A stretch of 64,000 nucleotides of DNA, taken from Alphaproteobacteria bacterium (GTDB lineage Bacteria; Pseudomonadota; Alphaproteobacteria; UBA2136; UBA6156). Positions 1-64,000 of this stretch are shown here, in pieces (the first letter of the stretch is position 1; each line of letters starts with the position of its first letter). The notes beneath the pieces are model-generated. The model did not search any database. It was not told the DNA's origin and worked only from the letters and a program-made list of their open reading frames with translations. The stretch is from contig JAIXQG010000001.1 of assembly GCA_027485835.1 (NCBI GenBank), positions 133,902-197,901 on the forward strand, written 5' to 3'. A program made the translations under genes and the position numbers.

Positions 1-51
1 GTGGGGTTGGTTTTCTGCTAGATTCGGCCCGATTTAAGGAGATAAGAACTT

Positions 52-1165
52 ATGCAGCCGGACTTACGCGAGCTTGTGGCGCAGATAGAGCAGGGGCTTA
101 GCCTGCTCGGGAGGAGTCTTTGACCTTCCGGTAGCCCGTAAACGTATGCTGGAACTGGAAGAGTTGGCGGCGGATGGCGCGCTGTGGAGTGACTCGAACA
201 AAGCCAAGGCCGTGATGCAGGAAAAGCGGCGGCTGGAAGTTCAGGTTGGAACGTATGATGGTATTCAACGGCGTTTGGAAGATGCCCAGGCTTTGATTGA
301 GCTGGGTGACGAGGCGGGTGATGAGGCTTCCGTAAAAGAAGGTGAAGCCGAGCTGAAAGCTTTGGTGGCTGAGGCGAAGAAGCTGGAAATCCAGTGCTTA
401 TTGGGTGGCCAGATGGATGGCAACAACGCCTTTTTGGAAGTGCATGCCGGTGCCGGTGGTACCGAAAGCTGCGACTGGGCGGGGATGTTGCTGCGTATGT
501 ATATGCGGTGGGCCGAACGCTCCGGCTTTAAAGTGACGATAATTGAAGAGACCGATGGGGATCAGGCGGGTGTGAAGAGCGCGACTATTCAGATTGAAGG
601 CCCGTTTGCCTATGGTTTGGCGAAGACCGAGACGGGGATTCACCGTTTAGTGCGGATTAGCCCGTTTGATAGCAACGCGCGGCGGCATACCAGCTTTGCC
701 AGCGTGTTTGTGTACCCGGAAGTGGATGACAACATTGAGATTGAAATCGATATGAGCCAGGTGCGGGTGGATACCTACCGCAGCAGCGGCGCGGGTGGCC
801 AGCACGTGAACACGACCGATAGCGCCATACGCTTAACCCACATACCTACCGGTATTGCTGTAGCGTGCCAGCAAGACCGCAGCCAGTACCGTAACCGCGA
901 AATTGCGATGAATATGCTGAAAGCGCGCCTGTACGAGCTGGAAATGGCCAAGCAGGATGAAGAGCGCCAGACCATGGAAGCCAACAAGAGCGACAACAGC
1001 TGGGGCCACCAGATACGTAGCTATGTGTTGCAGCCCTACCAGATGGTAAAAGATTTACGCACCGCCGAAGAAACCAGTAATACCACTGCCGTATTGGATG
1101 GTGATATTGATAACTTTATACAAGCCGCGCTTGCGGCCAAGGTTGGCAACAAACGCGTTGAGTAA
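52..1165 (+). CDS. prfB: Peptide chain release factor 2 (programmed +1 frameshift)
   Basis: Class I release factor that reads UGA and UAA and triggers peptidyl-tRNA hydrolysis on the ribosome. The ATG at 52 follows AAGGAG (37-42). Its frame runs 23 codons to a TGA at 121-123, within CTT TGA C and just after the Shine-Dalgarno-like GGGAGG. A +1 shift resumes at GAC 122 and reads without interruption to the stop at 1165, giving about 370 aa, the normal RF2 length. The GGQ catalytic motif (SGAGGQHVNTTDS) and the stop-recognition SPF tripeptide (RISPFDSN) are both present. The slip site and its spacing match the autoregulatory prfB signal of E. coli: when RF2 is scarce the internal UGA is read slowly and frameshifting rises. 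It is not a pseudogene. Confidence 0.96.
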
Positions 1166-1230
1166 CCGTTGGCTGTAGGTGAACGGTTGGGCGGAATCGG
1201 AATAATCGAGGAAAAAGGTACGCAGTAAGA

Positions 1231-4200
1231 GTGGTTTGGAAGCGCAGGGCATTGCTATGGGGCGGCTGGAGCGGAGGGTCTCTCGCTTTGCTGATGCTTG
1301 TAGGTACCATGCTGTTTTTGTGGGCTGCGCAGGAATATACACGCTACCGGCCGCTGGACGTGACACACCGGCTTGAGCAGCTTGGCCGCTACCTGATGCC
1401 CGAGGGCATGGAGCTGGATGCCGACAAGGCCGAGCTTTATTTTGACCAAGGCCCCGTTTTGAAACTGAGTGGCTTGGGTGTTAGGGGAGCTGATGGTGAG
1501 CTAGGCGTGTTTGTGGAGCAGGCGGCGGTGCGGTTTGCATCTACCCAACTGCTTTTGCTGAGTGCCGCGCCAAAAGAAGTGGAAGCGCGCGGCGTGACCT
1601 TGCGTTTGGTGCGGACTGTAGAAGGGGTTTCTATTGCCGGGCTTAATTTTGGTGGCAACGGCGAGGGGCGTAAGCGTACCGGTGTGGTGGACTGGCTGAA
1701 TAACCTTGGTTGGGACCGTGTGTGGGGACGGTTGCGTCAGGTTAAGGTTGCTGATTTGAACCTGCTGGTGCGCGATGACGTGCAGCACGCCGAATGGGTA
1801 TTGGAAGACGGTGGCCTTGTGATGAGCCGCTACCCCGATGCCGGTGAGCGCGGCACGATGACCGCGTTTGTGCGTCGGCTATATGGTGACGGCGATAAGC
1901 TGGATAATTTTGACAACGTGCCGGTATTGGTGAGTTTTGAGCATGCCAGCAAGGCCGAGGGGTTGGAGATTCGGGGGCGCCTTGACCGCGCTGATGCGCA
2001 GATGGTTTCCGATTACTTTCCGCCCCAATTTGCCGACCTGTTGCGCGCGCAAGGGCAGGTGGAAGTGGGGACGCGTTTGTTGGAAAACAACGAGCTTGAG
2101 CAGCCATGGGTAACGTTGAGGTTGCGCGATGTGAAAGTGCACCCCGAGGCGGCGTATAGCAAGCCGATGGAGTTCCCCAAACTGTTTGTGACCGCGAGTT
2201 ATATTCCGCCCGTGAATGACGTGAGCAGCAGTGACGTGTTGATGGTGCGTGAGCTCAATGTAACTACTAAAACCGGCACGGTTGTGGCTGCGAGCGGTAC
2301 CATTACCGGCATGCAGGGGGGTAACCCGCTGGTGGATGTGTCTCTGGCTAGTGAGAAGGGGCAGATTCAGGATGTGTTCGGGTTCTTCCCCGACAAGCCG
2401 CGCGGATTTGCCAAGGCGCTTGAGTGGCTGGAACCGAATATCCAGAAGGGCACGTTTAGCGAGCTGACGGCGCATTATAAGGGGTATCCGAAGGACTTCC
2501 CCGGCTGTGGCGAGAACTGCGGCGTGCTGGATATTGATGCGGAGTTTCAGGATGGGCGCGTGCGTTTTCTGGATGAGTTAACGCCGGTTGAGGCGGCGGA
2601 AGGACGCTTTAGATGGCGTGGCGAGGCATTTACCGTAACCGCACCCAAGGGAACTATTAAAACCGAGGCAGGCACCCAAAACGTGAAGAATGTGGTGGTG
2701 ACGATGAAGGATATTTTTGCGACTACTCCTAGCCAGTTGCGGGTGACGGGGATTATCAGTGGCCCGGCAGGTGGCGTGATGGCGGAACTGAACAAGATGG
2801 ACGAGATTACGGGGAAGGTTCCGCTTGGGATTAGCGGTAAGCAGACCGGATGGATGGATATTTTGGTGCCGCTGCCGCGTGGTGCCAAAGCCAGTTTTGC
2901 CAGCAGCACGGTGCTGGTGAGTGCGAGCATTGTGGATGTAGGTGTGAAGGGTTTGCCGCAGCTTAAGGGCTTGGATTTTGCGGGGCCTAAGGCGATTGTG
3001 ACGCTGGATGAAGCCAAGCGGTTACGCGTGCAAACCGAAGGCGCTTTAGGTGGGCTGCCGATGAACGTGGATTGGAGCCAGAACATCGCCCCCAACCAAG
3101 AGGACCAGATGCATTTGAAGGCGCGCGGCAGTGTGACCGGAGCGTGGTTGATGGGGCATGTCTCTACTACCCAATTGCTGGTGAACGGGCCGGTGGGCGT
3201 GAATTTAACCTTGGATGAAACCGAAGACGGCACGTGGGTTTTTGCGGCGGTGGCAGATGGTGCGCGTGCGGTGGTGGAGGTTCCGGCCGTGAAGTTTACC
3301 AAGGCGGCAGGTGGGCGCCTGAACGTGGATACGAAGGGGGTTTATACAGAGGGTGAGCGCATCCACCTTGAAAAGCTGGATGTGGTGGGGGCTGAGCTGG
3401 CAGTGAACGGTACGGTGGACTGGTATATGGATGCTCTTGAAAAAAGCCATGTGGACTTGCCGATGGTGACGCTTGGCCACACGGATGTAGCGGCTAGTTT
3501 GAAGGGCGGTGACTTGGTGTTGCGCGGGAAATTGCTGGATGTGAGTGGCTACGACCTATTTGACAGCAAGGTGGAAGGCAAGCCCGTGGACGATAAGCCG
3601 GATGAGAGCGTTGACGGGATTTATCTGGACCTTGATGTGGACACCGTACGCTTTGAAAAGGGTGATTTGACCAATGTGAGCCTTGATGCCCATGCGGTGA
3701 AAGGCCGCTGGGAAGTGGGTAAGCTGACGGCGTTGGTGGAGGGAAGTAAAATCCATATTGTGAGAAACGCCTTGCCCGGACAGAAGGGCCGCAGCCAGAT
3801 GACGCTGGTGATTGATAACCTTGGGCGTACCTTAGATGTGACCGGCATTTACAGCCAATTGAGCAATGGCCGCCTGACCGGTGAGATTACCTACGACAGC
3901 CGTGACGTGGGTGGCGGTGTGCTGAAAATCGACGATTTTGAAGTGAAAAACCCACCGGTGATGATGCAAGTGATGAGCTTGCTGTCGCTTGAGCAGATGT
4001 TCTCGGGCAGCAGCTCGACATTGTTTAAGACTGCGACGATACCGGTACGGATTGATGGGCGGGTGTTTTATTTGGATAACGCCAGCCTTGCCGGACCGAG
4101 CATGGATGTGCGCCTGACCGGTACCTATGACCGTGGGCAGAAGCAAATGAATATTGATGGCAAGCTGGCGCCGGGGATTCCGTTAAACCGTTTGGTTGGG

Positions 4201-4422
4201 AAGATACCGTTGTTGGGTGGTTTGTTGACCGGTAGCCAAGATGGCGTTGTGGTCGCTGATTTTAAAGTGAAGGGTAGCACGGAAGAACCGCAGGTGAACG
4301 TGCGACCGTTGAGTGTGATTACGCCCGGATTATTGAAAGATTTTTGGCGTGGAGTGACGGGTGATACGCCCGCACCCGTTAAACCGGAGGTGCAAGATGG
4401 ACGGACTGAAAAACCAAATTAA
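1231..4422 (+). CDS. AsmA/YhdP-like DUF3971 family protein
   Basis: Large (1063 aa) protein with one N-terminal membrane helix (about residues 10-32) and a long beta-rich body. The C-terminal 200 residues, which include SGRLTGEITYDSRDVGGG and the pattern GTYDRGQKQMNIDGKLAPG, are typical of the AsmA2 region of YhdP/AsmA-type proteins. This family forms envelope-spanning bridges implicated in phospholipid transport to the outer membrane. That role is family knowledge; the sequence itself shows only a membrane anchor plus a periplasmic repeat body. The start is GTG 1231, preceded by GAGGAAAAAGG. The 3' end overlaps the DUF192 lipoprotein gene by 26 bp, so the two are probably co-transcribed. Confidence 0.8.
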   Translation: MVWKRRALLWGGWSGGSLALLMLVGTMLFLWAAQEYTRYRPLDVTHRLEQLGRYLMPEGMELDADKAELYFDQGPVLKLSGLGVRGADGELGVFVEQAAVRFASTQLLLLSAAPKEVEARGVTLRLVRTVEGVSIAGLNFGGNGEGRKRTGVVDWLNNLGWDRVWGRLRQVKVADLNLLVRDDVQHAEWVLEDGGLVMSRYPDAGERGTMTAFVRRLYGDGDKLDNFDNVPVLVSFEHASKAEGLEIRGRLDRADAQMVSDYFPPQFADLLRAQGQVEVGTRLLENNELEQPWVTLRLRDVKVHPEAAYSKPMEFPKLFVTASYIPPVNDVSSSDVLMVRELNVTTKTGTVVAASGTITGMQGGNPLVDVSLASEKGQIQDVFGFFPDKPRGFAKALEWLEPNIQKGTFSELTAHYKGYPKDFPGCGENCGVLDIDAEFQDGRVRFLDELTPVEAAEGRFRWRGEAFTVTAPKGTIKTEAGTQNVKNVVVTMKDIFATTPSQLRVTGIISGPAGGVMAELNKMDEITGKVPLGISGKQTGWMDILVPLPRGAKASFASSTVLVSASIVDVGVKGLPQLKGLDFAGPKAIVTLDEAKRLRVQTEGALGGLPMNVDWSQNIAPNQEDQMHLKARGSVTGAWLMGHVSTTQLLVNGPVGVNLTLDETEDGTWVFAAVADGARAVVEVPAVKFTKAAGGRLNVDTKGVYTEGERIHLEKLDVVGAELAVNGTVDWYMDALEKSHVDLPMVTLGHTDVAASLKGGDLVLRGKLLDVSGYDLFDSKVEGKPVDDKPDESVDGIYLDLDVDTVRFEKGDLTNVSLDAHAVKGRWEVGKLTALVEGSKIHIVRNALPGQKGRSQMTLVIDNLGRTLDVTGIYSQLSNGRLTGEITYDSRDVGGGVLKIDDFEVKNPPVMMQVMSLLSLEQMFSGSSSTLFKTATIPVRIDGRVFYLDNASLAGPSMDVRLTGTYDRGQKQMNIDGKLAPGIPLNRLVGKIPLLGGLLTGSQDGVVVADFKVKGSTEEPQVNVRPLSVITPGLLKDFWRGVTGDTPAPVKPEVQDGRTEKPN

Positions 4423-4846
4423 CCTGTGGCTGGTAGCCGCCATGGTAAGCACCGCTCTGGCGGCGTGCAGCGATACGGGAGAGCAGCCGCAAGAGCTGGA
4501 GCAGCGGCCGTTGATTGTGGGTAACCAGACGGTATCGGTTCAGGTAGCCGATGAGGATGCTGAGCGTGCGACAGGATTGATGTACGTGCGGGAGATGCCG
4601 GAGAAAGAGGGCATGTTGTTTGTGTGGCCGGAGGCGGCGGTGCGGTCTTTCTGGATGCGGAATACGTATATTCCGCTGGACCTGTTTTACATACGGAACG
4701 GCGAGATTGTGAAGGTGATTAGCTGGGCCAAACCGCTGGATGAGTCGCCATTGCCTTCCGACCAGCCGGTGGATTGGGTGCTGGAAATGAATGGCGGATG
4801 GGCCGAGCGGTATAATATTGGGGTGGGCGATAAGGTACGGTTTTAA
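4397..4846 (+). CDS. DUF192 family lipoprotein
   Basis: 149-aa protein with a lipoprotein signal peptide (hydrophobic stretch ending ALAAC, the lipobox cysteine) followed by a DUF192 domain. Typical family features are the RATGLMYV, GMLFVW and FWMRNTYIPLDLFYI stretches. DUF192 proteins are small secreted beta-barrel proteins of unsettled function. ATG 4397 is chosen because GGAGG lies 7-12 bases upstream and because the signal peptide starts there; an earlier ATG at 4361 lies inside the preceding gene. It overlaps the AsmA-like gene and stops only 8 bp from the convergent DsbD-like gene, leaving no room for a separate terminator. Confidence 0.85.
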   Translation: MDGLKNQINLWLVAAMVSTALAACSDTGEQPQELEQRPLIVGNQTVSVQVADEDAERATGLMYVREMPEKEGMLFVWPEAAVRSFWMRNTYIPLDLFYIRNGEIVKVISWAKPLDESPLPSDQPVDWVLEMNGGWAERYNIGVGDKVRF

Positions 4847-4854
4847 CCTTATAC

Positions 4855-6987
4855 CTATGGCGTTGGTGTAGTGGCTGAGGTTTGCTTGCTGACGCCTTGG
4901 AGTTTTTCCTTCAGCAGGCCGGGGGTGAGGAGTTGGGGGAGTACCTCGACCGGTTTACCGGGGATGTAGAGCAGGTACAAGGGTACGCTGCGGCGGTTGT
5001 GGCGGGCGAGCTCGGCGCTGATTTCCGTGTTCTGGTTGGTCCAGTCTCCGCGGAAGAGGGCTGTGCCGCTGTCGGCAAAGAGTTTTTGCACGCCGTCGGT
5101 GTTCAGTACCGTGGCTTCCGTTACTTTGCAGGTGATGCACCAGTCGGCGGTGAAGTCGACAAACACGGGCGTTTTATCTTGGAGGGCTTTTTCGACAGCG
5201 GCGGCTGACCAAGGTTGCCACATCACGCTTTGCGGCTGGTTGGCGAAGCTACCGACCCAGAACAAGGTGAGGGCGGCAATGGCGATTGGTAAGAGGCTTG
5301 TGAGGCGCGTAGGGCGGACACCAAACAGCCAGAGCGTGAAAGCGAAGACCAAGACGCCGCTGAGGAGCAGGAACAGGCCTGCCTGACCGGTTTGGCTGGT
5401 GAAGACGTACGCGAGCCAGAGTGCGGTGGCGAGCATCGGCCAGCCGAGGGCGTGGCGGAAGGTGTTCATCCAAGCCCCCGGCTTGGGTAGCCAATGGAAG
5501 AGGCGCGGGTAGGGGATAGAGATAAGGAACGGAAGCGCCATACCGAGACCGAGTGCGGTGAAGATGAGCAGCCCTTCTGCCAAAGATTGAGTGAGCGCGT
5601 AGGCCATGGCACCGCCCATGAAAGGCACCGTGCAGGGTGTGGCGACGACGACTGCGAGGACGCCGGTGGCGAAGCTCTCAATCAGGTCGGCACGTGGGTT
5701 GGCGCCGGATTTACCTTTGCCGGTAGGTGCCGCAGCGAGGCGGGTGAGGCCGTGGCCGAGTTCGAAGACTCCGAAGAAATTGAAGGCGACGGCGAGCATG
5801 AGGAAGACGAGGGCTGCGACCATAATCGGGTTTTGCAAGTGGAAGCCCCAGCCGATTTGGCCACCGGCTTGGCGCAGCACGGCGATGAGGATGGCAAACG
5901 CCCAGAAGCTGGCGAGTACGCCCGCGGTATAGGCCAGCGTGTGGTGCGTGCGGTTGAGGCCATGGTGGTGCTTGATGAGGCTGAGCATTTTGAGAGACAG
6001 CACCGGCAGGACGCAGGGCATAAGGTTCAGAATAAGGCCTGCGATAACGGCAAAGAAGAGTGCGCCTAGTAAGGAGAGTGAGGCGGAGGACTCGGCGGGT
6101 GTGGTGGTTTGGGGGGCGGCTTCGGTTTGTGGCGTACGGGCGCTACCGGTTTGGTGCAGCGGGATAGAGAAGGTATAGCCTTGGCCGTTGACCAGCAGCA
6201 GGCCTTCCAAATTCGCCGGTTGGGAGGTGGCTTGGGGGTCTAGCTGGATGGACAGGATGTTATTGGTTTGGTTTTGCGGTGCGGAGTCGTCGATCACGCC
6301 GTCTTCAAACGGCAGGAAGCGGACAGACTGGCCGGAGAGGTTGAGCGGAATGGTGAGCTGGATGGTGCGGCCGGTGGCTTCGGCCATGATCGCACTGGTT
6401 TGCGGCAGTGGTTGCGGCAGGTTGGTGGCGGCTTTGAACTCGGGGTTTGTTTTGGCGCGCGGGGCGATGACCAGCGGCAGGCGGAGTTCGGCTTGGCCGG
6501 GCATGCAGACATCCTTGCAATAGAGGAAGCCTGCATTAAAGGAGAATACGTTGAGGCCGCGGGCGAGGCCTTCTGGTACCGTGAAGTTAGTTGTGAAGGT
6601 TACGGTGTTTTCGTACCCATAGTTTGTGAGGGGCGGAATGCTGATGACCTTGGGGGTGGGGAACGTGAGGGCGAGAGCCTCGGACTTGCCGTTGCCTGCG
6701 GGTTTGAGTTGCGGGGCGAGACCGGAGTCTCCGGCATTGCGCCAGTAGATATGCCAGTGGGGTTCGAGTTTGAACTCCCATGCCAGTTGGATAGTTTGGC
6801 CGGAGGTGACTTCGGCATGGCTGGAGACGAGGCGCGTGGAAATGGCCGGGGCATCGGTTTCGTCGGTTGCAATAGCCGCCGCGCTGATACCCGGTGTGGT
6901 GTTTTGGGCTGAAGCGACTGAAACACCCAAAAGCGTGGCAGCAAACAGACAGAGGGTAAGGTAAACGGCGTAGAAGGGCTTCGGCAT
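4855..6987 (-). CDS. DsbD/ScsB-family thiol:disulfide interchange protein
   Basis: 710-aa membrane protein that carries electrons from cytoplasmic thioredoxin to the periplasm or outside. In order: signal peptide (ends ASAQ), an N-terminal ScsB/DsbD-alpha-type domain (HWHIYWRNAGDSGLAPQ), a central membrane domain of about 8 helices with the conserved prolyl-cysteine motifs MPCVLP and TPCTVPFMGGA, and a C-terminal thioredoxin-like domain with CxxC in FTADWCITCK. All three redox cysteine pairs appear intact. The start at 6987 is preferred over one 14 codons upstream because the signal peptide begins there. Family knowledge: substrates are periplasmic DsbC-like isomerases, cytochrome c maturation factors or methionine sulfoxide repair systems. 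None of these is in the window. Confidence 0.87.
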   Translation of the reverse strand: MPKPFYAVYLTLCLFAATLLGVSVASAQNTTPGISAAAIATDETDAPAISTRLVSSHAEVTSGQTIQLAWEFKLEPHWHIYWRNAGDSGLAPQLKPAGNGKSEALALTFPTPKVISIPPLTNYGYENTVTFTTNFTVPEGLARGLNVFSFNAGFLYCKDVCMPGQAELRLPLVIAPRAKTNPEFKAATNLPQPLPQTSAIMAEATGRTIQLTIPLNLSGQSVRFLPFEDGVIDDSAPQNQTNNILSIQLDPQATSQPANLEGLLLVNGQGYTFSIPLHQTGSARTPQTEAAPQTTTPAESSASLSLLGALFFAVIAGLILNLMPCVLPVLSLKMLSLIKHHHGLNRTHHTLAYTAGVLASFWAFAILIAVLRQAGGQIGWGFHLQNPIMVAALVFLMLAVAFNFFGVFELGHGLTRLAAAPTGKGKSGANPRADLIESFATGVLAVVVATPCTVPFMGGAMAYALTQSLAEGLLIFTALGLGMALPFLISIPYPRLFHWLPKPGAWMNTFRHALGWPMLATALWLAYVFTSQTGQAGLFLLLSGVLVFAFTLWLFGVRPTRLTSLLPIAIAALTLFWVGSFANQPQSVMWQPWSAAAVEKALQDKTPVFVDFTADWCITCKVTEATVLNTDGVQKLFADSGTALFRGDWTNQNTEISAELARHNRRSVPLYLLYIPGKPVEVLPQLLTPGLLKEKLQGVSKQTSATTPTP

Positions 6988-7068
6988 GGCTTTTTCTCGG
7001 TTGAGTGGTTTTGTGGGATAATCTAGCATTCAAGCCAAGATTGCAAGGCAACAGATTAAGGAATTGCG

Positions 7069-7179
7069 ATGGATTTTGTCCCTCATGTTTACATGCACGG
7101 CCGTATGGCTGTTGTGCTTGTTGCTGCGCTTGTAACCCTATGGCTGCGCATACCCGCCTTTAAACTGATGAAGGTATAG
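7069..7179 (+). CDS. Predicted 36-aa single-span membrane protein
   Basis: Small ORF not resembling any family I recognise. It opens at ATG 7069 with AAGGA seven bases upstream and encodes MDFVPHVYMHG, one hydrophobic helix (MAVVLVAALVTLWL) and a short basic tail ending FKLMKV. It stops 7 bp before the GGDEF protein gene, so it is probably the first gene of that two-gene operon. The good ribosome-binding site, the single clean helix and the tight spacing support it. Its size recalls CcmD-like subunits, but no cytochrome c maturation genes are nearby. Confidence 0.55.
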   Translation: MDFVPHVYMHGRMAVVLVAALVTLWLRIPAFKLMKV

Positions 7180-7186
7180 CCCCTTT

Positions 7187-8848
7187 ATGGCGACGGCAGT
7201 TTGGCGCAGAGCGGGAATTATGACGGCCGGGGTTGGCCTGACTTTCATGTTGCTGTTCATTGCCAGTTTTGCCGCCCAGAAGTTGCCTGTGCCGGATGGC
7301 GCCATGTTGGCGGATGCCTATTGGCAGAAGCGCGGAGTAGACCCTTCGGCTGGCGTATTTGGTGGCCAGTTTGGTTTGATGGTGCACATGTTGATGAACG
7401 TGTGGCTGCTGTGGTTGGTGCCGCTGGCAGGTTTACTTATTACATTAGTGCTGGTGAACCGTGAGGTGGATACCGGTGAGATGGCGGTGTATTTGGAGCG
7501 GATTCACTTGCTAGAGAATGCGCTGACGGATTCTCGGAATGCCGCAGAGCTTTACACCACCCGTTGGGAGACGCTGAACACCAAGTTTGACCAGATGTTT
7601 GAAAACAGCGCCGAGATTTGGCTGGTGCTGGACCGCAGCGGCAGCATACGGCGTTGGAACCGTGCGGCGGTTGACCTTGCGCGGCGGTTTCACCCCGGTG
7701 TGACCGATACGTTGGAGGGGCGACCGCTATCTGACGTTATTAACAGCAACGACCTGAACAGCGTGCTCAACCCCGTGAGGTTGGCGATGGCGAGTGGGAA
7801 TGTTTCTAACGGCGAAGTGCATTTGCCGAGTGTGGGACAGCATTTTCTGGCGTGGATTTTCCCGCTGGGGGATGAAGTTGCGGTGGTGTTGCGTGATATT
7901 ACGCACCGGTATCGGGAAGGGGCGTTTTTACAGAGTGCCGAGCGCCTTGTGCGTCAGCTTGTGGAAGACAGTGTGCGCCCTGTGGCTGTGCTGGACCCTA
8001 ACTGGAATTACGTTTACGTGAGCCGCAAGTGGAGCGAGATTATGGGGCTGGACCCGCGCGATACGCTTGTGGGCTATGACCACCGTTTGAAAGTACCGGA
8101 CTTCCCCGCCGAGCGCCGTATATTTGAACAGCAGTTGGCGGAAGGCCAGCGTGTGGGGCGTGACGATGAGCGTCGCACTGTAAACGGGCGTGAAGTGATT
8201 TTGAGCTGGCATATACGGCCATGGATGGATGCGTTCGGGCGTTTGGGCGGTTACATTTTTACGGTAGTGGACAACACCGAGAGTGCGCGTTTGAAGCAGC
8301 AGGTCTCTCAGGCTGTGGAGCGTGAGAATGCGCTGGCTTATAGTGACCCTCTTACAGGTTTGCCGAACCGCCAGCTGTTTAATGACCGCTTGAACATGAG
8401 CCTTGCGCAGGCTTACCGCCAATTGGGCAAGGTGGCGTTGTTCTTCCTGGACCTTGACGGGTTTAAGGCCGTGAATGACCAGTTGGGGCATGACTCGGGC
8501 GACTTGTTGCTGAAGCAGGTGGCCGAGCGGCTGAAGACGTGTGTGCGCACGACCGACACCGTGGCGCGTTTGGGAGGGGATGAGTTTACGATCATCCTTT
8601 CGGTACGTGACCGCGCCGATGCCGAGCAGGTGGCCGCCAAAGTGCTTAGTACCATACGTGCCCCTTACGATTTGAATGGAAAAATTGCCGATAAGGTAGG
8701 CACCAGCATCGGGATTGCGATGTACCCGCAGGATGGCACCCAAGGTGCTGAATTGGTACGCAAAGCCGATGGAGCCATGTACGCCGCCAAGCAGGGTGGT
8801 AAGAACGCGTGGCGCTTTGCCACACAGGAAATCGTCGTTAAAGTTTAG
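7187..8848 (+). CDS. Membrane PAS-PAS-GGDEF diguanylate cyclase
   Basis: 553-aa predicted cyclase making c-di-GMP from two GTP. Two membrane helices (about residues 10-30 and 62-85) precede two PAS-like regions (about 130-245 and 260-370). The GGDEF domain follows from LAYSDPLTGLPNRQLF, with an intact active-site RLGGDEF and an intact inhibitory I-site (RTTD, five residues upstream). The enzyme should therefore be active and product-inhibited. The ligand sensed by the PAS modules cannot be told from sequence. It follows the small membrane ORF by 7 bp. Confidence 0.9.
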   Translation: MATAVWRRAGIMTAGVGLTFMLLFIASFAAQKLPVPDGAMLADAYWQKRGVDPSAGVFGGQFGLMVHMLMNVWLLWLVPLAGLLITLVLVNREVDTGEMAVYLERIHLLENALTDSRNAAELYTTRWETLNTKFDQMFENSAEIWLVLDRSGSIRRWNRAAVDLARRFHPGVTDTLEGRPLSDVINSNDLNSVLNPVRLAMASGNVSNGEVHLPSVGQHFLAWIFPLGDEVAVVLRDITHRYREGAFLQSAERLVRQLVEDSVRPVAVLDPNWNYVYVSRKWSEIMGLDPRDTLVGYDHRLKVPDFPAERRIFEQQLAEGQRVGRDDERRTVNGREVILSWHIRPWMDAFGRLGGYIFTVVDNTESARLKQQVSQAVERENALAYSDPLTGLPNRQLFNDRLNMSLAQAYRQLGKVALFFLDLDGFKAVNDQLGHDSGDLLLKQVAERLKTCVRTTDTVARLGGDEFTIILSVRDRADAEQVAAKVLSTIRAPYDLNGKIADKVGTSIGIAMYPQDGTQGAELVRKADGAMYAAKQGGKNAWRFATQEIVVKV

Positions 8849-8973
8849 TGATTTTGAAAAAATCCGACAAAAGGGGGTTGTGGCCTGCGCGCCACGCACC
8901 TATGTGTGACCATGTGTTGACGCGGGAAGAGAATTTCCGTTAACCTACAACCAACAATTATAAAGGAGCCGCA

Positions 8974-9201
8974 ATGATGTACGACAAGTTGTTCGCATCG
9001 ATGATTCTGCCAGTACAGCCCGAGTTTGCGGCTGATAGCGCTGTTATCCGTTTGGAAGAAGTGGCTGTTGAAGAAGCTGAAGTTGGCGCAGGTGAATCGT
9101 TCTTTGGTGGTTACGCCGAAGATTTTCTGGCCGACCTGGGCCTGGACATGCTGGAGCAAGCCCCTGAGGCTGCCGCCCGCAAGGCCAAGATCCAAGGCTA
9201 A
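8974..9201 (+). CDS. Small acidic hypothetical protein
   Basis: 75-aa protein with no family I recognise. ATG 8974 follows AAAGGAG with ideal spacing. The sequence is acidic (VRLEEVAVEEAEVGAGE-type core), has a Gly/Phe stretch (SFFGGYAEDF) and ends in a short Ala/Lys-rich helix. There is no signal peptide or membrane span. The YbjQ gene begins about 20 bp downstream on the same strand, so the pair is likely an operon ended by the hairpin at 9576-9600. Confidence 0.65.
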   Translation: MMYDKLFASMILPVQPEFAADSAVIRLEEVAVEEAEVGAGESFFGGYAEDFLADLGLDMLEQAPEAAARKAKIQG

Positions 9202-9224
9202 GCACAGGGTTTTTTGCCGTGTTG

Positions 9225-9548
9225 ATGATTACCACCAATAGCGTGGAAGGTTACCGTATTCGTAAGTACGGTCCGCTTGTGGCGAGCGAAGTTGTGATGG
9301 GTACCAACCTGTTCCGCGACTTCTTCGCTAAGGTACGCGACGTTGTGGGTGGCCGCAGTGGCGCGTTTCAGGAAGCCCTGAAGGATGCCCGTGAACTGGT
9401 TTTGCAGGAAATGCAGGATCAGGCTGTGGCTGAGGGCTGCAATGCGGTTATCGGGATTGATCTGGACTATGGTGAGATTTCCGGTGGTGACAAGACCATG
9501 CTGCTTGTTGCTGCGCAGGGAACGGCCGTGTTTATTGAGCCTATTTAA
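9225..9548 (+). CDS. YbjQ/UPF0145 family protein
   Basis: 107-aa member of the YbjQ (UPF0145, DUF74) family. The family signature is clear in TNLFRDFFAKVRDVVGGRSG, the AREL..QEM helix and the NAVIGIDLDYGEI strand. Members form small pentameric assemblies and are sometimes labelled heavy-metal-binding; the biochemical role is not settled. ATG 9225 (MITTN) is preferred because it aligns with the family's usual N terminus; the GTG at 9219 would add two residues. Probably co-transcribed with the small acidic ORF upstream. Confidence 0.9.
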   Translation: MITTNSVEGYRIRKYGPLVASEVVMGTNLFRDFFAKVRDVVGGRSGAFQEALKDARELVLQEMQDQAVAEGCNAVIGIDLDYGEISGGDKTMLLVAAQGTAVFIEPI

Positions 9549-9575
9549 ACATTCAACATACATATGATGAATGAC

Positions 9576-9600
9576 AAATCGCCTTAAGGGGGCGATTTTG
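9576..9600 (+). terminator. Intrinsic terminator after the YbjQ gene
   Basis: Inverted repeat AAATCGCC / GGCGATTT with a short loop, running into TTTTG. It lies 28 bp past the YbjQ stop codon. Confidence 0.7.
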
Positions 9601-9730
9601 TTTGAGGTATGTGTCTGATATTGCAACCTAGTGTTGTAATGCTGCGGTAAGATTTGTCACTCTTTTGTTGGGAGTGATATTTTTTATGCATACGCTGGGT
9701 ATACGAACAACCCAACGAAAGACTGACCCC

Positions 9731-10276
9731 ATGACTTCTTCTCTCAGCATTTTTGATACCGCCGAACAGGCGTTGCAATGGGCGGTAGAGGTGCTGCGCC
9801 GGCGCCGCCTGCCGCGCAATAGCCGCATATGGCAGGAAATGGCTCCGGAAATGCAGGCGGTAGAAGAGGCGTGGGTTGGTAGCAAAAACCTGTTGATACC
9901 GACCGACCCCGACGAACGTTTGGATGTGGCATTGACGGTGATGGAAGCGCTGGAGGGATTGAGTGAGACCGAGATTCGTGTGTTGAAATTATGGAGCATG
10001 GGTGATTGGGCGGATGAGGGGCGGTTGCAGGCGGCGTTGGCGATTCAGGAACGCATGCGGCGGCAGGGTGTGCGCGTGCGCATGAGCTACCGTTACACCT
10101 ACGAGCAGGTAGCCGGTGCGACGGCGTGCACCAAGAAGACGGCATGGCGGCGTGTGCAATCGGCTTTGCAAAAACTGGGTAAGGAGTTGCAGGCGCGTGG
10201 TGTGGTGGCGGTGGTTGAGGTGCCGGAGCGGGATGTATTTGAAGGGGGCAATGAGGTGCGGAGGTTTGTAGCCTAG
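9731..10276 (+). CDS. DUF6362-like helix-turn-helix protein
   Basis: 181-aa protein resembling the DUF6362 group, which is often phage-linked. The N-terminal half is helical (EQALQWAVEVLRRRRLPRNS); the C-terminal half ends in a sigma-region-4-like HTH (YTYEQVAGATACTKKTAWRR followed by VQSALQKLG). Probably DNA-binding. The start is uncertain: ATG 9731 fits the protein architecture and has GAAAGA upstream, while ATG 9686 would add 15 residues. It converges on the Zur gene with a 4-bp overlap at the 3' ends. No other phage genes are near, so it may be a domesticated or stray accessory gene. Confidence 0.6.
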   Translation: MTSSLSIFDTAEQALQWAVEVLRRRRLPRNSRIWQEMAPEMQAVEEAWVGSKNLLIPTDPDERLDVALTVMEALEGLSETEIRVLKLWSMGDWADEGRLQAALAIQERMRRQGVRVRMSYRYTYEQVAGATACTKKTAWRRVQSALQKLGKELQARGVVAVVEVPERDVFEGGNEVRRFVA

Positions 10277-10725
10277 GCGAGGGATTGGCAGTGCTTGCAG
10301 GTGCCGAGGATTTCGATATGGGTGTCTTCTACCGTGAAGCCGTTGCGGGAGGCATCGGTGAGGAGTTGGGGCAGGGGCGTGTTGATTTCGGTCACTGTGA
10401 GGCAGTGTTTGCAGATGACCATTTGGCCGGTGTGGGCCTCTCCGATATGCGGGCAGCCGATGTAGGCGTTGAGGCTGGCGATGTGGTGGATGAGGCCGTT
10501 CTCTTGCAAGAACTGTAGGGCGCGGTAGGTGATAGGCGGTTGGCTGTTGCCAAGCGCTTCCATGATGTTATGCGCCGTAAGCGCGGTGTGGCTTTGCCAG
10601 ATGATGGCGAGCACCTGTTTGCGGGTGTCGGTGAGGCGCAGGTTGTGGGCGGCACAGTATGCTTCGGCTTTTTTCATCGCCGTGGTTTTGCAGGTGGTGT
10701 GGTTGTGGCAGCCGCATGTTGTCAT
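10273..10725 (-). CDS. Fur-family regulator, Zur-like
   Basis: 150-aa metalloregulator. The winged-helix domain (RLTDTRKQVLAIIW, PITYRALQFLQENGLIHH) is followed by a dimerisation domain with two CxxC zinc sites (ICKHC and TCKHC) and a CPHIGEAH stretch, as in Zur. An unusual Cys/His-rich N-terminal extension (TTCGCHNHTTC) could bind metal. Zur represses zinc uptake and mobilisation genes when zinc is plentiful (family knowledge). No zinc transporter is in the window, but two 7-1-7 Fur-type boxes lie 1 kb away in front of the next - strand gene. No good Shine-Dalgarno site precedes the ATG. Confidence 0.85.
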   Translation of the reverse strand: MTTCGCHNHTTCKTTAMKKAEAYCAAHNLRLTDTRKQVLAIIWQSHTALTAHNIMEALGNSQPPITYRALQFLQENGLIHHIASLNAYIGCPHIGEAHTGQMVICKHCLTVTEINTPLPQLLTDASRNGFTVEDTHIEILGTCKHCQSLA

Positions 10726-10748
10726 AATTTATGGGTTACCATATGCAA

Positions 10749-10774
10749 GCGGCCCCGACAACTGTCGGGGCCGC
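10749..10774 (-). terminator. Strong hairpin downstream of the 303-aa ORF
   Basis: Perfect 11-bp stem GCGGCCCCGAC / GTCGGGGCCGC with an AACT loop. It lies after the stop of the gene ending at 10804 and before the Zur start. There is no T-run on the - strand, so it may be a pause or mRNA-stabilising hairpin instead of a classical terminator. Confidence 0.5.
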
Positions 10775-10803
10775 CTGCGGTTTCGTGTATCTGGTGGAGT
10801 GCC

Positions 10804-11715
10804 TTAGGCGACGAGTGACCAGTTGAGGTGTTGACGCTCGATGATGCGGGTTTCGTCCAGCAGAACGATATCGCGGTCGAGATGCGTGCTGACCTGTCGT
10901 TGCATAGCGACGACGCCCAGCAGTGCCATGAGGTCGTGAGACAGCTCTGGCGGGTAGGCGTAGCCGGTTTCCGGCAGTTTCTCCGGTAAAGTTTCCAGCC
11001 ATTCCAGACCTTGTTCGAGCTCGGTTCCGGCACGATCCCACAACGACTTAGCCGCAGCTACCCGAGAGAGATAGGGCGGTTCGTCGCTTGTTTTCCAGTT
11101 CCAGTACTTTTCGGAACGTTCTGTTTCGGTACGGGGTGTTTCATCGTTGGCGCATGTGCCGAGGATGCCGCCCGGGCCGATGTTGTCGGCCGACTCGTAA
11201 CTTTGGCTGAAGTAGCATTGCAAGGTAAGCTTTTCTTCCAGCAGATACTGCATTGCAGCTTGCAGGAGAGGGTAGGCTCCAAAACGGAGAACCAACGTGC
11301 GAAGGTTTCCGTCTGTAATATCGCAGCCGATGCAGTAGTAGTTTTGCAGCGGCAAGCCACCGAGGTCTTTTTCGATGTTGCGACTCTGAATCAGCTTGAG
11401 GCGTGAGATGCCACGCTCATAAAGAGTGCTGATTCGCTTGAGAGCTATCTCGCGCTCTTGGGCCGTTCCGCCAATTTTGTGAAGGGGTTGCAGCACCAAG
11501 GGAAAGTCGGTCTGGTTGGCATTATCCACACGCTGCCCTTTGTAGGACAGGCGCGAAAGGGAAATATCCTGACGGTTTGTATCGTTGAATACTTCGCCGG
11601 AGGGAGGTGTAGGATTAGGGGCAGGCATGGGAATAGCCTCATGGTTTGGAGAAACGGAAGAAGGGCCGCAGCAGGTGCAGCCCGGGGTTTGAAGGTCTGT
11701 AATAGACGATTTCAT
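10804..11715 (-). CDS. Hypothetical protein under putative Fur/Zur boxes
   Basis: 303 aa, family not recognised. The N terminus carries a Cys-rich stretch (PGCTCCGP) that could bind metal, then a Pro-rich linker and a helical body with scattered cysteines (NYYCIGCDIT). There is no signal peptide or membrane helix. The ATG at 11715 has no room for a ribosome-binding site because two palindromic boxes abut it. Translation could be leaderless, or start at ATG 11628 (MPAPNP), which has GAGG seven bases upstream and would leave the Cys stretch untranslated. It sits upstream of the Zur-like gene on the same strand, suggesting zinc-linked function by context only. Confidence 0.6.
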   Translation of the reverse strand: MKSSITDLQTPGCTCCGPSSVSPNHEAIPMPAPNPTPPSGEVFNDTNRQDISLSRLSYKGQRVDNANQTDFPLVLQPLHKIGGTAQEREIALKRISTLYERGISRLKLIQSRNIEKDLGGLPLQNYYCIGCDITDGNLRTLVLRFGAYPLLQAAMQYLLEEKLTLQCYFSQSYESADNIGPGGILGTCANDETPRTETERSEKYWNWKTSDEPPYLSRVAAAKSLWDRAGTELEQGLEWLETLPEKLPETGYAYPPELSHDLMALLGVVAMQRQVSTHLDRDIVLLDETRIIERQHLNWSLVA

Positions 11716-11749
11716 GTGTTATGAATTAACATATGTTAATAATTAACAC
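11716..11749 (-). promoter_or_regulatory. Tandem 7-1-7 palindromes, putative Fur/Zur operator
   Basis: Two 15-bp boxes in a 17-bp tandem: TGTTATGAATTAACA (11717-11731) and the perfect palindrome TGTTAATAATTAACA (11734-11748). Together they make a 34-bp near-palindrome centred on ATTAACATATGTTAAT. The 7-1-7 form is the classical Fur-superfamily operator layout. The boxes abut the start codon at 11715, consistent with repression of this gene by the Zur-like protein encoded just downstream. Confidence 0.6.
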
Positions 11750-11763
11750 AAGGGGTGGCTAAG

Positions 11764-13656
11764 TTAGATTTCGATCTGGTTACCGATTTCGATCACCTGT
11801 TTGCGGGGGAGGTGGAAGAAGCTCACCGCCGATTGCGCGAGTTTATCGAGGAGAATAAAGACGCGCTCTTGCAGCGGGTTTAGCACAGGCTCGGGCGACG
11901 GGATGTAGGTGTGTGTGCTGAGGAAGTAGCTGAGAGCTTCCGGGTGGCGGATGGTGAGGCCGTATTGCTCCAGTGCGTGCGTGAGCATGTGGGGCACATT
12001 CGGGCGCTCTAGGAACCCATACGTGGCTTGCACGGTGGTGATGTTGTGCGGGTAATGGCGCACGCTGTAGCGCTCTGACGCCGGATACCTTGGGATACGC
12101 GCGCGCGATACTTTGAGAATGATGATTTGCGCGTGGAGCATCGCGTTGTGGTTGATGTTGTAGATGAGGGCCGGTGGTGCGTGGTTGAGGTTGGAGGTGA
12201 GGAAGACACCCGTGCGGCGCACATGCGGGAGGGTGGGGTTGATGTGTGCGATGAAATCTTCCAGCAGCGGGGTTTGTTTGGCGACGATGTTTTGGCTGGA
12301 TTCGCGACCCTTCACCCACGTGTGCATGATGAAGAAGATGATGGCGCCCATGGCGAGGGGGAACCAGCCTCCGCTGGGGATTTTGTGCATGTTGGAGAAG
12401 AGGAAAAGGCCGTCGATTGTCAGATAGGTACCCAAGAATAGTGCGACGAGCAGGGGGTGCCAGCGGTTGCGGTTGAGGAGCACGGTAGTGGCGAGGAGTG
12501 TCGTCATCAGCATGGTGCCGGTGACGGCGATACCGTAGGCGGCTGCCAGATTGCTCGAAGTTTGGAAGACGACAACCAGCAGCATGATGGCGACGAGCAT
12601 GAGGCCGTTAAGGAAGGGAATGTAGATTTGGCCGACGTTGTGGATGTTCGTGTGGCGGACTTCCATGCGCGGCAGGTAGCCGAGCTGAATGGCTTGGTGT
12701 GTCATGCTAAATGCTCCGCTGATAACCGCTTGTGAGGCGATGATGGTGGCGGCTGTGGTGAGGCCGACCATGGGTAGCATGAGGGCTTCTGGGACCATCA
12801 GGAAGAACGGGTTGGTGAGGGTTTCGGGGTCGGACAGCAACAGCGCGCCTTGGCCGAAGTAGTTGAGCATGAGGGCCGGACCCACCAGCAGCAGCCACGC
12901 GCGTTGGATGGGGCGGCGGCCGAGGTGACCCATGTCGGCGTAGAGGGCTTCTCCGCCCGTGACGGCCAGAACGACGGCGCCCATGGTGAGGAATGCCATG
13001 AAGGGATGTTCGGCTGCGAAATGCAATGCGTAGTTAGGATTGAGCGCTGCCAGAACCTGAGGCTGGTGGATAAGCTGGTTGATACCAAGCATGGCGATAA
13101 CGCAGAACCACACCAGCATGATGGGCCCGAAGAAAGCGCCGACCTTATGAGTGCCATGGTGTTGCAGCGAAAAGAGTACAGCAAGAATAAACAGCGAAAG
13201 GGGCACGACATAGCCGTTGAAAGAGGGGACGGCGAGCTGCAGGCCTTCCATGGCGCTGATGACGGAAATGCTGGGGGTTATCAGGATGTCTCCGTAAAAC
13301 AGTGCGGCGCCGAACAGGCCGAGGCAGAGCATGACCCAACGGCGGCGTTGGGTGCCGAATTGGTCTATCGCCAGGGCGGTAAGGGCGAGGATACCGCCTT
13401 CGCCGCGGTTGTCTGCTCTCATGATAATACTCACGTATTTGACCGTCACGACGAGCAGCAGCGACCAGAGAATAGCCGAGAGAATGCCCATGACGTTGGG
13501 GGCGGTGACTTCGAGGCCTGCGGCGTGGAAACTTTCGCGCACCGCATAGAGCGGGCTGGTGCCGATATCGCCAAACACAATGCCCAGTGCGGCCACGAAC
13601 ATGGCGGTGCGGCTTTGGTTGTGATTGTCGTGGAAGGTATTATGGGCGTGAGACAT
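11764..13656 (-). CDS. kup: Low-affinity K+ uptake transporter Kup
   Basis: 630-aa KUP/HAK/KT potassium:proton symporter. The N-terminal signature GDIGTSPLY is present, followed by about 12 membrane helices and a C-terminal cytoplasmic domain of about 150 residues, as usual for the family. Length and motifs look complete. It stands alone on the - strand; its 3' end is followed within 15 bp by the palindromic boxes of the next gene. The intergenic side (13657-13902) is shared with divergently transcribed hfq. Confidence 0.96.
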   Translation of the reverse strand: MSHAHNTFHDNHNQSRTAMFVAALGIVFGDIGTSPLYAVRESFHAAGLEVTAPNVMGILSAILWSLLLVVTVKYVSIIMRADNRGEGGILALTALAIDQFGTQRRRWVMLCLGLFGAALFYGDILITPSISVISAMEGLQLAVPSFNGYVVPLSLFILAVLFSLQHHGTHKVGAFFGPIMLVWFCVIAMLGINQLIHQPQVLAALNPNYALHFAAEHPFMAFLTMGAVVLAVTGGEALYADMGHLGRRPIQRAWLLLVGPALMLNYFGQGALLLSDPETLTNPFFLMVPEALMLPMVGLTTAATIIASQAVISGAFSMTHQAIQLGYLPRMEVRHTNIHNVGQIYIPFLNGLMLVAIMLLVVVFQTSSNLAAAYGIAVTGTMLMTTLLATTVLLNRNRWHPLLVALFLGTYLTIDGLFLFSNMHKIPSGGWFPLAMGAIIFFIMHTWVKGRESSQNIVAKQTPLLEDFIAHINPTLPHVRRTGVFLTSNLNHAPPALIYNINHNAMLHAQIIILKVSRARIPRYPASERYSVRHYPHNITTVQATYGFLERPNVPHMLTHALEQYGLTIRHPEALSYFLSTHTYIPSPEPVLNPLQERVFILLDKLAQSAVSFFHLPRKQVIEIGNQIEI

Positions 13657-13902
13657 GGCCCGAGAGTAAGCTGTGAAGTGGCGGGAGCCAAGGAATATGC
13701 GGCCAAAAGGCTGCGGAAGGGGCTTAAAGTGTGCCTATGGTGCCACGGCTCGGTGCGCTGTGCTCAAAACTTTGGCAAAAGATGTTTGGTGGAGGCAGGG
13801 AATTGGTTTACCATGGCGTTAACAATAAAGAACGGACATGTGTCAGCCAAAAATGGCGACGCACCCATAATAAAAAGAATAACAACAGGGAGATTCCCTT
13901 CT

Positions 13903-14142
13903 ATGGCTGCTAAAGGTGTTAAGAATTTGCAGGAAGCGTTTTTGGCGCATCTTGCCAAGGGCCATGCGCCGGTGACCGTGTTTTTGACCAATGGTGTTAA
14001 ACTTTCCGGTAGCATTACATTTGTAGACGAAGAAGCGCTGACACTGGCGCGTGATGGTGTGACCCAGCTTATTTTGAAGCATGCCATTGCCACTGTGATG
14101 CCGCAGGATGCCTTCAGCATTTACGATATTATGGGTGAATAG
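13903..14142 (+). CDS. hfq: RNA chaperone Hfq
   Basis: 79-aa Sm-like hexamer subunit that pairs small RNAs with mRNAs. The Sm1 (VTVFLTNGVKLSGSITFVDE) and Sm2 (ILKHAIATVMP) motifs are intact, and the acidic tail is very short. ATG 13903 has AGGGAGA about ten bases upstream. The same frame stays open far upstream, antisense to kup, but nothing Hfq-like precedes MAAKG. The next gene is hflX, the usual hfq-hflX order, here with a terminator between them. Confidence 0.97.
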   Translation: MAAKGVKNLQEAFLAHLAKGHAPVTVFLTNGVKLSGSITFVDEEALTLARDGVTQLILKHAIATVMPQDAFSIYDIMGE

Positions 14143-14196
14143 ATTGCGAGAACCTAGGTATTTAGTTTGCTAGGTAGCTAGGATTTTGTGGTACTT

Positions 14197-14229
14197 TCCG
14201 TGGGTGGTTTTGCCCACGGATTTTTGTTT
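14197..14229 (+). terminator. Intrinsic terminator between hfq and hflX
   Basis: CCGTGGG / CCCACGG stem with an 8-base loop followed by TTTTTG. hflX may depend on readthrough or on its own promoter. Confidence 0.75.
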
Positions 14230-14244
14230 TAAAAGGAGTTGAAA

Positions 14245-15534
14245 ATGCCCGCTACCATTGATTTACAGCGCGTGGCACCCAAGGGTGTTGTGATTGGGGT
14301 TGAGTTTCCGCGTGGGTATGTGGGCGATGAGAGTGGTTTGCAGCTCCATGCCAAAAGCTTGCGGACGCTGGATGAGCGTGTGGCGGAAGCCGTGAACCTT
14401 GCGCAGGCGTTGGACATTGATGTGGTGCATAGTGAGGGAGTGAATTTATCGAAAATCACGCCATCGACCTTACTGGGTGGCGGTGTGGTGGAGCGTATTG
14501 CCGCGCTTGTGAAAGAGCAGAAGATTGAAGTGGTGTTTGTAGATGCGCCGCTAAGCCCCCGCCAGCAGCGCGAGCTGGAAGTGCAGTTGGCGTGCAAGGT
14601 GGTGGACCGGACGGGTGTGATTCTCGACATTTTTGGTGCGCGGGCGCGGACCCGGGCGGGTCAGCTGCAGGTGGAAGTGGCGCAGCTTGTGTACCAACAA
14701 AGCCGCCTTGTGCGCTTGTGGAGCCACTTGGAGCGCCAGCGTGGTGGTATGGGCAAGACTGGCGGGCCGGGGGAGCGCCAGTTGGAAATTGATAAACGTT
14801 TGCTGAAAGCGCGCCTGACCAAAGTGCGTAACGAACTGCGGGAAGTGGAGCAAACGCGCGGGTTGCAGCGTATGGCGCGGCAGAAAGCCGATGTACCGAC
14901 CGTGGCGCTGGTGGGCTATACCAATGCCGGGAAAAGTACGTTGTTCAACAAACTGGTGGATGCTGGAACGCTGATGGCGGATGCGCTGTTTGCGACGCTT
15001 GACCCGTTGATGCGCCGCATGGAATTGCCCGGTGGTTTGGATGTGGTGCTGGTGGATACGGTTGGGTTTATTTCCGACCTTCCGCACGAGTTGGTGGAAG
15101 CGTTTAAGGCTACGCTGGAAGAAGTGGTGATGGCTGATTTGCTGCTGCATGTACATGATGTATCGAGCTTAGAAATGGATGCGCAGAACGCCGATGTGAA
15201 GAGCGTGCTTGGCCAGATTGGCGCGGCGGATAAGCGGGTTATCCATGTTTACAATAAACTCGATAAGGCGCCGGATGCGATTGTGCCGCGCGATGGCGTT
15301 GGGGTTTCGGCTGTGACCGGGCAGGGGGTTGGCGAGTTGCTGGAGGCTATCCGCAACCGTTTGCAGGCCGATTGGCACACCGCCAAGGTGCAAGTGCCTG
15401 CGAGCGATGGACGCCGCTTGGCGTGGCTGCATGCCCATGGCGATGTTACAGAACAACACCTCGACGGCGAAACATGGACATTGGTGGTTAAGTTGCGGGC
15501 CGCAGACCTAGCGGCATGGAAGCAGATGGCTTAA
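14245..15534 (+). CDS. hflX: Ribosome-associated GTPase HflX
   Basis: 429-aa GTPase that splits or rescues stalled 70S ribosomes (family knowledge). An N-terminal HflX domain and a coiled linker with the conserved GKTGGPGERQLEIDKR motif precede the G domain: G1 GYTNAGKSTLFNKL, G3 DTVGFI, G4 NKLD. A short C-terminal domain follows. ATG 14245 has AAAGGAG 6 bp upstream; a TTG two codons earlier is less likely. It is complete and directly follows hfq. Confidence 0.96.
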   Translation: MPATIDLQRVAPKGVVIGVEFPRGYVGDESGLQLHAKSLRTLDERVAEAVNLAQALDIDVVHSEGVNLSKITPSTLLGGGVVERIAALVKEQKIEVVFVDAPLSPRQQRELEVQLACKVVDRTGVILDIFGARARTRAGQLQVEVAQLVYQQSRLVRLWSHLERQRGGMGKTGGPGERQLEIDKRLLKARLTKVRNELREVEQTRGLQRMARQKADVPTVALVGYTNAGKSTLFNKLVDAGTLMADALFATLDPLMRRMELPGGLDVVLVDTVGFISDLPHELVEAFKATLEEVVMADLLLHVHDVSSLEMDAQNADVKSVLGQIGAADKRVIHVYNKLDKAPDAIVPRDGVGVSAVTGQGVGELLEAIRNRLQADWHTAKVQVPASDGRRLAWLHAHGDVTEQHLDGETWTLVVKLRAADLAAWKQMA

Positions 15535-15560
15535 AACCAAAGGCAAGAATGAAAAAAGAT

Positions 15561-15797
15561 CTACGCCAGAATATTAATGATGCTGCCGCGCACGGAGTCG
15601 GTGTAGCCGTCGCTATTCGCGGTTTGTGTGCCGCGGCCGCCGGTAATGGCGTTAACTTGATTGACCGCCTGTACCGGGCCGTTTGCGGCGGAGTTTTGCA
15701 CGTACGCCGTGGCCAGCGGGTTGCCAGCTTGGCTGAATGTGGTGACGCTTACGGGGCGAGCCGTGCCGGTGTTGTAAGAAGCTACGCGGATATCCAT
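15561..15797 (-). CDS. Hypothetical 78-aa protein
   Basis: Small - strand ORF in the 310-bp gap between hflX and the GGDEF-EAL gene. The product (MDIRVASYNTGTARP...) is rich in Ala, Asn, Gly, Thr and Val, with no Cys, no signal peptide and no membrane helix. Its codons end in C like other - strand genes here, whereas the opposing + frame gives an implausible Cys/Arg-rich protein, so the - strand reading is preferred. The ribosome-binding site is weak: a G-run lies about 15 bases upstream. Family unknown. Confidence 0.5.
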   Translation of the reverse strand: MDIRVASYNTGTARPVSVTTFSQAGNPLATAYVQNSAANGPVQAVNQVNAITGGRGTQTANSDGYTDSVRGSIINILA

Positions 15798-15844
15798 GAG
15801 CGAACATTAGACCCCCTGTGGCGTACTTGCAAGGGAATTGCCTA

Positions 15845-18313
15845 ATGCGTGGGCTGCTGCATCAATTTTGGGCAACGGTGTGGACGAGCATTGTCAACCT
15901 GACGTGGCTGCCGTGGGCGATTGGCATTTTGGCCGCCAGTTTTGTCGCGATGATTTTTGGCTGGTGGTGGGCCAAGCGCGAGTTGCGTCGGAAGCTTAAT
16001 GCCGCGGTTGAACAGCGCACCAAGCGTTTGGAAGATGTGAGCCGGCGTTTTCGGGTGATGGCCGATAATGCCTATGACCTTATTTGCATCAGCAATGCTG
16101 AAGGCCGTATGGAGTATTTGAACGCGGCGTTTACGCGCGTTTTGGGCTTTGGCAAAGAAGAGTTGCGTGATGTGCGGTTGCCCGAGTGGGTGCACCCGCG
16201 TAACCGTGAGGAACTGGCCGAGATTTTGCGGCGTGTTGTGGCGCAGGGTGGCACCGTTGAAGCGAATATGCGCTTGCCGCACGTAGGTGGCGGTTGGGTG
16301 GATGTGGAGCTGATTGCCAAAGGCCTACCGGACAGCGACTGGGTGGTGCGCAGCGTGGTGCTGCACGCGCGTGACGTAAGCCAGCGCAAGAAAATGCTGG
16401 ATGAGCTGGCCCGTAACGAGCAGCGCTTTAAGGATTTTGCCGGTAGCAGTGCCGACTGGTTATGGGAAACCGATGTGGCGGGGAATTTCCGTTACGTGAG
16501 CCCTGGTGTGACCAATGTGCTTGGCTACGACCCCGAAGAGTTGATTGGCCAGAACCAGATGAACGTGCTGTACGCCAACGATGAAGACAGCGGGCGTGAG
16601 CTGGTGCAGAACCGGATTGAGCGGCGCCAGCCCTACCGTGAGCTGGAGCTTTGGACTAAGAGCAAGCATGGCGACCGCGTGTGTTTGCGTCTTTCCGGTA
16701 TACCCGTATTTGATGCGATGCAGGAGTTTAAGGGCTACCGTGGAGCCGCCAGCAACGTGACTGCGAGCAAGGTGGAGCGCGAGCACGTATTTAGATTGGC
16801 CACCACCGACCACCTGACCGGCTTGCTCAACGGTGCGCGCTTTAAGGAAGAGCTTGACCGTGCCGTGGTGCTGGCGCGGCGCCATGGCACCAGTGGTGCG
16901 GTGCTGTTTATCGACCTTGACCGCTTTAAGGAAGTGAACGACACCCACGGCCACGAAGCGGGTGACCGCATTTTGCTGGGTGTGGCGGATATTCTGCGTG
17001 AGAGCGTGCGTAGTACCGACATTGTAGCGCGGCGTGGTGGGGACGAGTTTTCTATTATTATGCACAATATTGATGTGGACAGTGCGGCGGCCAAGGTGCA
17101 GCGCATGATTGAGCGCATCAAGGCGTTTGGTATTGATTATAACGGCACGCGCCTGACCGTGACGATGTCGGTGGGGATGGTGCAGTACCCGCAGGAAGAA
17201 AAGGGTGCCGACCACCTGATTATGAGCGCCGACCTTGCGATGTACCGCGCCAAGGACATGGGCCGTAACCGCCTGTTTGTGGATGCCACCGACGCCGGTA
17301 GTGAAACCGTGGGCAGTGTGCGCGCGCAGCTGAAGTGGGTGGACCGTTTGCGTTACTGCTTGGAAAACGATGAATTCCAGATGTTTTATCAGGCGATTGT
17401 GCCCGCGCATAAAAAAGATCGCCCGCTGTTTGAAGCGCTGCTGCGGATTTATGACGAGGACGGCAAGATTGCCAGCCCCGCGCTGTATATTGATGCGGCC
17501 GAGCACTTCGGGTTGATTCAGCAGCTTGACCTTGCCGTAGTGCGCCGCGTGTTTATTACCCAGCGTGCGCTGATGGATGAAGGCGTGAATGTGGATGTGA
17601 GCATCAACCTTTCCTCTCGCACCCTTGGTGACCCGGCGGTGGTGCCGAAGTTGCGTCAGTTGATGGAAGATTACACGATTGACCCGACGCGGATTATCTT
17701 TGAAGTGACTGAAACCATGGCGCTGCATGACCCTGCCCAGATGCGTGATATTGATGAGATCCGGCACTTTATCAATAGCCTGCGTGAGATGGGCTTCCGG
17801 TTTGCGCTCGATGACTTTGGGACCGGCTTTACAAGCTTTAGATACCTGAAGGTGTTGGACGTTGACCTTGTGAAGATTGACGGCGAATACATTAAAGACC
17901 TTGTGACCGATGCCGATGACCGCCTGTTTGTGAAGAGCATGGTAGAGCTGTGTGACGGCCTTGGGATTGAGACGATTGGTGAATTTGTCGAGACCAAGGA
18001 AACCATGGCGGTGATGAAGGAACTGGGAGTAGGGGCTGGTCAAGGATGGTTGTTTGCCAAGCCTCAGCCCGACTTGAAAGCCCTTGCCGCCGAGTACACT
18101 GGCAAGAGCATGGATGACTTTGCGGATGGCCTGCCGTTGTTGGAAGTCGCTAAAAAAGAAACCATGGCGGAGCAGATGGCGAAGCTAGTGAAAACCGGTG
18201 TGGCGGCGGGTGAGATTAAAACCGAACCGCGGGCCTCGGTGAAGGCGTCTAAGCAAAAGCGTGTGGCTAAGGCGACCAAAAAAACCGCTCCGGCATTAGG
18301 AGCGGTTAAGTAA
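15845..18313 (+). CDS. PAS-PAS-GGDEF-EAL c-di-GMP turnover protein
   Basis: 822-aa dual-domain protein. It has one membrane helix (about residues 20-42), two PAS domains (about 70-180 and 195-310), a GGDEF domain (VARRGGDEFSII, I-site RSTD intact) and an EAL domain. The EAL residues look complete: EALLR, NLSSR, EVTET, DDFGTG, KID and GEFVET. Both cyclase and phosphodiesterase activity are therefore possible; one domain may still be regulatory. The last 70 residues form a Lys/Ala-rich basic tail. ATG 15845 has AGGGA upstream; an in-frame GTG at 15818 is a weaker alternative. The 3' end carries the terminator of the opposing gene. Confidence 0.92.
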   Translation: MRGLLHQFWATVWTSIVNLTWLPWAIGILAASFVAMIFGWWWAKRELRRKLNAAVEQRTKRLEDVSRRFRVMADNAYDLICISNAEGRMEYLNAAFTRVLGFGKEELRDVRLPEWVHPRNREELAEILRRVVAQGGTVEANMRLPHVGGGWVDVELIAKGLPDSDWVVRSVVLHARDVSQRKKMLDELARNEQRFKDFAGSSADWLWETDVAGNFRYVSPGVTNVLGYDPEELIGQNQMNVLYANDEDSGRELVQNRIERRQPYRELELWTKSKHGDRVCLRLSGIPVFDAMQEFKGYRGAASNVTASKVEREHVFRLATTDHLTGLLNGARFKEELDRAVVLARRHGTSGAVLFIDLDRFKEVNDTHGHEAGDRILLGVADILRESVRSTDIVARRGGDEFSIIMHNIDVDSAAAKVQRMIERIKAFGIDYNGTRLTVTMSVGMVQYPQEEKGADHLIMSADLAMYRAKDMGRNRLFVDATDAGSETVGSVRAQLKWVDRLRYCLENDEFQMFYQAIVPAHKKDRPLFEALLRIYDEDGKIASPALYIDAAEHFGLIQQLDLAVVRRVFITQRALMDEGVNVDVSINLSSRTLGDPAVVPKLRQLMEDYTIDPTRIIFEVTETMALHDPAQMRDIDEIRHFINSLREMGFRFALDDFGTGFTSFRYLKVLDVDLVKIDGEYIKDLVTDADDRLFVKSMVELCDGLGIETIGEFVETKETMAVMKELGVGAGQGWLFAKPQPDLKALAAEYTGKSMDDFADGLPLLEVAKKETMAEQMAKLVKTGVAAGEIKTEPRASVKASKQKRVAKATKKTAPALGAVK
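18278..18307 (-). terminator. Terminator for the twin-membrane gene, inside the opposing CDS
   Basis: On the - strand, AACCGCTCC / GGAGCGGTT (18283-18291 with 18299-18307) runs into seven Ts (18284-18278). It ends the gene that stops at 18324 but is encoded within the last codons of the GGDEF-EAL gene. Confidence 0.75.
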
Positions 18314-18323
18314 AGCTTAACGG

Positions 18324-18527
18324 TTACTTGATGTAAGTTATGTAAATGATGATTTCTACCAGCAGGGCGATGCAGAGACCGACACGGAGCGCCATTAACT
18401 TGGTGCTGCGGTCCGGGTTCTGGGTACCGTCTTGCGATTTGCTCATTCCGGCGACGCCGAGAACAAGCGTGACCAGTGCAGCCAGGAAGGTGGCTATCAT
18501 GACGTATGCGAATGGGTGTGTGAACAT
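18324..18527 (-). CDS. Twin transmembrane (HIG1-like) small protein
   Basis: 67-aa membrane protein with two helices (FAYVMIATFLAALVTLVLGV and ALRVGLCIALLVEIIIYITY) joined by a polar loop. This is the layout of alphaproteobacterial twin-transmembrane proteins of the HIG1-N group, whose LMxxRVxLQ motif resembles LMALRVGLC here. In mitochondria HIG1 proteins act in respiratory complex assembly; the bacterial role is unproven. ATG 18527 (MFTHPF) is chosen; an upstream start would run into the divergent ferredoxin gene. Confidence 0.75.
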   Translation of the reverse strand: MFTHPFAYVMIATFLAALVTLVLGVAGMSKSQDGTQNPDRSTKLMALRVGLCIALLVEIIIYITYIK

Positions 18528-18565
18528 GGTGCCTAGCCTAGGCCTGTTTGAACGGAGTGGCAAGC

Positions 18566-18868
18566 GTGCCTAAAGTGGTTATCCATTATAAAGGACAGCG
18601 CCATGAAGCGAACGTGCCCACCGGCATGAGCGTATTGATTGGCGCTACCATGTGCGGGTTGGAAGAACTGGGATTTGGTGATTGTGGCGGCAATTTAGTG
18701 TGTGCCACCTGCCACGTGCGCGTAAACAGTGGTACATTCCCTGCCATGAAATACGATGAACAGCTTGTGCTGGACACCTTGCCGCAGATTTACGCCAACA
18801 GCCGGATGGCCTGCCAGTTGCGTGTGAGCGAGGATTGCGACGTGGAGTGGATGGGAGCTAGAGGCTAA
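18566..18868 (+). CDS. 2Fe-2S ferredoxin, adrenodoxin type
   Basis: 100-aa electron carrier. Four cluster cysteines lie in the adrenodoxin pattern C-x5-C-x2-C (DCGGNLVCATCHV) plus a distal Cys in RMACQL. The start is taken as GTG 18566 (MPKVVIHY), with CGGAG about nine bases upstream; earlier in-frame GTG and TTG codons exist. The next gene starts at the base after its stop codon (TAA-ATG), so the two are translationally coupled. Such ferredoxins usually serve Fe-S assembly or a monooxygenase; neither partner is nearby. Confidence 0.9.
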   Translation: MPKVVIHYKGQRHEANVPTGMSVLIGATMCGLEELGFGDCGGNLVCATCHVRVNSGTFPAMKYDEQLVLDTLPQIYANSRMACQLRVSEDCDVEWMGARG

Positions 18869-20425
18869 ATGACCAACCTACCCGCCAGCATTGCCAGCCA
18901 GCAAGCCGCCCTGCGCGGCCTGTTGAAGGTGGGGGTGGGGTGCAGCCTGTTCAACCAGCTTGGGCTTGGCCGGTTAGGTAGCTTTAAGGACTTTGATATT
19001 TTGTATCAAGGCTTTTGCCGTGCCGTGCCGGTGCAGGGCCCGCGCGTGTTTATGGATAGCCTTGCCAAAATGCTGCCGCAGCAGGGTTTGGCGCCGCTAC
19101 AAGTTTTGCAAAGCCCGAATTTGGTGAGCAAGGGTAAGCCGCTGGCGGCGACGCTTTACCGTGGCACGACGTTGCCGGTAGGCCATGGCGCGCTACGCGA
19201 CCACTTGGCCGTGGAAGAGTTGCAGCGCAAGCGTTTGCTGCAGCAAGGCGTGCACGTGAAGGGGAGCTTTTTTTACCTGTTTGAGCAGGAAGCCAGCAAG
19301 CTGGATGCCACTGTAGGGCAGCCTTTACCGGTGCCACTGCGGGGCTGGCATGAGCTGGTGGAGATGGAAGGCGCTAAGGCTTCGTTTCTACCGTGGAAGA
19401 AGCGCGATGCGTTGCCGCCTTATTCCGCTTTGCCGCGCGGAGGCAGCCGCTGGCAGTGGTTTAATGCCATGCAGGACGTGCTGAAGGCGAATGGTAAAGA
19501 CGTGGACGTGTTGGTGAGTAACCCGCGTACGCTGATTGACTTTTGCCTGTACGTTAGCCAGCAGAGCGGCCGTTTTGTGGCGCTGCGCGAGCTGGTGCCG
19601 AACCTGAAAGTGTTGGCGCTGAACCATTATGACCTTGGTTTGCAGCGTACCGAGCTGGGTTACCTGTTGCACGGATTGCCGCAAGTGCGCTGGACGCAGT
19701 GGCTTTACCAGCCGACCGGCATTCAGGCATGGCAGGACGATGTGAATATCCGTCAGCGGTTGACCCTGCAAACCAATGGCCAGATGTTTTACGAGTTTGT
19801 GCCGGTGGAGGATATTGATGCTGAGGGGCGTTTTGCGCGGAGTTATCGGCGTTTTTATGCGGGGCAGGTTGAGGCCGGGCATGAGTATTGCTTGGTGGTG
19901 AGCAGTTTTTCCGGCTTGTTGGGGGTTTCTACCGGCATGGTGGTGCGGGTGATGAACACTGAGCCGTTGCAGATTGTGGCTAAGGGGCCGGTGGTGAAGC
20001 TGAATGGCCTTGGCGAAGGTTTGCGTGAAGAGGCTTTGCTGGAGTCGCTTTCCAATATCAATAGCGCCTTGAACGGGCAGGGCGTGTTTGTGCGCGATGC
20101 GCTGATGGGGCACGTGATTGCCGAGCGTCAGCCGTATTGGGTGCTGGAAGTGAGCCGCCCGCTGGCCGAGTTGCCCGGGCCGGTGATGGATAGCATTGCC
20201 AAGCGCTTGCATTCCGAGCTGGATTTACGTTCCGCAGGGTACCGCAGTGCTTATCGGGCGGCGGCGTTCCGGCCTCCGCAGGTGCATTTTGTGCCGATGG
20301 GAACGTTTGCGGCGGCGTTTACGACCAGCCCCGATTTCAGCCAGTTTGACCATTCGGCCGATGCGGCGTTGTGTAAGCGGGTATTGGCTGCGGCGTGGGA
20401 GTCGCAGATGTTTGAGGCAGTTTAG
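18869..20425 (+). CDS. GH3-like acyl-adenylate (ANL) superfamily protein
   Basis: 518-aa protein resembling the GH3 auxin-responsive-promoter family, which adenylates carboxylic acids and often conjugates them to amines or amino acids. The best match is the central FYEFVPVEDI ... GHEYCLVVSSFSGLLGVSTG region followed by VVRVMNTEPLQIVAKGP, equivalent to the GH3 segment where a glycine-rich stretch precedes the hinge. The N-terminal ATP-binding motifs are degenerate, so activity is uncertain. It is fused in operon to the ferredoxin gene with zero spacing. Substrate unknown. Confidence 0.6.
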   Translation: MTNLPASIASQQAALRGLLKVGVGCSLFNQLGLGRLGSFKDFDILYQGFCRAVPVQGPRVFMDSLAKMLPQQGLAPLQVLQSPNLVSKGKPLAATLYRGTTLPVGHGALRDHLAVEELQRKRLLQQGVHVKGSFFYLFEQEASKLDATVGQPLPVPLRGWHELVEMEGAKASFLPWKKRDALPPYSALPRGGSRWQWFNAMQDVLKANGKDVDVLVSNPRTLIDFCLYVSQQSGRFVALRELVPNLKVLALNHYDLGLQRTELGYLLHGLPQVRWTQWLYQPTGIQAWQDDVNIRQRLTLQTNGQMFYEFVPVEDIDAEGRFARSYRRFYAGQVEAGHEYCLVVSSFSGLLGVSTGMVVRVMNTEPLQIVAKGPVVKLNGLGEGLREEALLESLSNINSALNGQGVFVRDALMGHVIAERQPYWVLEVSRPLAELPGPVMDSIAKRLHSELDLRSAGYRSAYRAAAFRPPQVHFVPMGTFAAAFTTSPDFSQFDHSADAALCKRVLAAAWESQMFEAV

Positions 20426-20452
20426 GTTCGTGGCTTAATCACCGAACTCTAT

Positions 20453-20562
20453 CTGAGCGGGGTGCTTTTTGTGTTTTGAACGCATCCTGCGCTCCGCATG
20501 TACTCTTTTGTACATTTACGGTGCTCGGTTACGCCCAAAACACAAAAATCCCTCCCGCTCAG
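20453..20562. repeat. 110-bp imperfect inverted repeat, RPE/REP-like
   Basis: Nested palindrome after the GH3-like gene. The outer arms are CTGAGCGGG (20453-20461) and CCCGCTCAG (20554-20562), the middle arms TTTTTGTGTTTTG (20466-20478) and CAAAACACAAAAA (20536-20548), and the inner hairpin ATGTAC-TCTTTT-GTACAT (20498-20515). It encodes no convincing protein. It could be a REP/MITE-like element or a large mRNA-protecting structure. No second copy was noticed in the window. Confidence 0.65.
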
Positions 20563-20574
20563 CGAGTTCCTGGG

Positions 20575-20611
20575 CCGAGACGGCCACAGTCTTGTGGCTG
20601 TCGGATTTTTT
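20575..20611 (+). terminator. Intrinsic terminator after the inverted repeat
   Basis: CCGA...GCCACA-GTCT-TGTGGC...TCGG followed by six Ts (20606-20611). It is probably the transcript end for the ferredoxin/GH3 operon. The rest of the gap to 20849 shows nothing else I can name. Confidence 0.7.
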
Positions 20612-20849
20612 GAGGGGGGTTGTTGGACGTTTCGAAAAAAGTTTGGCGCGTGTAAGGTTGTGCGCACTTTGTAAGCTGTTGGTGGGATTGGGTGTTAGGG
20701 CCGTTTGTGGCGTATTTGCATAAATCTGTTGTGGAGATAACGCATGGACGGATGAGGTTAGGGGAGTACACTGACTTTACAGCTTGCCGTGCTGAACCAC
20801 CCCGCAAGGAGAGTGTTTTCCGAAGGGGACCAACCAAAGGAGTAAGCCA

Positions 20850-21071
20850 ATGGCGCACGTACGTACAACGCATCAGAACCACCCGATTCCGGACGAACTG
20901 ATGGGAGATAAGGCCCTAAACCGTTTGCTGGCACGCCATGCCGCACTGGAAGGGGAACTGGCCGACATGACCGCAGGACCGCTGGTGGATTGGGATGGCG
21001 TTAAGCTTGTGAAACGCCAGAAACTCAGCATTGCTGAACAGATTGAAGCCGTAAAACGGCAGCTGCAATAG
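20850..21071 (+). CDS. DUF465 (YdcH-like) protein
   Basis: 73-aa coiled-coil protein of the DUF465/YdcH type. The family pattern is the pair of helices LNRLLARHAALEGELADM and VKLVKRQKLSIAEQIEAVK, separated by a short acidic turn. The role is unknown; members are small, conserved and often abundant. ATG 20850 follows AAAGGAGTAAGCC. It is monocistronic, with the terminator at 21095-21119. Confidence 0.8.
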   Translation: MAHVRTTHQNHPIPDELMGDKALNRLLARHAALEGELADMTAGPLVDWDGVKLVKRQKLSIAEQIEAVKRQLQ

Positions 21072-21094
21072 AGCTTGCAGAGACTTGCATCGGG

Positions 21095-21119
21095 AGCGGG
21101 CGCAAACGCCCGCTTTTTT
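21095..21119 (+). terminator. Intrinsic terminator of the DUF465 gene
   Basis: AGCGGGCG / CGCCCGCT perfect 8-bp stem with a CAAA loop, followed by a T-run. Confidence 0.9.
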
Positions 21120-21212
21120 AGCGCTTTTGTAGGTGCATCCATTGCGGAATGCTACGCTTTGGCATAGGTTTTGGCGTGTTTATGGACTTTTGATGTAAAG
21201 GGGAGAGCGAGC

Positions 21213-22532
21213 ATGAATTCAGCTTCGCACAGTTACGTGATTACCGGCGGTAGCCCGATTGTCGGTGAGATTACCTGTTATGGCGCCAAAAATTTTGCCA
21301 CTAAGGCGATGGTCGCGGCGTGTTTGGGCAGTTCTCCGACCATTTTGAGCAATGTGCCGCCGATTGGCGACGTGGACATTACTCTTGGGCTTTTGAAAAG
21401 CGTAGGTGCCACCGTGGAGTGGCGTGACGAAAAAACGCTGTTTATTGACCCCACTACCATTACCAACCACCGCGTGACCACGCCGGACAGCCGCAGCAAC
21501 CGTATTCCGATTTTGATGCTGCCGGTATTGCTGCACCGCTTTGGGAAGGCGGAGATTCCGCGTCTGGATGGCTGCGATATTGGTAAGCGCGCGGTGGACT
21601 TCCATGAAGCTGCTGTGGAAAACTTTGGCGGCGAAATTGAAGTGGACCGTGAGCACCTTGCCGCGACCACCAAGAAGAAGCTGAAGGGCACGCAGTTCAA
21701 GCTGAATTACCCGAGTGTGGGGGCGACCGAAACCTGCCTGTTTTTGGCTGTTTTGGCGCGCGGGACAAGTGTGATTCAGAATGCTGCGATTGAGCCGGAA
21801 ATTTTGGGCCTGATTACCATGCTGCGCGGTATGGGCGCGGTGATCTTTTTAGGGCCGAACCGAGAGATTCGGGTAGAAGGGGTGGAAACCTTGACCGGTA
21901 CCCGTATGGAATGCTTAGGTGACCGTATTGAAGCCGCGAGCTGGGCCAGCCTTGCCTGTGCCACTGACGGTAACATTACCCTGCATGGCATTATGCCCGA
22001 TACCTTTAACAACTTTTTGGCCTACTACCGTAAAGTGGGTGGTGGGTTTGAGCTGGTAGGGCCACAGAGCATCCGGTTCTTCCGTGCCGGTACGCTCAAG
22101 CCGATTATGTTGGAGACGGATGTTTACCCCGGATTCTCGACAGACTGGCAGCAGCCGTTTGCGACGCTGTTGACACAGGCAGAGGGGATTAGCGTGATCC
22201 ATGAGACCGTGTACGACGACCGTTTGGGATATACGCAGGCGTTGAACCGGATGGGCGCTAAAATTCAGCTTTCTACCGAGTGTTTGGGCCAGCCGTGCCG
22301 GTTCCAGCACAAGGGCCACGTGCACAGTGCGCTGATTATGGGTGCCACACCCTTACAGGCGCTGGCCGACCCGCTGGAAGTGCCCGACCTGCGTGGTGGC
22401 CTAGCGTATGTGATTGCGGCTGCTATGGCCGAAGGCACCACCACGCTGACGCATATTGAGCGGATTGAGCGTGGATATGGCGATATATCCAAGCGACTGG
22501 AAAACATGAGCTTTGATATTATCAAAAAGTAA
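21213..22532 (+). CDS. murA: UDP-N-acetylglucosamine 1-carboxyvinyltransferase (MurA-like)
   Basis: 439-aa EPSP-synthase-fold enzyme adding enolpyruvate from PEP to UDP-GlcNAc, the first committed step of peptidoglycan synthesis. Key positions are conserved: GAKNFATKAM (substrate Lys-Asn), the loop DGCDIGKR carrying the PEP-reactive and fosfomycin-target Cys, VGATETCLFL, YPGFSTDWQQPF (catalytic Asp) and DLRGGLAYV (Arg). The sequence is rather divergent from the common MurA form (CYGAKN instead of SGAKN), so it may be a second MurA paralogue. ATG 21213 follows AGGGGAGAG; an in-frame start at 21171 is less likely. Confidence 0.88.
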   Translation: MNSASHSYVITGGSPIVGEITCYGAKNFATKAMVAACLGSSPTILSNVPPIGDVDITLGLLKSVGATVEWRDEKTLFIDPTTITNHRVTTPDSRSNRIPILMLPVLLHRFGKAEIPRLDGCDIGKRAVDFHEAAVENFGGEIEVDREHLAATTKKKLKGTQFKLNYPSVGATETCLFLAVLARGTSVIQNAAIEPEILGLITMLRGMGAVIFLGPNREIRVEGVETLTGTRMECLGDRIEAASWASLACATDGNITLHGIMPDTFNNFLAYYRKVGGGFELVGPQSIRFFRAGTLKPIMLETDVYPGFSTDWQQPFATLLTQAEGISVIHETVYDDRLGYTQALNRMGAKIQLSTECLGQPCRFQHKGHVHSALIMGATPLQALADPLEVPDLRGGLAYVIAAAMAEGTTTLTHIERIERGYGDISKRLENMSFDIIKK

Positions 22533-22548
22533 AGCTTCTGGAGGAGAC

Positions 22549-22577
22549 AAAAAACCGGCTGTGGAAGCCGGTTTTTT
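22549..22577. terminator. Bidirectional-type terminator after murA
   Basis: AAAAAACCGGCT / AGCCGGTTTTTT with a GTGGA loop, 17 bp past the murA stop. The following 22578-22844 holds no gene I can support. Confidence 0.9.
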
Positions 22578-22844
22578 GTTGTTTAACAGTATGATGCGGC
22601 GGTTAAGTGCATATGATGTCGGTCAACATATTGATTATTGTTGTGGAAAGAACGCAGGGGGTCATTCTATATGATTGATACGTATACGGATGCTTGTCAG
22701 ACAGCTTTGTTAACGCTAGTATAAGAATAGGCCAGGATGGCAAAGGGCTGTTTCGTGAAAGTCAGCATCTCACCGTGGAAAGTGGGAGTTGAAAAGGGGA
22801 GACCCAGCACGGAACAGAAATGAGAGAGTCAGGACGACAAGGAT

Positions 22845-23339
22845 ATGGATATTAGGGTATTAAGCCAGATTAGCGGGGGTGCTGCCTCGGCTTCGGCTGT
22901 GAGTGTGCCCGCGGATTCTCGGGCGACAATTCGTGATATTGCGGCGAGCACTCGCCTGAGTGATGGGCAAAAGACCAATTTGATTGCGGCTGTGGCGGCG
23001 GCGGATTCCGGTATTTCCGACCGTGGCGTCGCGTTGGAACGTGCCCAGATGTTGGGGCTGTATTTGCGGAACTCCGGCAATGATGGTTTTCCGCGCTGGA
23101 CGATGATGACCGCGTTACGTGCCTATGGCATGAACCTGACCGAGGAAGCTGCGGCGCCTGCGGCAGTGAATCAGGCCCTGCAAGCGGCGGCGGCCACTGC
23201 AGATGTAAGTGTTGAAACCGCGGTAGCGGTAGCCCGCACCATGGCGCCCGTGCCAGTGGCACCCAAGCCGGTTGTAAAAGCCGATGCGCCTGCGCCCGCG
23301 CCTGAAGGTGGTGTGGGACGCATAGAAAAGCTTGCCTAA
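22845..23339 (+). CDS. Hypothetical Ala/Val/Pro-rich protein
   Basis: 164 aa, family not recognised. The N-terminal 20 residues are Ser/Ala-rich, the middle is helical and polar (RATIRDIAASTRLSDGQKTN, then a segment with GNDGFPRWTMMTALRAYGMN), and the C-terminal third is an Ala/Pro/Val low-complexity tail ending GGVGRIEKLA. There is no signal peptide or membrane helix. It shares only its first five residues (MDIRV) with the small ORF at 15561-15797. The start ATG 22845 has ACAAGGA very close upstream. Confidence 0.65.
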   Translation: MDIRVLSQISGGAASASAVSVPADSRATIRDIAASTRLSDGQKTNLIAAVAAADSGISDRGVALERAQMLGLYLRNSGNDGFPRWTMMTALRAYGMNLTEEAAAPAAVNQALQAAAATADVSVETAVAVARTMAPVPVAPKPVVKADAPAPAPEGGVGRIEKLA

Positions 23340-23372
23340 CAGGCGGTTGCTGCGCTTGTAAGCGGAGATATG

Positions 23373-23391
23373 GCCGAGAGCGGCTTTTTTT
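23373..23391 (+). terminator. Possible weak terminator
   Basis: Short GCCG-AGAG-CGGC stem followed by seven Ts, 34 bp past the preceding stop codon. Only four base pairs are certain. Confidence 0.4.
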
Positions 23392-23446
23392 GTTTCTTTC
23401 TGGTAAATAGCACGCCAGAATGGACTTATTAAAGGGAGAGAACGTC

Positions 23447-23500
23447 ATGGTGAAATTTGGCGGACAAGCCCCGATGTGGGCGATTGGTGAAAGCCACTAA
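23447..23500 (+). CDS. 17-aa leader-peptide-like ORF upstream of glyA
   Basis: Tiny ORF (MVKFGGQAPMWAIGESH) with a strong Shine-Dalgarno sequence AAAGGGAGAG just upstream, ending 51 bp before the glyA start. It does not carry a run of Ser or Gly codons, so classical attenuation is not obvious. It could be a translated leader or chance. Confidence 0.35.
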   Translation: MVKFGGQAPMWAIGESH

Positions 23501-23551
23501 GGTTTACTTAGTGTGCTTTAACTTATGTGAGATATTTCAGGAGATTTTACG

Positions 23552-24814
23552 ATGCAGAATTTTTTTCAGGATGGCCTTTTAGCCGGTGACCCGTTGGTCC
23601 ATGCCATTACCCAGAAGGAGCTGGGGCGGCAGAACAAGGGGATTGAGCTGATTGCGAGTGAAAATTACACCAGCAAGGCTGTGATGGACGCCCAAGGAAA
23701 TGTTATGACCAACAAGTATGCCGAAGGTTACCCCGGCAAGCGGTATTACGGTGGTTGCTGGGCGGTGGATGAGGTGGAAACCCTTGCGATTGAACGCGCC
23801 AAGCAGTTGTTTAAGTGTGAGTATGTGAATGTACAGCCGCACAGTGGTAGCCAAGCTAACCAAGCCGTGTTTTTGGCGCTTTTGCAGCCCGGTGATACGC
23901 TGCTGGGCCTGCGCCTTGACCAAGGTGGGCACCTGACCCACGGCAGCCCCGTGAACATGAGCGGCAAGTGGTTCCATGCCGAGTTTTATGGCCTGCTGCC
24001 CGATGGCGAAACCATTGACTATGAAGGCCTTGCCGCTAAAGCCCGTGAACTGAAGCCGAAGATGATTACGGCGGGGGCGAGTGCGTATCCGCGTGTGATT
24101 GATTTCAAGCGGATGTCGGATATCGCTAAGGAAGTAGGGGCCTACTTTATGGCGGATATTGCCCACATTGCCGGTTTGGTGGCGACGGGTGCCCACCCCA
24201 GCCCGTTGCCGTTTGCCGATGTGGTGACGACAACCACGCACAAAACTTTGCGTGGCCCGCGTGGCGGCATGATTATGACGAATAACCCCGAGCTGGGTAA
24301 GAAGTTTAACAGTGCGGTCTTCCCCGGTTTGCAAGGCGGCCCGTTGATGCACGTGATTGCCGGTAAGGCCGTGGCCTTTGGTGAGGCGCTGCGCGACGAC
24401 TTTAAGGGTTATATTGCCAATGTGGTGACCAACTGCGCCGTTATGGGTGATGAGCTGACCAAAGCCGGTTTGCGGCTGGTGAGCGGTGGTACTGATAACC
24501 ACCTGCTGTTGGTGGACCTGCGTGCTTACGGCTTGACCGGCGATGTGGCCGAGAAGGTGTTGGAAGAAGCGGGGTTGACCTGCAACAAGAATATGATCCC
24601 CTACGACGACCAGCCTCCGGCGAAGACGTCGGGCATTCGGTTAGGCAGTGCTGCAGGTACGACCCGTGGTTTTAGTGAGGCCGATTTCCGCCAAATTGGC
24701 AAATGGATTGCCGAGGTATTGGCGGCCGAGCGTGATGGCACGGCGGCGGACACCGTGGTGAAAGTGCGGGGTGAGGTTGAAGCGCTGTGTGCGAAATATC
24801 CGATTTATAGTTAG
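23552..24814 (+). CDS. glyA: Serine hydroxymethyltransferase
   Basis: 420-aa PLP enzyme interconverting serine and glycine with tetrahydrofolate, the main source of one-carbon units. The PLP-lysine motif [15 protein letters not shown] is intact, as are the N-terminal ELIASENY and the PHSGSQAN stretch. Full family length. ATG 23552 has CAGGAG upstream. It is monocistronic, with the terminator at 24829-24855. One-carbon units made here would also feed the ThyX-type enzyme at 46-47 kb. Confidence 0.98.
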
Positions 24815-24828
24815 GTTGGATAGTAAAG

Positions 24829-24855
24829 AAGCCCGGCGAAATGCCGGGCTTTTTT
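24829..24855. terminator. Terminator between glyA and a convergent ORF
   Basis: AAGCCCGGC / GCCGGGCTT stem followed by TTTTT on the + strand. It can also serve the - strand gene ending at 24871. Confidence 0.9.
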
Positions 24856-24870
24856 GCCTTGGAGAAGGAC

Positions 24871-25407
24871 TTATTTGTATTCGAAGGTCAGCATCTCCGG
24901 CGTGATGTCGGGGAATATTGCGTACTGGGCCTTCACCTCAGCATCGCTTGCATAGATGAGATCGGGGGTACCGCGAACGAATTCGACATCTTCGAATTCC
25001 ATCTTGCCGTAGACCGGAAAATGGTCGTGACCTTTCATGCCCTTGTAGACGAGCCTGCGGTACTTCAGCATACCGCTGACGTTGCCGTTGGCGTCGATGT
25101 GGAGCGTGATGACTGGACGCAGGTGTTCGTCGGTGGCGTCGGACAGCCAGTTTGCCGGTGGGCGATCATCTTCATGCAGAATGCACAGGGACTTGTGCTT
25201 GTTGTACTTGTCCCAGCCGCCACTGCCGTGCTCGGTGTAGTCTTCAGTATTGAAAATCTTGATGTGCTCGGCCGAGAGACCAGCAAGTTGCGGGTTTACC
25301 TCGACGAGGATTTCGATCAGTCGCTCGATACCGAGTGAGACGGCTACCGTATCGGTGATGCGGACGTCGGAGATGGGGACGATGAACTTTTTCGGTTCGC
25401 GTGCCAT
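24871..25407 (-). CDS. Hypothetical protein of the GTARG-box group
   Basis: 178 aa, not recognised. The N-terminal segment (FIVPISDVRITDTVAVSLGI) looks like a strand-helix unit; the rest is polar and mixed, with a His/Asp/Trp-containing middle (NTEDYTEHGSGGWDKYNKH). Probably cytoplasmic. The start at 25407 is supported by AAGGA eight bases upstream. The upstream region carries a GTAGG-N6-GTAAG element (25515-25530) also found before two small membrane-protein genes near 44 kb. Confidence 0.65.
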   Translation of the reverse strand: MAREPKKFIVPISDVRITDTVAVSLGIERLIEILVEVNPQLAGLSAEHIKIFNTEDYTEHGSGGWDKYNKHKSLCILHEDDRPPANWLSDATDEHLRPVITLHIDANGNVSGMLKYRRLVYKGMKGHDHFPVYGKMEFEDVEFVRGTPDLIYASDAEVKAQYAIFPDITPEMLTFEYK

Positions 25408-25514
25408 GGGGAAGGTCCTTTTCGGAAGGTGTTGCGGGTGCGGAATCGCGCGGGGACATTAGGTGAAAAGGTGCGGTGTGTAAATATAGTGTATGCATGT
25501 AGGTGGCGGATTTT

Positions 25515-25530
25515 GTAGGATAATGGTAAG
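25515..25530 (-). promoter_or_regulatory. GTARG-N6-GTAAG element (copy 1)
   Basis: GTAGG-ATAATG-GTAAG on the + strand (CTTAC-N6-CCTAC reading toward the gene), 108 bp upstream of the start at 25407. The two pentamers have an 11-bp period. It matches copies at 44355-44370 and 44796-44811. Confidence 0.45.
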
Positions 25531-25657
25531 AAATTGAAATGTATTCGGTATTTGTTGTTTTTGGTTTTTGTGAGGGAAAACAGTGTTGAGTGTGATGCCT
25601 TGGCTACGGGGGTTGGTTGCGCTTGATAAGAAAGTGATCAGATAGGTGATTTTTTGC

Positions 25658-25685
25658 TTGACAGATTTGTATGCAATGTTATGAA
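25658..25685 (+). promoter_or_regulatory. Probable sigma-70-type promoter of the CsgG-like module
   Basis: TTGACA (25658-25663), a 16-bp spacer, then TATGAA (25680-25685). It lies 124 bp upstream of the first gene and leaves a long structured leader. Confidence 0.5.
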
Positions 25686-25726
25686 GCGGCTTGAATTAAG
25701 TCTTATCTAGCTCACCTGTTCGGCGC

Positions 25727-25787
25727 GCCCCGCGTATTTTGGGGCTGCTGATATCTTTCAACGAGCCGACACATGCCTGTGTTCGGC
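25727..25787 (+). promoter_or_regulatory. Structured 5' leader with two hairpins
   Basis: Hairpin 1 is GCCCC (25727-25731) with GGGGC (25741-25745). Hairpin 2 is GCCGACACA (25765-25773) with TGTGTTCGGC (25778-25787), nine pairs and one bulged T. They sit between the predicted promoter and the ATG at 25809, so they may act on mRNA stability or translation. Confidence 0.45.
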
Positions 25788-25808
25788 GTACCTCGTGGGG
25801 GACCACTC

Positions 25809-26165
25809 ATGAAACTAGTTATTTTGGCGGCTGCTTTGGCCGCTGTTTCGTCTTCGGCTTTGGCTGATGACAGTTGGCGCTCGCCGGGAAAAAGCCTTTA
25901 TGGTGGACCTTCGGGAAATGCCATGTCTCAGGATTTTCAGAATCGCGGCCGGCTCGATGAAGCTTTGCGTGATGGCAAAGCTGGTTATGTCGGCGATACA
26001 ACGATTGTAACCGTGGAAACGGTTGCCGGTGGTTGCATCTCGACCCAGTCGACCAAGGTGGAAGGTGCAACCGACACCGATACCGATTCGAACATCACCT
26101 GCAACAACTCCAACAGTCCTGTGAGCGCCGATACGACTGTCAACATCGGCACTATCAAGAGATAG
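25809..26165 (+). CDS. Secreted protein, possible substrate of the CsgG-like channel
   Basis: 118-aa precursor with a clear Sec signal peptide (KLVILAAALAAVSSSALAD). The mature part is polar, Gly/Asn/Thr/Ser-rich and acidic, with two cysteines (GGCISTQSTK and NITCNN) and a repetitive TDTDTDSN stretch. Its size and composition recall HfaA or curlin-type subunits, but no repeat signature can be proven. ATG 25809 is used since the signal peptide begins there. It sits 10 bp before the CsgG-like gene. Its base composition is atypical for a + strand gene in this window. Confidence 0.75.
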   Translation: MKLVILAAALAAVSSSALADDSWRSPGKSLYGGPSGNAMSQDFQNRGRLDEALRDGKAGYVGDTTIVTVETVAGGCISTQSTKVEGATDTDTDSNITCNNSNSPVSADTTVNIGTIKR

Positions 26166-26174
26166 GAACATGCA

Positions 26175-27095
26175 ATGATCAAGAACATTCTGGTAATGAT
26201 TCTCGTTGCCTGCCTGTCTCTGACTGGCTGCGCAAACGCTCCATCTACCAAGGTGGTATCTCAGGTGAACCTGAACCCGCAGACGGAACAGATTGTTCTG
26301 CCGAGCGAGGACGCGTTGGTCCAATGCTTCGGTGTAACTCCCTGGTCGAGTCCTGATCCGGAAGTTGCCATCAAGGTGCTGAGCATCACTGACGTGAGTG
26401 GTAAAGCCACTTACGGTGATAACGGCACCGGCGCTATGGCCACGCAAGATAGTTCTAGCACCGCAATCGCGGCGTTGGATCTGGCAAGTGGCCCAAGAAG
26501 CCCGATCGTCTCGGTTGATGGAACGGACCTGATGGTTCGTGTCCAGAAAGATGAAATGAATCTGGGTATTCGCACCGTTGCAGACAATCGAGCGGCTCCG
26601 AAAACTGACTACTACTTCACAGGTAGTCTTGTCAGTATCGATTCCGTAATGGCGGCTGTACAGCAGGTCATTTTCTACGGTGTCGGTGGTGGACCGCGTC
26701 AGGAACGTTGGTCGTTCGACATGAATCTTCGTCTCGTTCATGACGATACGCGGGTTTTCAAGTCGACCAGCCTGTTCAATCAATACGTTCAGAATGAAAT
26801 CAAAGGCGTCGTTTCCACCGTTGTTGGTGGGGGCTCTGGCAAAAGCTTGTTGACGGTCGACCTCGAGCAAGTCGTTCGCGGCAAGATGCAAGGCATGATG
26901 CGCCCGATGATTTTTGTCGGCCTTGCCGACCTTCTGTCTTCGCTGCCGGGCGCTCCGCCCACGTGCGTAGCGAACGTGCGGAACTTCCTGAACGGACAAT
27001 CGAAATCTACCAAGCCGTATACCACGGCTTGGAATCCCGGTTTCCCTGCAAACACGAACGTGCTGCAGCGGAAAGAAACAGCGTTGGCCGCTTAA
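26175..27095 (+). CDS. CsgG/HfaB-like outer-membrane secretion lipoprotein
   Basis: 306-aa lipoprotein (lipobox LSLTGC). Segments line up with the CsgG fold: IKVLSITDVSGK (CsgG VYNIQDETGQ), YYFTGSLVSIDSV (MVEGSIIGYES), VIFYGVGGGPRQERWSFDMN followed by LRLV (the transmembrane hairpin and following strand), and a C-terminal helix MMRPMIFVGLADLL. CsgG/HfaB proteins form oligomeric outer-membrane pores that export curli or holdfast-anchor subunits (family knowledge). The gene lies between two small secreted-protein genes on the same strand, as expected for a dedicated export module. No CsgE/F, HfaD or glycan genes are adjacent. The C-terminal 50 residues, after about residue 255, look family-specific. 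Confidence 0.72.
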   Translation: MIKNILVMILVACLSLTGCANAPSTKVVSQVNLNPQTEQIVLPSEDALVQCFGVTPWSSPDPEVAIKVLSITDVSGKATYGDNGTGAMATQDSSSTAIAALDLASGPRSPIVSVDGTDLMVRVQKDEMNLGIRTVADNRAAPKTDYYFTGSLVSIDSVMAAVQQVIFYGVGGGPRQERWSFDMNLRLVHDDTRVFKSTSLFNQYVQNEIKGVVSTVVGGGSGKSLLTVDLEQVVRGKMQGMMRPMIFVGLADLLSSLPGAPPTCVANVRNFLNGQSKSTKPYTTAWNPGFPANTNVLQRKETALAA

Positions 27096-27157
27096 GCCTC
27101 GCTGAAACGCGTGGAAAGCATTCCGCTTATCCACTTAAACCTCAAGGAGAGCATACC

Positions 27158-27622
27158 ATGAAGAAGTTTCTGATGGCTTCGGCCGCTGTTGTTGCGTTCA
27201 TGTCGATCGGCGTCGTCGCGCACGCGGAAGACTCCGACTACGAGCAGGACGTCACCGTCAAGGTCTACACCCCGACCGAATCGCTTACTGGCGTTACCGT
27301 TCGTGCGATCGAACCGGGCGTCAACATCAAGTCGACGGCGGCTGGTGCGACCGGTGTGGGCAGCGGCAAGTTCGTCGGCGTTGACGATCTCGAGTTCGAT
27401 CAGGACATCTATGTCGAATCGGCCGGTGGTTATACGAAGTCCACGACGTACGTCTCGGCCGACTACATCAAGGGCGGCGTCGAAGCTTCGGGTTCGGCCG
27501 ACGGCCAGTTGTTCGGAGCCAATGGTGGCATTGACGTTGCGCTCGACAGCAAGACGATCATTTCTTCCGGCGCCTACGGCGGCCAGGGCAGCGGATCGAT
27601 CGAAGTCTACGGCGACGACTGA
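27158..27622 (+). CDS. Secreted Gly/Ser/Val-rich protein next to the CsgG-like gene
   Basis: 154-aa precursor with a signal peptide (KKFLMASAAVVAFMSIGVVAHA). The mature part is acidic and beta-prone (QDVTVKVYTPTESLTGVTVR, then Gly-rich stretches such as SADGQLFGANGGIDVALDSK), with no cysteine. It is compatible with an exported surface or fibre subunit; no family is recognised. The start ATG 27158 follows AAGGAGAG. Its codons strongly prefer C endings, unlike other + strand genes here. Two terminators follow. Confidence 0.75.
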   Translation: MKKFLMASAAVVAFMSIGVVAHAEDSDYEQDVTVKVYTPTESLTGVTVRAIEPGVNIKSTAAGATGVGSGKFVGVDDLEFDQDIYVESAGGYTKSTTYVSADYIKGGVEASGSADGQLFGANGGIDVALDSKTIISSGAYGGQGSGSIEVYGDD

Positions 27623-27668
27623 TCTTTCTCGATCGGCTCTTCTTTCAAGTATAGCGTATGAAGCTTTT

Positions 27669-27688
27669 GGTCTCCCTTCGGGGAGACC
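27669..27688 (+). terminator. UUCG-tetraloop hairpin
   Basis: GGTCTCCC-TTCG-GGGAGACC, an 8-bp perfect stem with a stable tetraloop, 46 bp after the stop of the secreted-protein gene. The following T content is moderate. Confidence 0.7.
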
Positions 27689-27707
27689 TTCTGCTTTTGG
27701 TGGTTAT

Positions 27708-27743
27708 AAAAAAGAGAGGCCTTTGGGGCCTCTCTTTTTTTTT
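27708..27743. terminator. Bidirectional terminator between convergent genes
   Basis: A-run, GAGAGGCC (27714-27721), loop TTTGG, GGCCTCTC (27727-27734), then nine Ts. It serves both the secreted-protein gene and accC. Confidence 0.92.
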
Positions 27744-27756
27744 GGTTTTGGCTGCT

Positions 27757-29103
27757 TTAGAGGCGGCCGGTTTGGAGGTAGTGCTCGAGGCTGTGGATGG
27801 TGTACTCGCCTTTAAGGAAGGCGTTGGTAGCCACCAGTTTGCGGTGCAGTGGGATGTTGGTTTTGATACCGCCGACCACGAATTCCTCCAAGGCACGCTT
27901 GAGGCGGGCGACGCATTCTTCTCTGGTAGCGCCGTGGACGATGAGTTTGCCGACTGTGGGGTCGTAGTACGGGGGTACGCTGTAGCCGGGGTAGAGGCAG
28001 CTGTCGACACGCACGCCGGGGCCGCCGGGGGCGAAGTACTCGGTGACCTTACCCGGCGAGGGGTAGAATTTTTCTGGGTCTTCCGCGTTAATGCGGCACT
28101 CGATGCTGTGACCACGCGGGGTGACGCTGTGGATGGGGTAGCGGAGCTTTTCGCCGAAGGCGATGCGGATTTGCTCGGCTACGAGGTCGATGCCGGTCAC
28201 CATTTCGGTTACCGGGTGTTCTACCTGCAGGCGGGTGTTCATTTCGATGAAGTAGAACTCGCCTTTTTCGTACAGGAACTCGAACGTACCGGCGCCTAAG
28301 TAGCCCATGCCTTGGCAGACGCGGGCGACTTGCTCGAAGAGCTTTTCGCGCATCGGGTCTGTCACCGCAGGTGAGGGGGTTTCTTCGATGATCTTTTGGT
28401 GGCGGCGTTGCAGGGAGCAGTCGCGCTCGCCCAAAATGCTGACGTTGCCGTGGCTATCGCAGAGGACTTGGACTTCGACGTGGCGCGGTTGTTCGAGGAA
28501 TTTTTCGAGGTACACGCGGTTGTCGCCAAAGTTGGCTTGGGCCTCGCTCATGGCAATATGGAAGGCTTGGCGTAGGGCTTGGGTGCTGTGTGCGACCTTC
28601 ATACCCTTACCACCGCCGCCGGAGGTGGCTTTGACGATGACGGGGTAGCCGATGCGTTCGGCGACTTCGACCGCTTGTTCGACGTCGTCGAGCACGCCAT
28701 CGGACCCCGGAACGGTGGGGAGGCCGTACTTTTTGACGGTTTGGATGGCGGTGATTTTATCGCCCATGGCGACAATGTGCTCGGGCTTGGGGCCGATGAA
28801 GGTGAAGCCGAGTTTGCCGGTGATTTCGGCGAACTTGGAATTTTCCGACAGGAAGCCGTAGCCGGGGTGGATGGCTTCGGCGTCGGTGACCTCGGCTGCG
28901 CTTAGGATGGCGGGGATATTCAGGTAGCTATCCTTCGCGGCATTGCCGCCGATGCAGACGGATTCGGTCGCCAGTTTGACGTGCAGGGCGGAGGCGTCGG
29001 CCTCGGAGTGCACGGCGACGGTGGAAATGCCCATTTCGCGGCAGGTGCGGTGGATGCGAACCGCAATCTCACCACGGTTGGCGATAAGGATTTTCTTAAA
29101 CAT
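27757..29103 (-). CDS. accC: Acetyl-CoA carboxylase, biotin carboxylase subunit
   Basis: 448-aa ATP-grasp enzyme that carboxylates the biotin on AccB, the first step of fatty-acid synthesis. It shows the N-terminal KILIANRGEIAVRI, the glycine-rich ATP loop ATSGGGGKGMK, the YLEKFLEQPRHVEVQVL segment and the catalytic EMNTRLQVEHPVTE. Full family length. It lies 14 bp downstream of accB in the standard accB-accC operon. Confidence 0.98.
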   Translation of the reverse strand: MFKKILIANRGEIAVRIHRTCREMGISTVAVHSEADASALHVKLATESVCIGGNAAKDSYLNIPAILSAAEVTDAEAIHPGYGFLSENSKFAEITGKLGFTFIGPKPEHIVAMGDKITAIQTVKKYGLPTVPGSDGVLDDVEQAVEVAERIGYPVIVKATSGGGGKGMKVAHSTQALRQAFHIAMSEAQANFGDNRVYLEKFLEQPRHVEVQVLCDSHGNVSILGERDCSLQRRHQKIIEETPSPAVTDPMREKLFEQVARVCQGMGYLGAGTFEFLYEKGEFYFIEMNTRLQVEHPVTEMVTGIDLVAEQIRIAFGEKLRYPIHSVTPRGHSIECRINAEDPEKFYPSPGKVTEYFAPGGPGVRVDSCLYPGYSVPPYYDPTVGKLIVHGATREECVARLKRALEEFVVGGIKTNIPLHRKLVATNAFLKGEYTIHSLEHYLQTGRL

Positions 29104-29117
29104 GATTGTAAGACCGC

Positions 29118-29591
29118 TTACTGGATGATGAAGAGCGGTTGGCCGTATTCTACGGCTTGGGCGTTTTGCACCAGAATTTTGGTAACAGTACCGGCGCGGT
29201 CGGCTTCGATCTGGTTCATGGTCTTCATCGCCTCGATAATGCCGAGGGTTTGGCCGGCGGATACTTTGTCGCCTTCCTTTACAAACGGGGCGGCATCCGG
29301 GTTGCTGGAGCGGTAGAAGGTACCGACCATGGGCGATTTAAAGGCATTAGCCGAGGTTTCGGCCGGAGTTTCTACCGTTGCCGAGGTGGCGGCAGGCATG
29401 GCGGTTTGCACGGCCGGAGCGGTGGCGGCAACCATGGCCACGCCCGGTTTGCGCAAGCGCAGGCGGGTGCCGTGGCTTTCGATTTCCACTTCTTCCAAAC
29501 CGGTGCCTTCCAGCCATTTGGCAAGTTGGTCTAACTGCTTGATATCGAACGTAGTAGACGCAGATTTGTTGTCGGACTTAGTGTCGGCCAT
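29118..29591 (-). CDS. accB: Acetyl-CoA carboxylase biotin carboxyl carrier protein
   Basis: 157-aa carrier. It has an N-terminal helical domain, an Ala/Pro/Thr-rich flexible linker (about residues 60-80) and a biotinyl domain with the attachment motif EAMKTMNQIEAD. Thr instead of Met after the biotinyl Lys is common in alphaproteobacteria. ATG 29591 is chosen because GGAGA lies just upstream and because it gives the usual N terminus; an ATG five codons earlier is possible. The upstream 108-aa ORF may be in the same operon. Confidence 0.95.
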   Translation of the reverse strand: MADTKSDNKSASTTFDIKQLDQLAKWLEGTGLEEVEIESHGTRLRLRKPGVAMVAATAPAVQTAMPAATSATVETPAETSANAFKSPMVGTFYRSSNPDAAPFVKEGDKVSAGQTLGIIEAMKTMNQIEADRAGTVTKILVQNAQAVEYGQPLFIIQ

Positions 29592-29639
29592 GTGGGTAGT
29601 CTCCAATTGGGGGGATGGGTGTGTACGTAATCGTCTGAT

Positions 29640-29966
29640 CTATGATTTCGGTGTTATAAGCCGATTTGCCAAAATTTCAAGCTTGTGAAGCTTTTGCATT
29701 TCCTCGTTTAATTTGCTGAGGGTGTCTTTCCATTTTAAAATCAGGGCTTTACGCTCGCCGTCGGTGAGGTGGGCCGCCCGTTTTTCCAGCATTTCTACGG
29801 CCATGGTAAGGTCTGGGTAGGGGGAAAAACCGCTCTTTTTAGCTGGTTTGGGCGAAATAGCGGCAATATCGGCCGATATTTGCGGCAAAGCCTCGGCCAG
29901 CGACATCGGCTTTTTGGTGCTGCGGCGCGTGGACGTTTTTAACTTGAGCGGTTGGCGTGGTGGCAT
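29640..29966 (-). CDS. Hypothetical basic protein upstream of accB
   Basis: 108 aa, not recognised. The first 20 residues are strongly basic (RQPLKLKTSTRRSTKKP), and the C-terminal half is predicted helical and charged (VEMLEKRAAHLTDGERKALIL, WKDTLSKLNEEMQKLHKL), possibly a coiled coil. There is no signal or membrane segment. It ends 48 bp before accB on the same strand. The Shine-Dalgarno sequence is weak. Confidence 0.6.
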   Translation of the reverse strand: MPPRQPLKLKTSTRRSTKKPMSLAEALPQISADIAAISPKPAKKSGFSPYPDLTMAVEMLEKRAAHLTDGERKALILKWKDTLSKLNEEMQKLHKLEILANRLITPKS

Positions 29967-30050
29967 GGGGCTTAGTTTAGGCGACAGGGCGGGGGGGTCA
30001 AGGTAAAGGGCTTGTTTGGTAGGCAGTGGGGGTGTGGATATGTGGTAAAA

Positions 30051-30070
30051 AAGGCTGCCGGGGCAGCCTT
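30051..30070 (-). terminator. Intrinsic terminator of the M48 protease gene
   Basis: AAGGCTGCC / GGCAGCCTT stem; on the - strand it runs into TTTTTT just past the stop at 30075. Confidence 0.88.
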
Positions 30071-30074
30071 TCGG

Positions 30075-31397
30075 TTATTTCATATCATCGAGGCGGGATT
30101 GGAGGGCGGCGGCCCATTGCTCGAGGTCGGCATTTGGTGTTTGCTTGAGGTAGTTTTTGGCGAGGGCGAGGGATTGGCGTGCGGCCTCGGGGTCGGGCGC
30201 CACCATAAACCCTTGGGCGCGGGCGAGGTGGCTTTCGGCCAGTCTATCTAACTTACCGTAGCAGAGGCCGAGGCCGAGCCAGGGCTCTGACCACTCCGGC
30301 CAGGCGCGGGTGACGATTTTGTAGTGTGAGATGGCGTCGGCGTAGGCTTCTTGGTTACGTAGAATCTCTGCGTACTGGTAGCGGAACAGGAAGTAGTCGG
30401 GGTGTTCGTTCACCAGTTGGCGGTAGATGATGTGGGCTGCGCCGAGGTCTCCCTTCTGGAGGGCTATTTTGGCGGTGAGCTCGCGGTAGTAGGGGTCTTT
30501 CGGGTTGAGTTTGAGGAGCTCGGTGAGGTGGCGGTCGGCGAAGTCGAACTTGCCTTGGGCGACGTAGGCGAGAGCCATGGCGTAGCGGTCGACCTCGGTC
30601 GTGCTGCGGTGTTTACGCAAGACCGCGCCCGGACTGCTGGTGAGCGCCATAACCTTGGCTTGTAAGCGCGCGAAGTCGATGGAGTTCTCGGACTTGGCGA
30701 GGCCGGACTTGAGTTGATCGGATTCATTCTGAGTGGCGCGGGTGAGGGTGGCCAACCGCTCGGGCGGAAGTGGGTGGGTGACCAGCCATGGCGGTGGGCT
30801 GTCGTAGCTTAATTGGGACTCGGTGCGGAGGGTGGTGAACATATCCACCATGCCTTGCGCAGAGATGCCGGCGCCTTTGAGGGCGGCGAGGGCGCGGTTG
30901 TCGGCCTCGGCCTCTTGCGTGCGGGTGTGGGCGAGCATGGATTGGATGGCGCCTGCTTGGCCGCCCATCATGATAGCGGCGGCGGCTTGGCCACCCCCTG
31001 CGGCGGCGGCACCGATGCCTAATGCGGCGCTGGCGAGAGCGCCGAGCATGGCTTGTTTGGCGTGAACCTCTTGCTGCAGAATATGGTTGGCGGCGATGTG
31101 GCCAAGCTCGTGCGCGATAACGCCTTGGAGGGCGCCCGCGTTTTTGGCTTTTTCGATGAGTCCGCTATGGATGAAGACGATGTTTTCGCCGGTAACGAAG
31201 GCGTTGATAGAGGAGTCGGCCACCAGAACGTAGTTCACGTTCGTGTGCGGGGCCAGTGTGCCGCGCAGGGGGGCGGCGAGGGTTTTGGCGGCTTGGGTAA
31301 ATTCTTCATCCAGCACCAGTTGCTGCGCCGAAGCGAGGCTGGGAATGAGTGCGATGGCGCACAGGGCTAAAGTGCGGATGTGCACGCGGCGGATCAT
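30075..31397 (-). CDS. Periplasmic M48 metalloprotease with TPR-like C terminus (BepA-like)
   Basis: 440-aa precursor with a signal peptide (LALCAIALIPSLASAQ). The M48 peptidase domain carries the zinc motif HELGH in GVIAHELGHIAANH and the downstream acidic ligand region EAEADNRAL. An Ala/Gly-rich amphipathic segment follows, then TPR-like repeats (about residues 275-430). This is the architecture of BepA/YfgC, which degrades or assists LptD and BAM substrates at the outer membrane (family knowledge). The start at 31397 is supported by CAGGAG upstream and by the signal peptide. Not in an obvious operon. Confidence 0.88.
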   Translation of the reverse strand: MIRRVHIRTLALCAIALIPSLASAQQLVLDEEFTQAAKTLAAPLRGTLAPHTNVNYVLVADSSINAFVTGENIVFIHSGLIEKAKNAGALQGVIAHELGHIAANHILQQEVHAKQAMLGALASAALGIGAAAAGGGQAAAAIMMGGQAGAIQSMLAHTRTQEAEADNRALAALKGAGISAQGMVDMFTTLRTESQLSYDSPPPWLVTHPLPPERLATLTRATQNESDQLKSGLAKSENSIDFARLQAKVMALTSSPGAVLRKHRSTTEVDRYAMALAYVAQGKFDFADRHLTELLKLNPKDPYYRELTAKIALQKGDLGAAHIIYRQLVNEHPDYFLFRYQYAEILRNQEAYADAISHYKIVTRAWPEWSEPWLGLGLCYGKLDRLAESHLARAQGFMVAPDPEAARQSLALAKNYLKQTPNADLEQWAAALQSRLDDMK

Positions 31398-31425
31398 CAA
31401 AAAAACTCCTGCACCGGGGCTCCGC

Positions 31426-32355
31426 TTAGCGCGGAGCACGGCGGCGTTGGTTGGACATACGGCGGGCAACAACCGAACGGCGGGTGGCTGCGGCGGCTGA
31501 CGAAATGCTGGAACCTGACGACGAGCGCATGACCGAATTGGCCGTGCTGCTGACGATGGGAGTTACATTGCCCGACGCAAGACTACTGGTTGTGGATTGG
31601 GTGGTGCTGGAAGAGTCTCCGCCCGTAAACAACGTGTGCTGGCTGGTGCTGCCGGAGTTTGAGCCCGTGGTACTGGCGGACGTGGTGTGCGGTGTTTGCA
31701 CGGTAGCGCTGGTAGCAGTTGGCGTTGCTTGGGACTGAGTGGTGCTGGCCGAAGTTGTGGCGCTGCTTGAAGCCGACGAGTTAGCCGAAGAAGTTGTAGA
31801 AGCCTGTGACGACGTGCTTTGGCTTACTGTTTGACTAGCCGAGGTGAACGCTTGGGTGGCGGCGTTCGTCGCGGAGTTAAAATTTTGCTGGAAGCTTTCC
31901 GTGCTGCTCTTCCACATAGCTGCCAGAGCGGCGGGAGACGTGCTGGAGAACTGGCGCTGCCATTGTTGCATGAGGTTGCCACGTTGCGCTTGGGTGATAG
32001 TGCCCAGCGTGAGCATGTTGCTGAAAAGGGCGCTGTTGTAAAGCGAGACGCACTCTACCCACTGTGGGAAGGTTTTGCACTGGAAGAGTTGCTGCATGTA
32101 CTGCGGCTGCTGCTGCCAAAACTGGGCGAGGCTACGGGCGCGCGCCGATTGAATGCCAGCGACGGCTTGCCAGTAAGAGGCGGGCGATTGCCATGCTTGC
32201 TCGGTGGCGGTTTGCCACTGCTGGAAGAAGGTATTCCATTGCGATTGGTAGTGCTGGTACGTCGCTTGGCTTTGTGGTGAAGAGGTAGAGGCCGAGACGT
32301 TTTGATTGAGCTGGTTCAGCCAATCATCGGTCATCCATTTGGTCCAAGGGTTCAT
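31426..32355 (-). CDS. Trp/Gln-rich protein with long Ser/Thr tail, phasin-like at best
   Basis: 309 aa. The N-terminal 170 residues are Trp/Gln/Phe-rich and helical (QSQWNTFFQQWQTATEQAWQ), including a phasin-like stretch (CKTFPQWVECVSLYNSALFS). The next 110 residues are almost pure Ser/Thr/Ala low complexity, and the protein ends in an Arg-rich tail (RRSVVARRMSNQRRRAPR). There is no signal peptide. Phasins coat polyhydroxyalkanoate granules, but no PHA gene is nearby and the match is weak. The basic tail could bind nucleic acid. It lies 28 bp upstream of the M48 gene on the same strand. Confidence 0.7.
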   Translation of the reverse strand: MNPWTKWMTDDWLNQLNQNVSASTSSPQSQATYQHYQSQWNTFFQQWQTATEQAWQSPASYWQAVAGIQSARARSLAQFWQQQPQYMQQLFQCKTFPQWVECVSLYNSALFSNMLTLGTITQAQRGNLMQQWQRQFSSTSPAALAAMWKSSTESFQQNFNSATNAATQAFTSASQTVSQSTSSQASTTSSANSSASSSATTSASTTQSQATPTATSATVQTPHTTSASTTGSNSGSTSQHTLFTGGDSSSTTQSTTSSLASGNVTPIVSSTANSVMRSSSGSSISSAAAATRRSVVARRMSNQRRRAPR

Positions 32356-32453
32356 TGTGCGCAACCTTCTGTTGTTGTGGTTAAGTTACGTGAGTTGATG
32401 GTGCGGTGCAAGATGTACTGTGTGCGTGATGGCTTAGGGATTAGGCAGGGTAT

Positions 32454-32483
32454 AAAAAAGAGGGCCTGTGGGCCCGTCTTTTT
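32454..32483 (-). terminator. Intrinsic terminator of the C1q/collar gene
   Basis: GGGCC-TGTG-GGCCC core flanked by an A-run and a T-run; on the - strand it ends in six Ts, 12 bp past the stop at 32495. Confidence 0.82.
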
Positions 32484-32494
32484 ATCGGACTGGG

Positions 32495-33649
32495 TTAGTC
32501 TTTCTGGCAGAAGAGGACGGCTACGTTTTTGGGGCGGGTTTCGGTTGCCGTACGGGGAGTGCCGTTCGTACCATCTGTTACCGGAGCTGCGTTCATAATA
32601 CTGGCTCCGTCGTAATAGTTAGCATCCAAGCTGCTGGCAGTACTTGAACTGTAGTCGTAGTAGGAGTCTACGCCTGCCACCGCAACCATATTACGGGAGA
32701 ACTGGTGTTTGTGGCCTTGGAAGGCGTCTTCTTGAGTATTACCGGCTGTGCGGACCGAATCGTTAGTTCCGGTACTATCGATACCGCGGAGGAAGCGGCC
32801 GCGGGCTGGGGTATATTCACTCCAGCCTGAAGGGCAGGCGGCGAGATTGAACGCCGAGATGGCGCCTGTGGGCATGCCGCTACCGCCTGTGCCACCCGCC
32901 GCATTAATAAGGGCACCTTGGAAGAAGGTGTAGGCGGAGCTACCATTTATAGTTGTTCCGCCGTTTGCATTTGCATGAGCTGTGAGATAGTCGGTGCTAC
33001 CGTTCATATCTATGATTGCGCTTATTGTGGCGATCTCGTTTGCCCCGTAACCATGTCCGCCAACAATTTGGCCGCCGTTTTTATAGATGTTTGACGTGCA
33101 GTAACCTGTAGAAGGCGTGCAGTATGCGCTGAAACTGACAAAATACTTGCCAGGAATTGTGGGTGTGAAGCGATCTGTCGTGAGGTTGAAATTATTGTTG
33201 GTATCGAAGACTTTTGTTGTCCAGTCGATAGCGGTCATCACATTGTCGGAGACCGTTTGATTAACATTGTTGCGGTGGACGGCAAAGGAAACCTGTGTGC
33301 CGCCAAAGAGAGTGGCTGAAACGCCGTTAATGGTGCTGACCGAAATGCTTGTTGTGGAAATACTGCCGGTACTAAGAGTTGGCAAATAACTAAGACTATT
33401 TGCTAAATAGCCCCATGTGATGCCTGCCGAAGTAAGGCTCACGTTGTCGACCGTTAGGGTTCCGGTGGGGCTGATGGAGGGTGCGTAAGTGGGGCAGCCT
33501 ATATCGCCGCGTGTGCCTTCTCCCATACAAATACGATTGGCATTTATACCCATGGTGCTGCTGACGGTGGCCATGGTGCCCCAGTCTTGTGCCTGCGCGA
33601 CATTGAACAGGCCGACTGAGAGAATGGTCAGGAGTGTAAGGCGTATCAT
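32495..33649 (-). CDS. Secreted C1q-like plus tail-collar-like surface protein
   Basis: 384-aa precursor with a signal peptide (LTLLTILSVGLFNVAQAQ). The first part is Ser/Thr/Gly-rich; residues about 110-250 resemble a C1q/TNF-like jelly roll (VSFAVHRNN, FDTNNNFNLTTDRFTPTIPG, KYFVSFSAYC). Residues about 260-384 resemble a phage tail-collar or fibre-tip domain (CPSGWSEYTPARGRFLRGID, DAFQGHKHQF, TETRPKNVAVLFCQKD). Both modules mediate binding in other systems, so a trimeric surface adhesin is a reasonable inference. It is flanked by bacterial housekeeping genes, not phage genes. No clear ribosome-binding site precedes 33649. Confidence 0.75.
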   Translation of the reverse strand: MIRLTLLTILSVGLFNVAQAQDWGTMATVSSTMGINANRICMGEGTRGDIGCPTYAPSISPTGTLTVDNVSLTSAGITWGYLANSLSYLPTLSTGSISTTSISVSTINGVSATLFGGTQVSFAVHRNNVNQTVSDNVMTAIDWTTKVFDTNNNFNLTTDRFTPTIPGKYFVSFSAYCTPSTGYCTSNIYKNGGQIVGGHGYGANEIATISAIIDMNGSTDYLTAHANANGGTTINGSSAYTFFQGALINAAGGTGGSGMPTGAISAFNLAACPSGWSEYTPARGRFLRGIDSTGTNDSVRTAGNTQEDAFQGHKHQFSRNMVAVAGVDSYYDYSSSTASSLDANYYDGASIMNAAPVTDGTNGTPRTATETRPKNVAVLFCQKD

Positions 33650-33742
33650 GGCGTTATTCTTTTATTATAGGTCTTAATTGATTGAGTATAAGCCTACCAG
33701 CTTACGCGTTACGGTACAAATACAGCTAGGATTAGGGGTGCT

Positions 33743-33769
33743 AAAAAAGGGCCCTTGAGAGACCCTTTT
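33743..33769 (-). terminator. Intrinsic terminator of rne
   Basis: AAAAGGG / CCCTTTT stem with an 11-base loop; six Ts follow on the - strand after the rne stop at 33783. Confidence 0.75.
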
Positions 33770-33782
33770 GCAACGCCCGGTT

Positions 33783-36467
33783 TTAGCGGCCGATGAGGCG
33801 GGAGATGATGCCGGTTTTCTCTTTGCTCTCCTTTTTACGGGAGGTGGAGGAGATGGTCGGTTCCGGTTGCGTTTCCTCGCTTAGTTTGGCGATGGCGATG
33901 GGCGCGTCGGCGGCATCGGTATCGGCCTGTTTGCGGATTTCGAACTTTTTACGCGGCGCAGTGGGGATAATCACCGGTGCGTCGTCCTTTTCCACGCTGA
34001 CCTTTTGCACGGCGAGGGGTTGATCTTCGACCGGCTTTTGCTCGCGGACGGGCTTCGGCTTGTCGTGCTTCGGTTCCGGCTTTTTGTCGGCCTTGGGCTC
34101 TGGTTTGCGGTCGGCTTTGGGCTCGGGCTTCGCATCGCGCTGCGGTTTGCTGCCGCGTTTTTCGGCGTTCGCCTCTGGTGCGTCGGTTGTCATGTCATCC
34201 GACGAAGCTTCCGCTTCGCCTAAGCGGCGAGGGCGGCGCGGGCCACCGGCGTTGTCGGACTTGCCTTCGGGTTTATCCGACTTTGCGTGTTTACCGTTGC
34301 GGTTGCCACGCTCCGGCTTGCCGGATTTTTCCGGATTGTCGGCACGGTCGGGGCGTTCGTTACGTTCCGGCTTGTCGGACTTTTCGGTACGCTCCGGTTT
34401 GTCGGCGCGTTGCTCCTTGCGGGAGTCGTCGCGGCGCTCGTCACGGCGTTCTTCGCGGCGCGGGCTGTGCTGGCGCTGGCGGAGTTCCGGCGGGAGTTCA
34501 GGTTGTTCGCGCAGGGTGACCTCGATCAGCCGGTTGTGCTCGGTACCGTCGGCTTTGAAGCTGGTCAGCTCGATGGTGTGATCCGGCGCGGTCAGGCGGT
34601 CGTCGGCGCGGAATTGCAGTTGGTATTTGTAGCGTTCTTCCAAAGAGCGGATGACATCCCGCTTGTGGTTGAGCAGCCAGAGTACCAGCGGTGTGCTGGA
34701 GGTGACGGTGATGCGGTCGGCATCGCGGACGTCGTCTTCTTCCAGTTTACGCAGAACCATCAGGGCGGCGGTAGCGTCGCTGTGCACTTGGCCGGAGCCC
34801 AGACAGTGCGGGCAGGCGATGAAGTGCGACTCGCCAAACGATGGGCGCAGGCGTTGGCGGGAGATCTCCATCAGGCCGAAATCGGAAATGTTGCCGGTTT
34901 GGATACGGGCGCGGTCGCGGCGGAGGGCCTTGCGCATCGCGTTTTCTACCTTGCGGTTGTTGCGGTTGTCTTCCATGTCGATGAAGTCGACGACAATCAG
35001 GCCGGCGAGGTCGCGCAGGCGGATTTGGCGGGCGAGTTCTTCGCAGGCTTCCAAGTTGGTTTTAACCGCGGTTTCTTCGATATTACGCTCCTGCGTCGCG
35101 CGGCCGGAGTTGATGTCGACCGAGACCAGCGCTTCGGTGGGGTTGATGACCAGATAGCCACCGGAGGGCAGGGTGACGCGGGTGTGGTGCAGCATGTTGA
35201 GCTTTTGCTCCACCTTGGCTTGCGAGAACAGCGGCGTTTCGTCCTTATAGTGCTTAATCAGGCCGACGGTATCCGGCATGAAGCTTTTGGCGAAGTCCTT
35301 CGCCATCTTGTACGCGCGGGCGCCGGAGATGGTGATTTCGCCGATGTCTTCGTTCGTCATGTCGCGCAGGGCGCGGATGATGACGGAGCCGTCTTCGTGG
35401 ACGCACTGGATGTCTTCATTTTCCTCGAACTGCTCGTTAATGTGCTGCCAGAGGTTGGTGAGGTTTTGGTAGTCGTTGGTGATGTGCTCCATCGGCTGGC
35501 CGACACCGGCGGTGCGGATGATGAGTCCCATGGTGGCGGGGACTTTCAGCTCGCTGTAGGCCTCGCGCAGTTGGCGGCGCTCTTGGGGGTCGGTGATTTT
35601 ACGGCTGATGCCGCCAGCGTACGGCGTGTTAGGCATAAGCACGGTGTAGCGGCCCGGCAGGCTGAAGTAGGTAGTGAGGGCGGCGCCTTTGCTGCCGCGT
35701 TCTTCCTTTACCACTTGCACCAAAATTTTCTGGCCTTCTTTCAGCACGTCTTGAATGCGGTAGCGACGGTGGATGGGCGGCTGGTTTTTGGGTTTGTCTT
35801 TTCCGCCTTTGCCGTCGGTGTCGGTTTCGCTCTCCGACGAGGAGGCTTCTTCTACGGCGACCGGAGTGGAGGCTTCGGCACGGCGCGGGCGGCCTTTGCT
35901 TTCCATGCGGCGGGGCGGGCGGGCGCCACGGCGGCCGCGGCCTTCTTTGGCGGGTTCTTTGCCGGTTTCGCCGGAGTCGGCCAGGGCGGCGGCTTTGGCG
36001 GCGGCTTCTTCGTCGCTCAGTTCTTCGGCGGTGGCTTCGGTCGCTTCGTTGCCTTTTTCGGCTTTAGCAGCTTTGGCGGCTTGTTTATCGGAGGGCTTGC
36101 TGTCTTCGTGGGCGAGCTTGTCGGCGAATTCTTCGGCTTGTTCCGGTTCGTCGTCGAAGTCGGCTCCGCGGCGGCGGGCGGCGGCTTCGGCGACTTCTTT
36201 CAGCAGTTCGGCCTTTTCAGCCTTGCTGACGGCGAAGAATTGCGGGTGGACTTCGCCAAAGGCCAAAAAGCCGTTGCGGTTGCCGCCGTAGGTGATGAAG
36301 GCGGCTTGCAGCGAGGGCTCTACCCGCGACACGTGGCCGATGTAGATGTTGCCCTTAAGTTGGGCCTTGCCTTGGGTTTCGATTTCGAAATCGTCGATTT
36401 TGTTGCCGTCGAGGATGACTACGCGGGTTTCCTCGGTGTGGGCTGCGTCTATCAGCATACGCTTCAT
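33783..36467 (-). CDS. rne: Ribonuclease E
   Basis: 894-aa endoribonuclease, core of the RNA degradosome. The S1 domain (residues 1 to about 270) is interrupted by a charged Glu/Ala/Lys/Arg insertion of about 150 residues (about 80-230), typical of alphaproteobacteria. The catalytic acidic residues in SVDINSGR and VVDFIDMEDN and the zinc-link CPHC are present. The last 250 residues are a disordered Arg/Asp/Lys/Pro scaffold (repeats of the KPERxExxD type) that would carry degradosome-partner sites. The start at 36467 has AAGGAG upstream. Monocistronic. Confidence 0.97.
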   Translation of the reverse strand: MKRMLIDAAHTEETRVVILDGNKIDDFEIETQGKAQLKGNIYIGHVSRVEPSLQAAFITYGGNRNGFLAFGEVHPQFFAVSKAEKAELLKEVAEAAARRRGADFDDEPEQAEEFADKLAHEDSKPSDKQAAKAAKAEKGNEATEATAEELSDEEAAAKAAALADSGETGKEPAKEGRGRRGARPPRRMESKGRPRRAEASTPVAVEEASSSESETDTDGKGGKDKPKNQPPIHRRYRIQDVLKEGQKILVQVVKEERGSKGAALTTYFSLPGRYTVLMPNTPYAGGISRKITDPQERRQLREAYSELKVPATMGLIIRTAGVGQPMEHITNDYQNLTNLWQHINEQFEENEDIQCVHEDGSVIIRALRDMTNEDIGEITISGARAYKMAKDFAKSFMPDTVGLIKHYKDETPLFSQAKVEQKLNMLHHTRVTLPSGGYLVINPTEALVSVDINSGRATQERNIEETAVKTNLEACEELARQIRLRDLAGLIVVDFIDMEDNRNNRKVENAMRKALRRDRARIQTGNISDFGLMEISRQRLRPSFGESHFIACPHCLGSGQVHSDATAALMVLRKLEEDDVRDADRITVTSSTPLVLWLLNHKRDVIRSLEERYKYQLQFRADDRLTAPDHTIELTSFKADGTEHNRLIEVTLREQPELPPELRQRQHSPRREERRDERRDDSRKEQRADKPERTEKSDKPERNERPDRADNPEKSGKPERGNRNGKHAKSDKPEGKSDNAGGPRRPRRLGEAEASSDDMTTDAPEANAEKRGSKPQRDAKPEPKADRKPEPKADKKPEPKHDKPKPVREQKPVEDQPLAVQKVSVEKDDAPVIIPTAPRKKFEIRKQADTDAADAPIAIAKLSEETQPEPTISSTSRKKESKEKTGIISRLIGR

Positions 36468-36852
36468 GAGTTTGGACTCCTTGTATTAAACAAGGGGCTG
36501 CGACGACGGTTTTGGAGAATGCAAGCGCGGAGGCTTAGAGAGCCTCTGGTTTATAACTTTGTGTTGTTACTTCTTGCATATCAAAACTTTATTCACTTTT
36601 ATTAAAGCGGTTTGGCTTTAAGTTAAGAGTCGTACGGCAGCGCCGTTGTGTTGGTGTGGTGCCTTGGGCGGCGGTTCTGTTTTTTGTAAGGAAACAGGCG
36701 CGGCCTTTGGCGGAAACTTGTTCTGTGTCAGACCTGTATCTGGTTTGACATTATGAGATTAGGATATTTGCGCCACGGGGGCAAGCTGCATTGTGGCGGC
36801 CACACTGTTTTGTGTGTTTTGATTTTGGGCAGATGTTGCTAGGTTTGAAACA
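36468..36852. other. Divergent intergenic region, rne / permease operon
   Basis: 385 bp with no supportable gene. The rne-proximal part (about 36550-36610) is AT-rich and probably holds the rne promoter and leader. CTGTTT...AAACAG (about 36679-36700) can form a small hairpin. TTGACA at 36745-36750 points toward the permease operon but lacks a well-spaced -10 box. Confidence 0.4.
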
Positions 36853-37758
36853 ATGAATACGATAGTGCAGCGATTGGCCGGCATGATACCCACCCTGTTT
36901 TTAGTGGTGGGGCTGGTATTTATGCTGATCCATTTAGTGCCCGGTGACCCCGTTGTGGCGTTGCTGGGTGACCGCGCCAGCCCTGCCGATTATATGGCGC
37001 TGCGTGAGGCACTGGGGCTCAACCAGCCGCTGTGGTGGCAGTTTATCGGGTTTGTGAGCGGGGTGTTACGAGGTGATTGGGGGGTGAGTCTGATTAGCCA
37101 GCGCCCCGTGCTGGGCATGATTTGGGAGCGCCTGCCAGCTACCGGCATGTTGGCGGCAGGGGCCATGGGCTTTGCGCTGGTTGTGGGCGGGATTGGCGGT
37201 TGCCTGATGGCGTTTGGGCGGAAGAGCGTGCGGACGAGTGTGGATTATATCAGTTTGGCGGCAATGGCGTCTCCTAGCTTTGTGGTAGGGCCGTTGTTGA
37301 TTGTGGGTGTGGCGGTGGGGCTTGGGATTCTGCCAGTCAGTGGCATGCAGGGCGCGGCGAGTATGATTTTGCCTTCTATTACACTTGGGCTTGGTTTGGC
37401 GGCGGTGGTGACGCGGATGTTGGCGGAAAGTTTGATTGAGGAGCGGCATAAGGATTATGTGCGCACGGTTGTGGCCAAGGGTGGCGATGTAAGCCGCGTG
37501 CGATGGCATGTGGTGCGGAACGCGTTGTTGCCGACGGTGCAGATAGCGTTTTTGCAATTAGGAATGGTGTTGACCGGTGCCGTATTGACCGAGGCCGTGT
37601 TTGGCTGGCCCGGGTTGGGCAATTTGTTGGTGGAGGCGCTGCATCAGCGGGATTATCCGGTGATACAGGGGTGTTTGTTGTTGATATCTCTGGTTTACAT
37701 GTTGTGTGTGTTACTGGCCGATGTGGTGAGTGCGTTACTTGACCCGAGGGTGCGTTAA
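36853..37758 (+). CDS. Peptide/nickel-type ABC transporter permease, DppB-like
   Basis: 301-aa inner-membrane permease with about six helices. It shows the family's N-terminal VPGDPV motif (HLVPGDPVVALLGDRA) and the EAA loop contacting the ATPase (YVRTVVAKGGDVSRVRWHVV, followed by RNALLPT). Imports peptides or similar solutes with a binding protein and two ATPases; neither gene type is in the window. TAATG overlap with the next permease gene gives translational coupling. Confidence 0.92.
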   Translation: MNTIVQRLAGMIPTLFLVVGLVFMLIHLVPGDPVVALLGDRASPADYMALREALGLNQPLWWQFIGFVSGVLRGDWGVSLISQRPVLGMIWERLPATGMLAAGAMGFALVVGGIGGCLMAFGRKSVRTSVDYISLAAMASPSFVVGPLLIVGVAVGLGILPVSGMQGAASMILPSITLGLGLAAVVTRMLAESLIEERHKDYVRTVVAKGGDVSRVRWHVVRNALLPTVQIAFLQLGMVLTGAVLTEAVFGWPGLGNLLVEALHQRDYPVIQGCLLLISLVYMLCVLLADVVSALLDPRVR

Positions 37759-38567
37759 TGCGCGGGGCGACGCTTTTAGGTATGGCGATATTGGCCGTGT
37801 TGCTGCTGTTGCAGGCGGTGGCGTGGTTGAATGGGTTGGATACGACCACTCTTAATATAGCGTCGGCATTTGAGGGCGCCAGTTGGGTGCATTGGATGGG
37901 CACCGATGACTTGGGGCGTGACGTTTTGGCGCGTTTGGCGGGGGGCATGCGTGTGAGTTTGACCGTGGCGGCTGTGGTGTTGCTCATTACCGGTACGATT
38001 GGGATTACGCTTGGCTTTTTAGCGGGTTGGTTTGGTGGATGGGTGGATATGGTGATTGGCAAGATGACGGAGGTGGTGCTGAGTTTTCCGGGCCTACTGC
38101 TTGCCTTGGCGTTGGCGGCGTTGGTGGGGGCTGGGATGGGGAATGTGATGGTGGCGCTGGGCTTGCTCGGTTGGGTTGGCTTTTGCCGTTTGGCGCGAGT
38201 GGAAGTGATGAAGTTGCGCGCTGTTCCGTTTGTAAACGCGGCGAAGCTGGCGGGGGTAGCGACACCCGTGATTTGGGTGAGGCATGTGCTGCCAAATTGC
38301 ACCGGACCTTTATTAGTAGAATCGTTGCTGGTTGTGGCGGGGACGATGGTGGCGGAAGCGGGCTTGAGCTTTTTGGGTTTAGGAATACCCGCACCTTTAC
38401 CGAGCCTTGGCGGCATGTTGCGTGATGGCATGCGCGATGTGTTGGTGGCACCGATGCTGGTGGTGTATCCGGCAGTAGTGCTGATAAGCCTCAGTGTGGG
38501 GGCTAACCTGCTGGCGCAAGGTTTACGCGCGCGGTTTATTCATGGTAGGACTCTGGCCCATGAGTAG
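37758..38567 (+). CDS. Peptide/nickel-type ABC transporter permease, DppC-like
   Basis: 269-aa partner permease. The family signature near the N terminus (HWMGTDDLGRDVLARLAGG) and the EAA loop (VPFVNAAKLAGVATPVIWVR) are present, with about six helices and the terminal GLSFLGLGIPAPLPSLGGML block. It starts inside the stop codon of the DppB-like gene and overlaps the amidase start by 8 bp, so all three genes form one operon. Peptide uptake next to a peptidoglycan amidase suggests muropeptide recycling, but that is inference only. Confidence 0.92.
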   Translation: MRGATLLGMAILAVLLLLQAVAWLNGLDTTTLNIASAFEGASWVHWMGTDDLGRDVLARLAGGMRVSLTVAAVVLLITGTIGITLGFLAGWFGGWVDMVIGKMTEVVLSFPGLLLALALAALVGAGMGNVMVALGLLGWVGFCRLARVEVMKLRAVPFVNAAKLAGVATPVIWVRHVLPNCTGPLLVESLLVVAGTMVAEAGLSFLGLGIPAPLPSLGGMLRDGMRDVLVAPMLVVYPAVVLISLSVGANLLAQGLRARFIHGRTLAHE

Positions 38568-39870
38568 GGAAAACCGTATTCCGGCGTGGGTGAAGTGGCC
38601 TGTTGTGTGCGGCTGCCTGCTTTTGTTTGTATCTGTTGGTATTCCGCTATGGAGCGTGAACAGCCAGACCAGCGATGATGCGCCCGGTGTGGTGGAAGAC
38701 ATGCGTGTGGGGCAGGATGAAGGCCGTACGCGGATTGTGCTCCAATTTACTAAAACGACGCGTGAAGAGGATTTTGACTTCCGCTGGTTTACGCTGCCGA
38801 GCCCTGCGCGCGTGGTGGTCGATTTTCAGGATGATATCGCTTTTAAAAATTCGCCTAGCCTAGTGAAGATGCCGGGCGATGGCTTGGTGGAGAGTTTGCG
38901 TGCTGGGCGTTTTAGACCCGGTACGGTGCGTATGGTGATGGACTTGCGTCAGCAGGGGCGGGTGAACGTGTTTGCGATTCCGCCACGTGGTGGCGCGGGG
39001 CCGCGTTTGGTGGTTGACCTTGTAAAGCTGAAAAAGGGCCAAAAGCCCACCAATGTGCCGCCACCGGAAGATGTGGTGACGCAGGGTGAAGCGCCTGCCG
39101 TGAAGCCAACCCGTATTGAAGATGAGCCTGCACCGGTTGTGCCACCGCAAGTGGTGCGCGATGTGACGGATCGTCGTCGTCAGCATGCGACCGTTGTGCT
39201 GGACGCTGGGCACGGTGGTGTTGACCCTGGTGCATGCAGCAAGCACGTCAATATTTGTGAGAAAAACCTGACGCTGGAAATGGTGAAGTTGGTACGTGAC
39301 CGCCTGCGCAGCGACAAGATTGATGTGGTGCTGACGCGCGATACCGATGTGTTTATTCCGTTACCCGAGCGCCCGCGCATTGCCCAGCGTGCCGGTGCCG
39401 ACCTGTTTGTGAGCCTGCACGCCGATATTCACCCGACCAAGAGTGAGGTGAAGGGGGCGACGGTGTATATGGTGAGTGAAAAAGCAAGTGACCGTGAAGC
39501 CGCCCGTTTGGCCAGTGCCGAAAACGACCGCGACGTGATGGCCGGTGTGGCGTTGGCGAATGAGAGTAAGGAAGTGCAGAATATTCTGATTTCGCTTGTT
39601 CAACGCGATACGTTGAATGGGTCGACGTACCTTGCGCGGAGCATCATCAATGAATTGAGTAACTTTACCGAAGTGCGTAAGCGCGAGGTGCTGTATGCGG
39701 GCTTTAGAGTGTTGAAAAGCCCCGATGTGCCAAGCGTGCTCGTGGAGATGGGGTATCTATCTAACCCCACCGAAGCGCGCAAGCTTTCTAACAAGACATA
39801 CCGGAATGAATTGGCGGATACGATTGCCAAGGGTATTAAGAATTACGTAGAGAAGCACGTGCATTATTAA
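38560..39870 (+). CDS. amiC: N-acetylmuramoyl-L-alanine amidase (AmiC type)
   Basis: 436-aa cell-wall hydrolase that cuts the stem peptide from N-acetylmuramic acid during cell separation. An N-terminal signal-anchor (PVVCGCLLLFVSVGIPLW) is followed by an AMIN domain (about 45-150), a Pro-rich linker and the Amidase_3 domain with zinc ligands in LDAGHGGVDPG, the Glu of CEKNLTLE and the His of SLHADIHP. The catalytic Glu is in VEMGYLSNPTEA. ATG 38560 is supported by a plausible AGGA site; ATG 38542 would add six residues. The amiC-mrcA adjacency is conserved in alphaproteobacteria. Confidence 0.93.
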   Translation: MSRENRIPAWVKWPVVCGCLLLFVSVGIPLWSVNSQTSDDAPGVVEDMRVGQDEGRTRIVLQFTKTTREEDFDFRWFTLPSPARVVVDFQDDIAFKNSPSLVKMPGDGLVESLRAGRFRPGTVRMVMDLRQQGRVNVFAIPPRGGAGPRLVVDLVKLKKGQKPTNVPPPEDVVTQGEAPAVKPTRIEDEPAPVVPPQVVRDVTDRRRQHATVVLDAGHGGVDPGACSKHVNICEKNLTLEMVKLVRDRLRSDKIDVVLTRDTDVFIPLPERPRIAQRAGADLFVSLHADIHPTKSEVKGATVYMVSEKASDREAARLASAENDRDVMAGVALANESKEVQNILISLVQRDTLNGSTYLARSIINELSNFTEVRKREVLYAGFRVLKSPDVPSVLVEMGYLSNPTEARKLSNKTYRNELADTIAKGIKNYVEKHVHY

Positions 39871-39888
39871 TGTTGTTTGAACAGAGAA

Positions 39889-39914
39889 AACCCCGCTTTG
39901 GCGGGGCTTCTTTT
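39889..39914. terminator. Terminator between amiC and a convergent ORF
   Basis: CCCCGC-TTTG-GCGGGG stem followed by CTTCTTTT; the A-run on the other side allows use by the - strand gene too. Confidence 0.82.
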
Positions 39915-39933
39915 ATGCGCTATTGAGGGGGGC

Positions 39934-40272
39934 TTAAGCTTTTCCTCCGTTAACGGTTTGGAAGGATCGGCGTTTCCGTTCTGGCGAACTTTCGCGTCTG
40001 GCATCCTCTCCTTGTTTGAAAGCGTAGGCTAATCCGTCTGTTGTATAGATTGCTGCGGTTTCTGTAAGCGGATCGCCAACCAGAAGTGACTTGCCGGAGT
40101 AGGAGAGTTTTATCTGGAACTTATAGTTCTTCATGCTTTCAGCAAGGAAAGAACTAAAACTTGTGTATCCGGCTTGTTCTGAAGCTTGCAGATAGTTTTG
40201 GTAGTCATCTTCTGCAATTTCCACTTCTATCAGACGATATCCTGGTCTGGGGATTGTAAGCTCTTCGGTCAT
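39934..40272 (-). CDS. Hypothetical 112-aa protein
   Basis: Not recognised. A mixed, polar sequence with an early acidic helix (VEIAEDDYQNYLQASEQAGY), a FSSFLAESMKNYKFQIK segment and a basic tail (RRESSPERKRRSFQ). It contains no cysteine, signal peptide or membrane helix. GGAGG lies 9 bp upstream of the ATG at 40272. Slightly more AT-rich than its neighbours. It sits between amiC and mrcA, opposite in strand, interrupting an otherwise conserved gene pair. Confidence 0.68.
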   Translation of the reverse strand: MTEELTIPRPGYRLIEVEIAEDDYQNYLQASEQAGYTSFSSFLAESMKNYKFQIKLSYSGKSLLVGDPLTETAAIYTTDGLAYAFKQGEDARRESSPERKRRSFQTVNGGKA

Positions 40273-40431
40273 GTTTGTGCCTCCGTGCTTTTTTCAAAAG
40301 GAAATAGTCTTATCAAGATTAGGGAGGATCGTAGTACTTCCGCAAGCGAAACTTACGGGGGTGATGATTGGGGGGGCAGTTGTGTGGGGGCCTCGCTTGT
40401 AAGTTGTGGGTGCATTGTGTAGCGTGGTTTC

Positions 40432-42987
40432 ATGGCCATGAATCGTACGGGCAGCTCGCGCCCGAATCCACGTGGGGAGGGGGGGCAAACCCGTTCCCGT
40501 AAAAATAATAAAATGCCGAAATGGGTTGTCGTTTTGGCATGGCTTGCCGCGCTGGGGTCTCTTGCTTTTGGCGCCATGATTGCCGGTATTTTGGTGTATT
40601 ATGACAGCCAGTTGCCGGACTTCCGCCAACTGAGCGAATATAAGCCGCCGTTGATTACCCGCGTGTATGACCGGAATGGCGAAATTGTGGCGGAGTATGC
40701 TAACGAGCGCCGGATTTGGGTGTCTATCAATGAAATTCCCAAACCCGTTATCGATAGCTTTTTGGCGGCTGAGGATACCCACTTTTACGAGCATGGCGGG
40801 TATGACCTGAAGGCGATTATCCGTGCGAGCCTTGTGAATACGCTGACCCACCGCACGCAGGGGGCCAGTACGATTACGCAGCAGGTGGCAAAAACCTATT
40901 TGCTGAGCAGCGAGCGTACCTATACCCGTAAAATCAAAGAACTGATTTTAAGCTGGCGGATTGAGAAGGCCTACACCAAGAACGAGATTTTAGAGCTGTA
41001 CCTGAACCGGATTTACTTGGGGAACGGGAGCTATGGGGTGGCCGCTGCCGCGCAAACGTACTTTAGTAAGAGCCTGAGTGAGCTAACCATGCCCGAGCGC
41101 GCGATGATTGCGGGTATGCCGCAAGCGCCGAGCCGGTATAACCCCGTGCGCAACCCTTCGGCTGCCAAAGCGCGTCGCGATATCGTCATCCGCCGTTTGC
41201 AAGACGAAGGTTTTGTGAAGAAGGAGGAGGCGGATGCCGCGATTGCGACTCCGCTGGGGTTGAACATCAGCCCACTGAAGCAGGGTGAGGATGCACCGCA
41301 CTTTGCGGAGTACATCCGCCAGATGGTGTTGAAGGAGTATGGCGAGAAGGCGTTGTATCAGGACGGTTTGAGCGTTTACACCACGCTTGATTTGCCGACG
41401 CAGCGCCGTGCCGAAGAAGCCGTTTATAAGGGCTTGCGTGATTATGACCGTCGGCATGGCTGGCGCGGGCCGCTGGACCATATGAAGACCTTGGATGGTT
41501 GGCAGAAGGAAGTGGATGCCTTTGCTGAAAAGTATGCCCACAGCTGGCGTATTGGTGAACCTGCCGTTGTGCTGAAAGTGGGTGCTGATAGTGCCCGCGT
41601 GGGACTTAGCGATGAGCGCGAGGGAATTGTGGCCCGAAGCACGGCCAAGTGGACGGGCAAGGGGGCTTTAAATTCCTTCTTGAAAGTAGGCGATGTGATT
41701 ATGGTGAAGGCCGTTGCTAAGGACGGTAAGAACTACAGCCTTGAGCAACTGCCGAACGTACAGGGTGCCCTTGTGGCCATGGACGTGCGTACCGGCGAAG
41801 TACTGGCAATGGTAGGTGGTTTGGGCGAAGGCGTTGGCTTTAACCGTGCGATTATGGCGCGGCGTCAGGTAGGGAGTTCCTTCAAGCCGTTTGTGTACGC
41901 CGCTGCTATGGAAAAGGGCTATACGCCTGCCAGCACCGTGCTGGATGCGCCGCTGGTGTTTAACAACTCGGACGGCAGTGAGTGGAAGCCCCACAACTAC
42001 GACAAGAAGTTTACCGGCATGACGACGCTACGGCAGGGCCTTGAGCAAAGCCGTAACTTGATGACCGTGCGTTTGACGCAGGATATTGGTTTACGCGATG
42101 TGGCGGAAGTGAGCCGCCGCGTTGGGTTGAAGGGGCTACCGATTACCGACCTTTCGGTTGTTTTGGGAAGTATCAACTATACGCTGATGGAGATGACCAG
42201 CGCGTATAGCGTCTTCCCGCGCGGGGGTACCTATATTGAGCCGACGTATTTGCGCCGCGTGCAGGATTCTAAGGGGGTGACGCTGTTTAGAGCCCACCCT
42301 GCCTGTGAGAAGTGCTTGGCAAGCTTGGGCGCGAGCCCGGATGAGAACCCCGTACTGCCGAAAACCGGCGGTAAGGAAGCGATGGACCCGCAAAACGCCT
42401 ACCTGATGACGAACGTGTTGCAGGGCGTTGTGTTGCGCGGGACCGGTTATAGCCTTTCCAGCCTTGGCCGCCCGTTAGGTGGCAAGACCGGTACGACCAA
42501 CGACTATGTGGACGCGTGGTTTGTAGGCTTTAGCCCCAGCCTTGCAGTGGGCGTTTGGGTTGGCTTTGATACGCCGAAGAGCCTTGGTTATGGCGAAACC
42601 GGTGGCCGTGCCGCCCTGCCGATTTGGAAGACCTTTGCGGAGGCCCAGTTTAAGGGCACGCCGATTGAAGGCTTTAGTGTGCCCCAAGGTATTGAGTTTG
42701 TGCAGGTGGATGCCAAGAGCGGTTTGCTGCCCGGTGCGAACTCGGAAAAGGTTATCACCGAAGCGTTTAAGGAAGGCACTGCGCCGACCGAAACCACGCC
42801 GGATTATGTGGATGAGAGCGGCTATGAGATTTTCAACAGTGGTGCGACCGGTGGGGATAGCGAACGTCCGGCTGAGAATGGCGGTGGTGCTGGCTCTGGC
42901 GCGAGTGCTCCGCGCAGCAACGGTGGTGGCGGTGGTGCCGCAGGTAACCCGATTGAGAACCTGCTGCGGACCTTTGGTATCTACTAA
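40432..42987 (+). CDS. mrcA: Penicillin-binding protein 1A
   Basis: 851-aa bifunctional peptidoglycan synthase. One N-terminal membrane anchor (about 32-55) precedes a GT51 glycosyltransferase domain (SFLAAEDTHFYEHGG catalytic Glu; GASTITQQVAKTYLL) and a transpeptidase domain with SxxK in GSSFKPFVYA, SxN in EQSRNLM and KTG in GGKTGTTNDY. The last 60 residues are a Gly/Ala/Ser-rich disordered tail. All catalytic residues are present. The arfB gene follows 12 bp downstream. Confidence 0.96.
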   Translation: MAMNRTGSSRPNPRGEGGQTRSRKNNKMPKWVVVLAWLAALGSLAFGAMIAGILVYYDSQLPDFRQLSEYKPPLITRVYDRNGEIVAEYANERRIWVSINEIPKPVIDSFLAAEDTHFYEHGGYDLKAIIRASLVNTLTHRTQGASTITQQVAKTYLLSSERTYTRKIKELILSWRIEKAYTKNEILELYLNRIYLGNGSYGVAAAAQTYFSKSLSELTMPERAMIAGMPQAPSRYNPVRNPSAAKARRDIVIRRLQDEGFVKKEEADAAIATPLGLNISPLKQGEDAPHFAEYIRQMVLKEYGEKALYQDGLSVYTTLDLPTQRRAEEAVYKGLRDYDRRHGWRGPLDHMKTLDGWQKEVDAFAEKYAHSWRIGEPAVVLKVGADSARVGLSDEREGIVARSTAKWTGKGALNSFLKVGDVIMVKAVAKDGKNYSLEQLPNVQGALVAMDVRTGEVLAMVGGLGEGVGFNRAIMARRQVGSSFKPFVYAAAMEKGYTPASTVLDAPLVFNNSDGSEWKPHNYDKKFTGMTTLRQGLEQSRNLMTVRLTQDIGLRDVAEVSRRVGLKGLPITDLSVVLGSINYTLMEMTSAYSVFPRGGTYIEPTYLRRVQDSKGVTLFRAHPACEKCLASLGASPDENPVLPKTGGKEAMDPQNAYLMTNVLQGVVLRGTGYSLSSLGRPLGGKTGTTNDYVDAWFVGFSPSLAVGVWVGFDTPKSLGYGETGGRAALPIWKTFAEAQFKGTPIEGFSVPQGIEFVQVDAKSGLLPGANSEKVITEAFKEGTAPTETTPDYVDESGYEIFNSGATGGDSERPAENGGGAGSGASAPRSNGGGGGAAGNPIENLLRTFGIY

Positions 42988-42999
42988 GGGAGGTGTGGG

Positions 43000-43395
43000 A
43001 TGGCGTCGCTGAGCCCGAGTCATCCCGCCCTTGAGTGGAGCTTTGTGACGGCCGGTGGGCCGGGTGGCCAGCATGTGAACAAGGTGGCCACTGCCGTTAT
43101 GTTGCGGGTTCATGTTGCCGCCTTGGATATACCCGACCGTGTTGCGCTGAAACTGCTGGCCAAGGCGGGTAAGGATGGCACCCTTGTGATTGTGGCGCGG
43201 CGGTATAAGTCTCAGCTCCAAAACCGGAATGATGCCTTGGCGCGTTTGGACGCATTGATTGCGAAGGCACGGTTTGTGCCGAAAGTGCGGCGTGCGACTA
43301 AACCAACGCGGGCCAGTGGCGAGAGGCGGCTGGGAGCTAAAAAGGTGCGGAGTGATGTGAAGAAGACACGGGGTAGGATTTCTTCAGCGGACTAA
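43000..43395 (+). CDS. arfB: Ribosome-rescue peptidyl-tRNA hydrolase ArfB
   Basis: 131-aa stop-codon-independent release factor. The GGQ motif (TAGGPGGQHVNKVATAVM) hydrolyses peptidyl-tRNA on ribosomes stalled at mRNA ends, and the C-terminal basic tail (RRATKPTRASGERRLGAKK...) enters the empty mRNA channel. It lacks the codon-recognition domain of RF1/RF2. ATG 43000 follows AAGGGAGG. It is probably co-transcribed with mrcA. Confidence 0.95.
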   Translation: MASLSPSHPALEWSFVTAGGPGGQHVNKVATAVMLRVHVAALDIPDRVALKLLAKAGKDGTLVIVARRYKSQLQNRNDALARLDALIAKARFVPKVRRATKPTRASGERRLGAKKVRSDVKKTRGRISSAD

Positions 43396-43424
43396 GTTCG
43401 TTTTATTTGGGGTGAATGCTATAA

Positions 43425-43919
43425 ATGGGTATGAACCTTTATTCGTATTTGATGGTAGCGGCCGCAGCTTTGATTCCTGTGACATTTGCCTATTCTCAGG
43501 AGCGTACGGCGAGTGGCAATTTGCAAATGGAGACGAGTTGGAACGCGTTGAGGTTATTAGCAGATGGGGCTAATAAAAATGCTCGCTCTGCTCAGATTTT
43601 GGCAAATGCCATACGTGATTGCGGGATTAAGGGTATGTTTTATTCTCCCGGCGTTAGCGGTGTGGATGCGGGTAATTGCAAGGCGCCGCCGACTCCATCT
43701 CCCGGATTTTCGCGTGTGACGTATTACGGTAGCTCGGCCTACAGCCCTAACACCATTGTAACCAGCGGTTGGCATACGTTGTGTGTGTTTGCGTTTAACC
43801 ACAATGACAGCAACTTTTGGCTTTCGGTTATTGCCGGGCCAAACTCCGAAGGTAAGAGCCGTTGGCAGGCATCGCGCGGGGCGGGTGGCGCTGAGCCGCG
43901 GATTCTGTGCTTAGATTAA
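43425..43919 (+). CDS. Hypothetical secreted protein
   Basis: 164-aa precursor with a signal peptide (YLMVAAAALIPVTFAYS). The mature protein has four cysteines, likely two disulfides, and a beta-rich C-terminal half (SRVTYYGSSAYSPNTIV, then GWHTLCVFAFNH). Family not recognised. The start could be ATG 43425 or 43431; neither has a strong ribosome-binding site. It is followed directly by a terminator. Confidence 0.68.
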   Translation: MGMNLYSYLMVAAAALIPVTFAYSQERTASGNLQMETSWNALRLLADGANKNARSAQILANAIRDCGIKGMFYSPGVSGVDAGNCKAPPTPSPGFSRVTYYGSSAYSPNTIVTSGWHTLCVFAFNHNDSNFWLSVIAGPNSEGKSRWQASRGAGGAEPRILCLD

Positions 43920-43935
43920 GGGATATAAATACAAA

Positions 43936-43957
43936 AAACCCGGCATGTGCCGGGTTT
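43936..43957. terminator. Bidirectional terminator
   Basis: AAACCCGGCA / TGCCGGGTTT stem, with an A-run upstream and T-rich sequence downstream. It lies between the convergent genes ending at 43919 and 43980. Confidence 0.88.
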
Positions 43958-43979
43958 CGTTGTCTCGTGTGTCGCTGGC

Positions 43980-44282
43980 TCAGACTTGCTTGGGGAAGCT
44001 GAGTTCGCGGATGTCGTTCAGCCCGAGTGTACTGGGTAACGTGTTCGTGCTGTTGGCGTCCCGGACCGTGTCCGGAACATTCTTGACGAAGATGTCGTCG
44101 TAGCCGGTAATTCGGCGTTCGAAATCTGCCATCGTCAGGCTAGGTAGATGCGTTGTGGTGCCCAATTCGGACACCTCGGGTGCTTTCGGTTGATTGGCGA
44201 TATGGTAAACAATCGCCGCTGTTCCGATTGCGAGGAAGAAATACAGCGTTGCCGCTGCAGGATCGATGGAAGAAAGCCGCAT
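43980..44282 (-). CDS. Hypothetical single-span membrane protein (GTARG-box group)
   Basis: 100 aa with an N-terminal signal-anchor (AAATLYFFLAIGTAAIVYHI) and a polar periplasmic or cytoplasmic part without cysteine. No family recognised. A perfect GTAAG-N6-GTAAG element (44355-44370) lies 73 bp upstream of its start, shared with the neighbouring 101-aa membrane protein. A GGGGAG ribosome-binding site precedes the ATG. Confidence 0.65.
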   Translation of the reverse strand: MRLSSIDPAAATLYFFLAIGTAAIVYHIANQPKAPEVSELGTTTHLPSLTMADFERRITGYDDIFVKNVPDTVRDANSTNTLPSTLGLNDIRELSFPKQV

Positions 44283-44354
44283 TTTAAGATCTCCCCGTGG
44301 ATCTGTAGTGAAATTTAATAGGTACGCCGTTATGCATTTTACTCGTTAGAAGAA

Positions 44355-44370
44355 GTAAGCTTATGGTAAG
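44355..44370 (-). promoter_or_regulatory. GTARG-N6-GTAAG element (copy 2)
   Basis: GTAAG-CTTATG-GTAAG, 73 bp before the start of the 100-aa membrane protein. Flanks also match copy 3 (GAAGTAAG upstream). Confidence 0.5.
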
Positions 44371-44432
44371 AAAATAGGAAAAGCAAGGGGGTGAGCCTTG
44401 CTTTTCATTGAATTCCCCTAAACGAGACGCGC

Positions 44433-44738
44433 TTAGGGGGTTGCGACCAAGGTGTTGGTGGCGACTTGGGGCGAAGCTTCGGTGCAGCTGTTCAGCACCA
44501 GTTTTTCGGTCGAAATGCTGACCAGAAGCTGCGGCCGTTTCGGCTTTTCTGCGCGGGGTGCCTCGGCTACTTGCTGAGGCTTGGCGGGAGGGGGGTTGGC
44601 CTTGAGGAAGGCTACCTGCTCTGGCGTCCCGAAAAGGTTACCGGAGGTGCGCGCATGGGCGTAATAGACGAGGGGTGAGAGTGACAGCAGAAAGATAGCG
44701 GGCATGACGAAGTATAGAAGTCTGCGGGCCGATTTCAT
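44433..44738 (-). CDS. Hypothetical single-span membrane protein (GTARG-box group)
   Basis: 101 aa with an N-terminal helix (LLYFVMPAIFLLSLSPLVYY), then a Pro/Ala/Lys-rich segment and a short C-terminal domain with one cysteine (LVLNSCTEAS). Family not recognised. It has the same overall plan and same upstream element (44796-44811) as the 100-aa neighbour but little sequence similarity to it. AAGGGAGG precedes the ATG. Confidence 0.65.
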   Translation of the reverse strand: MKSARRLLYFVMPAIFLLSLSPLVYYAHARTSGNLFGTPEQVAFLKANPPPAKPQQVAEAPRAEKPKRPQLLVSISTEKLVLNSCTEASPQVATNTLVATP

Positions 44739-44795
44739 GGGTGCCTCCCTTAAAGGCTATGAGTAGTAACGACAGGCGGGATGCGACTTGATGAA

Positions 44796-44811
44796 GTAAG
44801 TTTATGGTAAG
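44796..44811 (-). promoter_or_regulatory. GTARG-N6-GTAAG element (copy 3)
   Basis: GTAAG-TTTATG-GTAAG, 58 bp upstream of the start at 44738. The 11-bp period of the direct repeat places both pentamers on the same DNA face. Confidence 0.5.
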
Positions 44812-44828
44812 GTTTAGGCGTGTACAAG

Positions 44829-44852
44829 AAAACCTCCGTTACGGGAGGTTTT
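44829..44852 (-). terminator. Intrinsic terminator of hisS
   Basis: AAAACCTCC / GGAGGTTTT stem with a short loop; the T-run lies on the - strand, 24 bp past the hisS stop. Confidence 0.82.
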
Positions 44853-44875
44853 CGAGTGGATGGGCTGTGACGGAT

Positions 44876-46156
44876 TTATCCGAGCAGGGTTTGCAGGTAC
44901 GGGACGACGCCGGAGGCTTCGACTTCCGCCTGCTGGCGCGTGCTGAAGGTGCGGATGGTGGCTTTTTCGGGAGTATCCGCCACGATGCCGTACTTGATGC
45001 CGCGTTTGTCGGCCGCCATGAAGTGTTGACCGGCGGATTTGTCGCCCAAGCCCAGTTCGCAGGCTAAACCCGCCTTACGGATTTGCTGGCAGAGGGCCGG
45101 AGCGGCGGCGCCGATAACTATAATGCTGGCGGGGGTGGCGGGCATGGTGTTGTAGGGCGGTTGGTCCATCAGCCACGCAGCAAGGCGCGAGACGCCGATG
45201 CTGAGGCCGACGCCGGGGAGGTTGCGGTCGGAGAGGCTGGCGGCGAGGTTATCGTAACGGCCGCCGGAGCAGATGGAGCCGAGCTCCGGCGCCGTGTGGA
45301 GCTTGGTTTCTACCACCGTGCCGGTGTAGTAATCGAGTCCGCGTGCAATGGCGAGATCGGCCACGATATTGCTGGTGCCGCCGGTGAGGTTGTCGAGCGT
45401 GGTAAGCACTTCTTTCAGCTCGTTCAGGCCTTGTTGGGCGAGGTCGTTGAGGCCGGTGAGGTCGCTTAAGTTAGTGGTGCGGGTCTGGTCTATCAGTTTT
45501 TGCACGTTGGCTTGGGGGTTGATTGCGGTGAGGCGCTCGCGGGCGTCTTCGTCGCGGATTTTTTCGAGGTCATCAATTACCTTTATGGCGGCGTAAGTTT
45601 GTTCGCCTTCTTCATACCCCGCGCCTTGTACGAGGCCGGTGAGCAGTTTGCGGTTGTTGACGCGCATAGTGAAGGGCGTGCCTTCCGGCATGATGGCGAC
45701 AAGAGCGTCGTGGGCGGCGGCGATGACTTCGGCGTCGGCGACGATGGGGAGGGTACCGTCACCGACCACGTCGAGGTCGAACTGGTGGAACTGGCGGTAG
45801 CGGCCTTTTTGCGCGCGTTCTCCGCGCCAAACCGGTTGGCACTGGTAGCGGCGGAAGGGGAAGGAGAGGTCGGCAAAGTTTTGCGCGACGTAGCGGGCCA
45901 TGGGCACGGTGAGGTCGAAGCGCAGGGCGATGTCTTTATCGCCGTCGTCGCCTTGCGCGTTGAGGCGACGGAGGGCGTAGACTTCTTTGCTGTCGATACC
46001 TTTAGAGGTAAGAGTGTCGATGCGTTCGACCGCGGCGGTTTCCAGCGGCACGTAGCCGTAGTTCTGGTAAATGCCGGAAATGGTGTGGATGATGGTGTTG
46101 AAGGCCAGTTGCTCGGACGGTAGGTACTCGGGGAAGCCGGAGATGTTGGTTTTCAT
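44876..46156 (-). CDS. hisS: Histidyl-tRNA synthetase
   Basis: 426-aa class II aminoacyl-tRNA synthetase charging tRNA-His. Motif 2 (YQCQPVWRGERAQKGRYRQF), the histidine-specific HisA-type loop (ARGLDYYTGTVVE) and motif 3 (GVGLSIGVSRLAAWL) are present, followed by the anticodon-binding domain. It is the compact alphaproteobacterial version. It is transcribed divergently from the ThyX-like gene. Confidence 0.96.
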   Translation of the reverse strand: MKTNISGFPEYLPSEQLAFNTIIHTISGIYQNYGYVPLETAAVERIDTLTSKGIDSKEVYALRRLNAQGDDGDKDIALRFDLTVPMARYVAQNFADLSFPFRRYQCQPVWRGERAQKGRYRQFHQFDLDVVGDGTLPIVADAEVIAAAHDALVAIMPEGTPFTMRVNNRKLLTGLVQGAGYEEGEQTYAAIKVIDDLEKIRDEDARERLTAINPQANVQKLIDQTRTTNLSDLTGLNDLAQQGLNELKEVLTTLDNLTGGTSNIVADLAIARGLDYYTGTVVETKLHTAPELGSICSGGRYDNLAASLSDRNLPGVGLSIGVSRLAAWLMDQPPYNTMPATPASIIVIGAAAPALCQQIRKAGLACELGLGDKSAGQHFMAADKRGIKYGIVADTPEKATIRTFSTRQQAEVEASGVVPYLQTLLG

Positions 46157-46243
46157 AATGACCTTACTGATTCATTTACAGGCATGTTGATAGGAAAACT
46201 GTTTATCACAGGTTAGTTTGGCCGAGAAGGGGAGACTACACAC

Positions 46244-47665
46244 ATGACCACCACCACGACCGCTGACAAACAGCCGCAGATTTTCGTTTACGATGATATT
46301 CACCCGGAAGACGGCGCGATGCTGCAGGCTTTGTATTCCCGCAGCCCTGATAGCGTGGTGAACCACCTTGAAAAGGTGAAGGCCGCCGGTAGCGGCAAGT
46401 TTATGAGCCAGTATTACGTTGGTTATGGCCACGCCAGTATTGGTGACTGTGGGGTTACGACGATTTTTATCGAGAATTACTCGATGTTGGCGGCCAAGGC
46501 GATTCAGGACAATGCTCTGTATTCTGGGCAGGAAGCCAGCACACGTTATCTGGACTTTGCAGCCCAGCCGTTGTTTGACCCGTACAACCACCCTGCCAGC
46601 ATGGCGGTGCTTGAGGGTTGGATGAAGCTGTACAATGACTCGATGCCCAAAGTGAAAGAGGCTTTGGCGAAGAAACACCCGTTTGATGCCAGCGAGTACA
46701 AGAGTGAGAAGATTTGGCAGAACGCGATTGCCGCGCGGGCGTTTGATATTCTGCGTGGTTTTTTGCCGGTCGGTTGCACTACCCTTTTTAGCTGGACCAC
46801 CAATTTGCGTCAGGCACGTGACCGTTTGATGCAGTTGAAGAACCATCCGCTGCCGGAGATTCGGCAACTGGCGCAGGATTTGTTCAAGACGTTGTACGCG
46901 AAGTACCCGAACAGCTTTACCGGTGAGGAAATGGGTGACAGCGAGCGCTATGCCGCCCGCAGCGCCTACTACGCCGAGCAGGCTGAGCGCGACAACTTTG
47001 TGAGCGTGCAAAACCTGCTGGATGAAGAGCGGATTCTGGAAGAAGACCTGGAAGAGCTTGAGCAAGGCGGCATGGTGATTAACAAGACCGAGCTGGATGT
47101 TGCTGGTTTGCTCGATTTTGAAGCCAATGCGATGAATACGCGGCCGGAGGGCGCGCAGTTGAACCGTCGATTGGGTGCTTATGGTGTTTACCAGTTGAGC
47201 TTCTTGCTGGACTTTGGCAGCTACCGCGACTTGCAGCGTCACCGCAATGGTGTTTGCCAAGTACCGCTGATTGATGGCGGGTTTGGGATTTATCCGTGGT
47301 ATTTGAACCAGTTGAAAGACCTTTTGGGTAAAGACTATGCCAGTTTTGAGGCGGAAGTGAGCCGTTTGCTGGAAGCGATTGATAACCTGCCTGCTGATGT
47401 GAAGGCGACGCCGATGCTGAGTCAGTATTTGTACCCCATGGGTACGGCTGTGTTGTGCCAGTTGGCCTACACTGTGCCGCAAATGGTGTATGTGGCCGAG
47501 CTGCGTAGCCAAAAGACGGTACATGCCAGCTTGCGCCCAATTGCGCAGGCGATGGGGCGGGTGTTGAAGGGAGATTTTCCCGACATGAGCCTTTACATTG
47601 ATCATGATGCCGACAACTGGAGTGCCAAGCGTGGCGAGCAAACCATTGAAGCTAAGGTAGCTTAA
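46244..47665 (+). CDS. Tandem-domain ThyX (FAD-dependent thymidylate synthase) with split signature
   Basis: 473 aa, about twice a normal ThyX. Each half resembles ThyX: half 1 has YGHASIGDCGVTTIFIE ... YSGQEASTRY (93-102) and RGFLPVGCTTLFSWTTNLRQ; half 2 (from about 300) has LSFLLDFGSYRDLQRHRNG (RHR at 332-334) and LYPMGTAVLCQL. The ThyX motif RHRxxSxNExSxR is divided: half 1 keeps the Ser...Arg-Tyr end but has QDN where RHR should be; half 2 keeps RHR but lost the rest. Since ThyX active sites are built from several subunits, the fusion could still be active. It is expected to make dTMP from dUMP with methylene-tetrahydrofolate, NADPH and FAD; no thyA is in the window. Confidence 0.82.
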   Translation: MTTTTTADKQPQIFVYDDIHPEDGAMLQALYSRSPDSVVNHLEKVKAAGSGKFMSQYYVGYGHASIGDCGVTTIFIENYSMLAAKAIQDNALYSGQEASTRYLDFAAQPLFDPYNHPASMAVLEGWMKLYNDSMPKVKEALAKKHPFDASEYKSEKIWQNAIAARAFDILRGFLPVGCTTLFSWTTNLRQARDRLMQLKNHPLPEIRQLAQDLFKTLYAKYPNSFTGEEMGDSERYAARSAYYAEQAERDNFVSVQNLLDEERILEEDLEELEQGGMVINKTELDVAGLLDFEANAMNTRPEGAQLNRRLGAYGVYQLSFLLDFGSYRDLQRHRNGVCQVPLIDGGFGIYPWYLNQLKDLLGKDYASFEAEVSRLLEAIDNLPADVKATPMLSQYLYPMGTAVLCQLAYTVPQMVYVAELRSQKTVHASLRPIAQAMGRVLKGDFPDMSLYIDHDADNWSAKRGEQTIEAKVA

Positions 47666-47666
47666 G

Positions 47667-48284
47667 ATGCTGCGTGTGCTTGCCTTTATGCTGGTGCTGG
47701 TGGGGATTCTGCCTATGGCATGGGGGCAGGCCAAAGAGGTTGCCGACATTGAAACGGTGATTGCCGCGCAGAAGGACAAGGTAGGGGCGATATTGCTGCA
47801 ACAACAGCGCGGCCTTGCCGATGGTTGCGGGAAAATTGCCGTGCTGATGCCGAGTGCCGTGACGGTGTATGAGCCTTTGCAAATGAATGCCGGTAAGCCT
47901 GTGAAGGGTAGCTGGCTGGTGCGTTATGCCGTGGATGTGTGCGGTATGGCGCAGATGCGTAATATTGCGATGGATGTGGTGAATGGCAATGTGGCTCTGG
48001 CCGAGATGGTGCCGGGGGATACGCTGACCGACCGCGCCTTGCAAAAGGATGTGGTAAAGAGTTTTGACATGGCTGCCGAAGTGGCCATGCCGAAGTGCGT
48101 GGGCAACCCCGTGATACGTGAGACACGTGTGCGCGTTTACCCGAAAACACCCAAAGATGCTTGGCAAGAGCTGTGGATTGGGCGTATGTGCGGACGTGAT
48201 GTGGGACAGCTAGTGAAGTTTGTTCCGAACAAGAACGGTACGACGTTTAGTATGAGTTTGCCGAAGTCGGTTACGGCTAAATAA
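47667..48284 (+). CDS. Hypothetical periplasmic protein
   Basis: 205-aa precursor with a signal peptide (LRVLAFMLVLVGILPMAWGQA). The mature part has four cysteines (ADGCGK, DVCGMA, MPKCVG, GRMCGR), suggesting two disulfides, and ends in a basic segment. No family recognised. Its ATG lies one base after the ThyX stop codon, and mrp follows 12 bp downstream, so it is within a ThyX-orphan-mrp-hflK-hflC run. Confidence 0.72.
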   Translation: MLRVLAFMLVLVGILPMAWGQAKEVADIETVIAAQKDKVGAILLQQQRGLADGCGKIAVLMPSAVTVYEPLQMNAGKPVKGSWLVRYAVDVCGMAQMRNIAMDVVNGNVALAEMVPGDTLTDRALQKDVVKSFDMAAEVAMPKCVGNPVIRETRVRVYPKTPKDAWQELWIGRMCGRDVGQLVKFVPNKNGTTFSMSLPKSVTAK

Positions 48285-48296
48285 AGGAATAGATAG

Positions 48297-49115
48297 ATGG
48301 CGAGTGAAATTGCGGGTGTGACGCGTGTGATTGCCGTGGCTAGCGGTAAGGGTGGTGTGGGAAAAAGCACCACGGCGATGAATTTGGCGGTAGCATTGGG
48401 TTTGAAGGGCCTGAATGTGGGTTTGTTGGACGCTGATATTTATGGGCCCAGCCAGCCCCGCATGCTGGGTGTCAAGGATGCCAAGCCGGAGAGCGATGGT
48501 CAGTGGATTGAGCCGGTGATTTCGCAAGGCATCAAGCTGATGAGCATGGGCTTTTTGGTGGATGAAGCGACGCCGACTGTGTGGCGTGGGCCGATGGTGC
48601 AGAGTGCGCTGATGCAGATGTTGCGTCAGGTAAAGTGGGGCACTGAGAAGAAGCCGTTGGATGTGCTGGTGCTGGATATGCCGCCAGGAACCGGTGATAC
48701 GCAGTTAACGATTACGCAGAATGTGGCGCTGGCGGGTGCGGTGATTGTTTCTACTCCGCAAGATATTGCTTTAATCGATGCCCGCAAGGGCTTGGAGATG
48801 TTTAAGAAAGTGAATGTGCCTGTGTTGGGGGTTGTAGAGAACATGAGTGTGTTCTGTTGCCCCAACTGCGGCCATGAGGCGCCGATTTTTGGCGCCCACG
48901 GCGCGCGCGCCATGGCGGATGAGCTGGGCTATGACGTGCTGGCGGAAGTGCCGCTGGACATGCAGGTGCGGGAAATGACCGACAGCGGCCGACCGCTGGT
49001 GATTGCCGCACCGGACAGCAAGGCGGCGGCGGTTTACCGTGCGCTTGCCGACAAGGTTTGGGATAAAATTACGGCGCCGAGCGAAGTTGGTTCGGTTAAG
49101 ATTGTCATAGAGTAA
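48297..49115 (+). CDS. mrp: Mrp/ApbC-type Fe-S carrier ATPase
   Basis: 272-aa P-loop ATPase that carries Fe-S clusters to apoproteins. It has the deviant Walker A (GKGGVGKSTTAMNLA), the switch motif DADIYGPSQPRMLG, DMPPGTGDTQLT and the cluster-binding CxxC in FCCPNCGHEAP. The N-terminal MIP18-like domain found in longer Mrp proteins is absent, so this is the short form. It precedes hflK by about 10 bp. Confidence 0.94.
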   Translation: MASEIAGVTRVIAVASGKGGVGKSTTAMNLAVALGLKGLNVGLLDADIYGPSQPRMLGVKDAKPESDGQWIEPVISQGIKLMSMGFLVDEATPTVWRGPMVQSALMQMLRQVKWGTEKKPLDVLVLDMPPGTGDTQLTITQNVALAGAVIVSTPQDIALIDARKGLEMFKKVNVPVLGVVENMSVFCCPNCGHEAPIFGAHGARAMADELGYDVLAEVPLDMQVREMTDSGRPLVIAAPDSKAAAVYRALADKVWDKITAPSEVGSVKIVIE

Positions 49116-49125
49116 AGGCTTGGTT

Positions 49126-50352
49126 ATGCTTTGCACCATGAAATGGAATAAGATGTTCGCCTGGGATAACGGGCAGGGGCCTTGGGGTAAACCCAAAGCG
49201 GGGAAAACCAGCAGCAGCCCGAAGGCTGAACGCCCGTTTGCGGCGCGGCCGACCGCGCCCGGCGCCCAGCCGGACTTGGAAGACGTGGTCAACCAGATGG
49301 CCGAAAAGCTGCGTGGCTTTTGGCGCGATGGTGGCGGTAATGGTGGTGGCCGTTTTGAAGGCAGCAAATTTGGTGGCAATGGCCCGCTGGGTATTGCACT
49401 GGAATGGTGGGCTGCGGCGGTTGTGCTGATTTGGGTGCTGAGCGGCGTTTATATTGTGGCACCGGAACAGCAGGGTGTTGTGACCCGCTTTGGGGCGTAT
49501 GTGCGGACCGATGAGTCTGGTTTGAATTACCATGCGCCATGGCCGATTGAACGGGTGGTGAAATTGCCGGTGACACGCGAAAACCTGCTGGAAATCGGTT
49601 TCCGGACCGGCGAAGATGGTGAAGGTGTGATGGACATGCAGGCCGAAAGCATGATGCTGGCTGGTGACCAGAACATTGTTGACCTTGATTTTACGGTGAG
49701 CTGGAAGATTTCCAATCCCTCGGCGTTTTTGTTCAATGTGGCTGACCCTTACGGGACTTTGTATGACCTAGCCGAGAGCGTGATGCGCGAAACGGTAGGA
49801 CGCCATACGATTGATGATGCGCTGGAAGGTGCCGGGCGTGAGAAAATCCAGTACGAAGCCCGCGACCACATGCAGCGTGTGAGTGATTATTACGGACTTG
49901 GCATACGGATTGTGCGCATTAACCTGCAGCGTGTGAACGCGCCTGCCGAGGTGATTGACGCTTTCCGTGACGTTCAGGCTGCGAAGGCCGACAAGCAACG
50001 TATGATTAACGAGGCCATGGGCTATGCCAACCAGATTGTGCCGCTGGCACGTGGTGAAGCCGCCCGTATGATTGAGCAGGCCCGTGGTTACAAAGAAGCC
50101 AAGGTTGCCGAAGCGACCGGTGCGGCCCAGCGCTTTGATGTTCAGGTAGGAGCCTACCAGCAGGCACCTGACGTGACACGCGACCGCCTGTACTACGACA
50201 CCATGAAAGACGTGATGAGCAACGTACCGAAGATTATTACTACCAGCCGCAATGCGAATGGTGTGGTGCCCTTCCTGCCGCTCGACCGTTTGAGCAAAAT
50301 GGGTGCTGCGCCTGCCGCAGGGCCTAGTAACTCTCAAGGGGAGGAACGCTAA
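49126..50352 (+). CDS. hflK: HflK, FtsH-protease modulator
   Basis: 408-aa SPFH/prohibitin-family inner-membrane protein that forms a cage with HflC around FtsH. A Gly/Pro-rich N terminus (WDNGQGPWGKPKAG, GGGNGGG) precedes a single helix (WWAAAVVLIWVLSGVYIV) and the band-7 domain (VAPEQQGVVTRFG), then a coiled coil. ATG 49126 has AAAGG at good distance; ATG 49138 (MKWNKMF) is an alternative. Its stop overlaps the hflC start (TAATG). Confidence 0.94.
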   Translation: MLCTMKWNKMFAWDNGQGPWGKPKAGKTSSSPKAERPFAARPTAPGAQPDLEDVVNQMAEKLRGFWRDGGGNGGGRFEGSKFGGNGPLGIALEWWAAAVVLIWVLSGVYIVAPEQQGVVTRFGAYVRTDESGLNYHAPWPIERVVKLPVTRENLLEIGFRTGEDGEGVMDMQAESMMLAGDQNIVDLDFTVSWKISNPSAFLFNVADPYGTLYDLAESVMRETVGRHTIDDALEGAGREKIQYEARDHMQRVSDYYGLGIRIVRINLQRVNAPAEVIDAFRDVQAAKADKQRMINEAMGYANQIVPLARGEAARMIEQARGYKEAKVAEATGAAQRFDVQVGAYQQAPDVTRDRLYYDTMKDVMSNVPKIITTSRNANGVVPFLPLDRLSKMGAAPAAGPSNSQGEER

Positions 50353-51212
50353 TGAACACGCAGCGTATGATTGTTATGGGTGTGGGCGTGCTGGCGTTTG
50401 TGCTGATGCTGTGGAGCTCGGTCTTCATTGTGCGTCAGCAGGAGCAGGCCATGATTGTGGCACTGGGTAAGATTGTCCGGTTGGAAAGCGAGCCCGGCTT
50501 GCACCTGAAGATGCCGTTTTATCATCAGGTTGTGTACTTTGATAAGCGCTTGCTGAATACCGACAGCCCGACGGAAGAAGTGCAGACGTTGGACAAGGAA
50601 CGTGTGCTGGTAGACAGCTTTACCCGCTGGCAAATTGCCGATGCCGGTTTGTTTTACCGCAATGCGCGGACAATACCGATTGCCGTGCAGCGCCTTGAAA
50701 CCCTGATTAACTCGAATATCCGTGAGCAGGTTGCCAAGGTGCCTTTGGTAGACCTTGTGGGTGACAAGCGGAGTGTGGTGATGCAGGAAATCCTGCGTCA
50801 GTCGGTTGAAGAAGCGCAACCGATGGGCATACGGATTGTGGATGTACGTTTGAAACGTGCCGACCTGCCGCAAGCCAACAGTGAAGCGGTGTTCCGCCGC
50901 ATGCGTGCCGAGCGCCAGAAGGAAGCCAACAAAGAACGTGCGGAAGGTGAGGAAGCGGCCCAGAAGATTCGGGCTGAGGCGGAACGTGCACGTACGGTGT
51001 TGCTGGCCGAGGCGAACCGGGACTCGCAGAAGTTGTGGGGTGAAGGTGAGGCGGAAGCTATCCGGATTACCGGTGCGGCGTTTAACAAAGACCCCGGCTT
51101 TTACAAGTTCACGAAAAGCCTGGAAGCTTATAAGGCCAGCCTGACCGGCAGCAACACGCTGATGGTGGTTGACCCGACCAGCGAGTTTCTGGACACGATG
51201 GTGAAGCCGTAA
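50352..51212 (+). CDS. hflC: HflC, FtsH-protease modulator
   Basis: 286-aa band-7 partner of HflK. One N-terminal helix (MIVMGVGVLAFVLMLWSS), an SPFH domain (FIVRQQEQAMIVALGKIV), the family stretch MGIRIVDVRLKRADLP and a charged coiled coil (RRMRAERQKEANKERAEGEE) are all present. Translation is coupled to hflK by the TAATG overlap. Complete. Confidence 0.95.
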   Translation: MNTQRMIVMGVGVLAFVLMLWSSVFIVRQQEQAMIVALGKIVRLESEPGLHLKMPFYHQVVYFDKRLLNTDSPTEEVQTLDKERVLVDSFTRWQIADAGLFYRNARTIPIAVQRLETLINSNIREQVAKVPLVDLVGDKRSVVMQEILRQSVEEAQPMGIRIVDVRLKRADLPQANSEAVFRRMRAERQKEANKERAEGEEAAQKIRAEAERARTVLLAEANRDSQKLWGEGEAEAIRITGAAFNKDPGFYKFTKSLEAYKASLTGSNTLMVVDPTSEFLDTMVKP

Positions 51213-51221
51213 GGACGACAT

Positions 51222-52127
51222 ATGGCGTTATCTGGCGCGTTGGCCGAAGTTCTGGTTATTTTCGGGCCGACGGCCAGTGGGAAGACGGGGGCCTCTATCG
51301 AGGCCGCCAAGCTTTTGGGCGGTGAGGTAATTAATGCTGATAGCCGCCAGATTTACAGCCGGATGCCGATCCTTTCGGCGGCGCCGACCGCGGCGGAGAA
51401 GGGCGATGTGCCGCACCACCTGTTTGAAATGGTCGACCCCGCTGAACGCGTAAGTGCGGGGCGTTGGGCCGAGATGGCTTTGCAGAAGATTGAAGAGGTG
51501 CTGGCACGTGGCAAGCGCCCGATTGTGGTGGGCGGCACGGGGTTGTATTTGCGGACATTGATGGAGGGGATTAGTGAGATTCCACCAGTGCCGGAAGAGA
51601 TGGAGGCGCTTTTTCGGGGACGGCCGGTAGAGGAGCTTTATGAGGAGCTGCTGGCGGTAGACCCGAACCTTGCCGCCAAATTGCATGCGACCGATACCCA
51701 GCGGATTACGCGGGGATTAGTGGTGCACCACCATACCGGTACGCCGCTGAGTGCGTGGCAGGCCGTGCCGGCGAAGGCGCCACCGTATACGTTCCGGCGG
51801 TTGGCGATATCTCCTGAACGAGACGAGCTGTATGCTCGGATTGAGAAGCGTTGGGGCCTGATGGTGGATGCGGGGATGATTGCCGAAGTGGAAGCCTTGA
51901 AGAACGATGGCTACACACTGGCCATGCCCGGGTTGCAGGGGCTGGGGGCGGAAGAGATTTATGATTTTCTGGATGGTGTATTGAGCTGGGAGGAGGCCAG
52001 CCGTAGTGCCGTGCAGGGCACGCGGCATTATGCCAAGCGGCAGGTGACGTGGTTGCGGAATACTTATGGGGCGGAGGAGACGTTTGAGAATGCTGGGGCT
52101 TTGGTGGCGTGGGTGAGGGAGTGTTAA
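51222..52127 (+). CDS. miaA: tRNA dimethylallyltransferase
   Basis: 301-aa enzyme adding a dimethylallyl group to A37 of tRNAs reading UNN codons. The P-loop GPTASGKTG, NADSRQIY and the DMAPP-binding VVGGTGLYLR are intact; the C-terminal tRNA-binding helix KRQVTWLRN is present. AGGACG precedes the ATG at 51222. It follows hflC by 9 bp. The AT-rich orphan starts at the base after its stop codon. Confidence 0.96.
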   Translation: MALSGALAEVLVIFGPTASGKTGASIEAAKLLGGEVINADSRQIYSRMPILSAAPTAAEKGDVPHHLFEMVDPAERVSAGRWAEMALQKIEEVLARGKRPIVVGGTGLYLRTLMEGISEIPPVPEEMEALFRGRPVEELYEELLAVDPNLAAKLHATDTQRITRGLVVHHHTGTPLSAWQAVPAKAPPYTFRRLAISPERDELYARIEKRWGLMVDAGMIAEVEALKNDGYTLAMPGLQGLGAEEIYDFLDGVLSWEEASRSAVQGTRHYAKRQVTWLRNTYGAEETFENAGALVAWVREC

Positions 52128-52655
52128 ATGTTAAGTTTGTTCACATATAATTACGTTACTTCAAGCGATATAGATTATATTACAGTAATTTGTAACTTGA
52201 TTCTTGCCTCTATGGCAGTGATAACTTTAATTTATTCAACAATAATTAGTAAAAGATCTTATTACGTTCCTTTGGTGACAAGGTCATTACAAGAAATAGA
52301 CGATATTTTGTTATCTCTATATGAAATGTTGTATGTGATTGGTGCTAGTGACGATGATAAAACAACACAGTTACGAAAGAAGCATTGTGATTACTTTTTG
52401 CAGGGTCATAAATTTTATATAATTAATAAACTTCTGAATGATAAAAATGATATTAATAAATTAATAAGTGAAGTGAAGCAATCTACAGCTCATATAACTA
52501 CATTTAATAGACTTATTAATAATTATGTTAAAAATTATGAGTGCTTGATTTCTGCTATGAATAAAGCTTCTCTGACTTCTATGAGCGAGTCTCTTAAATT
52601 ATCTGGTTATCACGACATCTATGAATTTTATAAATCTCTCGGAAAAATTAATTAA
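52128..52655 (+). CDS. AT-rich orphan protein with one N-terminal membrane helix
   Basis: 175 aa, not recognised. After a short lead it has one hydrophobic helix (ITVICNLILASMAVITLIYS), then a Lys/Asn/Ile-rich helical body (YFLQGHKFYIINKLLNDKND). The coding sequence is very AT-rich with A/T-ending codons, against G/C-rich neighbours on both sides. It fills exactly the space between the miaA stop and the corA stop: its ATG follows miaA without a gap and its TAA abuts the convergent corA stop. This indicates recent acquisition. The miaA end provides no Shine-Dalgarno site except possibly GGGAG, so expression may rely on coupling. Confidence 0.75.
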   Translation: MLSLFTYNYVTSSDIDYITVICNLILASMAVITLIYSTIISKRSYYVPLVTRSLQEIDDILLSLYEMLYVIGASDDDKTTQLRKKHCDYFLQGHKFYIINKLLNDKNDINKLISEVKQSTAHITTFNRLINNYVKNYECLISAMNKASLTSMSESLKLSGYHDIYEFYKSLGKIN

Positions 52656-53627
52656 TTATAGCCAGCGGCGTTTGCGGAAGTAGAGGAAGGGGAGGATGGC
52701 GCTGGTGAGCATGACGAGGAGTGCCAGCGGGTAGCCCCATGGTTGCGAGAGTTCCGGCATGAATTGGAAGTTCATCCCGTATATACTGCCGATGAGCGTG
52801 GGTGGCATGATGACCATGGTGAAGATCGAGAGGATCTTCATGCTCAGGTTTTGCTCGACGTTGATCATGCCCAGTGTGGCGTCGAGCTGGAAGGTGATTT
52901 TGTCGGACAAGAAGGTGCTTTGCTGGGTGAGCTCGCGGATGTCCTTCGAGTGGGTATCCAGTTTCCGGACGAGGTATTGGTTGTCCGATTGGGACTCCTT
53001 GAAATAGGCGACCATGCGCGAGAGGCTGTGGAGGCTTTCGTGCACCTGGCTGTTGAGGTCGGCGACCACGCCGATTTGGCGAAGGACGTCTTGCAGGCTA
53101 AGTTCGGCTTCGTCTTCCTTCAGGCCGTAGGGGTCGAAAATGCGGTGCGAGAGGCGGTCGAGGTCGTTGGTTACGAGGTCGGAGTTATAGGCGACGCGGA
53201 GGATCATTTCTTCGAGGAGCCCTTGCAGGATTTCCGGGCCGGAGTCGAAATCCTTACTGCTGTTTTTCAGGCGTTCCGAGAAGTTTTCGAACGAGGTCGG
53301 TTGGATATCGCGGACGGAAAGAAGCGTGTTTTCGGTCAGGATGAAGCGCACCACGCTGAGCTCTGGGTATGGGCCCAAGGCTTTGGTGATGATGGCGGCG
53401 TTCATGAAGCTGACGCCGTCGGCTTTGAACATGCGGCTGAGGGTGATGTTGCGCTCGCGTTCTTCCTTCGTGGGAAGCGGGATGCCGAGGGTGAGCTGGA
53501 GCTCGTAGATTTCCTCTTCCGTAGGGTTTTCGGCGTCCACCCAGATGGCGCCGATGGGGAAGGGCTCTTCCACGGTCCAGGGAGTGACTTCGAACATGCC
53601 ATCGGTGCGGGAGTAGACTGTAATCAT
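52656..53627 (-). CDS. corA: CorA-family Mg2+/Co2+ transporter
   Basis: 323-aa pentameric divalent-metal channel. It has a large N-terminal cytoplasmic domain with a long helix, then two C-terminal membrane helices with the selectivity motif YGMNFQFMPEL between them, and a basic C terminus (FRKRRWL). Full length for the family. No operon partner. The adjacent 53628-53902 holds the divergent sucA promoter region. Confidence 0.94.
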   Translation of the reverse strand: MITVYSRTDGMFEVTPWTVEEPFPIGAIWVDAENPTEEEIYELQLTLGIPLPTKEERERNITLSRMFKADGVSFMNAAIITKALGPYPELSVVRFILTENTLLSVRDIQPTSFENFSERLKNSSKDFDSGPEILQGLLEEMILRVAYNSDLVTNDLDRLSHRIFDPYGLKEDEAELSLQDVLRQIGVVADLNSQVHESLHSLSRMVAYFKESQSDNQYLVRKLDTHSKDIRELTQQSTFLSDKITFQLDATLGMINVEQNLSMKILSIFTMVIMPPTLIGSIYGMNFQFMPELSQPWGYPLALLVMLTSAILPFLYFRKRRWL

Positions 53628-53902
53628 GGTGTGTAGTTAACCCTGTTTAGGGCGTAACCGGAAGGAGGCGGCGCGTTGTGAGGGGGTGGGGGATATCAAA
53701 AATGCCACAGATGCCCTTTGTAATAGAAAGGGTTACTTGCCGGTAAGATTGTTTTTCTTCTGGTTTTTTCGCGCTAAACCTCCGCTGAGGCTGATAAATG
53801 TATGGTTAATTATGCCTATGCTTTAGTACAGGGGGGCTTGCGGGCTTTGGGCCGTGAGCGTAGGGTGCCGCTGTTTCAGATAAAGAAGAGGTTATATCCC
53901 CG

Positions 53903-56506
53903 ATGTGTGCTGTTGCCGTGTTTGACAGTTCCAGTCTTCCCCTTGTTGAAGATATGTACGCCAAATTTATGAACGACCCCGCGAGTGTCGATGCCGAATG
54001 GAAGGCTTACTTCCTTGGTTGGCAGGCGGGCGGTAGCCTGGCCGGTGAAGGTGGTGCGGGCGATGGCAAGGACGTGGCACGCTTTAAGTTTGCCGAAGCG
54101 TGGCGGACCCGTGGCCACCTTGTGGCGCGTGTGAACCCGTTGAAGGATGCGCCTGCGATTACCGATGAATTCAAGCCCGAAACCTACGGCCTTGATGCGG
54201 CGGATGCGGGTGAGTTTGCGAAGGTATATGGCGGTAGCATTGGTGTAGAGCTGGGTGTGGTGCGTGTGCCGGCCGAGCGCCAGTGGGTGCAGGAGTGGTT
54301 TGAAGGCCCTGAAGCCAAGGTGAAGCCGAGCAAAGAGCAGCAACTGGCCCTGTATGACGGCCTTGTGCGTGCTAATGCGATGGAGAAGTTTTTGCATACC
54401 AAGTTTGTGGGTGCCAAGCGCTTTAGTGTTGAGGGTAATGACGGGATTATCCCGCTGCTGCTGCAACTGGTGGAAGATGCAAGCAAGGATGGTGTAAAGC
54501 ACCTTGTAATGGGCATGGCTCACCGCGGGCGTTTGAATGTGTTGTGCAATATTCTGCACAAACCCCTGCACGAGCTGTTTGCCGCGTTTGCCGATAAGTT
54601 TACGCAAGAAGGTGGCCCGAGCAGCGGCGACGTGAAGTATCACATGGGTAAGGTTTACGAAGCCAGCACCGCGGCCGGTAAGATTGAGCTGCAACTGCTG
54701 TATAACCCGAGCCACCTTGAAGCTGTGAACGCCATGGTGTTGGGTGTGGCCCGTGCCAAGGCGGATGCCTTGGAGAGCAAGGGTAAGGGCGTGTTGCCGG
54801 TTCTGATTCATGGTGACAGTGCCGTGGCTGGCCTTGGTAACGTGCCGGAAACGAATAACCTGATGGGGTTGAAGGCGTATGATGCCGGAGGCACGATTCA
54901 CTTTGTGTTGAACAACCAAGTGGGCTTTACGGCCAACCCTGAGGATGCGTTTGGCGGGGCTTACTGCACCGATATTTTCAAGCAGCTTGGCACCCCGATT
55001 GTGCATGTGAATGCCGATGACATTGAAGCCTGCTGGACCGCGACCCGTTTTGCGTGGGCCTACCGTAAGCAGTTTGGCAAGGACGTGACGCTGGACCTGA
55101 TTGGTTACCGCCGCTGGGGCCACAACGAAGGTGATGACCCGACGTTCACCCAGCCGAAGATGTACGAGAAAATTAGAGCCCACAAAGTGCCTGCCGACAT
55201 TTATGCCGACCAGTTGAAGGCGGCCGGTATGGCTGAGGCCGATTTGGCTAAGATTGAGAAAGCCTATGCCGACGAATTGGCGGCAGCCTATGACACTGCC
55301 CAGAAGGGAGTGAGTGTTAAGGCCAAGGGTGAGAAAGCCAAGGATGCCAAGGTTGAAACCGTTGCCGAAGCGGGCCATGTAAAGGCGATTGTGGACGCGT
55401 GGGGCAAGCAGCCTGCCGGATTTGAGATTAATGACAAGGTTGGGAAGGTTGTTGATGAGCGGATTTCCATGTTGTTGGGTGAAAAGCCCCTCAACTGGGG
55501 TGCTGCCGAAACCACCGCCTATGGTGCGTTGCTGATGGAAGGCATTAACGTGCGCCTGACCGGGCAAGATGCCCAGCGCGGGACGTTTAGCCACCGCCAT
55601 GCCGTGCTGATTAACGGTAAGGATGGTACCCGCTGGAACGTGCTGCAGAGCTTGGCGGCCAAGGGTGCGGTGTGCGATATCTATAATTCGGCACTGAGTG
55701 AAAACGCGGTGATGGGCTTTGAGTATGGGTATGCGCTGGGCAAACCGCAGAACAGCTTAGTTGTTTGGGAAGGCCAGTTTGGTGACTTTGCCAATGGGGC
55801 GCAGGTTGTGATTGACCAGTTTATTGCGTCGGCTGAGGCGAAGTGGGGCCAGAATAACCACCTCGCGATTTTGTTGCCGCATGGCTATGAGGGGCAGGGG
55901 CCGGAGCATAGCAGTGCCCGTCTTGAGCGCTTCCTTCAGCTATGTGCCGAGGATAATATTCGGGTGGCTTACCCGAGCACACCGGCGCAGATTTTCCACT
56001 TGTTGCGGCGTCAGGCCAAGAGCAGCGTGAAGAAGCCGTTGGTGGTGATGACGCCGAAGAGCCTGCTGCGTAACCCGCTGGCGGTGAGCCCTGTGAGCGA
56101 GCTGTTGAAGGGGGCTTTCCAGACCGTGATTGCTGACGACAGCGTGGATGTGAAGGCTGCCAAAAAAGTGGTGCTGTGTTCGGGTAAAATTTACTACGAC
56201 CTGCTGGCCCGCCGTGAGGCTGACAAGCGCAGCGATGTAGCGTTGATACGGGTAGAAGAGCTTTACCCGTGGCCTGTGACCGAGATTGCCAAGGCGCTGA
56301 ATGGGGTTAAGACGAAGGATATCCATTGGGTGCAAGAAGAGCCTCGCAATATGGGTAGCTGGAGCTTTGTGCGCGAGAACTGGGATGATGCTTGGGGTTA
56401 TTTGCACTATGTGGGTCGTCCGGCAAGTGCGTCTCCCGCCGTTGGCACCACCAGCCGCCATGCTGTTGAGCAGAAGGCGGTTGTGGATGAGGTTTTTGGT
56501 AAATAA
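53903..56506 (+). CDS. sucA: 2-oxoglutarate dehydrogenase E1 component
   Basis: 867-aa thiamine-diphosphate enzyme decarboxylating 2-oxoglutarate in the TCA cycle. It includes GMAHRGRLNVL, the TPP motif GDSAVAGLGN ... FVLNNQVGFT, YRRWGHNEGDDP and TFSHRHAVL. It is shorter than the E. coli enzyme (about 930 aa), mainly by a compact N-terminal region and linker (about 475-500, Lys/Ala-rich). ATG 53903 has GAGG upstream. It is the first gene of the sucA-sucB-orphan-lpd operon. Confidence 0.96.
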   Translation: MCAVAVFDSSSLPLVEDMYAKFMNDPASVDAEWKAYFLGWQAGGSLAGEGGAGDGKDVARFKFAEAWRTRGHLVARVNPLKDAPAITDEFKPETYGLDAADAGEFAKVYGGSIGVELGVVRVPAERQWVQEWFEGPEAKVKPSKEQQLALYDGLVRANAMEKFLHTKFVGAKRFSVEGNDGIIPLLLQLVEDASKDGVKHLVMGMAHRGRLNVLCNILHKPLHELFAAFADKFTQEGGPSSGDVKYHMGKVYEASTAAGKIELQLLYNPSHLEAVNAMVLGVARAKADALESKGKGVLPVLIHGDSAVAGLGNVPETNNLMGLKAYDAGGTIHFVLNNQVGFTANPEDAFGGAYCTDIFKQLGTPIVHVNADDIEACWTATRFAWAYRKQFGKDVTLDLIGYRRWGHNEGDDPTFTQPKMYEKIRAHKVPADIYADQLKAAGMAEADLAKIEKAYADELAAAYDTAQKGVSVKAKGEKAKDAKVETVAEAGHVKAIVDAWGKQPAGFEINDKVGKVVDERISMLLGEKPLNWGAAETTAYGALLMEGINVRLTGQDAQRGTFSHRHAVLINGKDGTRWNVLQSLAAKGAVCDIYNSALSENAVMGFEYGYALGKPQNSLVVWEGQFGDFANGAQVVIDQFIASAEAKWGQNNHLAILLPHGYEGQGPEHSSARLERFLQLCAEDNIRVAYPSTPAQIFHLLRRQAKSSVKKPLVVMTPKSLLRNPLAVSPVSELLKGAFQTVIADDSVDVKAAKKVVLCSGKIYYDLLARREADKRSDVALIRVEELYPWPVTEIAKALNGVKTKDIHWVQEEPRNMGSWSFVRENWDDAWGYLHYVGRPASASPAVGTTSRHAVEQKAVVDEVFGK

Positions 56507-56531
56507 TTCAGATTGAGCAAGGAGATATTCC

Positions 56532-57746
56532 ATGACTGTACAGATTAAAGCCCCCGCCATGGGCGAGAGCATTGCCGAAGCCGTAGTGGCCAAGTGGGTT
56601 GTGAAGGAAGGCGATTTTGTGACCGCCGACCAGATGGTGGCCGAGTTGGAAACCGACAAAGTGAACCTTGAGGTGATTGCTCCGGCTGCTGGTAAGATTA
56701 CGAAGATTGCTGCGGCTAAGGGCGCGACCGTGAAGGTTGGCGACGTGATGGCTGAGTTGGATGAAACGGCGGAAGGCTTGAAGACCCCTGCTGCCGTGAC
56801 GGCGGCTGGTACACCCACGGCGGCGGCTACGGCTGGCCCGTTGGCGAGTGCCGACGAGCGTGTGGCGAAGAGCGGCCCTGCCGTGCAGAAGCTGGTGGCG
56901 GAAGGTGCCGCGACCGCAGGTGTGGCGGGCTCTGGCAAGGATGGCCGTTTGACCAAGGGTGATTTGGTGGCCCCTCAGGCGGCGCCTGCGGCTGTGGTTG
57001 CTCCGGCAGCACCTGCGGCTGCACCGAGCGCGCCGCGCAACACCAGTGTGTTGCAGGAGCGTGTGCCGATGACGCGGATCCGGAAGACTATCGCGGGACG
57101 TTTGAAGCAAGCGCAGAACACGGCGGCCATGCTGACGACTTACAATGAAGTTGACCTGAGCAAGGTGAACGAAATGCGCAAGCTTTACAAAGATGCCTTT
57201 GAGAAGAAGCATGGCGTGAAGCTGGGTTATATGGGCTTCTTTAGTAAGGCCGTGGTGGATGCGCTGCAAGCATGGCCGGCGCTGAATGCCGAGATTGATG
57301 GCGACGACATTATTTACAAGAACCACTACGACCTTGGGATTGCCGTGAGCAGCGACCGCGGTTTGGTGGTTCCGGTTGTGAAAGACGCCGACAAGAAAAG
57401 CCTTGCCCAGATTGAAAAGGACATTGGCGACTTTGGCGCCCGCGCCCGCAGCGGTGGTTTGAAGCCGGATGAGCTGAGTGGCGCAACCTTTAGCATTACC
57501 AACGGCGGTACGTTTGGCAGCTTGATGAGCATGCCGATTTTGAATTATCCGCAAGTGGGGATTTTGGGGATGCACGCGATCAAGGAGCGTCCGGTTGTAG
57601 TGGATGGCCAGATCGTGATCCGCCCGATGATGTACCTTGCGCTGACGTATGACCACCGCATTGTGGATGGGCGTGAGGCGGTGAGCTTCCTTGTCCGCGT
57701 TAAGGATTGTTTGGAGGATCCGGCACGGATGGTGGTTGGCATTTAA
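56532..57746 (+). CDS. sucB: Dihydrolipoamide succinyltransferase (E2 of 2-oxoglutarate dehydrogenase)
   Basis: 404-aa complex core. A lipoyl domain (lipoyl Lys in [11 protein letters not shown]) is followed by an Ala/Pro linker, a peripheral-subunit-binding domain ([13 protein letters not shown]), a second Ala/Pro linker and the acyltransferase domain with active-site [25 protein letters not shown] precedes the ATG. It ends 8 bp before the YecM-like ORF. Confidence 0.97.
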
Positions 57747-57754
57747 GGCTGACC

Positions 57755-58192
57755 ATGGACTGGACGACGCTGAACCCGCTGGATACGGAGAGCCTTCTTC
57801 GGTTGGCGGTTTCTTGCATTGCCGAAACGCGGCCCTTGGTGAAGCCCGAGGCGCGGGTGAGCCATGTTGGTTTGCGGTGCAAGACCTTTGAAGAATGGCA
57901 GGCTTTATTGGAGCTGGTTGAGCCATTGGGGCAGGGGTTTATGACGTACAAGCCCGATGGGCGGCCGATACCGTTCATTAAGCTGGTTGAGCCGGTGGTG
58001 GTTGGTGGTGATGTTTTGGAGTATCTGGAATTGCCTGCGCCCAAGAAGGTAGCTGTGGATGAGCCGCGGGTTTTGGTGGCGTTTCAGTTAGCCGAAGGCG
58101 ATGGCAAGCCCATGTTGGCTGGTGGTTTTGATGTGCGGCAGCAGATGATGCATGCCGAGGATTATATTGAGCGAGATAAAAAGAGGAGCTAA
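57755..58192 (+). CDS. YecM-like VOC-superfamily protein inside the suc operon
   Basis: 145 aa. The core RVSHVGLRCKTFEEWQALLE ... DGRPIPFIKLVEPV ... LEYLELPAPKK follows the YecM pattern (HISLRC, NGRPICLFKLHEPV, VELPWP), a vicinal-oxygen-chelate fold probably binding metal. YecM function is unproven. ATG 57755 is selected since a start at 57707 would overlap sucB. Its stop is directly before lpd, so it is co-translated between the E2 and E3 genes, suggesting a link to 2-oxoglutarate dehydrogenase or its substrate. Confidence 0.72.
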   Translation: MDWTTLNPLDTESLLRLAVSCIAETRPLVKPEARVSHVGLRCKTFEEWQALLELVEPLGQGFMTYKPDGRPIPFIKLVEPVVVGGDVLEYLELPAPKKVAVDEPRVLVAFQLAEGDGKPMLAGGFDVRQQMMHAEDYIERDKKRS

Positions 58193-58195
58193 GTG

Positions 58196-59578
58196 ATGGC
58201 TGAGCAGTTTGATGTGGTGGTGATTGGAGCCGGGCCTGCGGGTTATGTGTGTGCGATACGTGCGGCGCAGTTGGGTTTGAAAACCGCGTTGGTTGAGAAG
58301 CGTGAGGCGCTGGGCGGAACCTGTTTGAACGTGGGGTGCATACCCAGTAAGGCCATGCTGGAGAGCAGCCACCGCTACCATATGATTCAGCACAGTGTGC
58401 ATGAGCACGGCATTGACGTTGGTAATGTGAAGCTGAACCTGAAGACGATGATTGCCCGCAAAGACGCGGTAGTGAAGCAGTTGACCGGCGGTATTGGTAT
58501 GCTGATGAAGAAGAACAAAGTGACCGTGAAGAATGCGTGGGGCAGTGTGAAGAGCTCCGGTGTGGTGGCCTTGGATAACGGTGAAGAGCTGCAGGCCAAG
58601 AACATTGTGATTGCGGCGGGGAGTGTGCCGGTTGAGTTGCCGTTTGCGAAATTTGACCATAAGACGATTATTGATAGCACCGATGCGCTGAGCCTTGAGA
58701 AAGTGCCGGAGCATATGATTGTGATTGGCGCAGGGGTTATTGGGCTTGAAATGGGCAGTGTGTGGCAGCGCCTTGGTGCCCGTGTGACGGTGGTGGATAT
58801 TGCCGACCGCCCTGTGGCGATTATGGATGCCGACCTTGGAAATGAAGCCAAAAAGCTATTTGAAAAGCAAGGCTTGGAGTTTGTTCTTAATGCAAAAGTT
58901 AAAGAGGTTTCGGCTTCTGGTAAAGTGACCATTGAGTTGTCCGATGGAACGGTGAAGGACTACAAGGGCGATAAGGTTTTGGTGGCGGTTGGCCGCCGTG
59001 CCGCGACCCAAGGCATGAACCTTGCTGAAGCCGGTGTGAAGATGACCGAGCGCGGTGTGATTGAGATTGACCACCATTACCAGACCAACGTACCCGGCAT
59101 TTATGCGATTGGTGACTGTGTGCCCGGCCCGATGCTGGCGCACAAGGGTGAGGAAGAAGGTGTGGCCGTTGCCGAGCACTTGGCAGGCCAAAAGCCCCAC
59201 GTGAATTACGATGCCATACCGTGGGTGGTTTACACCCACCCCGAAATTGCCGGTGTGGGTATGACCGAAGCCGAAGCCGTGCAGAAGCATGGTGAGGTGA
59301 AGGTTGGGAAGTTCAAATTCGTCGCGAATGGTCGGGCTTTAGCCGTGGATGAGAGCACCGGTTTTGTGAAGGTGATTGCCGACAAGCAGACCGACCAGAT
59401 ATTGGGCGTACATATGATTGGGCACAATGTTTCGGAAATGATTGCCGAGGCGGCGGTGCTGATGGAGTTCAAGGCTTCGGCTGAGGATTTAGCGCGTTGT
59501 GTGCATGCGCACCCGACCATGGCGGAAGCGTTTAAAGAGGCTGGGCTGGCTGTAGATGGGCGGGCGATACACGCTTAA
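58196..59578 (+). CDS. lpd: Dihydrolipoamide dehydrogenase (E3)
   Basis: 460-aa FAD flavoprotein reoxidising dihydrolipoamide with NAD+. It contains the FAD motif VVIGAGPAGYVCAIRAAQLG, redox disulfide GGTCLNVGCIPSK, NAD motif VIGAGVIGLEMGSVW, AIGDCVPGPMLAHKGEEEG and catalytic HAHPTMAE. ATG 58196 is preferred (AGAGGAG at 58182-58188); a GTG one codon earlier abuts the previous stop. Last gene of the suc operon, with the terminator at 59594-59619. Confidence 0.97.
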   Translation: MAEQFDVVVIGAGPAGYVCAIRAAQLGLKTALVEKREALGGTCLNVGCIPSKAMLESSHRYHMIQHSVHEHGIDVGNVKLNLKTMIARKDAVVKQLTGGIGMLMKKNKVTVKNAWGSVKSSGVVALDNGEELQAKNIVIAAGSVPVELPFAKFDHKTIIDSTDALSLEKVPEHMIVIGAGVIGLEMGSVWQRLGARVTVVDIADRPVAIMDADLGNEAKKLFEKQGLEFVLNAKVKEVSASGKVTIELSDGTVKDYKGDKVLVAVGRRAATQGMNLAEAGVKMTERGVIEIDHHYQTNVPGIYAIGDCVPGPMLAHKGEEEGVAVAEHLAGQKPHVNYDAIPWVVYTHPEIAGVGMTEAEAVQKHGEVKVGKFKFVANGRALAVDESTGFVKVIADKQTDQILGVHMIGHNVSEMIAEAAVLMEFKASAEDLARCVHAHPTMAEAFKEAGLAVDGRAIHA

Positions 59579-59593
59579 GTGTACCGTGTATTG

Positions 59594-59619
59594 AGAGCCG
59601 CTTTTGAGCGGCTCTTTTT
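59594..59619 (+). terminator. Intrinsic terminator of the suc operon
   Basis: AGAGCCGC-TTTTGA-GCGGCTCT followed by TTTTC, 16 bp after lpd. Confidence 0.92.
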
Positions 59620-59735
59620 CTAAATGTATGACAATGCATGCGAAAAAGCTACATGGTAGTAAATGCTTTGGGAGTGCTTACTTGTGGTGGTAAGTGCTTG
59701 TGTTAGCCTGAGTGTAACAATAAAGGCTATCCACC

Positions 59736-61010
59736 ATGTTCCATCTCTTTAATGATAATGCCGCGCTGATTAAGGCATTAGACCGTTCTTTGGCGATTAT
59801 TCATTTTCAGCCGGATGGGACCATTTTGTGGGCGAATGAGAATTTTTTGAAGACTGTCGGTTACACCCTTAATGAGATTAAGGGCAAGCACCACAAGATG
59901 TTTGTGGATGAGGATTATGCCGCTAGCAGCGAGTATGCCGACTTTTGGAATGATTTACGGGCGGGGAAATTCCAGAGTGCGCAGTATAAGCGTTTTGGGA
60001 AGGGAGGACGTGAGGTTTATATTGAGGCTACGTATAACCCTGTGTTGGATGCGAGTGGTAAGGTGGTTAAAGTTGTTAAGCTTGCGACGGATATTACCGT
60101 TAAGACGGTCAAGGTTAAGGAAGCGCTGGACCGTACTCAGGCGACCATTACATTTAAGCTGAATGGCACCATTGTGGAGGCTAACCAGAACTTTTTAAAT
60201 ACCATGGGCTACACAATGAATGAGGTTAAGGGTAAGCACCATATGATATTTGTAAAGCCGGAGTATGCGAACTCGGCGGCTTATCGGGAGTTTTGGGCGT
60301 CGCTGAATCGTGGTGAGTTTCAGTCGGGTGAATATATACGCGTTGGAAAAGGCGGCAAGGAAGTGTGGATTCAGGCCAGTTACAACCCGATATTTGACAA
60401 CAGCGGGCAACCTTGCGGCGTGATTAAGTATGCTGTGGACCTAACGGCTGAGAAGAAGAAATATGCTGGCCAGATAATGGAGACGACAAATGCGATGGCG
60501 AGTGCGACGCAGGAGCTTTCCAGCTCTATTGGCGACATCACCAAGAGCATGAGCCAGACGCGGGATTCGGTCGGATCGGTGTATCAGCAAAGCGAACAGG
60601 CGGCGCAGTCGATTGAAGAAATGGTACAGGTTGCCGCCAATATGGGGAATTTGGTCAAGTTGATTGAGGATATTAGTGGCCAGATTAACCTGTTAGCACT
60701 CAATGCGAATATTGAAGCTGCACGGGCGGGTGATGCCGGGCGCGGGTTCTCGGTTGTAGCCGACGAAGTGAAGAAGCTAGCAACCCAGACGGGGAATTCG
60801 ACGTCGACGATTTCTGGTGAAATTAACCGAATTCAATCCATTTCCCAGCTAGTTGAAACGGGGTTGAAGCAGATCCGTACCGTGGTGCATGACGTTGTGG
60901 ATGGTGCGAATACGGTTGTGGCCGCGATTGAGCAGCAGTCGGTTGTGACGCAGGAAATTTCCAATAATATGATCGCGTTAAATGGGTTGGTGAATTCGAC
61001 GCGGCATTGA
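59736..61010 (+). CDS. Soluble PAS-PAS methyl-accepting chemotaxis protein
   Basis: 424-aa chemoreceptor without a membrane helix. Two nearly duplicated PAS domains (about 8-120 and 130-245: [16 protein letters not shown] and [16 protein letters not shown]) precede a short coiled signalling domain with the kinase-contact hairpin ([33 protein letters not shown]). The PAS pattern resembles BdlA/Aer-type redox or heme sensors. It probably senses an intracellular signal. The PAS duplication is recent within the gene. No che genes are nearby. Confidence 0.93.
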
Positions 61011-61052
61011 TGCTGATTAGTGTTATTATATTGTTTTGTCATCTAAGTATTC

Positions 61053-61097
61053 AAAAAGGCCATGATGAGAGTTTTTGTTCTCATCATGGCCTTTTTT
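61053..61097. terminator. Strong bidirectional terminator
   Basis: AAAAAGGCCATGATGAGA (61053-61070) with its complement at 61079-61096 and T-runs both ways; it lies between the MCP gene and the convergent lipoprotein gene. Confidence 0.95.
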
Positions 61098-61120
61098 ATA
61101 AATTCTAACTTCTAATGAAG

Positions 61121-61411
61121 TTATCGAGTTCCGCAGAAGAAACCTTTAGGTTTATTGCAAGGTCTTTTCACGCCGATAGAGTATCTTCCACCGGTTGTTG
61201 GTGTCGGGGTAAGAATTGGAGTCGGATCGATATATATATGCTTAGGTCGAGGGTAGTCGATTACTTTGATGGGCTCAGGCCGGGTGTTGTAGCCGTTAAC
61301 ATAACCTGTGGCGGCAGCTGAGATGAGGTTGAGTGTCATGCGAGTGTCGGCGTCGGTGCAACCGACAAGCACTGTTGCAGAAACGAGTGTGATAGTTGCG
61401 ATCTTTTTCAT
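61121..61411 (-). CDS. Small lipoprotein
   Basis: 96-aa lipoprotein: MKKIATITLVSATVLVGC with lipobox VLVGC. The mature part has an Ala/Gly segment (LNLISAAATGYVNGY), a Pro/Thr-rich stretch (IDPTPILTPTPTTGG) and three further cysteines (GCTDAD, PCNKP, FFCGTR). Function unknown. ATG 61411 is chosen over one ten codons upstream because the signal peptide starts there and GGGAC precedes it. Confidence 0.7.
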   Translation of the reverse strand: MKKIATITLVSATVLVGCTDADTRMTLNLISAAATGYVNGYNTRPEPIKVIDYPRPKHIYIDPTPILTPTPTTGGRYSIGVKRPCNKPKGFFCGTR

Positions 61412-61573
61412 AGGCAGTCCCTTTACGACTCGAGATGGCAAAACAATGATCCACTATCATTAGATGTATTTTTTTACAAATAGAATTATAGATTAACTCG
61501 TTAAATTTATTCATACATACGACATATAGCCCTGTGTATTGGCTAAAGATTTTTAACTATGTTGTTGAGATAT

Positions 61574-61597
61574 GCGCCCCGGTTTAGGCCGGGGCGC
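61574..61597 (-). terminator. Hairpin after the DMT operon
   Basis: Perfect 9-bp GCGCCCCGG / CCGGGGCGC stem just past the stop at 61602, without a strong T-run. Confidence 0.55.
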
Positions 61598-61601
61598 GTG
61601 A

Positions 61602-62585
61602 TTATGCGGCTTGGCTTGCCTTGTGGCGGCCGTAAATCATTAGGATTGCGCCGATGACGATGATGCCACCGTACCCGAGCAGGGGTAGGGGGATATACGT
61701 TGGGTTAAGGATACCGACAGATGCTAGGGAACGCTCTGCCACATAGGTGAAGAAGGGCAGGAAGGCGATCATGCTCATGAACACTTCTGTCTTCACCTGT
61801 TTGGCGACGTAGAAGTAGAGATACATGGCGAGTGGCAGGACCGTACCACCGAAGATGACGGCGCTGTAAATGGTTTCCTTGCGGAGAACGTCGGACCATT
61901 CGGGCATCGAGGCTAGAATGGGGAGGGTTTGCATCATGGTTGGGTCTCCAACAAAGGCATGCTTGAGGGCCGCACCGGCAAAGGTAAGGCAGAGTAGGCA
62001 GAAGCTTGTGACGAGAAGGACGTAGCCAGTTACGCGGCAGCGGGTTTTGATGCTTTGGGCGCCGATGGCTTCCGGGTGAACTTCGGCAATGATTGTTCGG
62101 AGCGTTTGGAAGAGGGCGACCCCGAAAATACATATCAGGCCGGGAATGAGGTTGTCGGAGCTGGTTTCTCTGGCAACCAAGAACAGTCCGGCAGCAATGA
62201 TGAGGAGGCTCACACCATCGAGTGCCGAAGGTTTGCGGTGCAGGAACATCCAGGCAAACAGAACCGACAGGATGATGGAGAAGCGGGTCAGGAAGTTCAA
62301 TTCGGTAGCCGAAACAAAGCTTAGGCCCCAGTTGAGGCTGATGCTCAGCATGATTTGGAACACCCCGTAAGCCCATGTGTAGGGGCTGCGCAGCGTTTCC
62401 ATTCCGGCCTTGCCCGGGCCTGCGATGATGATGAGGACAGAAGACGCCGCTAACAAGGACATGCAGGAGAAAATCGCTGGGTTTACATCGAGCACGGTAA
62501 CGGCCCAACGACCGTAAACGGTATCTACAGCCCACAGCAGGATGGTGAAAAAGGCTAGAACATAGGGGGAGCGGGTTAGGGTCAT
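61602..62585 (-). CDS. DMT/EamA-like membrane protein, paralogue 3
   Basis: 327 aa with about ten membrane helices in the drug/metabolite transporter arrangement. Conserved blocks shared with its neighbour are AGPGKAGMETLRSPYTWAYG, TLRTIIAEVHPEA and TRCRVTGYV; it ends YGRHKASQAA. Its ATG overlaps the previous gene's stop by ATGA. Substrate unknown. It is the last gene of a run of at least three paralogues. Confidence 0.82.
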   Translation of the reverse strand: MTLTRSPYVLAFFTILLWAVDTVYGRWAVTVLDVNPAIFSCMSLLAASSVLIIIAGPGKAGMETLRSPYTWAYGVFQIMLSISLNWGLSFVSATELNFLTRFSIILSVLFAWMFLHRKPSALDGVSLLIIAAGLFLVARETSSDNLIPGLICIFGVALFQTLRTIIAEVHPEAIGAQSIKTRCRVTGYVLLVTSFCLLCLTFAGAALKHAFVGDPTMMQTLPILASMPEWSDVLRKETIYSAVIFGGTVLPLAMYLYFYVAKQVKTEVFMSMIAFLPFFTYVAERSLASVGILNPTYIPLPLLGYGGIIVIGAILMIYGRHKASQAA

Positions 62586-63556
62586 TCGGAACGTGATGTT
62601 GAGGCTAAGTACCGGCCGTACACCATAACCAAAGCGCCTGAGACGATGATGGCACCCGCTGCTAGATCGGTGGGAGTGACCTGCTGAACATTCCCGAGTC
62701 CGAAAGAGTGCAGCGTCCGTTCCAGCCCATAGGCTATGAAAGGCTGGACGCTGGCTACCATCATAAAAATCTCGGTTTTAGCGACTTGTGCGGCATAAAA
62801 GTAGAAGTACATTGCCAGTGGTAACAAGGTTACGCCCATGATGGCAGCGGCAAACAGGGTACGCTGATCCATCAGTTCGGTCAGGGATGGCATGAGATTG
62901 AGGAAAGCCATGCCTTTATCGGCTGGCACGCTGCCTTTGACACCTGCTATGACGAATAAAAACACGGTAAGCACAAAGCTGGTGGTCATTACCACATAGC
63001 CGGTAACCCGGCAGCGTTGGCGTATGGTTTGGGCTTGTACGGCTGTGGGGTGAGTTTCGGCAATAAGGGTGCGGAGCGTATTAAAAAGAACCGTTAAGAC
63101 GAGCCAGAAGAGGGCCATAACGCGAATATCTGGCGATAGGCCTGCGGCTACAATTCCAATACCCACCAAGATGAGCGGCATGCCATACCAATCGTAACGG
63201 TTTGGTACAAAGCCATGTACAAACACCCATTTAAGAAGAATGGCAGCGATAATGCTGAGACGGGCGAGGAAGCTTGCCTCTGTGGAGGTAATTAACGCCA
63301 ACATTAGCATGTCGGTGGTGTTCATCATCACCTGTAAAGCGCCATAGGCCCATGTATGTGGCTGGCGCAGGGTTTGCAGGCCACCTTTGCCGGGACCGGC
63401 AATAAGAATCAGCACCACCGAACAAATGAAAAGTGAAAAACACGTGAAAATAATCGGATTAACGTGGTGGGCGACAAGAAGGAACCGCGAGAGGACGCGC
63501 TCGGTTGCCCAGATAATGATGGTGATGAGGGAAATGAACAGGCCGTAACGAAGCAT
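62582..63556 (-). CDS. DMT/EamA-like membrane protein, paralogue 2
   Basis: 324 aa, about ten membrane helices. It shares AGPGKGGLQTLRQPHTWAYG, TLRTLIAETHPTA, RQRCRVTGYV and LLPLAMYFYFYAAQVAKTEIF with paralogue 3. ATG 63556 is chosen; it overlaps the upstream stop (TAATG), showing tight coupling to the small membrane ORF. An in-frame start five codons earlier exists. Function not known; the duplicated blocks suggest related but distinct substrates or a hetero-oligomer. Confidence 0.82.
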   Translation of the reverse strand: MLRYGLFISLITIIIWATERVLSRFLLVAHHVNPIIFTCFSLFICSVVLILIAGPGKGGLQTLRQPHTWAYGALQVMMNTTDMLMLALITSTEASFLARLSIIAAILLKWVFVHGFVPNRYDWYGMPLILVGIGIVAAGLSPDIRVMALFWLVLTVLFNTLRTLIAETHPTAVQAQTIRQRCRVTGYVVMTTSFVLTVFLFVIAGVKGSVPADKGMAFLNLMPSLTELMDQRTLFAAAIMGVTLLPLAMYFYFYAAQVAKTEIFMMVASVQPFIAYGLERTLHSFGLGNVQQVTPTDLAAGAIIVSGALVMVYGRYLASTSRSE

Positions 63557-63876
63557 TAGGATTTCCCCCATAGGAGTGAGCCAATAAGCCAGCTCATGGT
63601 TATTATGAGTCCGAAAAAGATAGCGGTATAGTAAAGCGTACTTTCTGGGATGCTGGGAATAAGCGAATCGCGCTCTTCCTCTAGGCGTCGTTTTTGCTGC
63701 TTGAGAGAGAGGTTTTCTTGGACTACCGACTGGCTGTCTTCATGGTTTTTGAGCCATGTCTCTAAAAAAGGCTTGGGTTGGGACGTGCCGGTTGCTTTGG
63801 CTTCTGTTGCGGGCTTTACGTGTTTACGCGCCGTTCCGAAATCAATCACCTTAGCTTGAGGGCGGTTTTTTGCCAT
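63556..63876 (-). CDS. Hypothetical coiled-coil and tail-anchored membrane protein
   Basis: 106 aa: a polar, basic N terminus, a coiled coil (ENLSLKQQKRRLEEERDSL, about residues 53-71) and a C-terminal membrane helix (YYTAIFFGLIITMSWLIGSLLW). No family recognised. It lies between two DMT paralogue genes, coupled to the next by TAATG and only 6 bp from the previous stop, so it is probably an accessory subunit of this membrane system. Confidence 0.72.
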   Translation of the reverse strand: MAKNRPQAKVIDFGTARKHVKPATEAKATGTSQPKPFLETWLKNHEDSQSVVQENLSLKQQKRRLEEERDSLIPSIPESTLYYTAIFFGLIITMSWLIGSLLWGKS

Positions 63877-63882
63877 GATGAA

Positions 63883-64000
63883 TCAGGTTTGTTGGTGTTT
63901 ATGGCGGCCGTAAACCATGATGAGGGCTCCGGCTACGATGAGTGTTCCGAACAGCAAGTCGGTGGTTTTGAGTTGGTAGATATCGAGAAGACCTGCCTTT
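63883..64000 (-). CDS. DMT/EamA-like membrane protein, paralogue 1 (3' end only)
   Basis: The - strand frame from the window edge to the TGA at 63885-63883 reads ...QLKTTDLLFGTLIVAGALIM, then VYGRHKHQQT, matching the C termini of the two downstream paralogues (...GALVMVYGRY... and ...GAILMIYGRHK...). The gene continues past the window. It is a third tandem copy, too short to appear as a separate long ORF. Confidence 0.78.
   Translation of the reverse strand, partial: KAGLLDIYQLKTTDLLFGTLIVAGALIMVYGRHKHQQT

Follow-up and report, generated by a model that had tools for sequence, protein, structure and literature searches.

A divergent CsgG/HfaB-type lipoprotein encoded between two small secreted proteins in an alphaproteobacterium: a probable compact HfaAB-like export cassette

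Organization of the locus

The window (the whole stretch of DNA analysed, 64,000 nucleotides of genome G000, a member of family f1) contains three genes in an operon layout, named P0001, P0002, and P0003 in 5′ to 3′ order. The three open reading frames are real, lie on the same strand, and recur in this order in other genomes, in agreement with an earlier note on this DNA, which had described a lipoprotein with a small signal-peptide protein on either side. The cassette and its candidate regulatory elements are as follows.

25658..25685, forward strand: possible sigma-70-type promoter read from the sequence (TTGACA at 25658-25663, N16, TATGAA at 25680-25685)
25809..26165, forward strand: P0001, open reading frame call, signal-peptide protein of 118 amino acids, upstream secreted partner in the HfaA position
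26175..27095, forward strand: P0002, lipobox lipoprotein of 306 amino acids, predicted by sequence comparison to be a divergent CsgG/HfaB-type pore subunit
27158..27622, forward strand: P0003, open reading frame call, Gly/Ser/Thr/Val-rich signal-peptide protein of 154 amino acids, downstream secreted partner
27669..27688, forward strand: first terminator-like hairpin, from a hairpin scan and folding against shuffled sequences
27708..27740, no strand assigned: second terminator-like hairpin, symmetric, A/T-flanked, bidirectional, and shared with the convergent accC

The start used for P0001 is at 25809 (MKLVILAAALAAVSSSALA). By eye, a Shine-Dalgarno-like stretch precedes each of the starts at 25809, 26175, and 27158, and Sec signal peptides are recognizable on P0001 and P0003. 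The intergenic gaps measure 9 bp between P0001 and P0002 and 62 bp between P0002 and P0003. The cassette is flanked by a minus-strand orphan open reading frame (24871-25407) on the 5′ side and by the convergent accC (27757-29103) on the 3′ side. The orphan frame encodes 178 amino acids with no Pfam or NCBIfam match, and it is missing from the corresponding interval of the congener G002.

The cassette had also been credited with its own promoter, a structured leader, and a double terminator. The TTGACA-N16-TATGAA motif can be read at 25658-25685 and is a plausible promoter for the cassette as judged from its letters, but it was absent from the output of the consensus promoter scan, and the region held 1 promoter-like site against 1.3 in shuffled sequences, which is no excess; the promoter claim thus has a readable motif and no statistical support. 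The structured leader was not borne out, as the folding of this stretch gave z = -1.1 with 28 of 200 shuffles equally stable, and a comparison with Rfam returned no match up to the gathering score. The double terminator was confirmed: the stretch with the two stems folded with z = -6.6, and none of 200 shuffles was as stable. Being symmetric and A/T-flanked, the second hairpin can also serve the convergent accC.

Identity of P0002

P0002 carries a lipobox (LTG-C, residues 16-19), the cysteine of which is invariant in alignments. Direct searches placed it in no family. It did not match Pfam CsgG (PF03783) at the gathering score or the NCBIfam HfaB model NF037935 (equivalog cut-off 300 bits), and the window's own genome contained no CsgG match. 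Queries with P0002 alone found nothing among genome contigs and plasmids and no useful match in the PDB, and a search of viral contigs gave one partial relative only. A match to the OXA-837 beta-lactamase in the direct family scans (E=3e-5) was set aside, as its score of 23 bits lay far under the cut-off of 575.

The relationship emerged through intermediates. Among 60 relatives searched, one HfaB-type protein appeared at 1e-6, and profiles pointed onward to the pores of an alphaproteobacterial family, f47. In BLASTP, P0002 aligned with the f47 pore L071 over nearly its full length, including the lipobox, at 27% identity (E=8e-14). L071 is a Pfam CsgG protein at 2e-12 and matched NCBIfam HfaB at 1.3e-22 with 80 bits, which is under the 300-bit cut-off. 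Both of the f47 pores tested lay over the Pfam CsgG cut-off, whereas P0002 lay under it. Using hhalign, P0002 alone matched f47 with a probability of 96.4%, and the five-member f1 pore family did so with 99.6% (E 4e-24); against the Caulobacter-type HfaB the same f1 family reached 95.5%, and against the Micavibrio-type pores 96.8%. Controls with shuffled columns, which cover the f47 and Caulobacter-type comparisons, scored about 20 as against 164 and 65, respectively.

A profile combining P0002 with two f47 pores (A4) found the solved Escherichia coli CsgG in the PDB at 3e-8, and the alignment spans both transmembrane-hairpin regions, the positions of which in CsgG we take from established knowledge. 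An f1-only profile found CsgG at E=0.18, ranked behind unrelated matches; since this is not significant, the link between P0002 and CsgG rests on the intermediates. An AlphaFold model of P0002 built from four sequences only had a mean pLDDT of 32; its strands (146-158, 175-189, 207-217, and 224-235) follow an order that fits CsgG, in a model whose confidence is nil. By sequence homology, P0002 is a divergent CsgG/HfaB-family protein, as the earlier note had assigned it.

Family membership could conceal another function. P0002 could have kept a CsgG-like periplasmic domain while acting as an outer-membrane lipoprotein scaffold or an envelope-stress factor, with the small proteins remaining in the periplasm. 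Pfam CsgG holds many non-curli paralogues, with only 26% of its matches belonging to curli (PMC3521004), and P0002 is extremely divergent, falls under the CsgG cut-offs, and has a four-residue insertion close to the second transmembrane hairpin. However, the A4 profile aligns both hairpin regions to CsgG, the Gly-rich turn (GVGGG) is kept, and a scaffold with secreted partners would be odd. Such a non-pore role is accordingly judged improbable.

Co-occurrence and phylogeny

The three-gene arrangement recurs in related and distant Alphaproteobacteria. Within f1, a small signal-peptide protein, the pore, and a second small signal-peptide protein are found in this layout in four members, namely G001 (of the window's genus), G005, G006, and G010, the downstream partner gene of the last being cut by a contig end. 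In f47, the pore was found in 17 of 26 genomes; a signal-peptide protein of 118-255 amino acids is encoded downstream of the pore at all 17 loci, and a complete one of 126-148 amino acids upstream at 15, the other two having an upstream fragment or a truncated pore locus. The plasmid pDY25-D of Pacificitalea manganoxidans (L131) shows the same arrangement with longer proteins. In each of these settings the secreted genes accompany the pore gene, so that the co-occurrence check set by the earlier note comes out in favour of its reading. The single-sequence search with P0002, which gives no close relative, would be compatible with an orphan lipoprotein lying by chance beside unrelated small exported proteins; against this stand the profile searches and the conservation of the gene order in many genomes. 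We consider this explanation close to negligible, as the co-occurrence already refutes it.

The phylogenetic tree, though weakened by the very long f1 branches (5.9 for P0002), unites the f1, f47, and Pacificitalea pores in a single clade (100/99) to the exclusion of the Caulobacter-type HfaB and the Micavibrio-type pores.

Variability of the locus

The pore went undetected in 6 of 11 f1 genomes; several of these genomes are incomplete or fragmented, so that absence of the cassette is established only for G002 at the accC site. This second member of the window's genus has no cassette in the interval between glyA and accC. The interval (L146:7165-8272) is a variable site and holds a GNAT-like gene, recognized by eye, and a small unknown gene. 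In G001, the cassette adjoins accC as it does in the window, yet identity to the window is only 21% for the pore, against 88% for accC. From these figures and the lack of the cassette in G002, the locus as a whole is an accessory, rapidly changing site in the lineage of the window.

Within f47, the pores have a median identity of 64%, compared with 32% among the upstream partners and 22% among the downstream ones, which marks the pore as the stable part and the partners as the varying one. Faster evolution of the partners than of the pore is as expected for surface cargo. A tentative extension is that these loci represent an undescribed class of minimal HfaB-type cassettes, widespread and masked by rapid evolution, in which a conserved pore would be combined with hypervariable dedicated surface proteins that are swapped between close species.

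The secreted partners

The earlier note stated that the secreted partners match no family, and this is true of Pfam and NCBIfam for both P0001 and P0003; the statement needs qualification for P0001, which is HfaA-like in its position and size and in a core motif that aligns weakly. Neither P0001 nor its relatives matched the NCBIfam HfaA model NF037934 (cut-off 50 bits), in a test in which a Caulobacter-type HfaA scored 73 bits. The relatives of P0001 occupy the corresponding position in the four f1 members and have in common with it a Trp close to the N-terminus of the mature protein and a C-terminal core rich in Thr, Asn, and Gly. When the five-member upstream-partner profile was aligned to HfaA with hhalign, the cores were in register and the score was 21.1 as against 15.9 for the best of 40 shuffles, at an hhalign probability of only 5.6%. 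The HfaA-like character of P0001 is suggestive, a lead and not family membership. Kinship of P0001 with the f47 upstream partners is suggestive at best, as 79 of 2990 shuffles scored equally well against their profile. The small Micavibrio proteins were rejected as homologues of P0001, because the real P0001 scored under most of its shuffles.

For P0003, no homologue was detectable beyond the shared position. It gave no signal and no sequence homology with the f47 downstream-partner profile, and no significant similarity to HfaD-type proteins, which are about 220-580 amino acids long as against 154. An AlphaFold model of P0003 as a single sequence was uninformative, with a pLDDT of 33. The Pfam scan found no curlin repeat (PF07012) in P0001 or P0003, and neither protein showed statistically secure homology to known CsgG/HfaB substrates.

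Comparison with known systems

One close counterpart is the holdfast anchor HfaA-HfaB-HfaD of Caulobacter crescentus (PMC6707917). First, both loci encode a small secreted protein, a CsgG-like lipoprotein, and a further secreted protein around an HfaB-type pore. Second, P0001 has a suggestive HfaA-like core motif. However, C. crescentus HfaB is about 20% identical to P0002 and belongs to a separate clade, and P0003 is much shorter than HfaD and lacks HfaD-type repeats; for the cassette, a link to a polysaccharide would be hypothetical.

These likenesses raise the question of a true holdfast anchor, in which hfaA, hfaB, and a shrunken hfaD would fasten to the outer membrane a polar polysaccharide whose synthesis is encoded at another locus of the genome. 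Gene order and position match those of hfaA-hfaB-hfaD, the f1 upstream profile is in register with the HfaA core, and the genome has a Wza/Wzc/WbaP-type exopolysaccharide export locus at about 257-264 kb of G000:C1. The surrounding segment (L139, G000:C1:255000-270000) encodes a BBP2_2 barrel, a Poly_export/Wza protein, a Wzc-type kinase, a phosphoesterase, and a WbaP-type sugar transferase. However, the first two proteins miss the HfaA and HfaB models, the third is not of HfaD length, and the polysaccharide locus is of a common type, unlinked (about 100 kb off), and also found in relatives with no detected cassette, such as G002. A holdfast role of this kind is rather unlikely.

Compared to curli, P0002 belongs to the CsgG family by profile alignment with E. 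coli CsgG (PDB 4uv3, 3x2r, and 6l7a), a lipoprotein pore that exports small proteins, as P0002 may do. A CsgG-type pore accompanied by small Gly/Ser/Thr/Asn-rich secreted proteins brings to mind a self-sufficient fibre, with P0003, P0001, or both polymerizing as protein with no polysaccharide. By eye, a unit of about 45 residues occurs twice in tandem in the downstream protein of G001 (L137), and curli operons vary widely, with about half of the curli-bearing alphaproteobacterial genera having neither csgE nor csgF (PMC3521004). Against a curli-like fibre, the cassette has no CsgA/B repeats, csgE and csgF do not adjoin it, and the pore is closer to HfaB-type pores than to CsgG. We regard the fibre as possible but somewhat unlikely. 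The confidences given to fibre and anchor overlap that of the export reading discussed below, of which both are sub-cases.

The f47 cassettes (e.g., L071/L073 and L070/L074) have the same layout and order and similar sizes, and their pores are, with that of pDY25-D, the nearest to P0002; for the flanking secreted proteins of f47 and pDY25-D, homology to P0001 and P0003 could not be detected. Micavibrio-type genomes and Vibrio and Photobacterium plasmids (L022, L053, L132, and L133) likewise combine a CsgG/HfaB pore with secreted partners. Unlike the cassette, these loci have the order of pore, HfaD-like protein of 220-580 amino acids, and small protein, and their partners show no detectable similarity to P0003.

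Several of these and other HfaB-type loci have features of their own. Genome G032 (L053, L054, and L055) has five HfaB-type pores and a pore fragment, with three of the five in units of pore, HfaD-like protein, and small protein that repeat in tandem. In the Micavibrio metagenome-assembled genome with L022, the pore is accompanied by a 354-residue HfaD-like protein and a 143-residue secreted protein, together with a LuxR-type regulator (by eye) and an opposite-strand small secreted gene. The Photobacterium and Vibrio alginolyticus plasmids (L132 and L133) carry an HfaB-type pore with HfaD-like and small secreted genes, and the V. alginolyticus locus adjoins partition genes. At L058:5733-7049, an HfaB-type pore has an apparent C-terminal OmpA peptidoglycan-binding domain, judged by eye, and a 228-residue secreted protein is encoded upstream.

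Proposed mechanism and implications

Taken as a whole, the locus is likely to be a compact HfaAB-like export cassette in which the P0002 pore places P0001 and P0003 on the cell surface. In Caulobacter, HfaB is required for the outer-membrane targeting of HfaA and HfaD (PMC6707917); by analogy, P0002 probably provides the channel through which P0001 and P0003 pass the outer membrane. In the proposed sequence of events, P0002 would be made as an outer-membrane lipoprotein, and its copies would assemble a CsgG-type ring that includes a beta-barrel. P0001 and P0003, exported by the Sec pathway, would then cross the outer membrane via P0002. Once outside, they would stay attached or polymerize and form a surface anchor or a short fibre. 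Homology and layout would predict that P0002 forms a pore, that P0001 and P0003 are its cargo and reach the surface, and that the system serves adhesion; for the role of the partners outside the cell, a fibre of protein appears about as likely as an anchor for polysaccharide. The earlier note's wording of a new curli- or holdfast-like system can be accepted in the sense of a variant of the HfaAB kind.

These results bring a lineage of small-genome Alphaproteobacteria, where database models detect no such system, into the range of CsgG/HfaB-type export. They suggest a minimal two-cargo layout with no HfaD and no adjoining csg accessory genes. To our knowledge, substrate recognition by CsgG-type pores has been little studied outside curli. 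If the partners are cargo, the f47 cassettes, with their conserved pore and variable partners, would reveal the substrate features that a CsgG-type pore recognizes.
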